Source: Sipunculus nudus
Lineage: Eukaryota > Annelida > Sipuncula > Golfingiida > Sipunculidae
DNA: 64,000 bases
Assembly (NCBI GenBank): GCA_026874595.1
Contig: CM049313.1
Coordinates: 35,801,159-35,865,158, forward strand
Direction of reading: 5' to 3'
The notes under the pieces are model-generated. The model worked only from the letters and a program-made list of their open reading frames with translations. It was not told where the DNA came from and made no database searches. Position 1 is the first letter of the stretch. Every line of letters starts with the position of its first letter. Positions 1 to 64,000 of the stretch are shown here, piece by piece. Made by a program: the position numbers and the translations under genes.

Positions 1-688
1 CGATAAACGCCCTACCTGTGAACTTAATCTGTGTCAGATTACTCCCGTTGTTTATCTTGTAACTAAACACGAACCAGTGTCATGAATGCATTAACGCGTG
101 GTGTATAAAGTGTCTTAACAACTGCGCTTTTGCATATTTGAAACTCTTGAAGTGATTTTTACTTCGATCAACATTCATTTGTATTCAGCCTACCAATCAA
201 TACCTTCATTCGTTCGGCTCTTGTATAGTAACAGCACGGCCTAGTATAGCATGCATGTGGGCAAAAATTCGACCCAAGAAAGAGGAGTTTATAAAATCAC
301 AACACATGTTCTTTAATCTGCACGTATTTGTAAGAGCAAGTAGGTTATGTGTAACCTATTTGGTATCAGCAATACATCTAAAAAAATGTATGTAAAAAAA
401 GTCCACAAATTTTTGAGTTCAAAAACATTATGCAGATTTGAGGGTTGTATCATGCAGATCCATATGTTTCTGTTTCATCATCTGGTAAGGTACGGTTACT
501 GGTGCAGACATCTGGTAAACTTACTCGGTACTAATTGAAGTTGATGCAGGTGCATTTGGAAATGAGGAATATAAGTACATGCACGTAGCTGATATGGATA
601 ATTGATATCCGCTGGTGACGTAGGCATACACTCTTCTAATGCTGTCTGTCTGTATGATAAAAAAAAACAACGTAAGGAATTTAAATGA
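1..688. other. AT-rich unique sequence, no gene seen
   Basis: No tandem repeat, element end or convincing exon is visible. The only open frame of note (63 codons from 347) has no recognisable domain and is as expected by chance. Confidence 0.5.
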
Positions 689-708
689 ATATATATATAT
701 ATATAAAA

Positions 709-745
<37 letters not shown>
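689..745. repeat. Compound microsatellite (TA)n-(TG)n
   Basis: An alternating TA tract (interrupted by an A run) passes directly into about 14 TG units. Open frames on the opposite strand reading Thr-His or Tyr-Ile repeats are artefacts of this tract. Confidence 0.95.
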
Positions 746-3700
746 ATTTTCAACTGGTGAATTTTAAATTTAATACGTGACCCTATAAATCAACACTCTC
801 AGTCTTTGTCTTGAGAATGTTTTCCTATTGTCACGTTGTTGGGCATTTCTACTGCATGTATAACTGCTGGTACTTCTTTGCCTACTCAATAAAAACAAGT
901 AGTGCCGCTGATAAAATATCAATTTAATTAATGAACCATTACATTTCAAATAAGCTAAAAATGTCCACTTTTGTGACTGTAAGCTTACTGAAAATACCAG
1001 TCTGACAAACCACAGTGTGAACGACCATTATTGGTTAATTTGTGGCCGGACTATATTTGTTAATATCGTCTGCGTGCTGCTACAAGTGCCAACATCGACC
1101 GCACACATCCGCCAGGCACCGCACATGCCACACGCTGCACGTGCGCGTGTCATGTGCTTGTCGCGGGAAGCGTCAAGTGTGGTTTGTGCCGCAAGTTCAT
1201 TTGTCACAGTCAATAAACAAAACCGCACATGCAACCACGCAGGTTTTTTTTTATTTGATATTTGCGGTAATCGAAGATGTAACGGTACCGCATTCACTTG
1301 AAAACCAGATTGAGCGAAAGGGATTTATTTTAAAAAAGTGGCCACTTGTTTCACCGATAATTATGGAATGCTTTTATTTCTGTTACTTATTAGAAAATGG
1401 CTAAACAGTATAAACGCAGGGGAACCTCAGCAATAGAGAACGAATTTTTGATTTTACACAAAACAGCTTTCTTGACACCACTCTATGTAGTAACGGTGTC
1501 TTTAAAGTGAGGATGTATTTTATCATATCTATAGGACACAAACTTCCAGTTCAATTCTGCGGCAAAGTGTTCTTGACCCCGTTACTTTGAACAGAAACGT
1601 GCCCCAAAAATATATGACTTTCTTTATGTTAAATTGATTGTTTCACTCAAATAATGTGCATGGTATAGTGACGGTTTCCGCTAAACATGCCGGAGCATGA
1701 CGCACTGTAATGGGATTTATAGACATATGCGAAGTTCTTACAGAATATAACATGAAAAAGAGTATATAAACCAATCTTAAGTTCTGCATTTTGAGCTAAA
1801 TTTGATGAAACATTCAAGCAAAAAGCATGTGTAAACTAAAGTAAATATATATGATAATCTGAAATTTCTGTTAATCAGGAGATTTAATTGTACTCCGACT
1901 TGGACTCGGGTTAACTCCAGATGACTCTGACTCGAAGAAGGTGGACTTGCACTGGAACCTCAAGGACTTGGACTTGAGTGGCATGAACTCAGACTGGGAT
2001 AGTGTGGACCCGACTGTACATCACTGGTCTGTAGGTTATGTTATCAGTCAGTCTGTCTGTATGTTTGACCCGACCAGTTATTCATTTTATGTTGATCATT
2101 AAAGCACATTTTCTACTTTAAAATAGTTTTCTACAATATCTCTGTCCACCTCCAAAAAAACAGCATCAAACTGTCCTTGACTCTTCACTCACCAGATGTC
2201 AGCATCACGAGGGTCTGCAGTCTCTATATCTTGTTCCATATTAATATCGTGATATTTAAAGAATTCTTAAAATCATATTCGGCCTTTGTGTATATATAGG
2301 CCTTAGCTTGAAATTATATTATGTCCACGAAAGAAACGGAGCGTTGCTTTCAAAAATTTATTTAAAAAATGTTTGCGGTGCTTATCACACAAAAGTTTTT
2401 CTTACTCTAAAAGAATACTTCGAAACAAAAATAAAAAGATGTCCCACTTAAGCTATACAAGCCAAAAAGTTGGAATAAATTTGAAGGTATAGTATCCAGA
2501 CGTGAAAGTAACCAGACGTCTCTAACAATATGCACAATGCTACATTTCATTCTAATTTGCAACTTTGTGTCATTGTATCAAGTTTTCTCTGAGATGATTC
2601 GTGTCTGAATTGGGAGCCAGTTCCATCCAGGTGTCAAGCGCTACAAAGCAAGTTTCTCGGCAGCGACACTTGTCATGAAAAGCATTGTAAATATGGTGAC
2701 CACTAACCTTATTCCAGATAGCCCTATCACTTTCAAGTTTAAAATGTTCTAATCTTGAATAATTTCAATACTTTCTGCTAATTGCTTTCGATTATTTCGT
2801 CACGAGCACCTGTTATTGACGCAGACATCATTTGAACCGCATGAATCCAACCCGAATTTAATCAATTACTAGTTGCCTTTCTTCACACCAAGAACAATAG
2901 GCTTCCTTTGGACAGACCACAAAGCACGTCGAAACAAGACTATACCTATTATCAAAAAGATGAGAGACAGATTTAATGAAATGGCCTGTTAAAACTCAGG
3001 ATTCTGTATCGTGATAGGACTTCATCATATTACCCATTCACTGCGGTCCTGGCATTATTAAGCCCGTGACTACATTCACACCTCTCAACAGCAGGTGTTA
3101 AGGATGATTTTGTCATTCACAAAATACAAACACTTCTTTTAATTCCTTAATCAAGCTTTAAGGAGACACAGCATACTATGTCACCATGGCGGTCTTTGAC
3201 TTTCTAAAACGCCGTGCAGTGCCATGTTTTTCGAGGTGTTTTACGTAACGTTTTTCTTGTATATAGCTATCAATGACAGCCTTTAGCAGTAGCATTTCTG
3301 TATTGATGGAGCTCCACCTTATCTTTGCGGGTTCTTTACTTAGGCGGAGGGTTACAGACAAAGGGGAAAAAATCGGTGTTCTATAGCGATTGTGTGATAC
3401 CCAAGTCAGTTAACACTGAGTGCTCATGACACCAAGCCTTGTGAGAGTACAAGTGTTTGTACATCGTAATAGCTCTTTAGCCTCGCGGCTGGAGCCCACT
3501 TTTTTACCGACGACCAATGATGTCGTCCAAATGATATGTAAACATACGGTGTGTTGGTTCACGTTAGTTCGCGCACTCTCTACAATTGCCACTGCATCAA
3601 TACATGCAGAAATAACACACACAGGTCGAACATGGCTCGAGTTTTTTTCACCGCTGCCGCTTCGTGATTTTATTCAACATTCGATTATCCAAGTTCAAAC

Positions 3701-4009
3701 AGAGCGCCCTTGCTCACACGAGGTCTTCCCAGGGTTGGTCGGGGTTAAAACCGAACGCTCATTGATTCTAACCTGTACAAACTTCAGTAGTCAAATACAG
3801 GTTTTCACGCTGACATTAACATTGACTAGTAGATCAACACTGACCTAAAACTGTTGTCGTGTCGACGCACCCAGTCTGGGGGGTTATTGGATTTTCACTT
3901 CCGTCCGATTTGCGTCGCCCTACCTGAAAATCGGTGAAATATTCATGTCTACCTGAAGTGTATTGTTTTGATACCTCAGACCATCTGACCTTGTCATGTC
4001 TATCTGTTT
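746..4009. other. Unique AT-rich stretch without a recognisable gene
   Basis: I see no element ends, tandem arrays or coding homology apart from the 42-bp dispersed repeat at 1645. Segments 1017-1404 and 3410-3848 are a little richer in GC and carry overlapping open frames on both strands (up to 142 codons), which is what low stop density gives. None shows a domain I know. Confidence 0.45.
1645..1686 (+). repeat. 42-bp dispersed repeat, copy 1
   Basis: This segment matches the reverse complement of 5058-5099 at 39 of 42 positions by eye. The shared core includes AATAATGTGCATG and ATAGTGACGGT. The similarity fades on both sides, so it is either a fragment of a larger decayed element or a short conserved end. 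Family unknown. Confidence 0.7.
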
Positions 4010-4168
4010 CCCGACCTGTCTGTCTCCCTCTCTTTGATTATGTCTATCAAACTGCCTTTCTGCATATCAGTCTTTTTCTCTGTGTCTGTGCGTCTCTTTA
4101 TCTCTCCTGGAAGAAATATTTTTTTTCTCTACTTGTGTCGCTCTTCTTTTCTCTTCTTCTTGACCCAT

Positions 4169-4219
<51 letters not shown>

Positions 4220-4271
4220 AACCCTCCGCTCTCTCTGGTGTCTCTGTTTCTCTTTGTTTCTCATAACCCCC

Positions 4272-4331
<60 letters not shown>

Positions 4332-4412
4332 CGTATGTCTGTCTCTGTCTGTCTGTCGCTCTGTTTTTTTGTCTCTCTCCCCCCTCTCTCTCTGTCTGTC
4401 TCTCTCTCGTAC
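4010..4412 (+). repeat. CT-rich pyrimidine tract with two pure (CT)n runs
   Basis: The top strand is almost wholly pyrimidine over about 400 bp, with pure (CT)n runs at about 4172-4216 and 4274-4328 and TGTC-type interruptions around them. Ser-Leu and Arg-Glu repeat frames here (positions 3934-4441) are not genes. Such homopurine-homopyrimidine DNA can form triplex structures. Confidence 0.95.
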
Positions 4413-4825
4413 TACATAGAACCTTAATGTCTTCAAGTTAAAGTATACTCTATTTTCGACAGACTAGTATAATTTCTTCAGAGAACTAGGTGAGTTCAGT
4501 TTAGATAATATATATGGTGCTAAAGGATAAACAGGCTTTCATCTGTTATTGCAATACAAGGAGAAGAAAATATAAACAATTTTCATCAATATTTACATAA
4601 TGTCCCCTAATGTAAGCTTTTGATGATGAAGGATGCTGGGTATCCCAGGCAACGAAATGGAGTTGGTCCCGGACACTTTATTCACATTTGACAGGTACTG
4701 GGAGTTATCATGATATTACAGAATTGTCTCGGTACAAACTGCCCTACATGCGTGCATGCATGGCACAAATCAAACAAAGATATAATAACATTAATTAAGA
4801 AAATATATTACCATTTAATGTAATG

Positions 4826-4827
<2 letters not shown>

Positions 4828-4886
<59 letters not shown>
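4828..4886. repeat. Compound microsatellite (CT)n-(TA)n
   Basis: About 18 CT units switch cleanly into about 11 TA units, then a TG-rich tail. Confidence 0.95.
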
Positions 4887-5057
4887 GTTTGTGTGTTTGT
4901 GTTTTCGTCAAGAAATATTATATTTTTTATCCGATCCTCTATGAATTGCCTTACATTAAGCATTTGTATCTTAAGGTTCTTTGAGTAAACCCTGTGTGTA
5001 TAACCCTGTAATATTAATAATACCTGTATGTGAATAAACCCAGTACTCCGGAAGTTA

Positions 5058-5099
5058 GTTTAACGGAGACCGTCACTATATCATGCACATTATTTGAGT
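5058..5099 (-). repeat. 42-bp dispersed repeat, copy 2 (inverted)
   Basis: Inverted partner of 1645-1686 with three mismatches in 42 bp. The two copies lie 3.4 kb apart in opposite orientation. Confidence 0.7.
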
Positions 5100-5438
5100 T
5101 ATAAACAAAACCTTGTGTAAGTGGCCACATTTGAGCGTTTTATCCTCCCCAGGAAAGCGTATACTAAAATCTCAGATATTACACGACATAATTGTGAAGT
5201 GACATATTGAATGCCCATCCAAAACGTAGTTTTGTGTATATTTCAGAAGAATCGAGATGCTAACAAAAACTTCTGAAAATCACTTTTGTCCGTGCAAATC
5301 TATATAGTGACCTTGAAATGACCTTAAGGGAGATAGGGATAATGTCCATCAAACGTTTTTAGAAAGTTTATGCCCGAAAAGTAAAAAATCCACATAGTAT
5401 ATATATATATATATAAAAAAACATCCAATGCCTGCAGG

Positions 5439-5609
5439 TTTTTTAGTATTGCCCCTAATTGAATACTGTTATGTATGCGACGATATACAGTGAGTAAACT
5501 GTTAGTGTCTTTTCATTTTTTTTAGTATTGCCCTTAATTGAATACTTTATGTATGCGATGATATATACAGTGAGTATATTGTATTTATAGAATGAGTCTC
5601 TTTTCATTT
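5439..5609 (+). repeat. Two-copy tandem duplication, about 80-90 bp units
   Basis: Copy 1 (about 5439-5516) and copy 2 (about 5517-5609) both begin with TTTTAGTATTGCCC, continue with AATTGAATACT and TATGTATGCGA, include CAGTGAGTA, and end with CTTTTCATTTT. Copy 2 has a small insertion near its end. An ancient local duplication. Confidence 0.85.
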
Positions 5610-5922
5610 TAGGAACACATGGCTATTGTATATATGACTTTTCTAGGAATGTCACCATTTAAATGTTACTTCACTATATAAGTGCCTTCCTAGAAATCAG
5701 GTGATTCTAGGGGAGCCTTTTATCCAAGAGGCCACATATATAAATACATATATAGGTCTTGATGCCTTAAACTTACCGTCCTATAGGAAATAACATGTGT
5801 GGAGATTCCGTGTCTATTTCTTCTAGGAAACTATATTATGTGACTTTGATTCTTTGCATGGCTTCTTCCAAGAAACCATGTATGCATGTGTGAAGGCACC
5901 GTGCGTTTCTGATTACACATGA

Positions 5923-5978
<56 letters not shown>

Positions 5979-6200
5979 GAAGATTCAAGGAGTAACTTTT
6001 TCTTCCAGGATATCATATGCATGTGACAGCAATAAGCGTGCCTATTTCTCCAGGGAATCAAATATGTGTCTAATGAATCTAATGGTGACTACGATGCGTA
6101 TATGTTGCAATCCTGTGAGTGTTTTATGCTTTTCGAAAAGGGTATGTTCATGCATGTGTTACGGTACTGTGATACATATTTTCTAGGAAGCTTCCTTTGC
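5610..6200 (+). repeat. Degenerate array of TTCTAGGAA-type motifs
   Basis: Variants of TTCTAGGAA recur at irregular spacing (for example near 5640, 5690, 5819, 5868, 6001, 6047, 6179), often followed by a CATATGTGTG-like stretch and a CCGTG. The pattern suggests an old, strongly diverged minisatellite with a unit of roughly 60-90 bp, split by the (TA)n at 5924. The motif matches a STAT-type palindrome TTCNNGGAA, but function is not shown. Confidence 0.5.
5924..5975. repeat. (TA)n microsatellite
   Basis: About 26 uninterrupted TA units lying inside the degenerate TTCTAGGAA-motif region. Confidence 0.97.
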
Positions 6201-6925
6201 CGGCTTTGCGTGTCGATGCCGTGAGTACCGTATTCTCCAATAATAATAATAAAAAAACATGTTGAGATTCTCAAATGATTTTTTTACGATATCACTATTT
6301 TCCTGATTTTCCCTTCTTATATATTCTTCCTATTTATACTTCTTTCATTTATGTGACACGATGTAATTAATTTGAAAACCGAGAATAGTGAGTTCAAAGA
6401 AAATTTTGACGTATGACGAAACAAGAGCGTCTGTATTGTTTGTATATAAAACCATTTCTTTGGTGATATTGTGATTGCATCATTTGACTGAAAACGTGCA
6501 TTGCAAGACAAATACAGTTATATACTTTCAGGAAACCTACATTGCCCGTTCTCAAATCAAAACTTTCATAATCTATAAATCAGATATTTTTGATAACTAC
6601 ATCTATGGCCATACGGTGACTGTTTTCTACAATTGAGAAGCAATACCTTCAAGGTCTTAATATCGTTAAAATTTTTAAATGTTAATTTTTCAGAAAAGTG
6701 GTTTACTACTAGGTCACTTTTATACCCACCGTTTAAAAAAAATGTGTTATTGACAATACCCAATTTGTCACAAAAATGAGATTTTGAAAATATAGTTCAT
6801 CATTCAGAAAAAAAGTAGTATTTTAGCAGACCTGTCAACCCCACGTGCATGGAGTGTAAACAGAATAACATGCACACCCTGAGAGAACCTACACGTTTCA
6901 TCAGACACATTTCACATTTCTCTCT

Positions 6926-6995
6926 CTTCTAGGAAATCCTTATTTTATCCTTCTGGGAAATCCTTATTTTATCCTTCTAGGAAATCCTTGCAATG
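6926..6995 (+). repeat. 24-bp tandem repeat, about three copies
   Basis: Three units share CTTCTAGGAAATCCTT; the middle one has G in place of A in TCTGGG. This is a cleaner relative of the degenerate motif array 0.7-1.3 kb upstream. Confidence 0.85.
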
Positions 6996-7102
6996 TATAA
7001 ATGGTTATTTTTAAAAAGTCATGCATGTATAGTTATAAAACCTTTCTAATTCCTAATGGTAACCAGCTAATGGATGCAAAATTGATAATTTTTTTTAATA
7101 GA

Positions 7103-7104
<2 letters not shown>

Positions 7105-7165
<61 letters not shown>
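7105..7165. repeat. (GA)n microsatellite
   Basis: About 30 GA units, uninterrupted. Confidence 0.97.
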
Positions 7166-7167
<2 letters not shown>

Positions 7168-7500
7168 ATTTTAGTTGCTCATTATGTGAACTGGTTTTTT
7201 TTTTCGGGGAAGAGTAACAGTGGTTTGTTGTTTAGTGTAGTATCAACTGAAAATGTCAAACACGCCAAACAAAATGTCAGCTTCACTACGAGGGGTGGTG
7301 CGTATTCAGCAGGTCCATTGATCAGTGACTGTACGGGATAGACTGACACGGAAAAGCCATCTGTTCATGTTAGTCCTGACACGAAATATGACCATAACCT
7401 ACCAGCATACCACGAACTGGCAGTTGTCCCGAATTCAGAAGGCAAAATGATAAAAAAAAATATTGTCCAAGTCTTATCTCGGCTTAATCTACACCAAGGG

Positions 7501-7526
7501 TCTCTCTCTCTCTAGCACTCTCTCTC

Positions 7527-7579
<53 letters not shown>

Positions 7580-7682
7580 GTATATATATATCTGTATATA
7601 TATATATTTATATATATATATTATGCATGTATATATATATATATATATATTTGTGAAAATGGGGAGACTGTATATATATTTT

Positions 7683-7720
<38 letters not shown>
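7501..7720. repeat. Compound (CT)n and (TA)n microsatellite cluster
   Basis: Two short (CT)n runs are followed by several (TA)n tracts with CTG, TTTA and TGCATG interruptions, then a 35-bp unique stretch and another (TA)n. The Tyr-Ile frame reading through it is spurious. Confidence 0.95.
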
Positions 7721-7722
<2 letters not shown>

Positions 7723-7960
7723 TACATGCATGTGCATATAAAGCTTATAAATATATGGCTTATAAGACTTATTTTCCAAGTTTTTTTATAATCTTTTTAT
7801 ATATTTATCCAGAAGTACCTTTATCTTGTGGTTGATCAACATGCAAGTTGGCGAATGTATACATCCTTACATTTCTGTTTTTCAGTATATGCATAATTAG
7901 AGCGTTTTCTTTAACATACATCATGGGATTCAATCCTGGTTAATTTTCATATATTTCAGA

Positions 7961-7962
<2 letters not shown>

Positions 7963-7994
<32 letters not shown>
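7963..7994. repeat. (TA)n microsatellite
   Basis: About 16 TA units. Confidence 0.95.
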
Positions 7995-7997
<3 letters not shown>

Positions 7998-8438
7998 TTT
8001 TACTTACTTTTACCCAGTATAGATAAAGGACATGTATTATCATTAGTGGCAGAAAAAGGGCATTATCTTGATTACAATACATTGTCCATTTAAAACACAC
8101 ACTATATATACATTCAATTTTGTTCCAAAAAAAATAATGTCATTCGTATGCACTGCGTGAAAAAAGTAAATCATATATTAAGTTAAGTATATAATATACA
8201 AAACCTCGCGATGTTATCAGCTTTAATTCATTTAAGACTAAATAGATTTGCGCAAGTCCGCCCCGCGGTACTTCCTGTGTGCGTGCATGCGCTGGATGGA
8301 CTGCTGGCATTAAATAAAACCAAACATGATACAGTAAGCCGTGGAAAAACCTGAACAAACAGGCCTAATTCAAGACCGATGTAACCATATTAATTTAAAT
8401 CTTATTTATTTAAATGTTGAAGAAAACTGCACACCATG

Positions 8439-8440
<2 letters not shown>

Positions 8441-8504
<64 letters not shown>
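8441..8504. repeat. (TA)n microsatellite
   Basis: About 32 uninterrupted TA units. Confidence 0.97.
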
Positions 8505-8505
<1 letters not shown>

Positions 8506-11500
8506 TGTTTCAAACAGGAACGAATGATAAATGTATATGTACCTGATATAATCACAACATAATAGTAACATATATAATAATAATAATATAATTGTAGATA
8601 AACGATAAAATTGAATAGAACTGCAAAAGAAAAATTATCACAAATGAAGGTATATGTAGAAATATGTATATGATATAAGTCGCACATCGGAACTAGAAAA
8701 AAAACTTCTCGGTTTAAGAATAATGTTATCATTCATTTGTATATTATTTTAGCGGAAACATACACGAATAAATGTGTGTTTATGTATGTGTGATGAAATG
8801 GGTCTTTTTCAAGTCTTTGCCGCATATGACCAGTATTCTGTCGGGACAACGCACGCACAAACACAAGAAAAGGATATACGCATGCAACATGTGGCTATTA
8901 TAGCTGCATGTGTAGAAATATAACCAAAAGTCGTCACGTCTCATAGTAATCAGCCCCTTCGTTAGGACCAGGGCTCTGGCGATGACTGGCCCTTATTGGC
9001 GTCTGCTTTATAGGATTTTCCTCTGACTGCATGACTGAGAAGTTCATCTGCATCCCGTGGCCTGATTAATCAACAGACATCAGCTGTAACTCATTAAACG
9101 TGGAGTCCGATCTGTGTACTGGATCAGTTGAGCTGCCTTTTATGCCATAAGTACGCCAACATCATTATCATCATCTATTTATATATAATGTGCTATATGA
9201 CTTTTCTATTCAATATATATATATATACATTAAAAGTTGAAATTTGATTGTAAAGTATATGCTATTTCTATATGCCACCGATGGCATTTTCCTATAAAAA
9301 TATTATTGACATATTCTTTTATTATAATGACCACGGGCGGTCGTATTTTTAACGGAACTATAGAATCGATTCATGCGGCATTTGATTAAGGAACAAACAG
9401 ATATATAAATTAGAATAGATTCCGGTCTCCATGTTTTCCTTTATTGCCTGCGATATATTTTATGGCGGCATGTTTTAGTGTTTCCAGCATGTTGTTTTAT
9501 TTTCCTCCTATGGTGCATGTGTGCTTGGGGTACATTATCCTCTGTATGTTTTTATTATTTATTTATCAGTACATCAGTATGCGGTGTACACATGACCTGC
9601 CTCTTATATCAGTAGAGAAAGTGATGAAGTGATTACACATGCGGATGGAGATGCTCATCCCGGGCATCACTTCAGCTGCTGAGGAGACTGTTGGTATTCC
9701 TACAAGTCATGCAGCAGCTGCCTGCTTCGCATACAGTGCTGGTGGTATTTCCATTGAAATGCAATGGAGGGAACAAATTTTTATTTGCTGTTATATTAAA
9801 GGACTGAGGAAGAAATGTCGAGGGGCCAGGAAGTTTCTGCAGGACTGCAGAGATGCAGTGTCAGATAGAAAGAAAAGACACCATTATTTGCAATTTCCAA
9901 AGTCACCTTGAAATGATATTTGTGCCAGCACTGAACTATTTCCAGGCTCGATATATTTTCACTATTGATCGCGGCTTGGTGGTAAATTCGTGGAGCCCCG
10001 CACCTATTAGGTCGGGAGCACGGCTACATATAACACAGCAAGCACCGCCCACAGACATACGTATTACGGCCAAAAATGAAGCTTCCAAACCACGTGACGC
10101 ACTACTTTTCCATGCGGAGGATTACTCTCACCCCAGTACGTACTTCGGCTTGACATGTCACGTCAGATGAATGCCAGGTTACGCCCCGCCCACCCGATGC
10201 GTGCTCTCATCTCATGTAGCCCGACCCCGAGCGGTTGCGCACTGTCCGCCCAGAGCACCGGCAGCAGGCGCCACCTGGCGGTAAAATAACCGGCAAAATC
10301 TACACCTCACTGGAATTTTTATTAAAATATTACAAAATTCCCAGACAAACACATGCATTACGGGGAATATAAATAAAAATTATGAGTTTTACCTACTAAG
10401 AGGGGAGGGGGGTTACATAATACAGACAAGCGACGGTTTGTTACTATTATTTTTTATAAGTGATGTTGTTCAGATATTTTCAGCCTTTGCGTGGTACAAG
10501 AGGGCACAAAGATCAAGGGTGCTAGGTCACACTTGTTTGTGCACTGTGATCTATTAGTTACCTTCAATGTGTTTACTGCGTTGTAGCGAGAGATACAGAA
10601 CGAAACTTTACATTGACACTTATTATGTATAACAGTTCCAGGAAAAGATAAAATGAAGTCAAGATTATCATTTAAAATTAACTTCACTTATTATTTATTT
10701 ATCGGTAAATCGAGAGAAAATAGATGTTATTTTCATCATACTATCGACATAGATATATCATATATATTAAATCAACAGTATGACTCAGCAGTTTGTATTC
10801 CTAAATTGCAATGGTCTTGTCGGTATTTCTAATGGAGAATGTATCGTAAAAAGTATAACATTACAGTTTGTCTCAATAAATTAACAAGCCCTCAAAAAAC
10901 TAGGTAGAGTATGTAATACAAAGTAACTTGGTACCTCGCACCTGAACCAAACACAAACAACATGGCGCCTAGTTAACAGTTAATACGAGAAGGCTACAAG
11001 TGGGGTTTCCTTATTCACGCTGTAGGGTCTTATAGAAAAAAAACGACACTTTCAGATCATGCGGTGCCACGCAAGCCACACCGAACACTGAAGCAAAGCC
11101 AGAGACAAGCGAGCTATCAATGGTGACCGGTGAGGGCTTTGGCTGTGCGGGGACGCTATTTGTGCACCCCTGGGGTCCATGACCCCGCTGCCTCACACCC
11201 TAACTATTTATTTAAGAAACAACTGAGATTTTTGTGACTCCTTCACTATTAGGGTCATTAGCCACTTGCTATTTCTCGGTGATTCATCAATGAAAGAAAT
11301 TTGCCCAACAGGTGATGACACTATAAAGGTTTGCTAAACAGATGTCTGTATACATGATATTTATTGAGATGGTTTTTACTACACTGTTCTCCCGCTTGAG
11401 TTAATCGTTCGTAGCACCTTGCCGGAATATCAAGTAAACATCTAAAGGTAAAAGGTTACAGGTACGTCATAAACGGGCCACATTTAGTAAAGGTGTCACG

Positions 11501-11540
11501 GTTACATGATTCATCAGCATAAACATTTATTTATGTATTA
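8505..11540. other. Unique stretch, no gene recognised
   Basis: Mixed-composition DNA with no repeats of note. Two GC-richer islands stand out: 10000-10290, which holds a CTCF-like motif, and 11030-11210. An open frame from 9639 (90 codons, with an Ala-rich HAAAACFAY stretch) shows no family I recognise. The A/T-homeobox-like stretch around 9061-9100 (GATTAATCAA, CATTAAACG) could be a conserved non-coding element, which cannot be judged from one genome. Confidence 0.4.
10267..10282 (-). promoter_or_regulatory. CTCF-like binding motif
   Basis: Read on the minus strand the bases are ACCGCCAGGTGGCGCC. The AGGTGGCGC core is the established bilaterian CTCF core, and the flanking CC and C positions also fit the consensus. 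It sits in a local GC-rich block. Match by eye only; one mismatch to the preferred A in the upstream CCA. Confidence 0.4.
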
Positions 11541-11545
11541 CCTTT

Positions 11546-11560
11546 ATATATATATATATA

Positions 11561-11600
<40 letters not shown>

Positions 11601-11608
11601 TATATATT
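11546..11608. repeat. (TA)n microsatellite with GA interruptions
   Basis: Two (TA)n blocks broken by TGAA. Confidence 0.95.
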
Positions 11609-11785
11609 GTGGAACAGTTTTATTCGTAGTGGCTTTACCATTTCTTGTGGCACTGATTTGATTATTTTATAAAAGGCGAGGCTATTAGGGAAGGTTGAAG
11701 TCGTCCGTTTGAGGTCGGTATTCGTGTCCTTAGGTTTCCTTCACCTCTAGAGACCACAGAAGACCTCACTTTAGTTATTACAACT

Positions 11786-11918
11786 GTATATAATATAATA
11801 TAATATAATATAATATAATATAATATAATATAATATAATATAATATAATATAATATAATATAATATAATATAATATAATATAATATAATATATAATATAA
11901 TAAAATATAATATAATTT
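11786..11918. repeat. (TATAA)n pentanucleotide microsatellite
   Basis: About 25 near-perfect 5-bp units, the only pentanucleotide array in the window. The Tyr-Ile/Leu frame on the minus strand is spurious. Confidence 0.97.
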
Positions 11919-12419
11919 AAGCTTGATGTAAATGTTTGAGTCTCGTTATGTACCATTTAATAATTTCAAAACGTAAATGTCGACTTATTTATATAATATT
12001 TGCATTAAATGCTCATAAATCCTTACGGGTCATCAGAACATCTAGGAATATTTTTAAATGTAATAACCCGATACATTACCTAATGCCATACATCATATTG
12101 CCAATGTCCTGTCCTCTGCTAAGTTAATATTGGTACGAAATATTAAACTGATGAACGATATAATACAGGCTCATGTAGTATGAAGTTTTATATGTCTTAT
12201 ACACATGGATAACATTCTTGTTGCAAGCATTACTGATGTTAACAAAAACAGCAACAATAATTTTCTTGTGTACAGAGTCGACACTAACGTAAATTGTCAA
12301 AAATACATGTGTACATTTAAAGTTTATAAGCGTCTCAGCCGTGTAAAAACAATTTACATTTATACAATATTTTCTTTAAATAGTTAATATTTCATATATC
12401 ATGATAACGGTATGGGAGG

Positions 12420-12421
<2 letters not shown>

Positions 12422-12490
<69 letters not shown>
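12422..12490. repeat. (TA)n microsatellite
   Basis: About 34 uninterrupted TA units. Confidence 0.97.
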
Positions 12491-12789
12491 TCACTGCTGA
12501 CAATCATTATTTTCAAATATACTGACATTACTCGTTGTAATGAACAGAGTTCGAAGTATATTAGTATATATTTAAAGCAGCACCTGCCCATTAAATAAAA
12601 ATACAGAACATTATAAAAGCCTCACCTTAAGTCTCCGTTTTGCGATATATTACACGAGTTCATTTTTAATAAAATTGCGGGGATTTTACTTCTATATATT
12701 TTTTCACATGAATTCTCGTGAACTTTGCTGATATGTGAAGAATTTTATAACACGTATTCATATTGATAAAAATATTATAGATTTTACTA

Positions 12790-12843
<54 letters not shown>
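12790..12843. repeat. (TA)n microsatellite
   Basis: About 27 uninterrupted TA units. Confidence 0.97.
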
Positions 12844-12847
<4 letters not shown>

Positions 12848-12997
12848 ACCCATTGATGTCTTGTGAACTGCGCGTATAACTGTTTTTCAGGTTGATATAG
12901 GAAGATTTTTATTTACTCGTACTGTTTTCTTTATCTGGGATGATCTCTTTACAAATAGATATATCTTCATGGAAAACCCCGGATCAAGAAAGAAATA

Positions 12998-13516
12998 ATG
13001 TATGGTATTAAATTTGCTTTTGTCACCTCAGCTCGCGTTTACGTACATTCAACTTGGCATGCCCTCTGCGAAAACGAGCACGGTTCAAAGACAGGCTTTA
13101 TAAAAGGCCCGAGTGATAGAGCGATTTTCAACGATACAGAACTTCTCAGTTGGGCCAGCTGCGTTCCATTATTTCTTCTTACAGAAACCACGTTCAAAGG
13201 GAAGCCATTCCACAAGATACAGCACGATGTTGATCGTGTTGCAACACAGGACAGGGAAAATAAGAAAAAATCTTTTACAACCGCTGCATTTGTGGCGAAT
13301 TTGCTTCCTGCGCTTGCCACAGCCGTCCCGCGCGAAAAAAGGAAGACGACCGCAACGAGTAAGCCCGTAACCCAAAGCCCGCTATCCCCATTGACGCGCT
13401 TCAACTTGATACAGGCTCCGGCTTCTGTACCCCCAGGGGAGACTGGCCTGACAAGGTTTGACAAAGCCACAAACAAACGTGCCCCAGTCACCAGCTCAAT
13501 AAGCGAGCTGCATTGA
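12998..13516 (+). other. GC-richer, stop-poor block with 172-codon open frame, unrecognised
   Basis: This is the longest open frame in the window not made of a tandem repeat. It runs from an ATG at 12998 to a TGA. The protein would be rich in Thr, Ala, Lys and Pro with a basic, low-complexity C-terminal half; I see no signal peptide, domain or catalytic motif. The minus strand is also open over 13039-13491 (150 codons) and a third frame for 85, so low stop density from local composition explains it at least as well as selection. It could be an exon or an old element fragment. I would not call it a gene. Confidence 0.15.
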
Positions 13517-13520
13517 ACAT

Positions 13521-14335
13521 GGATGACAGCGATGACTGTTAGGTTTGTTCTTGTGCGCTTCTCTCTTGAGCTCTTGTCGCAGGCTCCTTAATGCGTTTTG
13601 TCTTATTGCTTATACAAAGATTCCCGGACCTTCTTCAGTTTCATTGTAGCCGTCTCCATCGGCATAATGCCTTCCTGTATGGGTATTTTACAGCTATTGT
13701 GCGTATTGCATTTAACAGCATTGTCTTAAAGCAGAAACTGTTTGGGAGGAGCCGTTATTAAAGTTTACTTGTATCGATTTAAGATTAATCTTTTCTCTGT
13801 TGTGAGAATTATTTATACTCGTGTAACAAGAATACCGAGCATTGTGATTACTATTTAGGCATTGATTGTCGCAAGTTACCCGGAATAAGTAAATGACTCA
13901 CAAGTGTTGGTAGGATTCTTATTATCACTCTCCTCGCAATCTGAACTGACAGAGTTATTACTAAAGACCGCCTGCTAATCATAGCGTCACCACTATTGTT
14001 CTCGTCAAAAGACATCATCACGCGAAATTCCCGCACTGCCAAACCACCGCTAACCGTGGATGTTATTTTTAATCCTCCTACTTCTTCTATAAGAAATCTT
14101 CCTGCCATAATAAGGCGCCCTCCAGCGAAGCTCTCGGCCACTACCATCTTGAGGCGTTATCACTGGTTATCCTTAATCATTAAGACAATTACATCAGCTT
14201 GCTACTCTATCTCTTCATATTCCAGGGAAGTCATCGCTGATTTTCTGGACTGGCATGTTTACAGCGGTATTTATGCAAGTGCGTCACCGTTATTTTCCTC
14301 TAAATTATTATTTTCTTCATGCCAAGAACAATATC
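13521..14335. other. Unique stretch, nothing recognised
   Basis: Mixed-composition DNA with no element ends or tandem repeats. Overlapping open frames on both strands at 13851-14364 show no known domain. Confidence 0.4.
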
Positions 14336-14339
14336 TCTG

Positions 14340-14635
14340 TCTATATTTCTCTTTCTCCCTGTGATCTCCCTGTCTTTCTAAGTGTTTCTCTGTATTCTCT
14401 GTCCCCGTTTCCCTTAATTAATATTTAATGTCCACAACTCTCACTCTCTTTTTTTTTTTCTCTCTCTCTCACACACATATCTTCTCTTTATCCTTATCTT
14501 CCTTTGTCTCCTTATCTTTTTCTGTCTTTCTTTTTATCTTTTCTCTCATTTTATATTCCTTTATTTTTTTCTCTCTATCCCTGTTTCTCTCTCTCTGTAA
14601 AATGTTTATTCTTTGTTTACTTTATTTTCTATAGT
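14340..14635 (+). repeat. Pyrimidine-rich low-complexity tract
   Basis: Top strand is T/C-rich with repeated TCTC, TTTC and CTTT words, without a regular period. The Leu/Phe/Ser-rich open frame inside it is compositional. Confidence 0.85.
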
Positions 14636-14681
14636 TCTACTCACATAGACCTCTCATAATCATGTTAAAATTATTTATAGC

Positions 14682-14683
<2 letters not shown>

Positions 14684-14727
<44 letters not shown>
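14684..14727. repeat. (TA)n microsatellite
   Basis: About 22 TA units. Confidence 0.95.
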
Positions 14728-14731
<4 letters not shown>

Positions 14732-15635
14732 GAGAACAACTGAACATTCCTTGATATTTTCGGCAGCTCCATCACACATCTTGGAACTACAATTTAGACT
14801 CTGATTTAAAAGTTCTTTCTTCTCCTTTGTCTGCTCCCTTGCGGACGATGCTGGAACCCTCCATCTTCTGTAAACGTCCGGTCTCCAAAATGTAACTAAA
14901 ACACTTGACTGATTAGGAATTGACGACCTAAGTTTGTGCATTAATGGCTATATTGAACGTAACCTCCAGCAAACCAGCAGGAGGATATGCTTTCATTCCC
15001 GTTTGTGTTTGTTTGTTTGGGTGTTTGTTCACAATACAACTCAAGCAATCGATTAATCATGAACGCACAGTCTCATGAAATTTTCAGAACATTTCGGGAA
15101 TGGGCCAAGGAAGAATCGAATAGATTTCTGATTATGGATCCTTCTCATGAACCTGGTTCCAAGAACGCCATCAAGGAATATTCACACATGTACAATCATT
15201 TATGCATGAATGAAACTTGGAAAAATGGCCGAATAAGAGAATGCAATCACGTTTTGAGGAGTATCCCACATGAAGGACCTCCTACATGGCGGAGGCCTGC
15301 ATTCCTGAGACTATATGCATAATTCTAGTTTGAAATACAGCAAAGCCCACCACTGCATGGTGATATCATATATACTTCATAACTAACACGTATAAGAAAA
15401 TATCTGCGACATGTTTTCACCGAATTGATTTTGACGTAAACGCGCATCTACACCGCGGACATGATGTTTAGGTCCATGGCACTGTCTATAGGATGAAGGT
15501 TACCAAATGATAAGAATGCTATGTTATTATTAAACCTTCTGGATTTCAGGCTTAATATAATATGTTTTTATTAATCCTTCGGGATATCTGATAAAGACAC
15601 CAGAGCTAATCTCTGGCTGTGGTTTCACCATTTAG

Positions 15636-15710
15636 CCATTGAGGTTGTAGCGGGGTTCCAACCGGGGACTGCTCCGAGGTCCAACGCATTAACCACCATT
15701 AACCACTATA
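15636..15710 (-). mobile_element. Probable decayed tRNA-derived SINE head
   Basis: On the minus strand, AGTGGTTAATGCG looks like a type 2 Pol III A-box region, and GGTTGGAACC (reverse complement at 15654-15663) resembles a B box (GGTTCGANNC) with a C-to-G change. Between them lies GGACCTCGGAGCAGTCCCC. The T stem no longer pairs, so this is not a working tRNA gene. A SINE head or tRNA pseudogene is the likeliest reading; its ends are not defined. Confidence 0.35.
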
Positions 15711-15869
15711 TATATATATAGGCCATGCACGTCCTACTCCACATGAATTTATCTATACTCCCAAACGAGAGTTAACATCTTATTTTTATGTTCTTATATT
15801 CTTGATTAAAACGTTATCCCGCTCCTTAATCATGACGTCATCATATAAATCAACTGATTGTTTTTGGTT

Positions 15870-15997
15870 CCGTCATCACATCTACCGAATTTACCGGCCG
15901 GATAAAAATCGGCCGAAAAATCCTTGACATTTTCACGGAATTTAGCAGCCGATTTTTCCTGTCGGATTTTTAAAAAAATCGGTAGATGAGAGGACGG
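15870..15997. mobile_element. 128-bp foldback MITE-like element
   Basis: The left arm 15870-15888 and right arm 15979-15997 are inverted repeats matching at 17 of 19 bases, with a perfect 9-bp core ATCTACCGA/TCGGTAGAT. Inside, AAAAATCGGCCG on the left pairs with the region holding CAGCCGATTTTT on the right, so almost the whole element can fold back into one long hairpin. No clear target-site duplication is seen. Non-autonomous; the autonomous partner is unknown. Confidence 0.65.
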
Positions 15998-15999
15998 CT

Positions 16000-17860
16000 T
16001 TCAAGAAATACATAATTTTTCTGAAGAACTTAAATTTTCATTCATGCAGCGATTCACTATGATCAAAGAAACGTTTCTTTGAATGTTTTGTCTTTTCTTG
16101 TTTTTTTTAATCATTTAAAAAAATGAAAGCAATATTATACAATTTCACACATAATGCTATGCTCGGTCTCTACCTTTCCAAATGTCCACATTAATGTGGT
16201 CCAAATACTCATTTATATTTCCCCTTTTGTGGTCTGAAATGGTGATCAGAAATAAATTTATCTAGCCCTCTGAGTAGTTTTGTACATTATTTTATTTTTT
16301 TTTCATCACGGATGCCTGATTGACATATATGACTGCCGGCGGTGAAAGAGATAAGGAACAGGACGTGTAGCTTTCAGAGGATTTGGTGTAAATGGCAATA
16401 ACACAAATAATGGCACAAACGGTTTTAGTGTATATAGTTAAACAGCGGCATCACAGAACAGTAAGAAAACATGGATGGTTACAGGTGTGTGCTTTTATAA
16501 ACACATATTACAAAAGGTAATGATATCTTTGTAAGAGAATTGGTACATTTCATTCCTTTCTTACACCAACAACTGTTTTATGCGGAGCACCCACATTCAC
16601 GTAACTCTGGCTACGAACAAAAAGCGGCTGAACCACGAAGTCCGCATGGCTGCCTAATGGGCAAACTAATGGCTTTTCCTTTGAGTAACCTCCTCAAAGC
16701 CTTTACCAAAGACTCCAAGACATGTCAGCCCCGCGCAAGTACTAGGTGACCATACAGAACGGTCACAATTTACTCATTTTCCACTATATTCTACATTTGT
16801 CGTATCATTTCCGGAACTGAATGGAGCCGTCTGCTTTAATCGGGATAGATGATTTAAGTGGTGGGTATTTTTTTTCCACCTGAGTGAGTTTAGCGTTTAA
16901 AGAGGACGCCTTATAGTTACTCACCCAGAAACGTTTGATGAATTTGTTTGGTTCGTTAATGTGATTAGAGTCCCACATTAATCACAGAGGATTTTCATTG
17001 TTGCCCCGGTAAGACAAGAGCTTTGCCAATTCTAGGTTTTACTACTCTCGTAGAGTTGTACAAATGTTTTTGTCTTTTTTTCTCCGATTAAAGAAACCAC
17101 GTATAGAATGTATAATGGCAGCCAGATTTACAGAAAAGCAAAGATATCGTTAAATACTAGAAATCAAACCCCTGGAAATGTCGTTTTTTATACTCATTTT
17201 AACATTTCGATTCACAGGTTTCAACGCCGCTAATGTATTTTTTTCGGCAGCCGATTCAAGATTTGGTGTCATTATATACTTACACTTGTGTAATCTTCGA
17301 TTCATATCGTGTGTGTAGTTCGTGTTTTTTTGCATCTCGGGTAGAAGTTTCCCCAAGACAAATGACAAATCGGTTTTGGTCTCCTATCTGGCCAGGCAGA
17401 TCTCTCTCTCCCCCTCTTTCTTCCTCTCTGCCAAATGCGTCTCTATTCCCTTGCATGCTTTTATATTTTGTTTATATCTGCATTATCACATATGCATTAT
17501 GTCCTGCATGATATTTGGAAAAAGTGGTTGCGTTAAATCCATATATATTTTTAACGATGTTTGCATGAAACCCCTATTTAATTAAAGATTTACGTATATA
17601 TAAGTACATAGGCCAGTATATTTTCACACAATAATATACGTAATCATAGAAGAAGCATTTGCAAATTAAAAACTTTGAATGTAAGGATTCTGAATTAAAA
17701 TATGTCACGCTCTCAGTTTCCACTCTCATTTTCTTATATGTTCAGTTATAACTGGCACAATTATCTTGATTCAGTATCAATATATACATAAACATGTCGC
17801 CTGCTCTAAACCTTATACTGAATATACAACAAATGCGATAAGACTACCTGTAGTCTAAAC
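16000..17860. other. Unique stretch, nothing recognised
   Basis: AT-rich DNA with short homopolymer runs. Open frames up to 92 codons occur around 17233-17585 without recognisable domains. Confidence 0.45.
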
Positions 17861-17865
17861 ACTAG

Positions 17866-18060
17866 ATACCACCTGTAATACACGTTCCCTATACCACTTG
17901 TCACGAACGTACACCAGATACCACCTGTGTTAAAGGTGGCAAAACTAGCTTTGACATGCGTACAAGATACCATCTGTGCCACATACCACTTGTAATACAG
18001 TCAGGTACCACCCTTGATACAAGGGCCACATGTACCACCTGTATAACACAAGCACAAGAT
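17866..18060 (+). repeat. Degenerate minisatellite carrying E-box motifs
   Basis: Seven or so copies of a loose ATACCACCTGTAATAC-type unit occur at 17866, 17891, 17917, 17968, 17983, 18003 and 18029. Most preserve a CANNTG hexamer (CACCTG at three sites, CACTTG at two, CATCTG at one). Spacing is irregular at about 15-50 bp. Confidence 0.6.
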
Positions 18061-18302
18061 ATGCTACATATCAAGTCATGTGATATGCGTAAGCGGAACC
18101 TTAAAGGCATATAAACATTTCAATAATATGTGCATTATCTCACAATATTAGTCCATTTTGACTTAATACAAAAAGTTTCCAAAAGTATCCTGACGCATGG
18201 ACTCAGGCCTACCATCTCCAGTTCCCCTGTTAAACGTTGTTATGGTTCTGTATGGTTCACGTGTCTGTTGACCACAACAACACTGCGTGACCCGAGGTCG
18301 GA

Positions 18303-18563
18303 ATTTGCGCATGCGCGACAAGTTCCCGTGAAAGGGAAGAAACAGGTTGAAAACAAACACAGAAGAAACACCGGTTGTCAGCTTGAAAAATCTTGATTTG
18401 TGGGTTGCACGGTATGGCCACCAGCTTTCGTGAGCGCTATGTTTATGTTTTTGGCCCATTTTGGAACGAACTATTAGTAGATACCACTATAGCTTGAGGG
18501 AAAAAGACGCTATATTTCATGTATATTTAACATGCCTGGTATGTGAATAGGTCCTTTTTACTG
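18303..18563 (+). mobile_element. Dispersed repeat family B, copy 1
   Basis: Shares with 21722-22013 the ordered blocks TTGCGCATGCGCGACAA, GAAACACCGGT, CTTGAAAAATCTTGATTT, GCTATGTTTATG, TATTTCATGTATAT, GTGAATAG and CCTTTTTA. Same orientation as copy 2, 3.4 kb away. No long open frame, terminal inverted repeat or tRNA promoter is clear. Probably a non-autonomous element; class unknown. Confidence 0.7.
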
Positions 18564-18565
18564 CA

Positions 18566-20040
18566 TTATCTGAGACGGGAGGAGGTGTTCTCTCTCTCTC
18601 CATGTTTTCAAATACAAGCACCTGTGATTTACAGTCTTGTACGTCTTATTTATTCCTAATGTTGCGTCCCGCAGATTTATTTGGCGTATACAGTACCTAA
18701 CCATTATGGTATAAATGTCTGTCGCCAGACCGGCTTTATCGGTGGGAATCTCTTCAGAAAAGATGGCGGTTGATATTATCATGGTTTACGCGTTGATTTA
18801 TCCCAGTGTTAACACCAGCGGTAATCCCTTTCAATGACGCGGGGACAGCCGGGAGCTACGGGCGTCACTTCCGGTATCCATCATGCCCCTGATTAGTACG
18901 CAAGGTGACACAAAACCGAGTAAATTACTATCAAGTCCCGCGCCACTCAGAAAACCCGCATTTATATTCATTGAAACAACTGGATTTTTTTCCTACTGGT
19001 CGCATCACTTTTTGTCTCCGCGAGCGTAAACACCAAACTCTTTCCTTAATATATGTCTTACCGGAAAATGCTTTCCACTGTTTTAGCCTGAGGTAGGAAC
19101 CTGTCTGTTCTGTTGAAGAAACACATTTGGCGTGACGTGTATAGTCAATGCTTTATTTAAAAATATATCTTGGAGTAGGACATATAGCCTCGTAGTAAAG
19201 AAACTGGCCATTGAGAGCAGAAGCTATGGGTTCTTTCCAAAATAGAAAGGCAAATGGGCCAAGACAAATTGGATAAAGGCAAATGAACCCAGGCAAATAT
19301 GGTGATTATTCCCGGAGCCCAATAGTCTTCACTTGAGATCAGCTCTCATGTATTAATCACTGCATAGCGGCTGTAATTTTTTTTGTAATAATACCGTCAT
19401 GTTAAGAACCTCGAGTTCAAAGCGCGTAATGAAATGACATGTCTTTCTTGTCACCTGGATATCTTCATTCTTATTTATAAGACAGTGCCACCTACACGTC
19501 ATGCGTCTGACATTAGGAAAATATCATACGTTCTTAATTTACCCAAACAGGTATGGCGGTTCCGCTATGCATGGAAGTGAATGCAACAGAAATCGTCTTA
19601 AACTTATAGATATATATATATTTGTATAAAACCATTCTGAATTTCAGGCTCTTGGTATGTGGGGAGGGGGTAATCCTATCATGTTACTGAGACATCACGT
19701 GTATCCTTGGTCTTTGTAGATTTCTGCCTTCGAGTTAGCCCTTGAATAGAGTTTATGGTGCTTGGGAACATAGAAGGATCATCGTCTCATTTTCTCGTTA
19801 TTTACGTCATGGATTTTCACCCACTGCCATGACCATCTTGAAGCGAATACTGTTTGGAACAAAATACTGCTGCATGGGCACCAGTTTATGTTATGGATTA
19901 TTGTACATATTATATATTATATATAAATGTGAATGATTATATATATACATGCATGTGTGTGTGAATCAGAGAGAGCTCTACAACAGTAAGAGAGGCAACT
20001 ATGTATAAGTCTCGGCTTTTCAAACCACGCCGTTAGCTTC
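18566..20040. other. Unique stretch, nothing recognised
   Basis: No repeat arrays or coding signal beyond chance-length open frames. The 70 bp just upstream of the hammerhead element (about 19970-20040) does not match the sequence upstream of the second hammerhead copy. Confidence 0.4.
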
Positions 20041-20123
20041 ATTCTAACCACATTCACCTGATGATCGGGTCGCATCCCGTGAAACAGACTGTTGTGAATT
20101 AACAGTGTTGTTTTTCTTCAGAG

Positions 20124-20127
<4 letters not shown>
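20041..20127 (+). mobile_element. 87-bp hammerhead-bearing dispersed element, copy 1
   Basis: This 87-bp segment recurs at 40360-40446 with the same length and two substitutions. Similarity starts at ATTCTAACCACATTCAC and stops at CTTCAGAGTTAT, immediately before a (TA)n tract in both places, while the left flanks are unrelated. That is the behaviour of a mobile unit or of an element end. It holds a type I hammerhead ribozyme (20052-20099). Short-stem hammerheads of this kind are established in Penelope-like elements and in small non-autonomous retrozymes; assignment here is inference. Confidence 0.75.
20052..20099 (+). ncRNA. Type I hammerhead self-cleaving ribozyme
   Basis: Stem I: ATTCAC (20052-20057) pairs perfectly with GTGAAT (20094-20099). 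Core strand one: CTGATGA (20058-20064). Stem II: CGGG (20066-20069) with CCCG (20076-20079) around loop TCGCAT. Core strand two: GAAA (20081-20084), its last A being position 15.1. Stem III is tiny: C20085-G20091 and A20086-T20090 with a GAC loop, next to the 15.1-16.1 A-U pair. The cleavage triplet is GUU (20091-20093), so the predicted cut lies after U20093. All invariant core bases are present. One weakness is a U-U opposition at the base of stem II (20065/20080), where G-C is usual. Open ends at stem I and a minimal stem III define type I; such forms often cleave best as dimers. Confidence 0.8.
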
Positions 20128-20175
<48 letters not shown>

Positions 20176-20195
20176 GTTTATATATATATATATAA
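20122..20195. repeat. (TA)n microsatellite 3' of hammerhead copy 1
   Basis: About 20 TA units, then TATGTATATATATGTTTATATATATA. It begins inside the last bases of the 87-bp element, so it may be the element's tail. Confidence 0.95.
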
Positions 20196-21721
20196 ACATA
20201 AAGAACATTGAAGAATCAACACGTAACTGTATACTTCTTCGATCGATCGAGAAAGAGAGAAAGAGAGACAGACAGACGGGAAGACAGACAGAAAAGTGTT
20301 TAACTTTATAATGGCTCTCAGAGAGTGTAATTTAAACAAACCTGATTTACGAAATAAGGTGTAAACCCAAATATGTATCTAGACGATATGGATGTTTAAA
20401 TTGCTCTAAAATTGTCTCTGTGCATATTCATACGAATTCTATATTTTTTTAAATTGTTATCTCTCTTATTTTGTATTGAAAGAAGTTTTTTTTTCAAACT
20501 GTACCGGCTTGATTTTTTACCGTTTGTTTGCGGGATCATGGTTAATGTACGTAGCAGACTGCTATGTGACCAGCCTTGATTGGGCTTAATCACCCAGGTC
20601 TAAATGAATTGATTCCTATTGTATGACACTAAATGCCTCCGTTATAACATCTATAATGCAGCTTTGTGCGGGAGGCGCATAAAATAACCCGAAAGATCAT
20701 CCATTTGAGCTTTAGCCATGTGTGAACTGCCCCAGCCACTTAGCTCATCTCCGTTTGCGGCAACTTCATTGCCCACTGACGGCATGTCGTGATCAACAGA
20801 GTAGAAAATTCTCGCCTCGCTTATTCCATTTGGCACCCGGCTGCAAGGTCCGACCAACTGGCAAGCTGCCGTCCACCAGCGCTTATCTTATTAATAATTT
20901 AATGATTAATTACCCCGTTTAAACGACTCGCATTATCTACCGTAATCAACCCAATGCATAAATGGTTATATGATATACCTGCAGAACACTCCGTATCGCC
21001 AGTCGTCTTTTTTTCAGTATTCACACATGAGCGGTTTGGTATAGACTCACCTGGACACAATAATGTTTTATTCCTGATTTTCTGACATAACGTTTATCAA
21101 AACAAAAACAATTCAAAGTGGTGATAAAGTATTTATTTCGGCGTAATCTACCGCGATGATGCAATGGACTGTTGGTGGCAATTAATCTAATGTCCCGTGC
21201 TTTGTGAGTAAATTACGATAAATATTTTACCTACTTTGTGGAAAAAAAACTTGATGGAGCCCAAGCTTATAACCGCCCGTGACATCGCTCACATCTAATA
21301 ACAAGCGTTAAAAATTAATTAATCAACACGTTTAATTATGATCTGTATTGAGGGACGAAAAAGTCTCCGTGCCCGGGTGTTTTGTGATAATGAATATAAC
21401 TTGTTTGATCGCAGTGCAAAAAGAGAACAACATTTAAAGAGAACGATGTTCTTTCAGGTTTGAAGTATCGGAATACGTTAAATTAACGACTTCCTTTTTG
21501 ATAGATTATAATCATAGTATCTAACGCACCCTTGGCTCGAATATCTGTGAAGTGAAGATGAAATGTTAATTTTATTATCCTAAAAAAAACAAATTATGTA
21601 GATAAAATGTGTTTTGTCCACCATATTATTGCTGTGGTTATGTTTACATTCATACACCAGTTTGATGCAGTCTATCCACAACTTAATTCATATTTTCCCT
21701 ATCATATACCAGGGGTCCTAT
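20196..21721. other. Unique stretch, nothing recognised
   Basis: Includes a GA/GACA-rich tract at 20245-20300 and a GC-richer block at 20650-20890 with overlapping open frames on both strands (68 and 66 codons). No domain or element is recognised. Homeobox-like AT words (TTATTAATAA, TGATTAATTA) lie at 20888-20912. Confidence 0.4.
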
Positions 21722-22013
21722 CTTGCGCATGCGCGACAACTACAAAAAAAACAAAGCAGGAAGAAATATGAAAGAAGAAGCACAGAGGAAACACCGGTGA
21801 GAAACTTGAAAAATCTTGATTTACGAAGTTGCTGGGTGCGGAAAACTGGTTGCGTGGGGGCTATGTTATGTTTCGTGCCCCGAATCGCTCCCGATGTAAG
21901 TTTATTTCCACTTGTATACAGGCATAAGCAAACGGTTTTTTATATATTAAAGAAAACACTGTACTTTATGTATATATAACATAACGGGTATATGAATAGA
22001 CTCCTTTTAATGA
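21722..22013 (+). mobile_element. Dispersed repeat family B, copy 2
   Basis: Partner of 18303-18563, with the same block order and orientation. It differs by many substitutions and an A-rich insertion near 21745, so the two are old copies rather than a recent duplication. A 121-codon frame overlapping its 5' half is not supported as a gene. Confidence 0.7.
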
Positions 22014-22712
22014 GGTTTACCATCTCTACCAGTAAAAATAACATTCAATCCATTCGGGCATTAGAAAGAACGACTTGAAATCCGACTCTTGTTGGTAAAA
22101 GCTTGTAGCATCTCTAATACCATGGTGTCACGATTGGTGTAAATCAAAAGGAAGAGTTTTATCTGAACTATTTAAAGGAAGTGATAAAAAAACATGCCAG
22201 TTGATAAAGGGAACACATCATTCATCTCACAGAAGGACGCCAGGGTTAGATACTGTAAAGAGGGGTTGAAGTCCCGTCTCGGGTCTCGCGGGAGTTCCCG
22301 GGAGTGATTGAGGAGAGATAAGACACAGGAGAGCAATATGACAAAGAAGATTAAAATCCTGATGTAACAAATACCGCAAATAAGATCAGCACTACGTGCC
22401 ACTGTTCTGGACTGACCGCTTACCATATCGCTCCGTTTAATTCTTGCTCCCTATTGGTTCCCGACATTTCTATACGTCACCGGTGACATAGCAGCCTTAA
22501 CGTTTTGTCTTATTTGGTGTCACCTGTGTTTTGGCTGTCTCGATTTTCCGGTCATCGTTTCCTAGCATTTTGGTATCAGATGTGTTTAAGATGTTCCCCT
22601 ATCACATTACACTTTCATTTGCCTAAATATAGCGGTATATGTATAATTCTGACATCCGACTTGCCAGACCAAGGTATTTCATCACCTGCTGGATTCACAA
22701 TACTCATAGTTT

Positions 22713-22912
22713 CTGATAGATGGCGCAGTGATAGCCTCATCGCGAACTTATGTAAATGTTCTCAAGACTGATCGGAAATTTTGTAAAAAGACTCCTCTTA
22801 AGACATACCTGGCATCGTTCCCGACAGTTCATGATCAAAAACTGTATCTGAGAGGCTTGGACACAGAGGAGTTGCGTGACACGAGTCCAGTGGCACCACC
22901 GTCAATTATAAA
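22713..22912 (+). mobile_element. Dispersed repeat family A, copy 1
   Basis: The most complete of five related copies (others at 29411, 40016, 44199, 49630). Ordered shared blocks are TGATAGATGGCGC, CCTCATCGCGAA, GGCATCGTTCCCGACAGTT, CAGAGGAGTTGCGTGACA and CCACCGTCAATTATAA. Its 5' end resembles a Pol III A box (TGGCGCAGTGA), but no B box is evident, so a SINE origin is only possible. About 200 bp, no coding capacity. Confidence 0.7.
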
Positions 22913-23063
22913 TCAGATTTTTAATTGTCTGTAGTTTTTGTTTCCGTTCTCTCTTTATTTTTCTCCTGTTTTTTTTTCTTAAATCCTTCAATCCGGTATC
23001 ACATGTTTTTGGTTGCAAGCTTTCTTCCGAGTAGCTAAAGACAATGTTCACGCATCGCATGTA

Positions 23064-23744
23064 TCGTTCCAGATATGTCCCCAAGTGCTGACATCAGGGC
23101 ATCACCTAGGTTACTACGGGATACATCGCCTTGACAACAGGGCACCGCAGAGGACACACCGGGACACATTGCGTTGATATCAGGGCAACACCGAAGACAC
23201 ACGAGGACACATTGAGTTGACACCAGGGCACCGCCGAGGACACACCGGGGCACATTGCGATGATATCGAGCACCACCGAGGAAACACCAGGAAATATAGC
23301 GTTGACATCAGGGCACCGCCTAGGATACACCGGGATACATTGCCTGGATATCAGGGCACCTCCGAGGATACACCAGGATACATTGTGTAGACGTCAGGGC
23401 ACCGCCGAGGATACACCGGGACACATTGCGTTGACACCAGTACACCGCCGAGGACACATCGGGACACATTGCGTTGACATCAGGGCAACACCGAGGACAC
23501 ACCGGGACACATTGCTATGATATCGAGGACCACCGAGGAAACACCGGGAAATATAGCGTGGACATCAGGGCACCGCCTAGGATACACCGGGATACATTGC
23601 TTGCATGGACATCAGGGCATCACCGAGAATATACCGGGATACATTGCGTGGACGTCAGGGCACCGCCGAGGATACACCGGGGCACACTGCGTTGACATCA
23701 GGGCACCACCGAGGACACACCGGGACACATTGCGTTGACACCAG
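23064..23744 (+). repeat. 43-bp GC-rich minisatellite, block 1
   Basis: Tandem 43-bp units built on GACATCAGGGCACCGCCGAG, GACACACCGGGACACATTGC and GTT. A distinctive variant with ATGATATCGAG and GAAACACC recurs at 23265 and 23516, six units apart, showing higher-order organisation. Because 43 is not a multiple of three and stops are rare, spurious repeat-protein frames run through all phases on both strands. Confidence 0.95.
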
Positions 23745-24012
23745 GGCCCAGTTTCATTAAACCGATTTAAGCCTGTTATTCTACGTTTTTGACTTAAGTC
23801 ACTTTTGTCGAGCTTTAAGTCAGTTTCATTAAAAATCACGTTGATGACTTAAGTCACCTGGCGGGCTGAAATGCTAAGCCTTCACCGAGGAGGCTTAACT
23901 CTGTTTTATGGGTGTATAGCACATTATATCACTTGCACTCGTTGCATGTGACCACACGGCCATCTGTCGAGCGTGGTACGGTACGTCACAGGCGCCAATG
24001 ACGTCATTATTT
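23745..24012 (+). mobile_element. Truncated 5' part of MITE (duplicated copy)
   Basis: Begins GGCCCAGTTTCATTAAACC like the full copy at 24646, and follows it closely to the TGACGTCATTATTT at 24012. It then switches abruptly to CGTTCCAGATATGTCCC, the start of the next array block. The break is the junction of a ~0.9 kb tandem duplication, not a separate insertion. Confidence 0.85.
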
Positions 24013-24645
24013 CGTTCCAGATATGTCCCAAAGTGCTGACATCAGGGCACCACCTAGGTAACTACGGGAAACATTGCCTTGACAACAGGGCACCGCCGAG
24101 GACACACCGAGACACATTGCGTTGATATCAGGGCAACACCGAAGACACACGAGGACACATTGCGATGATATCGAGCACCACCGAGGAAACACCAGGATAT
24201 ATAGCGTGGACATCAGGACACCGCCTAGGATACACCGGGATACATTGCCTGGACATCAGGGCATCACCGAGGATACACCGGGATACATTGCGTGGACGTC
24301 AGGGCACCGCCGAGGATACACCGGGACACATTGCGTTGACACCAGGACACCGCCGAGGACACATCGGGACACATTGCGTTGACATCAGGGCAACACCGAA
24401 GACACACCGGGACACATTGCTATGATATCGAGGACCACCGAGGAAACACCGGGAAATATAGCGTGGACATCAGGGCACCGCCTAGGATACACCGGGATAC
24501 ATTGCCTGGACATCAGGGAATCACCGAGAATACACCGGGATACATTGCTTGGACGTCAGGGCACCGCCGAAGATACACCCGGACACACTGCTTTGACATC
24601 AGGGCACCACCGAGGACACACCGGGACACATTGCGTTGACACCAG
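24013..24645 (+). repeat. 43-bp GC-rich minisatellite, block 2
   Basis: Near copy of block 1, beginning with the same CGTTCCAGATATGTCCC leader and carrying the ATGATATCGAG variant at 24163 and 24420, again six units apart. It is about one unit shorter than block 1. Confidence 0.95.
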
Positions 24646-25080
24646 GGCCCAGTTTCATTAAACCGATTTAAGCCTGTTATTCTGCGTTTTTGACTTAAGT
24701 CACTTTTGTCGAGCTTTAAGTCAGTTTCATTAAAAATAACGTTGATGACTTAAGTCACCTGGCGGGCTAAAATGCTAAGCCTGCACCGAGGAGGCTTAAC
24801 TCTGTGTTTTATGGGTGTATATAGCACATTATATCACTTGCACTCGTTGCATGTGACCACACGGCCATCTGTCGAGCGTGGTACGGTACGTCACAGGCGA
24901 CAATGACGTCATTATTTCATCAATAGGTGGCATTGAAAAGGGGATTTCCAAGGTTCAGATCGACTTAGCTTAATCGCGTTTAGTGAAACTGACTTATCTC
25001 ACTGGCTTACGTTAGCCGAATTGGGAGGTGTTTCGGTAAAATTTGACTTAAGCCATACGCATTCTTAGTGAAACTGGGCC
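24646..25080 (+). mobile_element. 435-bp MITE with terminal inverted repeats
   Basis: The left end GGCCCAGTTTCATTAA and right end TTAGTGAAACTGGGCC are inverted repeats with one mismatch in 16. CTTAAG-type words (GACTTAAGTCAC, TTTAAGTCAG, GACTTAAGCC) recur inside as sub-terminal repeats in both orientations. No open frame, so non-autonomous. It interrupts the 43-bp array. A target-site duplication is not clear; hAT-like or related DNA transposon origin is only a guess. Confidence 0.75.
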
Positions 25081-25340
25081 ATGGACATCGCCGAGGACAC
25101 ACCGGGACATATTGCGTAGACATCAGAGCACCACCGAGGACACACCGGGACACATTGCGTTGACACCAGGACACCGCCGAGGACACACCGGGACACATTG
25201 CTTGGACATCAGGGCACCACCGGGGACACACCGGGACACATTGCGTAGACATCAGGACACCACCGAGGACACACCGGGACACATTGCGTGGACACCAGGA
25301 CACCACCGAGGACACAACGGGATACATTTGGGCGAAGACG
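25081..25340 (+). repeat. 43-bp GC-rich minisatellite, block 3
   Basis: About six of the most homogeneous units, following the right end of the MITE. The unit interrupted by the MITE lacks part of its AGGGCAC segment at this side. Confidence 0.95.
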
Positions 25341-25384
25341 ATTGAATGACCCCGAGACATTTTTTTTAACATATTCTTGTTTTT

Positions 25385-25500
25385 TTAAGAATCGGGATGA
25401 AATCAGGATACATCGGGGCGACTTCGGGAAACGCCGGGATGACTTTGGGACGACATCGGGGTAATGTCGGGACCTCATAGGTACAACACACCAGGGTGAC
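25385..25500 (+). repeat. Degenerate GGGATGACTTTGGGACGACATCGG-like tail
   Basis: Loose units of about 20-25 bp built on ATCGGG, GACTTCGGGA and GACATCGGGG follow the 43-bp array. Probably diverged edge sequence of the same satellite. Confidence 0.5.
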
Positions 25501-26526
25501 ACTGGCGATGTATGAAACAGACTTAAGGTCTAAGTATCGTCTAAAAATCATAAAATGTTCATATTTCATAAAAAAGATGTTATAAATAGACTTATCTAAA
25601 CATTTTATTGACAATTTAGTTTATCATTGAAAAAATAGCATTTAAACTATCCTGTGTACACCAAGTTGGGTGTAAAGAGAAGCCCATGTATACCAAGAGA
25701 GAACGAACACATTCTTCTATCACTGGCTGGCAAATGGAGCTAAGACACGATTGATACCTGGGACTGTGACAGGCGGTAGGCTCTTTTGAGCTTGAATACT
25801 GCTTAGTTTGATAATCTTGGCCTTGTTTACTCACAGTATAATAGTTCAGGCCAGGGGAGCCAGTTAACCTAACTACTAGTGGACGTAAGCTCCGGCTTCT
25901 TCAAGGTTAGACACTTACAGACTTGAAACATGGATCAAAATCACTTTCTCATGTCAGATAAATGGTAAAGAATAATTCTACAGTTAGGGAACAAAAGTAG
26001 ATTTTAAGATGGATTCATATTAGACAACTGTAACTTCTTTTCACATTTCATTTAGCCAAATAGGACAAAATAACTTCCACGAAACAAGTTTCTGGCCATT
26101 TTCTCAAAACAGTGCTTCAGTCGATTACACCTTCATATGGATATTTCTCACTAACATCAAGGAATAAAGCTATCCAGTTTTGAATCAATGTTTGAAAACA
26201 TGTCATCCAAAACGGGATTTTTCATTTAGTTTGTTTAAATCTTGCTTTATATGACATTTTAAACAAAGACTCTTTGTTTATTTGTCATAAAATAAAATCA
26301 AAATTCAAGAAGAAGAAAATAAGATAAATATATAAACATAAAAGCCTCGAAATATTTGTGTATATTACGATGATGTTATTGTTTAATTCATATTACTAAC
26401 TGTCATGTGTTATATGTACCGCTTTTTGTCAACATTGTTTAAAATTTTATAATCTTCAAACCTACAGCAAGAACGTTATTTTTATGTAAGATATCTAATA
26501 GCGGATATTTTTGAGGATAACACGTA
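25501..26526. other. Unique AT-rich stretch, nothing recognised
   Basis: No array, element end or coding signal seen between the two 43-bp arrays. Confidence 0.45.
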
Positions 26527-27400
26527 CTAGGTATCATGCTGTGTTTTGGTAGACCCCCTTTGCACTGTCCTCGTAATCATGTTGTGTTTTAGTTGACCTT
26601 CTCTTCGCTCTTCTAGGTTGTTCCTCTCTTTACTGTACTCGGTATCATGCTGTGTTATGGTTGGACCTCTCTGCACATGTTCGGTATCATGCATCGTTTC
26701 GGTTGTTCCTCTCTTTGCTGTACTCGGTATCGTGCTGTGTTTTGGCTGACCCTCTCTTCGCTGTACTCGGTATCATGTTGTGTTTTGGTTGGACCTCTCT
26801 TCGCTGTACTCGGTATCATGTTGTGTTTTGGTTGACCTCTCTTCGCTGTACTCGGTATCATGTTGTGTTTTGGTTGGACCTCTCTTTACTGTACTCGGTA
26901 TCATGTTGTTTTGTTAGGCCTTCTCTTCACCGTACATGGTATCATGCTGTGTTTTGGTTGGCTCTCTCCACACTATGCTCAGTATCATGCTGTGTTTTAG
27001 TTGTTCCTCTCCTCATTGTACTCGGTATCATGCTGTTTGGTTGGGCCATCTCTTCGCTGTACACGGTATCATGCTTTGTTTCACAGTGTTTTCACATCAG
27101 TGTCGTGGAAACGGGTGAATCATGTCTTTTGTTTTGGAAGGCTCTCTTTTATTTGAACTCGGTATCACGTTGTGTTTTTGAAGGTCCTCTCTTTTTTGTA
27201 CTCGGTATCACTTTGTATTTTGGAGGGCTCTCTCTTATTTGTCCTTGGTATCACGTTGTGTTTTGGATGGTCCGCTCTTGTGTACTAGGTATGACGTTGT
27301 GTTTTGGAAGGTCCTCTCTTATTTGTACTTGTTTTTAAGTTGTCCATCTCCTATTTGTTCTCGGTATCATTTTGTGTTTTGGAGGGCCCTCTCTTCTTAG
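26527..27400 (+). repeat. 43-bp minisatellite of unrelated sequence
   Basis: About 20 units based on CTCGGTATCATGTTGTGTTT, TGGTTGGACCTCTC and TTCGCTGTA. Units 26765-26895 are the most alike; both edges decay. The unit length equals that of the GC-rich array 1.2 kb upstream, but the sequences are not related. The 228-codon frame at 26652-27338, the longest in the window, is a phase-cycling read of this repeat. Confidence 0.93.
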
Positions 27401-29410
27401 TATTCTCGTTAGGTGTTGTTAAAAGGTGTTTTTAAAAAAGTACACAGAAATAACTAAAGATCAGTCTGGTTTATAATGAGTTATAGCGTACCGGTAGGCC
27501 ATGACACGTTGTCAAATATGAGGAAATTATATTTGCATCCTCATGGAGCCTAACAGGGCGATTCACAACAGTGCTTAGCATACGAGTCTGACAGGTCTAT
27601 AGACTCTCATATGTCAGAGGCACAAAATGCCGCCATCACGTGTAATGTCTGGCTTGATCAACTGCTCTTCTGCGACCGAACTCTTTCTTTTTTGCATCAT
27701 TTTCATGCATTACAGTAAATTTGTTTTGAAACTAAATTAATCGAACATCACCCAGCTCTAATCATCACTAACAGTAATAAAAATTGACTTAAAATCCAAA
27801 TAACATTATGTAACAATTGTAATATGTGGACTTGATCAACTGCATCGAATATTACCATTTTCCGACACACATTGTTTACAGAATGTTCCATAGAAACGTG
27901 ACCATTTGCTTTCCTTTAAAAATTGTAGTTACCTGTACTTCTCTTCTGTTACTTTAACGGTACAGACATCAAAGAAATCAGAGGATTTATTTATACTAGA
28001 CTGGGTTACAATACTTCCAAGTGTCTTTCAAACATTTTTCTGAAGGAAAGTTATCCGTATATAAGGTTGTAACATAAAAGTGACAGCAAGTGTGAGACAA
28101 CAATGGCCCACTCAAGACATAAGAGACGACATATTTATTCAGGCTGATGATAAAACCCAATAATAAAATGTCGTTGACTCTTTTCTGTCAGAGCTTTAGT
28201 TCACTGCAGGATATGAAAACACTCGTGAAGCGTAGACGGATGTCCCGCTCTGAAAGCAAAATTAATGGCCATATATTACTAGAATTGCACCTGGTTTGTC
28301 CACGCTCTTCAAGGCCCGTAATTATCACCGTAAAGGTGTGATTTTTTTTTTACTTAAGGTCCATAAATTAGTAAGAGCAGATGAACGCATTTGTATGAAA
28401 TTGTTATGAAAACGTAAGGGAGGATCCCGGCTGACTCGGTTATATATAACACTCTATGCAGTATGCTCCTTATAGTATCTCAGACGCAATGAAATAAACA
28501 AGGTTTTGTGCACTAAACCATCTGCTTGGCATACACATAAGCTTGCTTTGTTTTCCTATTTCAGGTCCATTTATCGTGCAAGCAGTGATAAAAACCCGCC
28601 TGCTCGACAACTTTTTTGTCACCATGAGTCTGTCTCCAGCCGGGCAGTCTCTTTCCTGTCATAGTTACGTGGCGAATGCATCTTAAATGGGATGCTGAAG
28701 CCGATGCGCCTGGAACATCCAGAATCAGCTTACCAAGTACGTGGTTACATTTTCCCCTCTCTTTTAAGCACTGCAAGGATTGGCTTTAGATAACATTACT
28801 TTGTGAATAAGGGTGCAATAGTATTAAAGACTTGGTATGATGTAATAAAGCAAGGAGCGGTAAGATTTCTCTATGACATGACAGGCCCCCTGCGTTGGAC
28901 GGCGCTCGCGAGCGTCTCGCGATGGCTTCAACCGATGTTCAGGCGTTGAGAGAATTAAGAATGGAATCAGCGTGACCTCAATCCGTACAGGCCTTGTTCG
29001 CTAGCTATTGTTGTCTTCACCACCAACGTGTATCACATGCATTCATTTTCTTATACACATGTTATGTAAGTTTCCTGAGTCACCGAATGAGTGAGTGAAT
29101 GGCTGCGTGGGCATTGTTCTGAAAGAGAAGATATAAGTCTGCATTAGTAATATTAATAACCGATGTCTGTCATGCCGGCTGTTATTGATAAAATTACCGA
29201 AACTGACTTTGCATATTCAGTAACCGTGAATGAATATGTATTACAATGGTTCAGAAATTCATCAATCCTTTGGGTTATTAAAATGTTCAGAGAGCCTCGT
29301 TTATTGATTAACCTACCAGATGATAATTACCGCCAAGGACTTCATGGTAAACCACTTCCGGTTGAGCCTGAACCGGAATTATATTGATTGCCAAATGCCT
29401 TATGATTCAT
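27401..29410. other. Unique stretch, nothing recognised
   Basis: No tandem repeats or element ends. A GC-richer segment at 28885-28945 contains the self-complementary GGCGCTCGCGAGCGTC. No exon recognised. Confidence 0.4.
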
Positions 29411-29546
29411 TGGAAAATGTGAGAAAAATGACCCCAATTGAACACAGCATCCTCCCCGACAGATTAAAGATATCAAATGGTATATGAGGCATGGCGACAC
29501 AGGAGTTGCGTGACAACGCTAGAGGGAAACCTCTGTCAATTATAAT
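29411..29546 (+). mobile_element. Dispersed repeat family A, copy 5 (partial)
   Basis: Matches the 3' half of family A: TCCCCGACAG, ATGGCGACACAGGAGTTGCG, TGACAACG and CTGTCAATTATAAT. The 5' part is diverged or lost. A poly(A) and (CA)n tract lies 75 bp downstream (29622-29653). Confidence 0.55.
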
Positions 29547-29894
29547 TTACAAGTATATGGTATAGTATTTTTTTAAATATCTGGATGGCTTACTCTTATC
29601 GCCTTCAGGTGCATTGAATTGAAAAAAAAAAAAAAAAAAACAACACACACACATTTAAGGCTAGATCTTACAATGGAAACCAAAAAAGTACATTTATATA
29701 CAGACCAGGCGTACCGGTAGTAGGTATATTTAACTGTTGACGAGACAAGGCTGATACATTTAACTTCGGGTAGTTGTACAAAATACTTTTACGTGTTTGT
29801 AAAACGTTCAGGGTTATATACTTAGTTGAGGCCTAAATGTATGAAATGCAAGGAGGAGTTGATGGGGCAAACTAAAACTTAAAAATTGTTGGAA

Positions 29895-30945
29895 TGTTTA
29901 ATTGACAAAATGTTTGGTATAATGTACATTATGGCTGTTGATCGAGCACGTATGAAGCTCATCAGTATCTTTTTAGAATGAAGTACACATTTAGGTATTG
30001 GCGGAATGTACGAATTACATTTAGCTATGATTGAAAAGTATGAAATACATTTTACTAGCATTGAGAAGCACGAAGTACATTTAGCCATTATCGAGACCTA
30101 GGAAGTACATAAGTATATTTAGCCATTGTTCAGACATGCAAGTACATTTAACTATCATTGAAAAGCACAAAGTACAGTTAACTATTGTTGAGACGGACGA
30201 AGTACATATACCTATCGTTGAAACGGACAAAGTACATCTGCCTTCGTTTAGACGGACCAAGTACGGTTAGCTGTCGTTGAGACCGGGGAAGTATAATTAG
30301 CTATTAGAAGCACGAAGTACATTAACTCTTGTTAAGATGTTGAAGTACATTTTGCTATTGTTGGGACGTGCGAAGTACATTTAGCTATTATTGCGAAGCA
30401 GGAAGTACAGTAAGCTGTTGTTTAGAGGTACAAAGTATATTAAGTTTCGTGAGACATCCGAGGTACATTTTGCTATTGTTGAGGTGTACGAAGTATATTT
30501 AGCTATGGTTGAGACGTGCGAATTAAATTTAGCTTTCATTAAATGCACGAAGTACATTTAGCTGATATTGAAACATGCAAAGTACATTTAGCTGTTGTTG
30601 AGACGTGCGAAATACGCTTAGCTTTCATTGAGAAACACGAAGTACATTTAGCTATTGTTGAGACATGCGAAGTACATTTATCTATGAGAAGTACGAAATA
30701 CATTTAGCTTATATTGATACGTGCGAATTACTTTTAGCTTCTATTGAGAAGCACGAAGTACCTTTAGCTATTGTTGATACATGCAAAGTACATTTAGCTA
30801 TTGTTGAGACGTAAAAGTACATTTAGCTATTATTGCAACGATTAAGTCCATTTACATATAGCTATTGTTGAGCCGTATGAAGTACATTTAGCTATTGTTA
30901 GCGTTGGTGTGACGTACGTAGTACATTTTGATAATAAAGGAAGCA
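29895..30945 (+). repeat. Degenerate ~30-bp minisatellite
   Basis: More than 30 units based on GAAGTACATTTAGCTATTGT and TGAGACGTGC, many with small indels (27-32 bp). Most copies keep the GTAC tetramer and the TTAGCT word. Confidence 0.9.
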
Positions 30946-31064
30946 CGGAGAATACACCTGTAGGTGTACTATCAGGTGTATACATCAAGTTCAGATATCA
31001 ATGAGATTTATCACTTGCTTATTGGTGTCCATGTCATTTCTATATATCATGATATTTTGATATT

Positions 31065-31250
31065 TCATATATATATATAAATAAATAAATAAATATATAT
31101 ATATATATATTTAAAGGAAAGTAAATGGTGTATGGATAAGATGTTTGAAGTACATTTAGATATAGATAAGATATAAGTGAAGTACAATTAGGCATCAATA
31201 AGAGCTATGTAGTACATTTAAGTACATCGATAAGAAAAGATTTATGAGGT
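31065..31250 (+). repeat. AT-rich tract and outlying ~30-bp units
   Basis: A (TA)n/(TAAA)n stretch at 31065-31112 is followed by three or four diverged GAAGTACATTTAG units at 31145-31240, so the array once extended further. Confidence 0.7.
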
Positions 31251-32426
31251 AAATTCAGGAAGTGATAAGCTGTATTAAATATGTTTTCCTTGGTTATAGG
31301 ATAAACGTTACAAGAACAGTAGAGGATAAGTCATTTTAAACTAACCTAGAGAAACATTACTATCAAGCGTTCGAGAGCACAGAAAGATGTCCATGTACGG
31401 AGAGTCAAGCATATATACAGACAGAGGATATTGACTCCAACAAAATGCATTGACAAGGGCCAATGGGCATATTATAATGCGGAATTTTTATACGCGATGG
31501 GATCGTTATAATTTTCCGCTTTTTATATCCCTGAGGCCATCTTTATCGGTGTCTGGTTTCACGTATGCATGAAGATAGCAACATTAGGTCTATGTATGCA
31601 GCCGCATATATTACAAGGCATTCATACGGGAGCGAACATCAATACACAGGAACCTTGTATTCCTGATGCTTTGTGCTAATTGAATGCAGGGTTATGTGAT
31701 ACAGGTATGCTGAATACACGTATTACACAGGTGTATCTTGTACCTGTTCTTTGTATATATTATATATCATGCCACAAGGATTCCGGTCGGGTGTTCGTCA
31801 AACTGAGGTGTTTTGTTGATGTGTCACAGACCGTGATGTACGCTCATAAGCAGACGCCTCAAAGAAATAAAACCCCCGGCGCCGTGTTTTTTACCGAGAC
31901 CATTTATTATTGGTACACGGTTGTCTATGTGGTTACTTTAATAAAGTCAGACTTTGTCAAACAAATTGGCAGGCAATTTCTCTGAATGACTTGCCATTTT
32001 TTTCCATGCACACAGTTTGCAAGATTACTCCAAAAGTGAGAATCGTCACTCTTTGGTAAGTGAAATATCAACATACGCAGTACACATAGGTTGTATTATC
32101 CCAGAAAAGTGTTGTATCACACGATCTGGTGGCAGCAGTTTAGTTCAGTGCCAGATCACATGATGGCTGAATACAGGGGAGTCGATTAAGGAGGATAGGC
32201 TTACATATACCCAACCCCAACAACTTTTGAACAGAGCAGGACTAGGGTGACCAATCTGATCAATACAAATATTTAGAAATTTATATGTAAAAAATTAATT
32301 AATATGAAATAAATGAACTAATTAGAATGACAAACTTTGGTTTTATTTCTGCCTATCTGCTGATGGACGAGCATTAACAAATGGTTTATAAAGTATCGCT
32401 AATGACCTCAGCCATATATCCTACAC

Positions 32427-32427
<1 letters not shown>
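31251..32427. other. Unique stretch, nothing recognised
   Basis: An open frame of 101 codons from 31680 has no recognisable domain. No element ends seen. Confidence 0.4.

Positions 32428-32471
<44 letters not shown>
32428..32471. repeat. (TA)n microsatellite
   Basis: About 22 TA units. A poly(C) run of 12 or more (32521-32532) follows 50 bp downstream. Confidence 0.95.
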
Positions 32472-32473
<2 letters not shown>

Positions 32474-32569
32474 TTATGTTTATTGAAAGACGCCCTAATG
32501 CCCTAACCTATGACAATGAACCCCCCCCCCCCTCCCCACTCACACATTTGAAGATAAATCGACGCCATT

Positions 32570-33890
32570 GGCTGAGTAAATCTCCATGGAAACCTAAAAT
32601 TAGTTCATGGTAACCTATATTCTGCGGCCTACGGGCCTTAACTTGATTGTGAGCACCCAGACAGTCAGACGGGGCACAAACGTTATCTATTAGACCTAGA
32701 GTCTTCTAACGCAAAATCAAAGGAGGGTCTGAGCATATTGCCTTGGAAACCTGAACTTAGGTCTTGGTGACCTTAGTTTTTACGAGCTTTGGACCAAAAA
32801 CTTGATTTTGAGCAACCAGTCAGTCAGATGGGGCACAAATTGTATTCATTGGGCCTAGAATCTTCTAACGTGATATTTAGGTAGGTCCTAGGCAAATGTA
32901 CATGAAAACATGACATCAGGGCACTGTGACATATATTCTGTGAACGATGGGAAAAAGACGTCATTTGAGCACCCTTAATATCAAATGGGCACGTATTGTA
33001 TCTGTTAGGCCTAGAATCTTCTAACGCAACGTCCAGAGAGGTTCTGAGCAAAAATCGCCCCAGAAACCTGAAATAATGTCTTGGTGACCTATATTCTGCA
33101 AGTCATGGACAAAACACTTGATTTTGAGCCCCCAGACAGAAATGGTATAAATTGTTTCCATTTCACTTGGAATCTTTTAACAAGTCATCCAGTGAAGTCT
33201 TGGGCTAATTTCCTTTGAAACCTGAAATTAGATCATGGTGACTTATAATCTACGAGCTCCTGGCGAACAACATGATTTTGAGCACCCATACAGTCACACA
33301 GGGCACAAAACTTCTGTTGGACCTAGAACCTTCTATTGTAAAATACAGGCAGATCTTTGGCAACTCTCCTTTGAATCTTGAAATTAGGTCACTGTGACGT
33401 ATGATTGTGAGTTACAGGAAAAACCATAACTTAAGTACTGTGAAAGTCAGATGGGCACAACATCTTAACGATTGGACCTAGTACCTTCTTAATGAAAATA
33501 CAAGGAGGTCTTGTAGAAAGCTCCTTCAGCACCTGAGATTAGCTCATGATGCCCTATATTCTGTGCGGCACGAGCAGGAAACCTAATTTTGAGCACCCAG
33601 AAATTAAGACGAAGCCATAATCTTAAATGTTGGATCCAAAAATAATTGTAATTCTCCTTGGACAACAAAATACGTTCACTGTGACTATATTCTGTGAGCT
33701 ATGTGACAGAACATAATTCTAGCAACCTGTTAGTCAGACGGGTACAAATCTTAGCAGTTAGACACTTCTTAGAATCTAAGGACTTCTTGGTAAAACTTCT
33801 TGGAAAAACTAAACGAAGTCGCTGTATCCTATTTTCTAAGGCCTATGGACAAACATCTGATTTTGAGCACTCTGGAAGTAATTCTGATCA
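32570..33890 (+). repeat. ~157-bp degenerate satellite-like array
   Basis: About nine head-to-tail units. Landmarks in order are ACCTATATTCTG, TTGATTTTGAGCACCCAGAC, AGTCAGACGGGGCACAAA, TAGGCCTAGAATCTTCTAAC and GGAAACCTGAAATTAGGTCA. The GAGCAC landmark recurs at about 32651, 32810, 32967, 33126, 33280 and 33591, i.e. every 154-159 bp; the last two intervals are shorter. Units are roughly 65-80 % alike by eye. Confidence 0.88.
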
Positions 33891-34255
33891 TTGTTCAAAG
33901 TTCCTAAACAAATATTTTTCACCAGCTCATAACATTATTATTAAATAATAAATCACCGGTATGTCAAATTCAGCTGAGCGTCTTGGAACATGAACCCATT
34001 GTTTAACATTAGGTATTGGCTGAGATTGTGGGTTGGAAAAGAAATGTATTTTAAACTAAGTTGCTTTACCATTTACGTCTACCGAGTCGCTTTTCTTCCA
34101 TTAAGTAGACAACGCACACGTGGCTGGCATGGAATCATAAATGGTATATAATTTTATAGGAAATTTTAAACTGCACGAACTTTGTCATTAAGCGCTCTCC
34201 ATCTGCAGAAAATGAGACTTACAGGATGCAGCTATAAAGTAATCGAAGTTTAAGG

Positions 34256-34314
34256 GAGAGAGAGAGAGAGAGACCCTTAAATTTCAAGGTTGAACCATTA
34301 TGGATCGTGAGTTT

Positions 34315-34389
<75 letters not shown>
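34256..34389. repeat. Short (GA)n followed by long (TA)n
   Basis: (GA)n at 34256-34273; about 35 TA units at 34317-34389. Confidence 0.95.
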
Positions 34390-34390
<1 letters not shown>

Positions 34391-37312
34391 CAGAAACGTA
34401 TCAGAATATTCGCTAACGGCTCCCAGAAATTAATTGGATGAAAGTCTAAATTGGGACCCAACAAATTTGTGACATGAAAAACATTTTTATGACAGCATAC
34501 AACATCCGATTAACATCCGGCCAACGTGACCATTAATATACGTGACCAATGACCTTGATCTCCGGGCAATATCAAAATATGTTCCTTATTGTCCTGAATA
34601 GTTAATTTAATGGGACTGCTTAAAAACCAGTCATGGTAGAACATATGATAAAAAATAATTACATTCTTCCTTAATGTTGTTTTGTTTGTTTATTTTACAT
34701 GTATATGCTGAGACAGCGCTTTGGAACCGCAATTACATATGGAAAATCAATTTGTCCAGTTCTGCGTTTATATGCAAATACAAATGCGATAATGACAAAT
34801 GAAAATACATTTGCATTTGAACCAAAGCTTTGATATATATTTATTTTCTAAGGCCTTTCTCTAAGGTCTTTTTATTCGAATTTAATTTTCTGTCCCGAAA
34901 TCTGTCAACTTTCTTTAGGTTTGTCTAAAGTTCCTTTATTGTTGTCCCAGATTTTTCAAACGTTCTTACGTTTGTCCCCAAATCTCTCAACCTCCTTAAA
35001 ATAGTAAAAAATTCTCTAAACCTTTTTTTATATCTCTCAATCAAATTGAGCCTGAATACACACATTATAGTATCTTATACGCTTGACACAAACCAGAGAC
35101 ATAGAGAATTGACAGGTAAGAGCAATTAGTCACCAGATGTCGTCGCCTCGTGACCAGAGACAGGTGGCGGGCCGGCCTTTTCACGGTAGGCTGAACACTA
35201 ATTTATATGTTTTGCGCGCGCTCTATAAAAACAAGGGGAATTTGGGGTATTATTACCAAAATAACGGATCGTCTTACCAACGTACCTATATAACTATATG
35301 TTTGTACATGGCAAGTGTACAAATTTATGGATTATACATATGCATGTATACCTATGGATAACCACGCTGCTTTTAAGGTAAGAATTCGCAAATACATGAT
35401 ATATGCATTGTCTGATAATATCTTGTTACGTAATACTATCAAATTAATGTCAATAAAGACAAGTTTATTGCCTAGTCTAGAGAAGACACAGAGAAATAAT
35501 ATATTAAATATACACAACATAATGTTCATACAACATGCACAGTGTATATACTTGCTCTACTGCACACGGATACAATGAAAATATCTTCCAAGAAATTTGT
35601 TTAAACAAACCGGTTTTTCAGGAATGAAGTTGCGACTAAACAAATATTATCACATGTAGCCGTATTGTCTGGATGAAGTAAACAAAAAGAATACATGTTT
35701 CAATTGTACCCTAATTGAACCTCATGTAGGACGTAGAAGCTTATAGAGATTGATGAGTTTACTTTTTTTTCATATTTTGGTACATATTTTCTGTGGATGG
35801 ACCCACGTAGGCCCCTCGAGTGCAATACCAGCGATTTCATTGTTTTTCTTTTTCTCTTTTTCTCTTTCTTTTGCCAATTTCTATTTTCGCCAGGTATTCA
35901 ATTTGGCTGATTTTCAAAAGCTTAATTTGCACAGTATATTAGTCCTAGGTCACAGATATATGCACCTGATATCAAATTTTACCTTCATTTCCAATTATTG
36001 ATCCCCCATTATCGCTCAGTTGCGGACCTCGGGGTCGTGGGATTGGGGGATGGTAAGTGGAAGGTTTCCAGAGATATAATTAGTTTAGTTCGGATGTTTC
36101 GGGAGGGACTTTCACGACAGACTGTATTGTAAGGTTTTCCTTTCAACACAGGTGAAGAACACTCTGAGACATTATTCTGCTAAACCAGTCTGTTTCCTCT
36201 CTACGGGTCGCAATTTTGCAGCAATCGCTTTCAAACTTACACAGTTGATGGAAAATTTAAAATTACAGGAGCCTATTGTTTCTGGTCAATATAGGTCAAA
36301 GGTCAAGGTCAGTGTCATCAAAAGATTACAAAACGGTTTTTTCTTCATATCTGTGTTACTATTAGTCGTATCTACTTCAACCGTAGCTCATTTTAATCGT
36401 CATTCCAAGATCTTCTGGTGTGTAGCTGACTCAATTTGCGGTAACCAGTGTAACGCATTTTCGGGAAAAGTGCTGATATTTGAAAATAAGTAGTCTTATT
36501 TTTCTAACTTTGTCAGTTTTTAAGCTACAGAGGTCTAGTTTTTTGCATTAGGTAGCATTCAAATAGCACTAAAAGGTTGCATTAAAGTCTCGAATTATCT
36601 CGTATAATATCTCGTCAAACGAGATATTTCAAAATTTTATTCATCTTGCCCTGGAGGCCACAGTGTTGCAGGGATCTTTTTTTAAACTGACATATCTTAA
36701 GTCCTACACAAGTATCTCCTACACAAGCTGTGTTTCCATGTGCATGTGTATGCGTGAATAAATTGTGTTTCCATAAGTGCACTGGAGTGACGTAATTTCA
36801 CCAGAAATCCCTGAGAAGACTATATTTGAATATCGCTCCTGTTGCCAATTCCACGCATACATCGACACATATGCATATACGCTGACGGCTGCAAGGGAAC
36901 ACCACGGTAACAAGATCATTTCCACGCATATAAGCATATATATGCGAATATGCGCACATGCAAAAGACAGATTAAGAGGTACGCGTTGCCGAAGTTGAAA
37001 CCCATTGCGCCAAGAGGAGATGCCTCGTGTATATAGCTACGGTTTAATTAAGTGTCTTTTAATTCAACAGTATGATACTTTAAGTATCTGATAAATTATT
37101 AGTTAAGCAGATGTCCGTCTATTTTAAGGCCACTTTTCACAAAGCAGGTGCAATGTAAGTAAGAAATCTTTCGTAAAATATTCGATCAGTGAATCATGAA
37201 ACCTTTTTATATGAATCCTCGATATTAGCGGCAAAGTAAAATTACATCTGCTTGTGAATTACATCTGCTCTTTTCGTAATATATTGAAATTATTTATTGA
37301 TATAGAGTACTT
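34390..37312. other. Unique AT-rich stretch, nothing coding recognised
   Basis: Open frames up to 113 codons (36152-36493) lack known domains. The nuclear-receptor half-site cluster at 36293 lies here. Confidence 0.4.
36293..36311 (+). promoter_or_regulatory. Triple AGGTCA half-sites (DR1 + DR0)
   Basis: Three perfect AGGTCA hexamers at 36293-36298, 36300-36305 and 36306-36311. The first two form a DR1, the known site for HNF4/RXR/COUP-TF type nuclear receptors. Such strings also occur in invertebrate repeats, so function is not implied. Confidence 0.35.
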
Positions 37313-37392
37313 GTAAGAGAGAGAGAGAGAGAGACAGAGAGACAGAGAGACAGACAGAGATAGAGAGAGAGAGATTTGGGGAGGGGGGGGGG
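37313..37392. repeat. (GA)n/(GACA)n purine tract with poly(G)
   Basis: GA and GACA units to 37374, then a G-run broken by CGGC at 37378-37395. Confidence 0.93.
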
Positions 37393-38886
37393 CGGCGTGG
37401 TGTAATTTATTACTTAAGTGAAATTCTCAAAAATCCTCATCATCTTTGAAAATAATATAACTATTTTAGACCTGTTAAAAGGACATAATCAGGCGCAATA
37501 TGATGCCTATTCTTTTACACTATCAGTTCAGTTTTGCTTTATACAAAAGTTTCCCAGCAAAACCATCCCAGCACACAGTCTCAGTACTTCCATACGGCTG
37601 TTTAACACCTGTTAAGGATCTGCGTATTGGTAAACACAGTCCGCGTGAGTCTGTTTACGAGGTCCGATTGTGAGTCGCAAAACGCTATGATCCAGCCCGC
37701 AGGAATGTAATACATTTTATGTAGCCGGGCGATCGCGCCCGGAACACTGTGTATTAACACTCGTTTACAGAAGTAAGGAAACGATTTCAGGGCAAATTGT
37801 TTGGCAGGTATAAAATATTGTTTAAAGGAAAGAAGCTATTTTTCCTGTTAATTCAACATGCTTTACAGGTGATTGGCCCCTTTAATAATCACTATTCATG
37901 TCAACCAATAATAAAAAGATAGTAGTTAATGATTACTGGAAACTGAAGACACCTTATATACTGGAGGTGCCAAGGAAGCGACGATGCTAATTCTTATCTT
38001 AGAGTTATCTTCCTGTATGAGGTAATCATTTGCTCAGCTAGATTTTGTTATCTGAGCTCCAGGTACGACCCTTAATTTACCATCTGACCATCCGGCCGGC
38101 CGGCCGTTAACACACCTCTGTGGCAGCTACGCTTTCACATACCTCGATTCAGCGAGCCGCTCTGGTGTCTATTTCATGAATAATGAACCAGGCAATTAAA
38201 TCAATCAAATATCTCATGTACACCTGTTTTACGCGGCTGCCGGATAACGTTTAGTGCTGGTTCTTGACCAAACTTTGAAGCAGGATGTTTGAACTTGACA
38301 CGCAGAGAGTTCTTCCTGGTCATCCGCAAATGAAGTCATGGGACTTTAATTTTTACTAACGGATTGGAATTCTAAAATGACACTTGTGAAATATGTGATC
38401 AGTCTGTATATTAAAAAAAACATACAAAACACCAGATTTGATCTAGGACGACTATCATGAAATTGATGTACTTCCTAATCTTGAACGACATCAAATGCAG
38501 CAGAAGACTGGTTGAGTCACCTATAATTTCTTCAATTAATTTTGTAAGTGACATTGATTTATGATTCAACAGGGTGCAAATCGTAGTTCTTTGACACTAC
38601 GTTCCGGCTTCACATCAATGTATGATACGATTTATCTGGAGACTTGAATGGAGAGTAATGTGACTTATACTTTCTTAGTTAGCGGTCAAAGACACAGGTT
38701 TAAGCACTTCAGAAGCTCAGAAATCTAACCCTCAAAGCCCAAACATTCTAGCCATTAGATTTATTTTTATAATGCATATTTCACGAGGATAATCTATTCA
38801 GTATAAGCTGTTTTTCTAAAGGGTCCTGGACAAAAATAATTTATAGAATACATGCATGGTTTAACACAAATGAACAAAAATAAATG
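37393..38886. other. Unique stretch, possible conserved non-coding block
   Basis: Nothing coding seen. 38085-38250 combines a GGCCGGCCGGCC palindrome with homeobox-like words (AATAATGAACC, CAATTAAATCAATCAAAT), the texture of a developmental conserved element; this is only an impression. Confidence 0.3.
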
Positions 38887-38897
38887 CAAACATGTGA

Positions 38898-39207
38898 CTG
38901 ACTAAAAGTAAAATAGGCGCTCGAGCCAGTCAAAGGTCTTCGGAAAGTTAAGCCCGCACTGGCTCCCTCAGCAACGACAGAGTTTGACAGATTGAGTCAG
39001 TTTTACAGTTATATATTTAAGGCGAAAGTAGGAGATACTGATAGAGCTCAAAATCGCAGTGAGAGATGGAGGAAGCCGGAGAACCCGGAGAGAACCACCG
39101 ACCCTGGACGGGCAACTACAACCGATGCTCATGGGAGCACCTGGGATCGAACCCGGGCCGCTAGCGGTGAAGGCCGGGCGTTTTACGGCTCATCTATCCA
39201 GGCCCCC
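38898..39207 (-). mobile_element. Complete tRNA-derived SINE with target-site duplications
   Basis: Flanked by a perfect 11-bp direct repeat CAAACATGTGA at 38887-38897 and 39208-39218. Read on the minus strand, the head starts GGGGCCTGGATAGATGAGCC and carries a B box GGTTCGATCC (complement of 39144-39153) inside GCGGCCCGGGTTCGA. The TTCAC-to-CGGG stretch resembles tRNA-Glu by eye. Then comes a central block CCGGGTTCTCCGGCTTCCTC (complement around 39070-39092), of a type widespread in marine invertebrate SINEs, and an AT-rich 3' part. Length 310 bp. The A box is weak. No poly(A) tail. Confidence 0.85.
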
Positions 39208-40015
39208 CAAACATGTGAAATTTTGAAAATGTGACATTAAAATACAAATGCAATACAATTAAATGTATAAAATTATACACATAGGAGCAATGATAGTTAT
39301 TACATAGAATTATTAAACATTATCCAAAATTATCTTATATGCCATTAAAAATTGGTTAAAGTCGTTGCAGTATAGTTGATAATTTAATAATGAATATGGA
39401 TTCTAAAACTTACTCAATTAACTGCTTGAACAGAGATTTATATTAACTAATATTATTGACAGTTATTACACACTCATAGGGAGAACATTCCAATTGCTTG
39501 GCCAGGCATATATATGTAAGACTTGCTTTAAAGGATTCTTTTTTGGGGGTTTTGTTAGAAATAAATTTAATCTTAAGAAAAGCGAGTCTGATATGAAGTG
39601 TTAACAAAAGTTTAAAGCATGTGTAAACGAACAAGGTGCATTTCCAGTCAGGCATTTATAAAACGGCCATAGAAACAAAATATTGGTATCATTGATGAAC
39701 GTTCATCCAAATCCAATGTTTGGATAAGTGACAAAGAGGATACGTCAGTTTACGTTAAAACTTTACAGGCACACGGGCTGTGGTAAAATGTTCTTCGGAA
39801 CCCACGATTGAGTCCCTGTGACGTATATATTTATGTAATGTGACCTTTAAACATACTGTCAATGATCTCTCATTTGGGCAGGTCCGCGGGACCTCGGGCG
39901 CGCTTGTGCTCGAGTGGTTTTCCATGCTGGGCTGAGGGGCATGAGCCGAATTCAGCGGTGTAGTTCCTGATAGATGTGGCTGCAATAAACCTATTTTATA
40001 ATACCTCAGAACTTA

Positions 40016-40222
40016 TGGGAAAATGTGGAAGTTTCCCCTGTAGAAGCACTTTTTATTTCAGGTTATCGCTTCCATATTCAAATGCTGGCTTAACTCAGTT
40101 TACTCAGCATCGTTTCCGACAGTCAATGACAAAAAAAAAAAAAAAAAAACCGGACAGTTCAGAGGCGTGGTCACAGAAGAACTTGCGTGACAGTGGTAGA
40201 TGGTCACCACCTTCAATCATAA
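40016..40222 (+). mobile_element. Dispersed repeat family A, copy 4
   Basis: Matches CAGCATCGTTTCCGACAGT, GACAAAAA, TCACAGAAGAACTTGCGTGA, CAGTGGTAGATGG and CACCACCTTCAATCATAAT. The short internal A-run of other copies has grown here to about 20 A (40131-40149). The 5' end is uncertain. It is followed by (TA)n 25 bp downstream. Confidence 0.55.
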
Positions 40223-40247
40223 TACAGATGTCAGATTCAGCTGACGG

Positions 40248-40249
40248 TG

Positions 40250-40327
<78 letters not shown>
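40248..40327. repeat. (TA)n microsatellite between family A and hammerhead element
   Basis: Two (TA)n blocks separated by one CA step; about 39 units. Confidence 0.95.
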
Positions 40328-40329
<2 letters not shown>

Positions 40330-40359
40330 CTAATTTGAGGTTTCACTTTATATATACAG

Positions 40360-40446
40360 ATTCTAACCACATTCACCTGATGATCGGGTCGCATCCCGTG
40401 AAACAGACTTTTGTGAATTTACAGTGTTGTTTTTCTTCAGAGTTAT
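40360..40446 (+). mobile_element. 87-bp hammerhead-bearing dispersed element, copy 2
   Basis: Differs from 20041-20127 at two bases only: G-to-T at 40410 and A-to-T at 40420 (relative to copy 1). The left flank is unrelated to that of copy 1; the right flank is again (TA)n. Confidence 0.75.
40371..40418 (+). ncRNA. Hammerhead ribozyme, probably impaired
   Basis: Same stem I (ATTCAC 40371-40376 with GTGAAT 40413-40418), CTGATGA (40377-40383), stem II (CGGG 40385-40388 with CCCG 40395-40398) and GAAA (40400-40403). The base that should pair with C40404 in stem III is T40410 instead of G, so the first pair of stem III is lost and the triplet is UUU opposite C. The family's pairing rule at this position predicts weak or no self-cleavage. 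Confidence 0.65.
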
Positions 40447-40448
40447 TA

Positions 40449-40494
<46 letters not shown>
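40444..40494. repeat. (TA)n microsatellite 3' of hammerhead copy 2
   Basis: TTATTATATATG followed by about 18 TA units, starting at the last bases of the element. Confidence 0.95.
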
Positions 40495-40496
<2 letters not shown>

Positions 40497-41759
40497 CTAA
40501 TACAAAACAGCTGCCGTATTAGGATCTTGACGTCACTTCCTTTAATTTATAAAAGGACCCGCACAGGAGAAGCAAACATAAACCAAATATTTTATCTCTG
40601 CCCTTGGCCTCCTGTTACATACATTTATGGCAATGCCCTTTGCTTTTGAAAAAGGCATCAGTTTCAAAGTTTTTAAAGCGCGGGCATAAATTTAGATATC
40701 ATTCATGTATAATTTATTATGACCACGAAAAGTCTGATGGTGCTTTAAACCCCATATTTTTATTCCTCAACAGGAAGTGACTTAATGCAATGAGTTCCCG
40801 TTGCTCTGTCTTATTATCTAATTTCGGCTGCTTGAATGTCCGTGTATTATAAATCGTCAATGTCATTGTGATACTGTGCCAACGAATATTAGAATAAAAA
40901 ATAATTAATAGGAATCACCACAACATCTTGTCTGAATTATACGAACAATGACAAAAGCTGACACACTTGTGCCCGGGTCGACGCAAATGTATAAAGAGTG
41001 ATTATTTTGTTATTGTTTGACTTTGCGGAAATGTTCATTATATAGTTATAAACTCGCAACAATTTATGCCGTGTTAATTCATACAGTGAGCTTTGTATCA
41101 CACAAAACGTTTACTTGTTATAGCCGTGGTGTTATTAAATGCTGCAACGTAATATGTAACATCGTGTCATTAACCGCTGGCCCAAGGTTACAAGGACCAC
41201 AAAAGGTGGTAAACACGATGATTATTAACATACAGTAAGCTCCGCTTAATGAAAACCACGCTAATTGGAACTTTGGTTCATATATATAGCAGTCAGACTT
41301 GGTCTAAGTGTTAGTCTCGAAGCAAAATGAGCTCAGTCCCTGTCCTGGTTTGGACATCGAGATAAAAAAGAATTTAGGATTTAGAAAGTGTTAGTTATAC
41401 AAAACATACCAAGGGCGTCAGTACGGGGGGGGGGGTATTCACCCCAGCTTTTTTTAGCAAGGGTGGATGGTCAATGTAATCATCCCCCGGCCGTTCTATT
41501 TAATGAATAATATTTATATATTGGAAAAATATATTTATAAATAAAATGATAGACCTTGGTTCCATTTAGAACTGAGTTTACTATGGAATTTATGTATATC
41601 TAAACCTGGCATAGAATTAACCTATACATTCTAGTTATAGAATATATATATATATATTCCATAGCAAACCCATGAATTGACTATGGTACAAGGCATTTGA
41701 TGGATTGGTGATTGTAAGGCTTCAATGATAAATTTGAGATAGGTTTTCCTTACGACGAC
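40495..41759. other. Unique stretch, nothing coding recognised
   Basis: Contains a poly(G) run (41425-41437) and an internal palindromic (TA)n at 41640-41658. No gene seen. Confidence 0.4.
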
Positions 41760-42500
41760 CTTAGGCAATTTTTTTTCTTAAAATGCAAATTAGGACCGCT
41801 TCAATTTCGTAAGAACTAACCATGATAATTTGTCGAACATTGTGTATAGGACTAGGTTTTCATGGTCACAGATTCAAATGAAACAGCAGTAACAACATTT
41901 TATTTCGATTTCGTATTTGAATAAAGAATATAAAAATAAGGGTTGGGCCTTTGATGAAAAGGTTTTCTTTCTTAATTTTCGCTAGAACTAACTAAGATAT
42001 AACCATGGTCAAAGATTTAAATGAAACAATGATAAAAACGAATTATTTCGTAATTATAATTTTAATATGCAAGTTAGGGCCGCCATTGATGAAAAGTCTA
42101 CTTTCTTCGATATCCGAAAAACTGACTTGATAGCATTTTGTCTAGGCCTTGGTTTTCATGATCAAAGGTGCAAATTAAACATTACTTACAACAGTTTAGT
42201 AAGTATTTCAAATGTTATTATGCAAATTAGGGTCGCCATTTTTGAAGATTCTAATTTCTTTAATATGCCAAGAACTCCCCATGATACTTTGACAAACATA
42301 GACCTAGGTTTTCATGGTAAAAAGCCAATGAAACCATGTTAACTAATGTTGAGTCCGTGTTTAATAATTTACCATGAAAATAAGGGGACCCATTGATTAA
42401 AACTCTTTCTTCAATATTTCAGCTGGAAATCATGGTAACTGGTCAAACATTATTTCATGGCCAAGATTGTTAAAAGACCATCGGGAAAAAACTTTCAGAT
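41760..42500 (+). repeat. ~150-bp degenerate tandem repeat, forward copies
   Basis: Five diverged units with landmarks ATGCAAATTAGGGCCGCC, TGATGAAAAG, TTCTTTAATAT and CTAGGTTTTCATGGTCAAAG. The GCAAATTAGG landmark or its derivative falls at about 41784, 41934, 42068, 42220 and 42375. Confidence 0.75.
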
Positions 42501-42659
42501 AATCTTTCGCATGATCGAAATAACTAACCATAATATTTAGACATACATTATATCAAGACTTTTAAGTGTATTTTAGCATTTAGTTATCAAATGAAGGATT
42601 TCCTAAAGTAACAGCATTTTTGCAATCGTTTCGGAAGAAACTTCTAGAATATGATTTGA

Positions 42660-42745
42660 CCAGAACGTAGCCCAGTGGCAAGGACAATTGTTTTCGCCTC
42701 CAAGGCTTCGCTCTGAAGTCTTCCCGACAGGTTATGACCGTGCTA
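42660..42745 (+). mobile_element. Possible decayed tRNA-derived SINE head
   Basis: TAGCCCAGTGG at 42668-42678 is a full match to the Pol III A-box consensus. A weak B-box-like GGTTATGACC lies at 42730-42739, 62 bp on. No tRNA fold is evident. It sits between the forward and inverted ~150-bp repeats. Confidence 0.3.
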
Positions 42746-43599
42746 TTCACTACCCCGTGCATATTAAACCTAAAGTGAGATATTCATAAATTAATAAATT
42801 AATTACATGTAATTTATCATGTTTCTCTCTTTCAATGCACAGTTCCATCTTCAGCTGGGAATAAGTCCTTAGACACATGGTATATTCGACCAGTAGGTCC
42901 TCCTGGTCATATAATTTTCAAAGATCACAGACAAATATTATTTCCTTCATATGCAATTTAGGAAATTCATTATGGAAAAGTGTAAATATTAAAAAGAATT
43001 GTGTTTGAAAAATAAGTTGGCAACTATAATTATAGCTTTCAAAAGATCACGTTTGTATATTGTTAGATGCTTACCCTTTGTAAGATAAATAATCAGGATA
43101 GATGAAAATGGCAAGATAATTGAAAGCTGACAAAAATGCTATTCTAATCACCTATTTTATGTTTAATGCATTGGCTATAGACCCGGAATAGAATTTGTAG
43201 GGCATCTCAAGACCAGGAAGCGAGTATCTCGCCCACTCTCAATTATCTATGGAGCTAGATTTTTTTCGTATGATAAGAGTGTTTCATCAGATCCGTTCAA
43301 ATATAGGCCAGAATCAATGCTCTGTTTTGATTATTCATCAGTGTTTGAGAAATAACGTGTAATCTTACACTGAAGTGTATAATGTAGTATATCATAGGCA
43401 CGAATATGTTGATCAATGCCGCCGGACCGCTAAAGGCATATCAAGATAGGCATTATATAAACACAAACAGGCATTTTCCACCACTAGGATTATTAACGTT
43501 TGTCTGCCTTGGACAAATGTTTCCATTATTGTCGATCTTGGATATTGAAAAAAGTAGAATTATCATCCATGGCATTAAAGATGTGCATATTGAATTTCA

Positions 43600-43850
43600 G
43601 TTAAGCCAGTGTTCATATGGCTTCATTTTGAATCCTTGACCATGAAAACCTAAGTCTATAGACACGACATTTGACAAATTATCATGGTCAGTTTTGTAGA
43701 TATTGAGTTGTCGATATGGTTTCATTTTAATCTTTGACCATGAAAACCTTGGTCTAGAAAATTGAGATATTTTGAGATATCTAAGAAAGAATGTTCGTCA
43801 ATGGCGGCCCTAATTTGCATATTATTAAAATCACCAAAGATCGTGTTGAG
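43600..43850 (-). repeat. ~150-bp repeat family, inverted copies
   Basis: Reverse-complement landmarks: TTTGACCATGAAAACCTTGG at 43733-43752, a second CTTGACCATGAAAACCTAAG at 43635, and GGCGGCCCTAATTTGCAT at 43803-43820. These mirror the forward array 1.1-2 kb upstream, so the locus could form a large inverted repeat. Confidence 0.7.
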
Positions 43851-44198
43851 AACAACCCATCTAAAAATATCAGTTAACCCTACCATCACAAATCTATAAA
43901 AGAAGTCCTTGCACTATAGACAATTCATACAACTCGCCTACATACAACTCGACTAATACTGGAAACATAATACCTTATTTTTAAAACCTTATACTTAATT
44001 GTCTTATATTTGAAATATGTCACTCAGATAAGGATATGGATGAATCCATATGAAGGTATATATATATATATATCGTTTAACATATGTGTCCCGACATTTA
44101 TTACTCTTCTCTAGATCTAGAGACCCATGGCCTCTTTCTCGGTCTTGGTCTGGACTACAGCACTAGTCATCCTGGTGGATATAATTACGTAGGTTTTG

Positions 44199-44382
44199 GA
44201 TAGATGGCGTTGAATAGCCTCTTCGCGAAATAATCTAAATTTCACAGATAATTTTTTGGAGCATTTGGAAAACTTCCCCCTAGAATAAGCTTGGCATTCT
44301 TGCCGATACTACAAGACAAATAACTTTCTGGCCACAGGGTAATTGCGTGAGAAAGGTTGAATGCTACCACCGTCAATTATGA
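44199..44382 (+). mobile_element. Dispersed repeat family A, copy 2
   Basis: Shares GATAGATGGCG, GAATAGCCTCTTCGCGAAAT, GGCATTCTTGCCGA, GGCCACAGGGTAATTGCGTG and ACCACCGTCAATTATGAT with the other copies. Full length apart from small deletions. Confidence 0.7.
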
Positions 44383-45249
44383 TATAGATAACACAATATG
44401 CATTACATACATTTCTCTGCATTTAATTCAGAATTATGAATATACCAGGAATTGGCTTCCATCGATTTTTTTAATGATTACTACTAAAGTCCATGTTTCT
44501 GTTCAAAAACATCTTTCATACAGCGAAATACGCACTCAGACTTTATAATTTCTGATTAACGGCTTCCAGGACGTCTGTTTTTTACAATAGTTACCGGCTC
44601 TGAAGGAAGTCGTTCTGATGGTATCAAGCTTCCATAGTCTTCGTGAGTGGTTTTATCTGTGATTACCAATCTTGTCACTGGCCCAGTCAATATGGCGTGA
44701 ACCCTCAATATCAAAGCTATAGTGGTACATATAATACATGATATATTAACCCCATACTGCCGGGCGTGTTTTTTCCCCGTTTCTTACCCTCTTTGGTAAA
44801 AAAGGTCAAATAAAGCTATATGAGCTTCTTATTGTAAACGGGACTTCAGACACATCTAAAAGAGCGCATCCCTCAGCCATGCAAAAAAGAGACAGAGTAT
44901 CGGAAAACAGAAAAGATTGATTCTGCATCCGTGACCCAAATGAAAGTTATAAATTATTATCATGAACCACATAAAACAGGCTGATCACATAAACTTTTTT
45001 GGAGATTAGATAACAAATTACAAACAGTAAAACATACAGACAGATCTAGACACTAGAAAATTGTTGAATTATTTGTAACTATTGGTAAATATACCTTTTG
45101 AGCTGGAGCCTTGTAGCTGATGAATTGAGAAAATGCCTGAAACGGTCCTTCGCGGTTACTTAGCGAAAGATCTACCACTCTAAAGTGCGGTTTTCACGGG
45201 CACACGACCGATTTGCGAAGGATGCCAATGACGAAATATGGCAAAATCC
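44383..45249. other. Unique stretch, nothing recognised
   Basis: No repeats. The words CTGATGA and GAAAC occur near 45118-45150, but the intervening sequence cannot form the stem of a hammerhead. Confidence 0.45.
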
Positions 45250-48200
45250 AACCAAAGTCACGGAATTGACTAGCATTAGATCGGTCAGTCCATCCAGTCA
45301 CGGGCAGTGACTGGCATTAGATCGACCACTCAAACCAGTCACGGACAATGACCAGCATTAGATCGACCACTCTCACCAGTCACTGATAATGACTAGCTGT
45401 AGATGGACCACTCCCACCAGTCACGGACAATGACTAGCTGTTGAACTGAAACTCAAACAAGTCGCGGACAAAAACTAGCCCCAGATCCAACCAGTAACGA
45501 ATTATAACTAGCTGTAGACCTAACACTCAAACCAGTCAAGGACAGTGCTTAGCTGTTGAGCTCACACTCCAACCTGTTACGGACATTAGCATTGGATCCA
45601 CTACTCCAACCAATCACGAAAAATGACTAGCATTAGATCGACCACTCTCACCATTCACGGACAATGACTAGCTGTAATCCTAACACACAAACCAGTCAGG
45701 GACAGTGACTAGCTGTTGACCTAATCCCAACCAGTCACGGACAATAACCATGATTAGATCGACCACTCAAACCAGTCACGGACAATGACTAGCATTAGAT
45801 CAACCATCTCAACCAGTCACGGATAATGACTTACTGTTGACTTAACACCCCAACCAGTCACGGACAATGACCAGCATTAGATCGACCACTCTCACCAGTC
45901 ACTGATAATGACTAGCTGTAGACCTAACAGTCCATCCAGTCACGGACAAAGACTAGCTGTTGAACTGACACTCCAACAAGTCGCGGAAAAGAACTAGCCC
46001 TAGATCCAACCAGTAACGAACAATAACTAGCTGTAGATCTAACACTCCAACCAGTCAAGGAATGTGCTTAGCTGTTGAGCTCACACTCCAACCTGTCACG
46101 GACATTAGCATCGGATCCAATACTCCAACCAAACACGGAAAATGACTAGCATTAGATCGACCACTCTCACCATTCACGGACAATGACTAGCTGTAATCCT
46201 AACACACAAACCAGTCACGGACAGTGACTAGCTGTTGACCTAATCCCAACCAGTCACGGACAATGACCATGATTAGGTCGACCACTCCAACCGGTCACGG
46301 ATAATGACAAGCATTAGATCGACCACCCTAACCAGTCACGGACAATGACTAGCATTAGATTGACCAGTCCAACTAGTCACGGACATTGACTAGCATTAGA
46401 TCGATCACTCCGATCAGTCATGGACAAGGACTAGTTGAGAACCTAACACTCCAACTAATCACGGACATTGACTGGCGGTAGACCTAAGACTCCAACCAGT
46501 CACGGAGAGTGACTAGAATTAGATCGACCACCCCTACCAGTCACGGATAATTACTAGCATTAGATCGACCACCCTAACCAGTCACGGACAATGACTAGCA
46601 TTAGATCGACCACTCCAACTAGTCACGGACAATGACTAGCATAAGATCGATCACTCCGATCAGTCATGGACAAGGACTAGTTGAGAACCTAACACTCCAA
46701 CTAATCACGGACATTGACTGGCGGTAGACCTAAGACTCCAACCAGTCACGGAGAGTGACTAGAATTAGATCGACCACCCCAACCATTCACGGACAATGAC
46801 TAGCTGTTGACCAAAATTCCAACCAGTCATAGACAGTAACAAGCATTAGATAGATCACTCCGACCAGTATTTGACAACAACTAGCTGTAAACCTATCACA
46901 CAAACCAGTCACGGACAATGACTAGCATTAGATCGACCACTCCGACCAGTCACGGACAATGACTAGCATTAGATCGACCACTCCGACCAGTCACGGACAA
47001 TGACTAGCATTAGGTCTACCACTCTCACCAGTCACGGACAATGACTAGCTGTTGAACTGACACTCCAACAAGTCGCGGAAAAGAACTAGCCCTAGATCCA
47101 ACCAGTAACGAACAATAACTAGCTGTAGATCTAACACTCCAACCAGTCAAGGACAGTGCTTAGCTGTTGAGCTCACACTCCAACCTGTCACGGACATTAG
47201 CATTGGATCCACTACTCCAACCAATCACGGAAAATGACTAGCATTAGATCGACCACTCTCACCATTCACGGACAATGACTAGCTGTAATCCTAACACACA
47301 AACCAGTCACGGACAGTGACTAGCTGTTGACCTAATCCCAACCAGTCACGGACAATGACCATGATTAGGTCGACCACTCCAACCGGTCACGGATAATGAC
47401 AAGCATTAGATCGACCACCCTTACCAGTCACGGACAATGACTAGCATTAGATTGACCAGTCCAACTAGTCACGGACATTGACTAGCATAAGATCGATCAC
47501 TCCGATCAGTCATGGACAAGGACTAGTTGAGAACCTAACACTCCAACTAATCACGGACATTGACTGGCGGTAGACCTAAGACTCCAACCAGTCACGGAGA
47601 GTGACTAGAATTAGATCAACCACCCCAACCAGTCACGGATAATTACTAGCATTAGATCGACCACCCTAACCAGTCACGGACAATGACTAGCATTAGATCG
47701 ACCACTCCAACTAGTCACGGACAATGACTAGCATAAGATCGATCACTCCGATCAGTCATGGACAAGGACTAGTTGAGAACCTAACACTCCAACTAATCAC
47801 GGACATTGACTGGCGGTAGACCTAAGACTCCAACCAGTCACGGAGAGTGACTAGAATTAGATCGACCACCCCAACCATTCACGGACAATGACTAGCTGTT
47901 GACCAAAATTCCAACCAGTCATAGACAGTAACAAGCATTAGATAGATCACTCCGACCAGTATTTGACAACAACTAGCTGTAAACCTATCACACAAACCAG
48001 TCACGGACAATGACTAGCATTAGATCGACCACTCCGACCAGTCACGGACAATGACTAGCATTAGATCGACCACTCCGACCAGTTACGGACAATGACTAGC
48101 ATTAGGTCTACCACTCTCACCAGTCACGGACAATGACTAGCTGTTGAACTGACACTCCAACAAGTCGCGGAAAAGAACTAGCCCTAGATCCAACCAGTAA

Positions 48201-49010
48201 CGAACAATAACTAGCTGTAGATCTAACACTCCAACCAGTGAAGGACAGTCCTTAACTGTTGAGCTCACACTCCAACCTGTCACGGACATAAGCATTGGAT
48301 CCACTACTCCAACCAATCACGGAAAATGACTAGCATTAGATTGACCACTCTCACCATTCACGGACAATGACTTGCTGTTGACCAAAAACTCCAACCAGTC
48401 ATAGACAGTAATAAGCATTGGTCTGACCACTACGACCAGTCTTTGACAACAACTAGCTGTAAACCTAGCATTAGATCGACCACTCCGACCAGTCACGGAC
48501 AATGACTAGCATTAGATCGACCACTCCAACTAGTCACGGAAAATGACTAGCATAAGATCGATCACTCCGATCAGTCATGGACAAGGACTAGTTTAGAACC
48601 TAACACTCCAACTAATCACGGACATCGACTGGCGGTAGACCTAAGACTCCAACCAGTCAAGAAGAGTGACTAGAATTAGATCGACCAGTCACACCAGTCA
48701 CGGATAATGACTTCTGATAGATGTAACACAAAAACACTGCAGTCATGGACACTGACTAGGGATAAACCTCGAGCCAGTCCAAGTCAGTGACTAGCGGTAG
48801 ACCTACTACTCCAAACATTCACAGAATATGACTAGCGGTAGAACTAACAGTCAAACCAGTCACTGACACGGGCAATGACCAGCGGCAGACCTTACACTGG
48901 AGCCAGTCACGAATTATAACTTCCGGTAGATCAACCACTCCAACTCCAACCAGTCACGGATAATGACCAGCGGCAGATTTACCATTCCAATCTTTCACGC
49001 GGACGTACAC
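45250..49010 (+). repeat. ~41-bp minisatellite with ~1.09 kb higher-order repeat
   Basis: About 90 units built on CCAGTCACGGACAATGACTA, GCATTAGATCGACC and ACTCCAA. Variant units occur in fixed order: the ACAAGTCGCGG marker falls at about 45976, 47068 and 48159, i.e. 1,091-1,092 bp apart, with the intervening variants (for example GTTGAGCTCACACTCC, ATGGACAAGGACTAGTTGAG) also repeated. Each standard unit has an internal inverted repeat, AGTCA and TGACT around CGGACAA. Edges are degenerate. Confidence 0.95.
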
Positions 49011-49629
49011 TGATTAGTGGAATGGCAGCGGGGATGTATAAAAAACTCAACAGTAAATTACCAGAGGAGCTGATCTGAACCTTGTGGTATAACCGTGAGA
49101 TATAGCATAATAGGGTCGTTTAATTCGATATCACGGACCCGGACTCTCAGTGTTAGTTGTAGACGACAGGTGTCGCTGGTGTAGCGGGAAAGGTTAAGTA
49201 AGTTAATGCATGCTTTTCCAACAGAGTGGATTGACTTGGACCATTGAAGGATTTGTATCGTGGATTGGGTAGATTTCTACTTTACACATCTCTCCTGTGG
49301 ATTTCAAATTTTGTTGTCTTTTGGTGAACTACATTGTTCCTTTATAAATCAATTCGACATTTCCCCCTTTTGCAAAGTTGTTACAGCATGAGAATAATAT
49401 AATGTTGCTTTCCATTTCACGGTTGTTTCCGTTTTTTCTGCCCTAAGATATCTTTGATTTAATTCAGTTTTTGTCATTAATAGGCACTTTTTGTTTTAAG
49501 CTAATGTCAATGGATAAATAGTGAGAAAGAAAAGTGAAAAAGAAATTTGGGCTTTTGAAGAGGTACAGGGAGCAGGTTTCGTACAAACTGTGATCTGTAT
49601 CTGAGTATGAGTGCGTGCGTGTCTCTTGG
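49011..49629. other. Unique stretch, nothing recognised
   Basis: No element ends, array or coding signal. Confidence 0.45.
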
Positions 49630-49820
49630 CTGATAGATGGTGCCTCGTCGCGAAATAATGTCAAATGTCTCGGATTTATTGGGAAAATATGAAAAACGAC
49701 CCACCTTAAAACACACTTGGCTTTGTTCCCGATATTTGAAGGACAAGAACGGACATTTTCAGGTATGGCCTCAGAGGAGTTGCGTCACAACGGTTGAGTG
49801 CAACCACTATCAATTATAAT
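49630..49820 (+). mobile_element. Dispersed repeat family A, copy 3
   Basis: Shares CTGATAGATGGTGCC, CTCGTCGCGAAATAATGTCA, TTGTTCCCGATATTTGA, CAGAGGAGTTGCGTCACAAC and CTATCAATTATAAT. It runs straight into a short (TA)n. Confidence 0.7.
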
Positions 49821-50704
49821 ATATATATAACAGATAAAAAATACTGTGTGACAGGGAAGTAGTTATGACCTAACAATGGAGTGTATGCATGAGGCGAGTG
49901 TAAACATCGCTGTTTAAAGATGTCGTCTGTATAGGAAGATCGGTGCTGTATTTGAGGAATCTTCTATTGTACACGGCGTCCTATTATGACGTCATCATTG
50001 TTTTCTGCTATTTCCGTTTCATGCAGATGGCTGAAAGAAAGGATAGGCTTGTTTCTAACATTACGATTTAAATTGTTTACACCAACATCACATCAAAGCA
50101 GTAACCATTTTCACAACAGTGAATTACACATTTTCCTTTTCCTTGCCTTGGTGCTGCAAAGTTTGGAAATCGGGTTGGAGTTATGGAACAGAAAAATTCC
50201 TCCTTCATCCCATATGTATATGATCACGTTCCAACTGAAGTAAAATCATAAGTTCTCTGCGTAACTGTATGCTCTGTCGGGCATCAATATATAGTGACAG
50301 GTCGATTGAGGCCTGAGTTCTTATTCTATATGCAGCTCTGTGGGATTTTTGCAATCCAGTGCCAGATATGGAAATCCTTAATGGGGAAATAATTCGAATC
50401 CATTTTAATGTCTTTCGAGTTTTTTTAAGAATTAATTCCAATACCGGTGTTATTTTTGTGGGGGGAGGGGGGATATTGTGCCAAATACTTTGATATCTTC
50501 CTCTGATATAACGAAACAGGCTTCTAATCACGCCCGCCGAAGATTTTGCCAGAGTTTAGGTTTTAGTCGGTTTGTCTGTCTGCTTGTCTGTTTGTATATC
50601 CCAACAGTTTCCATATGTCTGTCAGCATGACTGTCTGCCCGCCTGTCCAGATAGTGTTTTCAGTAGTTCTCAAAATGATGAAGTAAAATTCGGTGGAAAA
50701 TTGA
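49821..50704. other. Unique stretch, nothing recognised
   Basis: One TGACGTCA palindrome at 49987-49994. Short G-run at 50458-50472. No gene seen. Confidence 0.4.
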
Positions 50705-51254
50705 TATATAGGCTAAGGATTAACGGATCATGTTTGAGGCGGATCTGCATGAATACGGTCTGTAGCCTATATAAGATTCCTATTTCATTTCCCTATTCAA
50801 GTGCAGTTGTCAGGTATACGTATACAGGTCAGCATGGTTTTCACGGTGCGATGAACTGAAGATTGCCAAGCAAAGATCTCATGTTGGTGTGTTCCAAGAA
50901 TGATGTCCCAGGAGCTGCTTCAGCAACAACAACAACAACAAAAAAAAAAACACCCACAAAGTCTAAACTCCAGGAATCGGCTTCAAATTTTATAAAAAGA
51001 AACATAATAAATAAGGAGTTTGATAATTTATATTTTTTGTTGTTGGAGGTAATCGTCTGTATTTCTTAATGCTAGCTCTACTAATTACAATGTATGTACA
51101 TCAGCAGAATTCCATTCCGGATTCGGACTACATGACAGGGAAATAGCGCACTCCTAGTAGTAACTATAGGTCCGGTGACTACTGCACCTGCGGGCCATGT
51201 ATGTGTGATGTCCCCATTGTATGATCGAACCACAGAGTTATATAGGCTGAGATA
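50705..51254 (+). repeat. 548-bp tandem duplication, copy 1
   Basis: From ATATATAGGCTAAGGATTAA onward this segment repeats at +548 bp with only a handful of differences. It contains a GGTATACGTATAC palindrome, a (CAA)n-poly(A) tract at about 50926-50950, and near its end on the minus strand a GGTTCGATCAT word resembling a B box. No gene is recognised; the 68- to 95-codon frames in it have no known domain. Confidence 0.93.
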
Positions 51255-51782
51255 TATAGGCAAAGGATTAACGGATCATGTTTGAGGCGGATCTGCATGA
51301 ATACGGTCTGTAGCCTATATAAGATTCCTATTTCATTTCCCTATTCAAGTGCAGTTGTCAGGTATACGTATACACGTCAGCATGGTTTTCACGGTGCGAT
51401 GAACTGAAGATTGCCAAGCCAAGATCTCATGTTGGTGTGTTCCAAGAATGATGTCCCAGGAGCTGCTTCAGCAAAAAAAAAAAAAAAAAAAAACACCCAC
51501 AAAGTCTTCACTCCAGGAATCGGCTTCAAATTTTATAAAAAGAAACATAATAAATAAGGAGTTTGATAATTTATATTTTTTGTTGTTGGAGGTAATCGTC
51601 TGTATTTCTTAATGCTAGCTCTACTAATTACAATGTATGTACATCAGCAGAATTCCATTCCGGATTCGGACTACATGACAGGGAAATAGCGCACTCCTAG
51701 TAGTAACTATAGGTCCGGTGACTACTGCACCTGCGGGCCATGTATGTGTGATGTCCCCATTGTTGGATCGAACCACAGAGTA
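51255..51782 (+). repeat. 548-bp tandem duplication, copy 2
   Basis: Near-identical to copy 1. The (CAA)n-poly(A) tract is here a pure A-run of about 21, and the end carries GGTTCGATCC on the minus strand, a full B-box match. Similarity stops at CCACAGAGTAACC. Confidence 0.93.
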
Positions 51783-52659
51783 ACCCCCATAAAAGCTCCC
51801 TCGTTTGTGAGTGAAACACGGCCGAGAGGCACAGCTTTCCCATGAAGCCTGCAGAGCGCTCACGCTTGGTGTTAATGAGTCCATGTGTCCAACATTTCAA
51901 CATTCATGTTAAGATTGTCCAGATTCACGCTCTTAATCAGGATGCAGAAGTTCCGCCAAGTAATGGTTCAGGTTTTTTTTTTGTTGAGAGAGCGTGCACC
52001 TGTCAGGGGGTATAGTGGTAGTGGTCAAATCGGAATGTAGTACATCATGTAATATAAGTGGGTAACATTGAAGCAGCTGTGTATAATCTAAATTTTCACA
52101 AAATCACTGCTAATGAGAGAACATTTGAAGCAGTTGTAATGATCCTTATCCATTAAGCTAGCGCCACCTATGGACGACAACTGACAATTAGCGTTCGGGT
52201 CCTACGGCTCGACAAAGAAAGATGATATTTAGCCATTTCTAAAATTTTAAAAAAATCAAGGGGATTTAATATGTCTTTCTTGTTAAAAATAAAATTTTAA
52301 ATTTTTTGTTCAATCAAAATTTAAAATTTCAATTTTAGGGTAGATAGAAACATGAAAGAGGAAAAACAAGAAAAAAACTTTCTTCAGATATTGTAAAGTA
52401 GTTCAACATTAGTCTACTATGAAGTGGCTTAATGTTATTTTTAAATTTCTTAATTATTTTTAAATATAACAAAATCATGTGAAAATGAGTGAAAAGTTAT
52501 GTATACCATCAGAAAGATGTGCTAGCTTACAACAAATTATACTTCATGGGGTCTTAAATGAATATAAACCACTTTTCGAGTGATTTTAGATATAGGGGTT
52601 TAGACGATAATGATACCTTAATCGAGCAAAAAAGGGCTACATTTGAGGTTAAATGGGGG

Positions 52660-52660
<1 letters not shown>
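51783..52660. other. Unique AT-rich stretch, nothing recognised
   Basis: A CTCF-core-like AGGTGGCGCTA on the minus strand lies at about 52160-52172. No gene seen. Confidence 0.4.

Positions 52661-52661
<1 letters not shown>

Positions 52662-52695
<34 letters not shown>
52662..52695. repeat. (GA)n microsatellite
   Basis: About 17 GA units ending 2 bp before a pair of CRE palindromes. Confidence 0.95.
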
Positions 52696-52696
<1 letters not shown>

Positions 52697-52697
<1 letters not shown>

Positions 52698-52717
52698 GAC
52701 GTCATCGTATGACGTCA
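52697..52717. promoter_or_regulatory. Two tandem CRE palindromes
   Basis: Perfect TGACGTCA at 52697-52704 and 52710-52717, 13 bp centre to centre. TGACGTCA is the established CREB/ATF site. No recognisable gene start follows, so promoter use is unproven. Confidence 0.4.
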
Positions 52718-53408
52718 TTCATACATACGTTGGTTCCAAGTAAATTTTGCTGACTGCGCCTTACGGACTTGAATTTGTAGGCCAGATGCGAAACCACTTA
52801 TACCTCCATTTCCTTCTATATATCTCATAAATAAATTCTGAACATGTAAAGAAAAAAAGGAAAGAGCTGATTTTTTTTATCATGCAGCAAATCTGTCAAA
52901 TTACAATGGGCCTAATAAAGTGATATAACTTGTATTGGTCGTACCTCTTCTTAATTACTGCAGGAGTCCCGACCTCTGTTGAATTATTCATGTAAAGTGT
53001 CTATCTGCATGACACCCTAGCGATACATTCTCAAATTGAATAACGAAAATCAAAAGTAGTAAATAATACATGGAGAGGCTTGTCAATTATCCGGACCCTT
53101 GAGATGAGAACCCCGATGGTATAAGATGCCATGCATGGTCTTTATGAAGTCACGTGACCCTGGTCGTAACATACCATTGGTTTGAAAAAATGTGACACAT
53201 CGATCGAGGTGAACATATAAGCAAATATGTTTGTGTGTAAACCTTAACAAACACAGGTGTTATAGATATAAAAAATAACATGAAATTACATTAAAATATA
53301 AATTAATACATAAAGCCATATGCCCATACAAATTCTTGCTTTTAAAATATATACTCTGATTAATACATGCACGCACAAATATGCATTAAATTATTTATTT
53401 TTGAAACT

Positions 53409-53410
<2 letters not shown>
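52718..53410. other. AT-rich unique stretch, nothing recognised
   Basis: No gene or repeat seen. Confidence 0.45.

Positions 53411-53465
<55 letters not shown>
53411..53465. repeat. (TA)n microsatellite
   Basis: About 27 TA units. Confidence 0.97.
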
Positions 53466-53468
<3 letters not shown>

Positions 53469-53728
53469 TGCATCACATATACACGTGTACATATAGATTT
53501 ATACATTAAACGATATATATACATGCGTATAAAAATTTTACGCACATAAAACAATAGTTGCCTTTATACACGATGCAATTCTTTTAATTGGATGTGTGCA
53601 TATATAAGCAAATATTCAAAAAACATATATCACACTAATATTTACATACAAGCGAAATAGAACGATGATACTTTTTTATGAGTCAATGGTAGCGGATTCC
53701 TACGGCGCCATTACGTAACAATATCCCG

Positions 53729-53730
<2 letters not shown>

Positions 53731-53771
<41 letters not shown>
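53731..53771. repeat. (TA)n microsatellite
   Basis: About 20 TA units. Confidence 0.95.
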
Positions 53772-53774
<3 letters not shown>

Positions 53775-53984
53775 GTGTATTAAAAGTTTATATTTCCAGC
53801 ATTTGAGGTATGTAAAGTGGCCCGAGATATATGTTCCTTTGACTATGAAGTATACTTATATGTCGCACCGATATATTGATAAACGACATGTATGGCTCTC
53901 AAATTATATTTTTGTATTATATCGTTTAAATATTATATCATTTATTCTTGAATATATAGATATAATTTTACATTAATACGAGCA

Positions 53985-53989
53985 ATATG

Positions 53990-54057
<68 letters not shown>

Positions 54058-54141
54058 TATTTCTACAGATATATCTCTCTCTATATATACATATATATAT
54101 ATTAATATACTTATATACTTATGTACTTATGTACTTATATA

Positions 54142-54192
<51 letters not shown>
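53985..54192. repeat. (TA)n cluster with an ACTTATRT octamer repeat
   Basis: Long (TA)n blocks flank five copies of an 8-bp unit ACTTATAT/ACTTATGT at 54109-54148. Confidence 0.93.
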
Positions 54193-55903
54193 AAAACTTC
54201 CCGTGCATGGCGAAGCGAACTTTTCTGTGTGACTTCCTTTCCTATTTAATCCCTTAATTACATGCATACACACATATAAAAACGAATATATAACAAATAT
54301 ATATAGAAATATACAAACATATATAGATAACAAATATATATACGATTTCCTAGTGTTTATTCTGTATTATATTCATCAGTATAGTTCACAAATATACATA
54401 TATATATAGTATTAATAAATTGTATATTCCGAAATTTCATTAAATTTATGTACATGTATAAAATGACGATATTGTCAGTGTACTTTACATGCTATATATG
54501 TTCTTACTCATGGTTCTATATAACGAATATTATATAATCCTATATACATAAAATCGATCATCATCAAATGGCTCAGTTAAGAAAGTTAAATGCGTATATG
54601 TTTATAAGGAGGCTTTTTGAATTAACGCAATCTATATATACACTTTGCTCTTCTTGAAGTTAGAAAATTTCTTTAATTTCTAAAATTATATTATTATATA
54701 ACAATATTCAGATGGATAAAATTTAGAAAATAAGACATCAGTTTCACAGGGTTTCATGTAAAAGAAAACGTCAATTTTATGTCGTGACTGATCGAAAAAG
54801 GCAATGGTAAACTTTTGAACGGTGTCATTGTTAGTAATACCTTCACGCAATTCTGTTGCTTCGATAAGGGGAAAACGAAATGTTACAGATTGACATTTAA
54901 ACAAAACATTGTGTTTGCATAACTTGAATTGCTTTCATCCAATGCGAAGTTGATGAATAAATGTCAAATGTGTGCCAAGCTATGGCGAAAATGCTCTTTA
55001 TTTTCATTCAATATTTAAAACGTTTTGTTATCTTGCTTCTTTATATATATCCTCTGCATAAATATTCCATGCCATAAAACACATTTATGTCATCTTAAAA
55101 ATCTTACATAAAAATTTCTTCCTTTTTTATAATAAATGTACAAAATGTCACACTAAATGGATATAATATGTCATGCTATATCAACACTAAAATGTTACAA
55201 AATAACGTATATTAGGTGAACATATGCGTTGAAAAATTTCCAAATTTTTATTGTTGAATTTGGATTATATATACGTAGCTTTATATTAAAATATGATTAT
55301 ATAGCATTTTATTTATATGATATCGGTTACGCACTCATAGTTTCAGACAAACATATATTCTTTTAAATATTCGACGCGGGTAAAGGTATGATTTTTTCAA
55401 TGATTTACAATAAATTTATAGGCAGGTTTTCCATATTTCCTTCTTCTAGCCGATAAAGGTTTTAATAATGCAAGACCACTTTATGCAGAAGACTTCGGGA
55501 AATTTTCGGGAGCAATATTTAATATACAGTTTGCTTTGCCTTTATAAATGTAAATTTGCATTTATATAAGGTCCAGGAGCTTATTTAAAGATAAAAATAA
55601 CAGGAAGAGAACAGGAAACATACATTTAATTATGTATCATATATTAATATATATCTATATATAATATAAATGCGACCATTGCTAGCGCCATACACCTGAA
55701 ATGACCACACAATGAGCAAGAGTGTGCATTCATGTGCCTCATGGCTGGGTTACGTAATACCGACTCGCTTCATTGCAACAAGGCATTCCTTACAAGTTTC
55801 CACTCTCCAATATTATTTCATTAATACAACCATGCACTAATTAATATAAACACACACACACATATTATATATATATATCGTCTGTGTGTTTAAATTACTT
55901 CAC
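54193..55903. other. Very AT-rich stretch, nothing recognised
   Basis: Simple TA and TATATG words are common, but no array over 20 bp or element end is evident. Confidence 0.45.
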
Positions 55904-55934
55904 ATCTCTCTCTCCCCTTTCTCTCTCTCTCTCG

Positions 55935-55990
<56 letters not shown>
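55904..55990. repeat. (CT)n followed by (TA)n
   Basis: CT-rich 55905-55933, then about 27 TA units to 55990. Confidence 0.95.
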
Positions 55991-55992
<2 letters not shown>

Positions 55993-57004
55993 TATTATAC
56001 ATTATATAAATTCGGTTGTATATATAGATGCCTCACACATTACTGCCTAACATAGCGACACATTAAACGCTTCTTTAGATGGCAATTTATAATTTATCTT
56101 ATATCAGAGAATGAAATCAACGGAAAATATAATTAACGAAAATATGATGATTGAAAAATAAAATTTCACACAAGTCGGCATCGGAGATCCATGCAATAAT
56201 ATATATATAATATAAACAGACAAATATGTTTGGTTTAACACTATACATTTAACGGGTCTAATTTTGAAATGCAGCTACTTACGACTGTTACTTGTTTTAC
56301 ATATATCCCACTAGCTAAGCCAAGGGGCTTTTATGTATTTTTAACAGAAAACTGCTTGCAATAACTAAATAGATTCAATATTTTACTGACAACAATTAAT
56401 GTACAGCTAAATTAATATCGTAATGAATGAAATTGCGTGATTACGTACCGAAAATTCTAAAGAGTTAATATTAAAGAAGCCTTAAGCTGTATTTATTTTA
56501 TATAAAGAAATAATAATAAATCAGGTAAAATATATATACATATATATATTATAGTTTGTATATATATAATCCTTATTTTATGGCAATATATTATGATATG
56601 CCTTTCCACAACAGTTTCTCTAATTAGATACTTAAGTGAGAGCGAAAGAGCAATCAGTGGCAAGAATTTAACATTTTGACATATATCGATCAGACTTTCG
56701 GGAGATGAAGCATTCGGATCTGATTATTACTCGATTGAAGCCACATATATTTTCAGAAAATTCACGAATAAATCAGAGGGTTAACTGATGAATTTAAAAC
56801 AAAATAAAATGCTGTCGGATTCGTTTGAAACCACACTCCTTCAAAGAACACATATGTGTAATTAATTGCATAACACGCCCCTACATTTTACTTAAAATTT
56901 CACCCACCTTTTGTTGATTAAGGGAACAAGTTACATTGGCGGCGAAACGAAAGATTCATTTGAGGGTGATGTATATGGCAATAGTAGACATACATGTATG
57001 TAAA

Positions 57005-57007
<3 letters not shown>
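55991..57007. other. Very AT-rich stretch, nothing recognised
   Basis: No gene, array or element end seen. Confidence 0.45.

Positions 57008-57063
<56 letters not shown>
57008..57063. repeat. (TA)n microsatellite, left of MITE
   Basis: About 28 TA units, ending at the start of a MITE-like element. Confidence 0.97.
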
Positions 57064-57066
<3 letters not shown>

Positions 57067-57291
57067 GACCGTAGCCTGACCCAAATGGTAGGGTTGTGGG
57101 AGGGGGTGTACCACGGTGTTGAAAATTTGAAAAACTGTATGTATACATCTGCATTCTGGTGCATTTTTGCTGTCAATTATTGGTCAATGCTTTCTTAAAA
57201 AATGAATATATCAATATTTTGTTTTGCATCTCAAATCTTAGGGGGCACCTGCCCCCCCCCCCCACCAACTGCCCCTCGGAGGCTACTGCCC
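57064..57291. mobile_element. MITE-like element inserted in (TA)n
   Basis: A 228-bp unique block bounded on both sides by (TA)n. The left end CAGGACCGTAGCC and right end GGCTACTGCCC are imperfect inverted repeats sharing the TAGCC core with G-rich flanks (GGACCG versus GGGCAG). Inside are a GGGTTGTGGGAGGGGGTG stretch and a poly(C) run of 13 (57252-57264). TA target preference would fit a Tc1/mariner-type or similar MITE, but assignment is inference. Confidence 0.5.
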
Positions 57292-57292
57292 T

Positions 57293-57293
<1 letters not shown>

Positions 57294-57380
<87 letters not shown>
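57294..57380. repeat. (TA)n microsatellite, right of MITE
   Basis: About 42 TA units, the longest pure TA run in the window. Confidence 0.97.
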
Positions 57381-57381
<1 letters not shown>

Positions 57382-57519
57382 GCACTTATGTGGATTATAT
57401 ATGGGGAGGGAATACTCTATTATAGTCCTGCACAGGAGAATATACTAGCTGTACTGAGAAATACTGGTACTCCTTATGTTTTTCCATCATATATTATTAA
57501 TGTGCCATTGGGGGGACCG

Positions 57520-57542
57520 CCGACCCCCCCCCCCCCCCCCGG
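57520..57542 (+). repeat. Poly(C) run
   Basis: About 17 C following GGGGGGACCGCCGA; the local sequence resembles the C-rich part of the neighbouring MITE and may be a fragment of it. Confidence 0.7.
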
Positions 57543-58620
57543 TTTTGCCGCCTATGAGTTAGGAAATTTATTAACTGATTCCACCACGCTGTTCGCTCTT
57601 ACCCTATCCGTAATTATACTTTCCTGGGGGGACACTTAAATAGTCGTACGCATTTTTTCACGGAAACACATTTTCTCGCCTACTTGACTTGGCGAAAATG
57701 ATACCTACACAACAAAATTGATTGAGAGTATGCATATTAGAGATTATTTAAACACTGACCTTTCAATATGTAAATACCTGTCGGCCGTTTGATCTGATTA
57801 ATCCGTAAATTTTCTTGTGCAATTTTTCAATCACCGGAAGCACTGCACGTCCTTTTAAATCCGACGCTGACACTCTGCTAGGTATAAACCACAGACTCGA
57901 CAATATAAAAACCTAAATTAACATATCATCTTTGGAAGACACATCTATATTTTAATAGAGATTTAAATAAATTATTTGATGAAAAAGTTCATTATTTTTC
58001 ACTTTCTACCGAACTATATGAACATCCTTCTCTTGATCACGATGTAAGTGCAAATGTATGAATTGCGATAAGTTCACCTGTAAAAACGTTTGTTTTAGTA
58101 ATAATATAATATGCACGTGTATAACTGGCCATGAAGTTTGTTTGTGCCATATATATATATATATTTATGTGGCAATTTTATGGCAGCCAGGTCATTTCCA
58201 CAACATGTGGTAATTCCCCGCCTCCTCCAAACATCTGCAATTACCTTGAAAGACATTAAAGACAATAGAATTGTTTAATGAACGTTTCCGCAACAGCAAA
58301 ACATCTTCTGTGACACATGAATTTTCCATTGAGTTCACACAATCGGATAACAAACTGGAATCCGGTGTCAGGTTTCTTTGTAATAAATTTTGTTTCTTTT
58401 TGTTACTATTGGGCCAAACAAAATCTTCTAGTGTTTTAGGTCAGTGACATATAAAATTCGAAGTCCTTTGAACCTCTGTCACGATACCTTACATGTATGT
58501 ATGTATATATATATGACCATATATGTTTACATATCTGAGTTCAAAGAAATAAAATACACAAATTGTAATAAATAATATTTACAATAAAACTGATTCCTGA
58601 ACAATTTTTGTTTTTATGTC
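57543..58620. other. AT-rich stretch, nothing recognised
   Basis: No gene or element end seen. Confidence 0.45.
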
Positions 58621-58790
58621 TATATATAAACAGATAGAAAGACAGATGGACATGATAGATAGATGTAGTGTTACCAAGACAAACTCTGGGCCGATCCGGG
58701 ATTCGAACCCATAACGGTGGCACACAAGTCCGGCGTACCAATTAACCGCTTCGCTAGTGAGGCAGTTCGGTCGGCACCTTGGTCACCCCG
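58621..58790 (-). mobile_element. tRNA-derived SINE (5' part and tetranucleotide tail)
   Basis: On the minus strand an A box TAGCGAAGCGG (complement of 58746-58756) and a perfect B box GGTTCGAATCC (complement of 58699-58709) lie 47 bp apart, correct for a Pol III type 2 promoter. The body reads GGTGCCGACCGAACTGCCTC at the 5' end. Downstream it passes into an ATCT/GTCT-rich stretch (58622-58665) that may be the 3' tail. The anticodon arm does not fold well, so this is not a tRNA gene. No target-site duplication found. Confidence 0.65.
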
Positions 58791-58829
58791 CAACAATAGA
58801 TTAACATTTATACATATACATCATATAAA

Positions 58830-58830
<1 letters not shown>

Positions 58831-58868
<38 letters not shown>
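58831..58868. repeat. (TA)n microsatellite
   Basis: About 19 TA units. Confidence 0.95.
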
Positions 58869-58874
<6 letters not shown>

Positions 58875-60103
58875 TATAATATTGACGGGAGCTTGAATTT
58901 TGATCCTTACACATAAATATAAAAAGTGTTGATTGCACTTCAATGTTTATTACTTCATATTCATCCTTTTATATTTTCTCTCAGAAAACAAATATAAAAT
59001 TTAGATATAGCATATATTTGTAAGGTAACACTTGTGTGTATATGTTCAACTCGTCTTATTTTCGTAATAATATTTTTGATTAAGTCTTTTGATGTAAAGA
59101 CGCAATTTTAATGGCAGCAGTCGAAAAAGATCGTCGTTCATGTCAATTTAAAAAGTAAAATGGATACCTGATATTGAACTTGAGGTTAATTGTGTATATA
59201 CTGGAATACATAAGACTGAAATCTGCCTAAAATGATTTTTTCATGCTTTTGTTTCATCAGTTTTTCGATTTAAAACATAGATTATAATATTTTCTGATAT
59301 AAGAAATTATGCATCACATTTAGTTTATTAAATGATTATTTACTTCTGTCTCGTCTTCTTTATATACATCTATACGGTAATAAAATGATAATATTGTGAT
59401 ATATGTTACGATCCATCTTCCAATCTTACCCATACATGCATCTTAAGATGGGTCAGACCCAATAACCGATCTTAAGGCGCATTTATGTCCGACCCATGCA
59501 TTTACCGATGCCTTATATGTTTGGGAATCAGGTTTCGACCCATCTGACGCTGTTCTTTTACTGATATTAATAATAGCTATACATTTATATATTATTTATA
59601 TGTTAAACATTACTATATACTATATACTTAAATATATTATATTACTTTGATATATCAACAGTATATAGAAACAGAAAAAAACATTGAAATGTATCCATTT
59701 TATTATTATGTAACAAGTTATAAAACCCGTTGAGGTTTCAGACTTTCCACCGGACAGACTTTCCACCCATTAATTAAGTATTCATTCTCAATGTAATACG
59801 ACATCTAACCATTCTCATTGACTTTACCAACGAACAAAAGTTAACACGCTACTCCAGGTCAAATATCGGACAGGTTACTTACAAGGGCATGGAATTAAGA
59901 ATAGATCGAAATTGTCATTTGTATTTTTTTATATATATATTTTTAGGTTGTTAACATATTGATTCTACCTCAGTCGATACAAAGCTGTAGGTGTTTATCG
60001 ATGTACCTGTGAATCAGTAAAATATTCAATCGGTATGATATGGAGTTCATAGGGGTGCATTCATTTTTTCCTTTCTTTTCTTTTACTGTTTATTCAAAGC
60101 TGC

Positions 60104-60104
<1 letters not shown>
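58869..60104. other. Very AT-rich stretch, nothing recognised
   Basis: GACCCAT and CTTAAG words recur at 59450-59550 without a clear period. No gene seen. Confidence 0.45.

Positions 60105-60174
<70 letters not shown>
60105..60174. repeat. (TA)n microsatellite
   Basis: Two (TA)n blocks split by TTTA. Confidence 0.97.
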
Positions 60175-60177
<3 letters not shown>

Positions 60178-60630
60178 CATGATCGGATATTTGGTCTGAC
60201 ACACACACACACATATATATGTTTATACTATGTATGATTAATATATAACTTAAATGAAAGTTCAGTGCTTCTGTCTAGAAAGATATTACGCTGGAATTTA
60301 AGGCTCAACTTAACAACATCCCCTGTAATTTTTCGGTTACCTTCGCTGTCGATCGGACTTATAATGTAACCATGGTATAAAGGCGTGCTCATGCGAGTGG
60401 AGAGCTCTTCTTTTCTGACTAAGACCTTGGTCATATATAATTAAAGAACCAGTGACGGGTTTTATTATATTATAAATCACATTTGCTCCCAAATGCATGA
60501 AACATGTCCAGAGGGTTTCTTTGATCTTTTTAAGTATTTTCTGCTGTGTGTTTGTCTGAAACATATTCGATTTCGTCATTTTTTTTACCACGGTGCTTCT
60601 TTGAAAATTTAAACTATGGCTATAACGTTT

Positions 60631-60740
60631 TCTTCTTCCTCCTCCTCCTCTCTTTCGCGCTCTCTCTCTCTTTATATATATATATATATTAAGCATTATT
60701 TTAAGATAAAATATTACAAAGATTATATGCTCATTCGGAC

Positions 60741-60780
<40 letters not shown>
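60631..60780. repeat. CT-rich tract and two (TA)n microsatellites
   Basis: TC/TCC-rich 60631-60672, (TA)n 60673-60689 and (TA)n 60744-60780. The 148-codon minus-strand frame through it is unrecognised and partly repeat-derived. Confidence 0.93.
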
Positions 60781-60782
<2 letters not shown>

Positions 60783-62683
60783 ACAGGGTCCTTTTGTATA
60801 CAGACTGCTCAGATGATGGATGATTTCAAACATTTAAGGATATTGCCATCAAATCAAATTTAACCAAGGCCACGTGATGTGGAGTAACGTTATATAATAA
60901 AACAGAGAATAAAGAGACACCAAAACTGTACGTAAAACAATAAACTCAATTAGATCTAGCCTTGTGGTATAAGAGAAATAAATAGACAATATATATGCCA
61001 GTTTATAGCCGAGGCGTGAAAAAGTGTTTTGTTGCTCTATCAGTACAAAATTCTCACATAGACGTATTGTTAATATTAAATTAGTGTTAGACAGTAATCT
61101 TAACGGAATTTTTCCAGATTAAATTCTCTTTGATATTTTGTGTATAATATAATCGGCCCGCCCACGCGCAAGAGGAAGCGCAAAAAGACGCTGGATCCAA
61201 TTGTTACGTAATTTGCGCTGTTTATTTCACTTTTAATTTTTTTTTGTAGTTGTTGAATGGCACTTAATTCTATGGAATGTTTCATCCGCAATATCTGAAT
61301 TATTTTGATGATAATCGGAGGAAGCGGCTTATTAGACGGCAAGGCCTACACGCGTTTACTCGATTACTTCGTATTAACTATACGGCTGTGCAGTTCTAAT
61401 ATGTTCATGTGTGTTTTGCACGTGAATATAATACAATATATATAACTCCTTATGGTTGTAAGACTGCCACCAATTGACGGCTTATTAAAAGGTTATGATA
61501 ATAAATCAACAAAAAGATAACAGGTAATGAGGTATGCATGCGTGTGCACTTTGACAGGTGTTGTATATGCCTTCGTTCAAATATGAAATATATAATTGTT
61601 ATGGACAGTCTCATAATACTAAAAAAAATATATATCTATTAGCCTATACTGTAAATAAAAAATTGATTTTGAAAATGTATCACCATTTATATTGATTAAT
61701 GTATATAGACCAGTAATTTGATTGAACCTATATATACATGGGAGAAATATTTATACAATGAATGTTTTTAGTCAAGCTTATATAACATAACTCATAGTTG
61801 TGCATGCCTAAACTAAAACTAAAACTGAAAATTCTTAACATAAAGTAATCAAGACAAAAATTATTAACAGGAAATTATTAAATTATTTCCCAAATTGATT
61901 GTCCATGCAAAGAAAACAAAGCATGTGATTTGTGATACATGCATGTGGAGAATATATTCAGGATACATATATATATATATACATACATATAGACATGTGT
62001 AAATTATGTTAATTCATATGATAAAATCACAAATGTATATTTATGTAACGCTTTATACCACAGCGTATAGTAAACATTCAATGTATAAATAAAATGCACA
62101 CGCAGAATTGATGTAGTGAGAATATAATGGGTAAAAAATAAAATAGATAGAATATTTATATATATATATTTGTATATATAAATATTTTTATATATATGAA
62201 ATGTTCCAGGAACCGTATATTAATATATACATATATCATATAGCATGAAATACCAACATATGAGTGACCAATATATGTACACTCGACTTTTCAAGGAATT
62301 ACTTAACATTAACATTTGACCTCTTTGTGATGTAGAAACCAATATTTAAAATATAAAGTGAGTTATATATAATTATATATAATAATATGTGTGTATAAAT
62401 ATACATTTATGTATTTTTATATAGGAAGAGAGATAAATATAGGTAGTTGTCCCATATATATTTACATCTATATATATATAAATATGTATAAATATACATA
62501 TATATTTATATTTACATCTATATATATATATTGATCCGTATATATTTTCAGTTGTAGGACTGCAGAACTATAAAATATATGTTTCTAAAAATAGTTAATA
62601 CATACATATATATAAAATTTATAAATATATTTATATTATTAGCTCTTATTTTCGTTACGCCTACCTCCTGCATGCACTGCATA

Positions 62684-62684
<1 letters not shown>
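60781..62684. other. Very AT-rich stretch, nothing recognised
   Basis: Many short TATATA words (for example 62155-62180, 62460-62530) but no long array, element or exon. Confidence 0.45.

Positions 62685-62744
<60 letters not shown>
62685..62744. repeat. (TA)n microsatellite
   Basis: About 30 TA units. Confidence 0.97.
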
Positions 62745-62747
<3 letters not shown>

Positions 62748-62954
62748 ATGCATCGGTATTGTTATTACATATAGCCAGATATAGACAGTTGTTATGTATG
62801 TTATAATGAAAAAGTCATCCTTGCTAATGAGGATGAACTATCAGAACATACTTATCCCAGCAGACATTAAGTACCTTTTATATGATATTGTATAGTTGAT
62901 ACTCTGAAAATATTACGCAAATACTTTAGTTTCTGTATCGGAGATTATACTGCA

Positions 62955-62957
<3 letters not shown>

Positions 62958-63024
<67 letters not shown>

Positions 63025-63027
63025 ATA
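62958..63027. repeat. Compound (TA)n-(TG)n microsatellite
   Basis: About 22 TA units joined to about 12 TG units. Confidence 0.97.
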
Positions 63028-63842
63028 AAGTTCCTGTTAAATCTATGTTAATGGTATCTTCGGCCTTGGGAATTATATATAACAGCAGCCGACATGTTGC
63101 AAGGTGACGATAGCGAGGTGGCTAGGTATCATGGCGCCTGGCTTATGAGTTATTGTATAGGCAGTTTCTTATGTAAATTTTATACGCCAGTGGCATGTAT
63201 CTACAGGAAAGAAATTGGCCAGCTAGAACTATTGTTCCCGAGTGTGTATATGATCAACAAATGAACAAGATCAGCATGGGCTTCATTAAGCTGTTACCTG
63301 GAAAAAACTCCGCGTTCCATTTTTTGCGAAACCTTGAGTTATGTGATTATAAAGTAGCGCTTTCTGATTCTTTCCGGATACCGGATTTTATTTTATCCAG
63401 ACTTGCTTTTCATTAATCCATTTGACTTAAATTATTGTCCCACTGAAGTACGGGGTCACTACGTTATGAAATTATATGTCTTTGAGAGGAAGTCATATTT
63501 CAAAATATTGTTTGGTGTCAGTATTTAGCACATAGTTAATAAAAGGCGTAGGGCGCTATTTTCTGTCAGCGGCTTTGTACATGAAGAAACGATTCGCACC
63601 AGATATTCTTTTAAGATTTCATATTCATTCAGAATCCTCCTCTTTTACAATAGGAGGTATTTCTTCTTTTTAAAGAAACTTTTTCACGTGATGTGTATGA
63701 TTTGATTAAAATCTATACCATGCTTTTGATATAATTATAAGGTCGCTTCAGAAACTCTTATCTCTATAAGATAATATATAAATGCTGTTATACTATCTCC
63801 ATACACACATACAAGTTAATTTGTGTGACATTTAATATTCTT
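63028..63842. other. Unique stretch at right end, nothing recognised
   Basis: A 73-codon frame from 63195 has no recognisable domain. No element ends. Confidence 0.4.
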
Positions 63843-63856
63843 CACACACACACACA

Positions 63857-63933
<77 letters not shown>
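63843..63933. repeat. Compound (CA)n-(TA)n microsatellite
   Basis: About 23 CA units with one CC break, then about 21 TA units. Confidence 0.97.
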
Positions 63934-63937
<4 letters not shown>

Positions 63938-64000
63938 GATCTGTGCCACGTATATATTTACTCGACAATAATACAAGTATGTATTGAGATTTTGTGATGA

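Follow-up and report, generated by a model that had tools for sequence, protein, structure and literature searches.

Does the window (the whole 64,000-nucleotide stretch of Sipunculus nudus DNA analysed here) carry a hammerhead ribozyme at 20052-20099, and what kind of element brought it there? All the parts of a type I hammerhead layout, namely the CUGANGA and GAAA cores, an NUH triplet and stems I-III in order, are present (Table 1), and every piece named for this interval by the original prediction proved exact on direct reading. The minimal stem III can be drawn either as ACA/TGT around the loop GAC or as two pairs with the loop AGACT; it is near-palindromic, and intermolecular pairing between two copies is possible.

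Table 1. Coordinates of the hammerhead motif, its host element and other features in the window
Feature	Position	Strand	Remarks
PLE-1 copy 1: 5'-truncated 3' pLTR with hammerhead motif	about 20007-20128	+	Ends at 3' site A
Initiator-like TCATTC	20039-20044	+	A 20041, where other insertions most often begin; putative +1
Stem I 5' arm ATTCAC	20052-20057	+	Read directly from sequence
Core CTGATGA	20058-20064	+	Read directly; 6 of 7 bases invariant in the 42-row alignment
13-codon frame from the ATG within CTGATGA	20061-20102		TAA stop directly after stem I
Stem II including U-U foot	20065-20080	+	Read directly; U 20065 / U 20080
Stem II arms CGGG / CCCG; loop TCGCAT	20066-20069 / 20076-20079; 20070-20075	+	Read directly
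GGTCG	20068-20072	+	+28..+32 from 20041, within stem/loop II
Core GAA	20081-20083	+	Read directly
Stem III, minimal, ACA-GAC-TGT	20084-20092	+	Arms ACA 20084-20086 / TGT 20090-20092
H17, U of GUU	20093	+	Predicted scissile bond 3' of U20093
Stem I 3' arm GTGAAT	20094-20099	+	Read directly
Motif-to-site-A stretch	20100-20128	+	Site A, putative reverse-transcription start
(TA)n adjoining the insertion	20125-20194	.	Repeat at copy 1 target
PLE-1 copy 2: solo pLTR beginning at putative +1 A	40360-40446	+	Stem III damaged, G16.2 -> T
Diverged tandem arrays, 41-43 bp units and longer-period versions	23089-25328, 26616-27329, 45247-48712		

Chance assembly of these pieces had been judged very unlikely, and the counts agree. 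A descriptor of the structure (CTGANGA; at least 4 pairs in stem II, its foot pair unconstrained; GAA-A; at least 2 pairs in stem III; NUH; at least 5 pairs in stem I) matched 30 times in 270,301 bases of the window and its relatives, 29 times in the family that we call PLE-1 and once in a second family, PLE-2, and never in 40 first-order Markov copies of those 270 kb (10.8 Mb). For the looser pattern CTGATGA-N8..30-GAAA the window has 6 matches where 1.17 are expected, two of the six being PLE-1 copies. The covariance-model search proposed as a check failed: cmscan found no Rfam hammerhead at gathering scores, none in the whole window at E<=10 and none in 351 bases around the motif; a search of the genome with RF00163 gave 0 matches but carries no information, as 73 of 150,758 candidates were scored and the control genomes were silent too. 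The minimum free energy (MFE) fold differs from a hammerhead and is on a par with shuffles (52-mer z -0.64), the best hammerhead fold of the 48-mer lies 4.4 kcal/mol above the MFE, and ViennaRNA gives the hammerhead fold a probability of 1.3e-4 to 2.4e-4 in PLE-1. Since the canonical PLE-2 motif fares equally low (1.4e-4) and ViennaRNA ignores tertiary contacts, this is a poor and non-discriminating test of activity. The opposite strand shows no hammerhead, either in its fold or in a two-strand descriptor search. Taken by itself, without the second family, the PLE-1 motif would be doubtful as a hammerhead.

The surroundings of the motif reveal its host. A 116-bp query (window 20010-20125) against the animal's own genome (1.43 Gb, 153 contigs) returned 1163 candidates, and 40 of the 40 copies scored were 100% identical to it; the stem II core pattern occurs at 2163 places in the genome, and its reversed-pattern control at 0. 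Twenty 10-kb loci fetched for their exact copies (designated L and a number) have a common 3' end and variable 5' truncation, the window copy being common to other copies from about 20007 to CTTCAGAGTTATA. L029 is a head-to-tail array with hammerheads at 254, 3128 and 5995 (unit about 2.87 kb), in which an open frame of 703 codons (3304-5412, first Met at 3343) lies between the second and third hammerheads and is followed by about 575 bp before the next hammerhead; in L010, too, there is repetition, about every 2.1 kb. The longer copies have an ORF in which RT-like and GIY-YIG-like motifs (DFYPSI, YRDDG, IVY...YIG...R...E) can be read by eye. The PLE-1 protein gave no RT or GIY-YIG match in Pfam, NCBIfam or PDB, nor by hhalign against a GIY-YIG domain, so the domain names are based on these motifs and on architecture. 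Around the YIG motif the L029 frame is seven residues shorter than that of L016. A search for relatives in viral contigs found none.

PLE-1 has two recurrent 3' ends, site A (...CTTCAGAGTTAT) and site B (...CACTACCTTCT), the latter about 63 nt past the former in other copies and missing from the first window copy. Most 3' ends adjoin (TA)n, with exceptions that include L017, at (CT)n, and L025, and rows of L013, L021, L025 and L029 stop elsewhere or continue into the next unit. The head-to-head pairs of L010, L011, L012 and L024 each combine a partner with its end at A and a partner with its end at B, and head-to-head inverted pLTRs also occur in L033 and L054. Hallmarks of Penelope-like elements (PLEs) are present in these loci: (partial-)tandem pLTR units, inverted pLTRs with an optional tail, and AT-rich targets. 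Many copies start just 5' of the motif and end at A or B, which makes them about 90-170 bp long, the size that a short non-autonomous retrozyme or SINE with a borrowed hammerhead might have; however, in the loci fetched the same 3' ends recur in copies of every length, up to the tandem units with the 703-codon frame, and solo pLTRs are expected PLE products, so that such an origin is highly improbable. From its ends and architecture, the host of the motif is best identified as a truncated copy of a very numerous Penelope-like retrotransposon, PLE-1, and the motif, once attributed to a non-coding element, belongs to the 3' pLTR of a coding one, whose copy here is truncated at the 5' end.

The strongest argument on the nature of the motif comes from PLE-2. 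Locus L022 contains a PLE fragment that is 36% identical, over 44 residues, to the last part of the PLE-1 frame and, after it, GTGTTC-CTGACGA-GTGAGGGC..GCCCTTAC-GAA-ACAGAGCTGT-C-GAACAC, a hammerhead with the canonical foot pair, a GUC triplet and the same stem III arms as PLE-1. In a search over 201 bases RF00163 gave this motif 27.4 bits (E 5.4e-5), short of the gathering score of 34, and had no match at the gathering score on eight further PLE-2 loci. The two families share, besides the hammerhead, its GAAACAG..CTGT stem III and alternative 3' ends, and pieces of their ORFs are 39% and 41% identical (the latter for the L072 protein over a 186-column alignment), whereas PLE-2 differs in its G10.1-C11.1 pair, its 8-bp stem II, its GUC triplet and its visibility to Rfam. 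The fifth base of the core, T in PLE-1, is C in PLE-2 (42-row alignment of both families), whose core CTGACGA lacks the ATG of the window motif. PLE-2 (L022 about 4560-4660, minus strand, and L071-L089) is about 40-fold rarer than PLE-1 by exact pattern, its 54 copies, of which a single 61-bp array holds 7, comparing with 2163 for patterns that differ in length.

Across 42 distinct rows of both families, 4 of 6 stem I pairs (ATTCAC/GTGAAT in PLE-1 against GTGTTC/GAACAC in PLE-2) changed on both sides with pairing kept, as did 2 of 5 stem II pairs, the stem II letters of each family being fixed by the patterns used to gather the rows. Paired cells amount to 89.4% over all 42 rows, against 37.0-46.2% in slid controls, and the shuffle control is surpassed both for cells and for score; in 23 hand-picked rows (13 of 24 PLE-1, 10 of 18 PLE-2) they amount to 90.4%. 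Two-sided changed pairs are at least as many in 425 of 500 shuffles, as expected of what is essentially one contrast between two families. A canonical hammerhead thus stands at the matching place in PLE-2, with stems I and II re-paired, and we conclude from this correspondence that the PLE-1 motif is homologous to a canonical hammerhead and derived from one, which bears out the earlier assignment to a Penelope-type, type I hammerhead with a minimal stem III as far as descent is concerned. The covariation that had been expected among copies is present between the two families; inside PLE-1 it is missing, since 13 of the 42 sampled copies have changes in stem I (2 of them indel-shifted) and none of the 13 is double-compensated, and these changes look like the decay of dead copies. 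The same comparison largely refutes the notion that the stretch acts at the DNA level only, as a core promoter or primer-binding region resembling a hammerhead by chance. Its initiator-like TCATTC, the GGTCG at +28..+32 and the lack of an Rfam match in the window would suit such a role, but the empty Markov control, the Rfam match at the corresponding place of PLE-2 and the compensatory stems I and II speak against it and leave it very unlikely.

A separate observation concerns L070 (C1:84923800-84925000), where positions 308-952 hold a 61-bp tandem array (10.6 copies, 95% match), each unit of which contains a whole PLE-2-type hammerhead. The unit junction has 8 matches genome-wide, all at that locus, and the simplest origin of the array is local slippage. 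Transcription of the array, if it occurs, could yield self-cleaving units of 61 nt, shorter than the 170-400 nt retrozymes described in PMC7229834.

The hammerhead of PLE-1 departs from the canonical form throughout the family. Position 10.1 is U in 2143 of 2163 copies, counted irrespective of the base at 11.1, and the remaining 20 have 13 C, 6 A and 1 G; a G-C foot pair is absent, 0 of these 20 having C at 11.1, and the U-U foot is found in all 100 of the copies listed first among the 2163. The foot pair 10.1-11.1 is therefore unpaired in PLE-1, against the type I criterion of a paired foot, and the original prediction had rightly singled it out as unusual. Of 42 sampled copies (the first 49 listed places on contig C1 minus seven from stretches that were already represented), 35 have the triplet GUU, 3 have GUA and 1 has GUC, the others being different or indel-shifted, and all hammerhead parts are intact in 28. 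The pattern CTGATGAG-N10-CGAAAC, tried as a variant class with a canonical foot, gave 5 matches against 2 for its reverse and was taken as chance. Since the U-U foot and GUU are family-wide, they are not damage specific to the window copy; judged by its foot, its triplet and its silence in Rfam, the PLE-1 version appears to be a weakened hammerhead. G10.1 and C11.1 are otherwise conserved and maintained by compensatory changes (PMC2837043), although HHR_Amex2 is a natural exception that also has U-U at this place (PMC7229834).

Whether PLE-1 RNA is cut at the motif on its way to integration can be read from insertion ends. The anchor of the 5'-end survey was a pattern lying 3' of the cut site and present in 1479 copies, and 60 copies were mapped, namely the first 63 listed places minus three in L029, all of them on C1, the single contig that also supplied the 42-copy sample. 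Of their 5' ends, 28 reach further upstream, 20 start 10-20 nt upstream of CTGATGA, 9 of these exactly at the A of ATTCTAACC, and 12 lie elsewhere. At least 11 nt of native sequence lie upstream of the cut site in 57 of the 60; the uncertain crossers L099, L095 and L149 have about 7, 4 and 1 nt, and L149, a palindromic head-to-head junction within 1 nt of the cut site, is ambiguous. None of the 60 starts exactly at GTGAAT (95% upper bound about 5%). Genome-wide, 174 TA-flanked junctions fall in the interval upstream of CCACATTCACCTGA; among the first 100 listed, that A accounts for 51, the base after it for 16, and a TAACC that can anneal to (TA)n for 14. A further count gave 87 TA-flanked junctions adjoining CTGATGATCGGGTC, overlapping in part with the 174, and 10 in the ten bases preceding the cut site. 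Conservation of the anchors is uneven (of 42 copies, all with the stem II core, 21 have an intact GTGAATTAACAGTG) but cannot explain the 17-fold difference in junctions. The corresponding count for PLE-2 yielded 1 match, too few for comparison. As sites A and B are both 3' of the cut site and the copies cross it, the inserted RNAs were unbroken there. These ends indicate that integrated PLE-1 copies derive from RNA uncut at the predicted ribozyme site, and they argue against cut RNAs as the integrated templates; an intact scissile bond could also come from re-ligated or circular RNA, and unbroken inserts may be compatible with the cutting of RNAs that never integrate.

A role for an active ribozyme would be the self-cutting of tandem transcripts at each pLTR, as dimers or with the PLE protein, to give a unit-length linear or circular RNA as transposition intermediate. 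The tandem units of L029 would provide such transcripts, and stem III would allow a dimeric hammerhead (A/A -24.9, T/T -26.3 and A/T -30.3 kcal/mol, the MFEs of two monomers adding up to -22.6); minimal PLE hammerheads may act as dimers (PMC7761336), and one PLE hammerhead cleaves with its protein (PMC11167929). However, the preferred copy start is an A 53 nt upstream of the predicted cut site rather than the cut site itself, the foot is U-U and the triplet GUU, and the cofold MFE is a structure other than the dimeric hammerhead (A/A -29.5, T/T -29.5, A/T -32.9). In the system of PMC11167929, moreover, hammerhead mutants inserted normally and the cut site had no read starts or ends. We therefore consider such an intermediate improbable.

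The sharp 5' end at the putative +1 A has a possible explanation in transcription. TCATTC is an initiator-like hexamer, and GGTCG fits the DPE consensus RGWYV, although its match as a DPE, noticed post hoc, is only predicted. The expected location of a DPE at +28..+32 follows PMC4748587. One of 20 PLE-2 rows examined, copy L072, starts at the A of TC-A-GTG, and PLE-2 reads GGGGC, which does not fit a DPE. An extra G precedes the A in 17 of the 51 junctions at +1 and in 1 of the 16 at +2 (p 0.05), and in 5 of 9 sampled +1 starts against 2 of 23 elsewhere (Fisher p 0.01), some of the nine being head-to-head copies; the second window copy likewise has a non-native G directly before its putative +1 A. 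Such a G can be a cap signature, for which it would be weak support here. A tentative and rather doubtful proposal is that a single stretch of 60 nt in PLE-1 combines a pol II internal core promoter (the initiator and the DPE-like GGTCG) with the hammerhead and that the template is uncut capped RNA. With such a template, cleavage competence could decay, as the U-U foot and GUU would reflect, the rest being held by promoter constraint and by the success of the family (>2000 copies). If true, this would be a dual promoter and ribozyme in a Penelope element, caught in the loss of its ribozyme.

The reading that we hold to be probable is that the window contains a PLE-1 pLTR hammerhead, in a truncated copy at a (TA)n site, that is most likely either a relic of reduced strength or a ribozyme that acts slowly, with help from protein or dimer formation, and cuts outside the integration route. 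It draws on what the genome itself displays, namely the architecture, the copy number, two 3' ends, a sharp 5' end, the crossing of the scissile bond and the cross-family pairing. Judging from the insertion ends, transcription would start at the initiator-like A 20041, which would place the hammerhead at about nt 12-59 of the transcript, ahead of the ORF, and read-through transcripts would contain it again in the next pLTR. The RNA would be capped and the PLE-1 protein would nick AT-rich DNA, after which reverse transcription would begin at A or B, internally and downstream of the hammerhead, and run to the 5' end of the RNA, giving solo pLTRs, 5'-truncated copies and unit-length copies.

Hammerheads of PLEs are already known (PMC7761336, PMC6155905), and PLE-1 is a further PLE family with one, in weakened form. 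Its closest parallel in organization may be Poseidon PAc of Anolis carolinensis (PMC11167929), which shares tandem pLTR-ORF units with a hammerhead at the pLTR-ORF junction, AT-rich targets and two internal RT start sites, the stretch between them constituting the tail. In PAc, however, the ORF begins at stem II and the RT start lies about 111-118 bp inside it, whereas in PLE-1 the first Met of L029 comes about 180 nt past the cut site and both 3' ends precede it; the PAc hammerhead cleaves with its protein, whereas PLE-1 cleavage is just predicted. The Penelope families of Adineta vaga (PMC3846280) also have pLTRs, head-to-head inversion with an optional tail on one partner, a 5' junction formed by microhomology and initiator-like pLTR sequence; their tail is 31 bp against about 63 in PLE-1, and the word hammerhead is absent from that paper. 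HHR_Amex2 of axolotl resembles PLE-1 in its U-U stem II foot and two-pair stem III, but belongs to non-autonomous retrozymes with (weaker) loop-loop contacts and no PLE pLTR (PMC7229834). In the retrotransposon L1Tc of Trypanosoma cruzi a promoter with a downstream element overlaps a self-cleaving RNA at the 5' end, the first 77 nt (Pr77) acting as promoter and ribozyme alike (PMC4748587); that ribozyme is HDV-like, its DPE lies at +25..+28 and its functions were shown experimentally, whereas those of PLE-1 are predicted. Since many insertions preserve the ends of the RNA from which they were copied, the question of cleavage can be addressed in this genome without RNA, and the PLE-1 ends agree with the in vitro behaviour of PAc, in which cutting is dispensable for insertion (PMC11167929). 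The presence of a sister family with a canonical hammerhead in the same genome offers a matched comparison of ribozyme strength against the success of the element.
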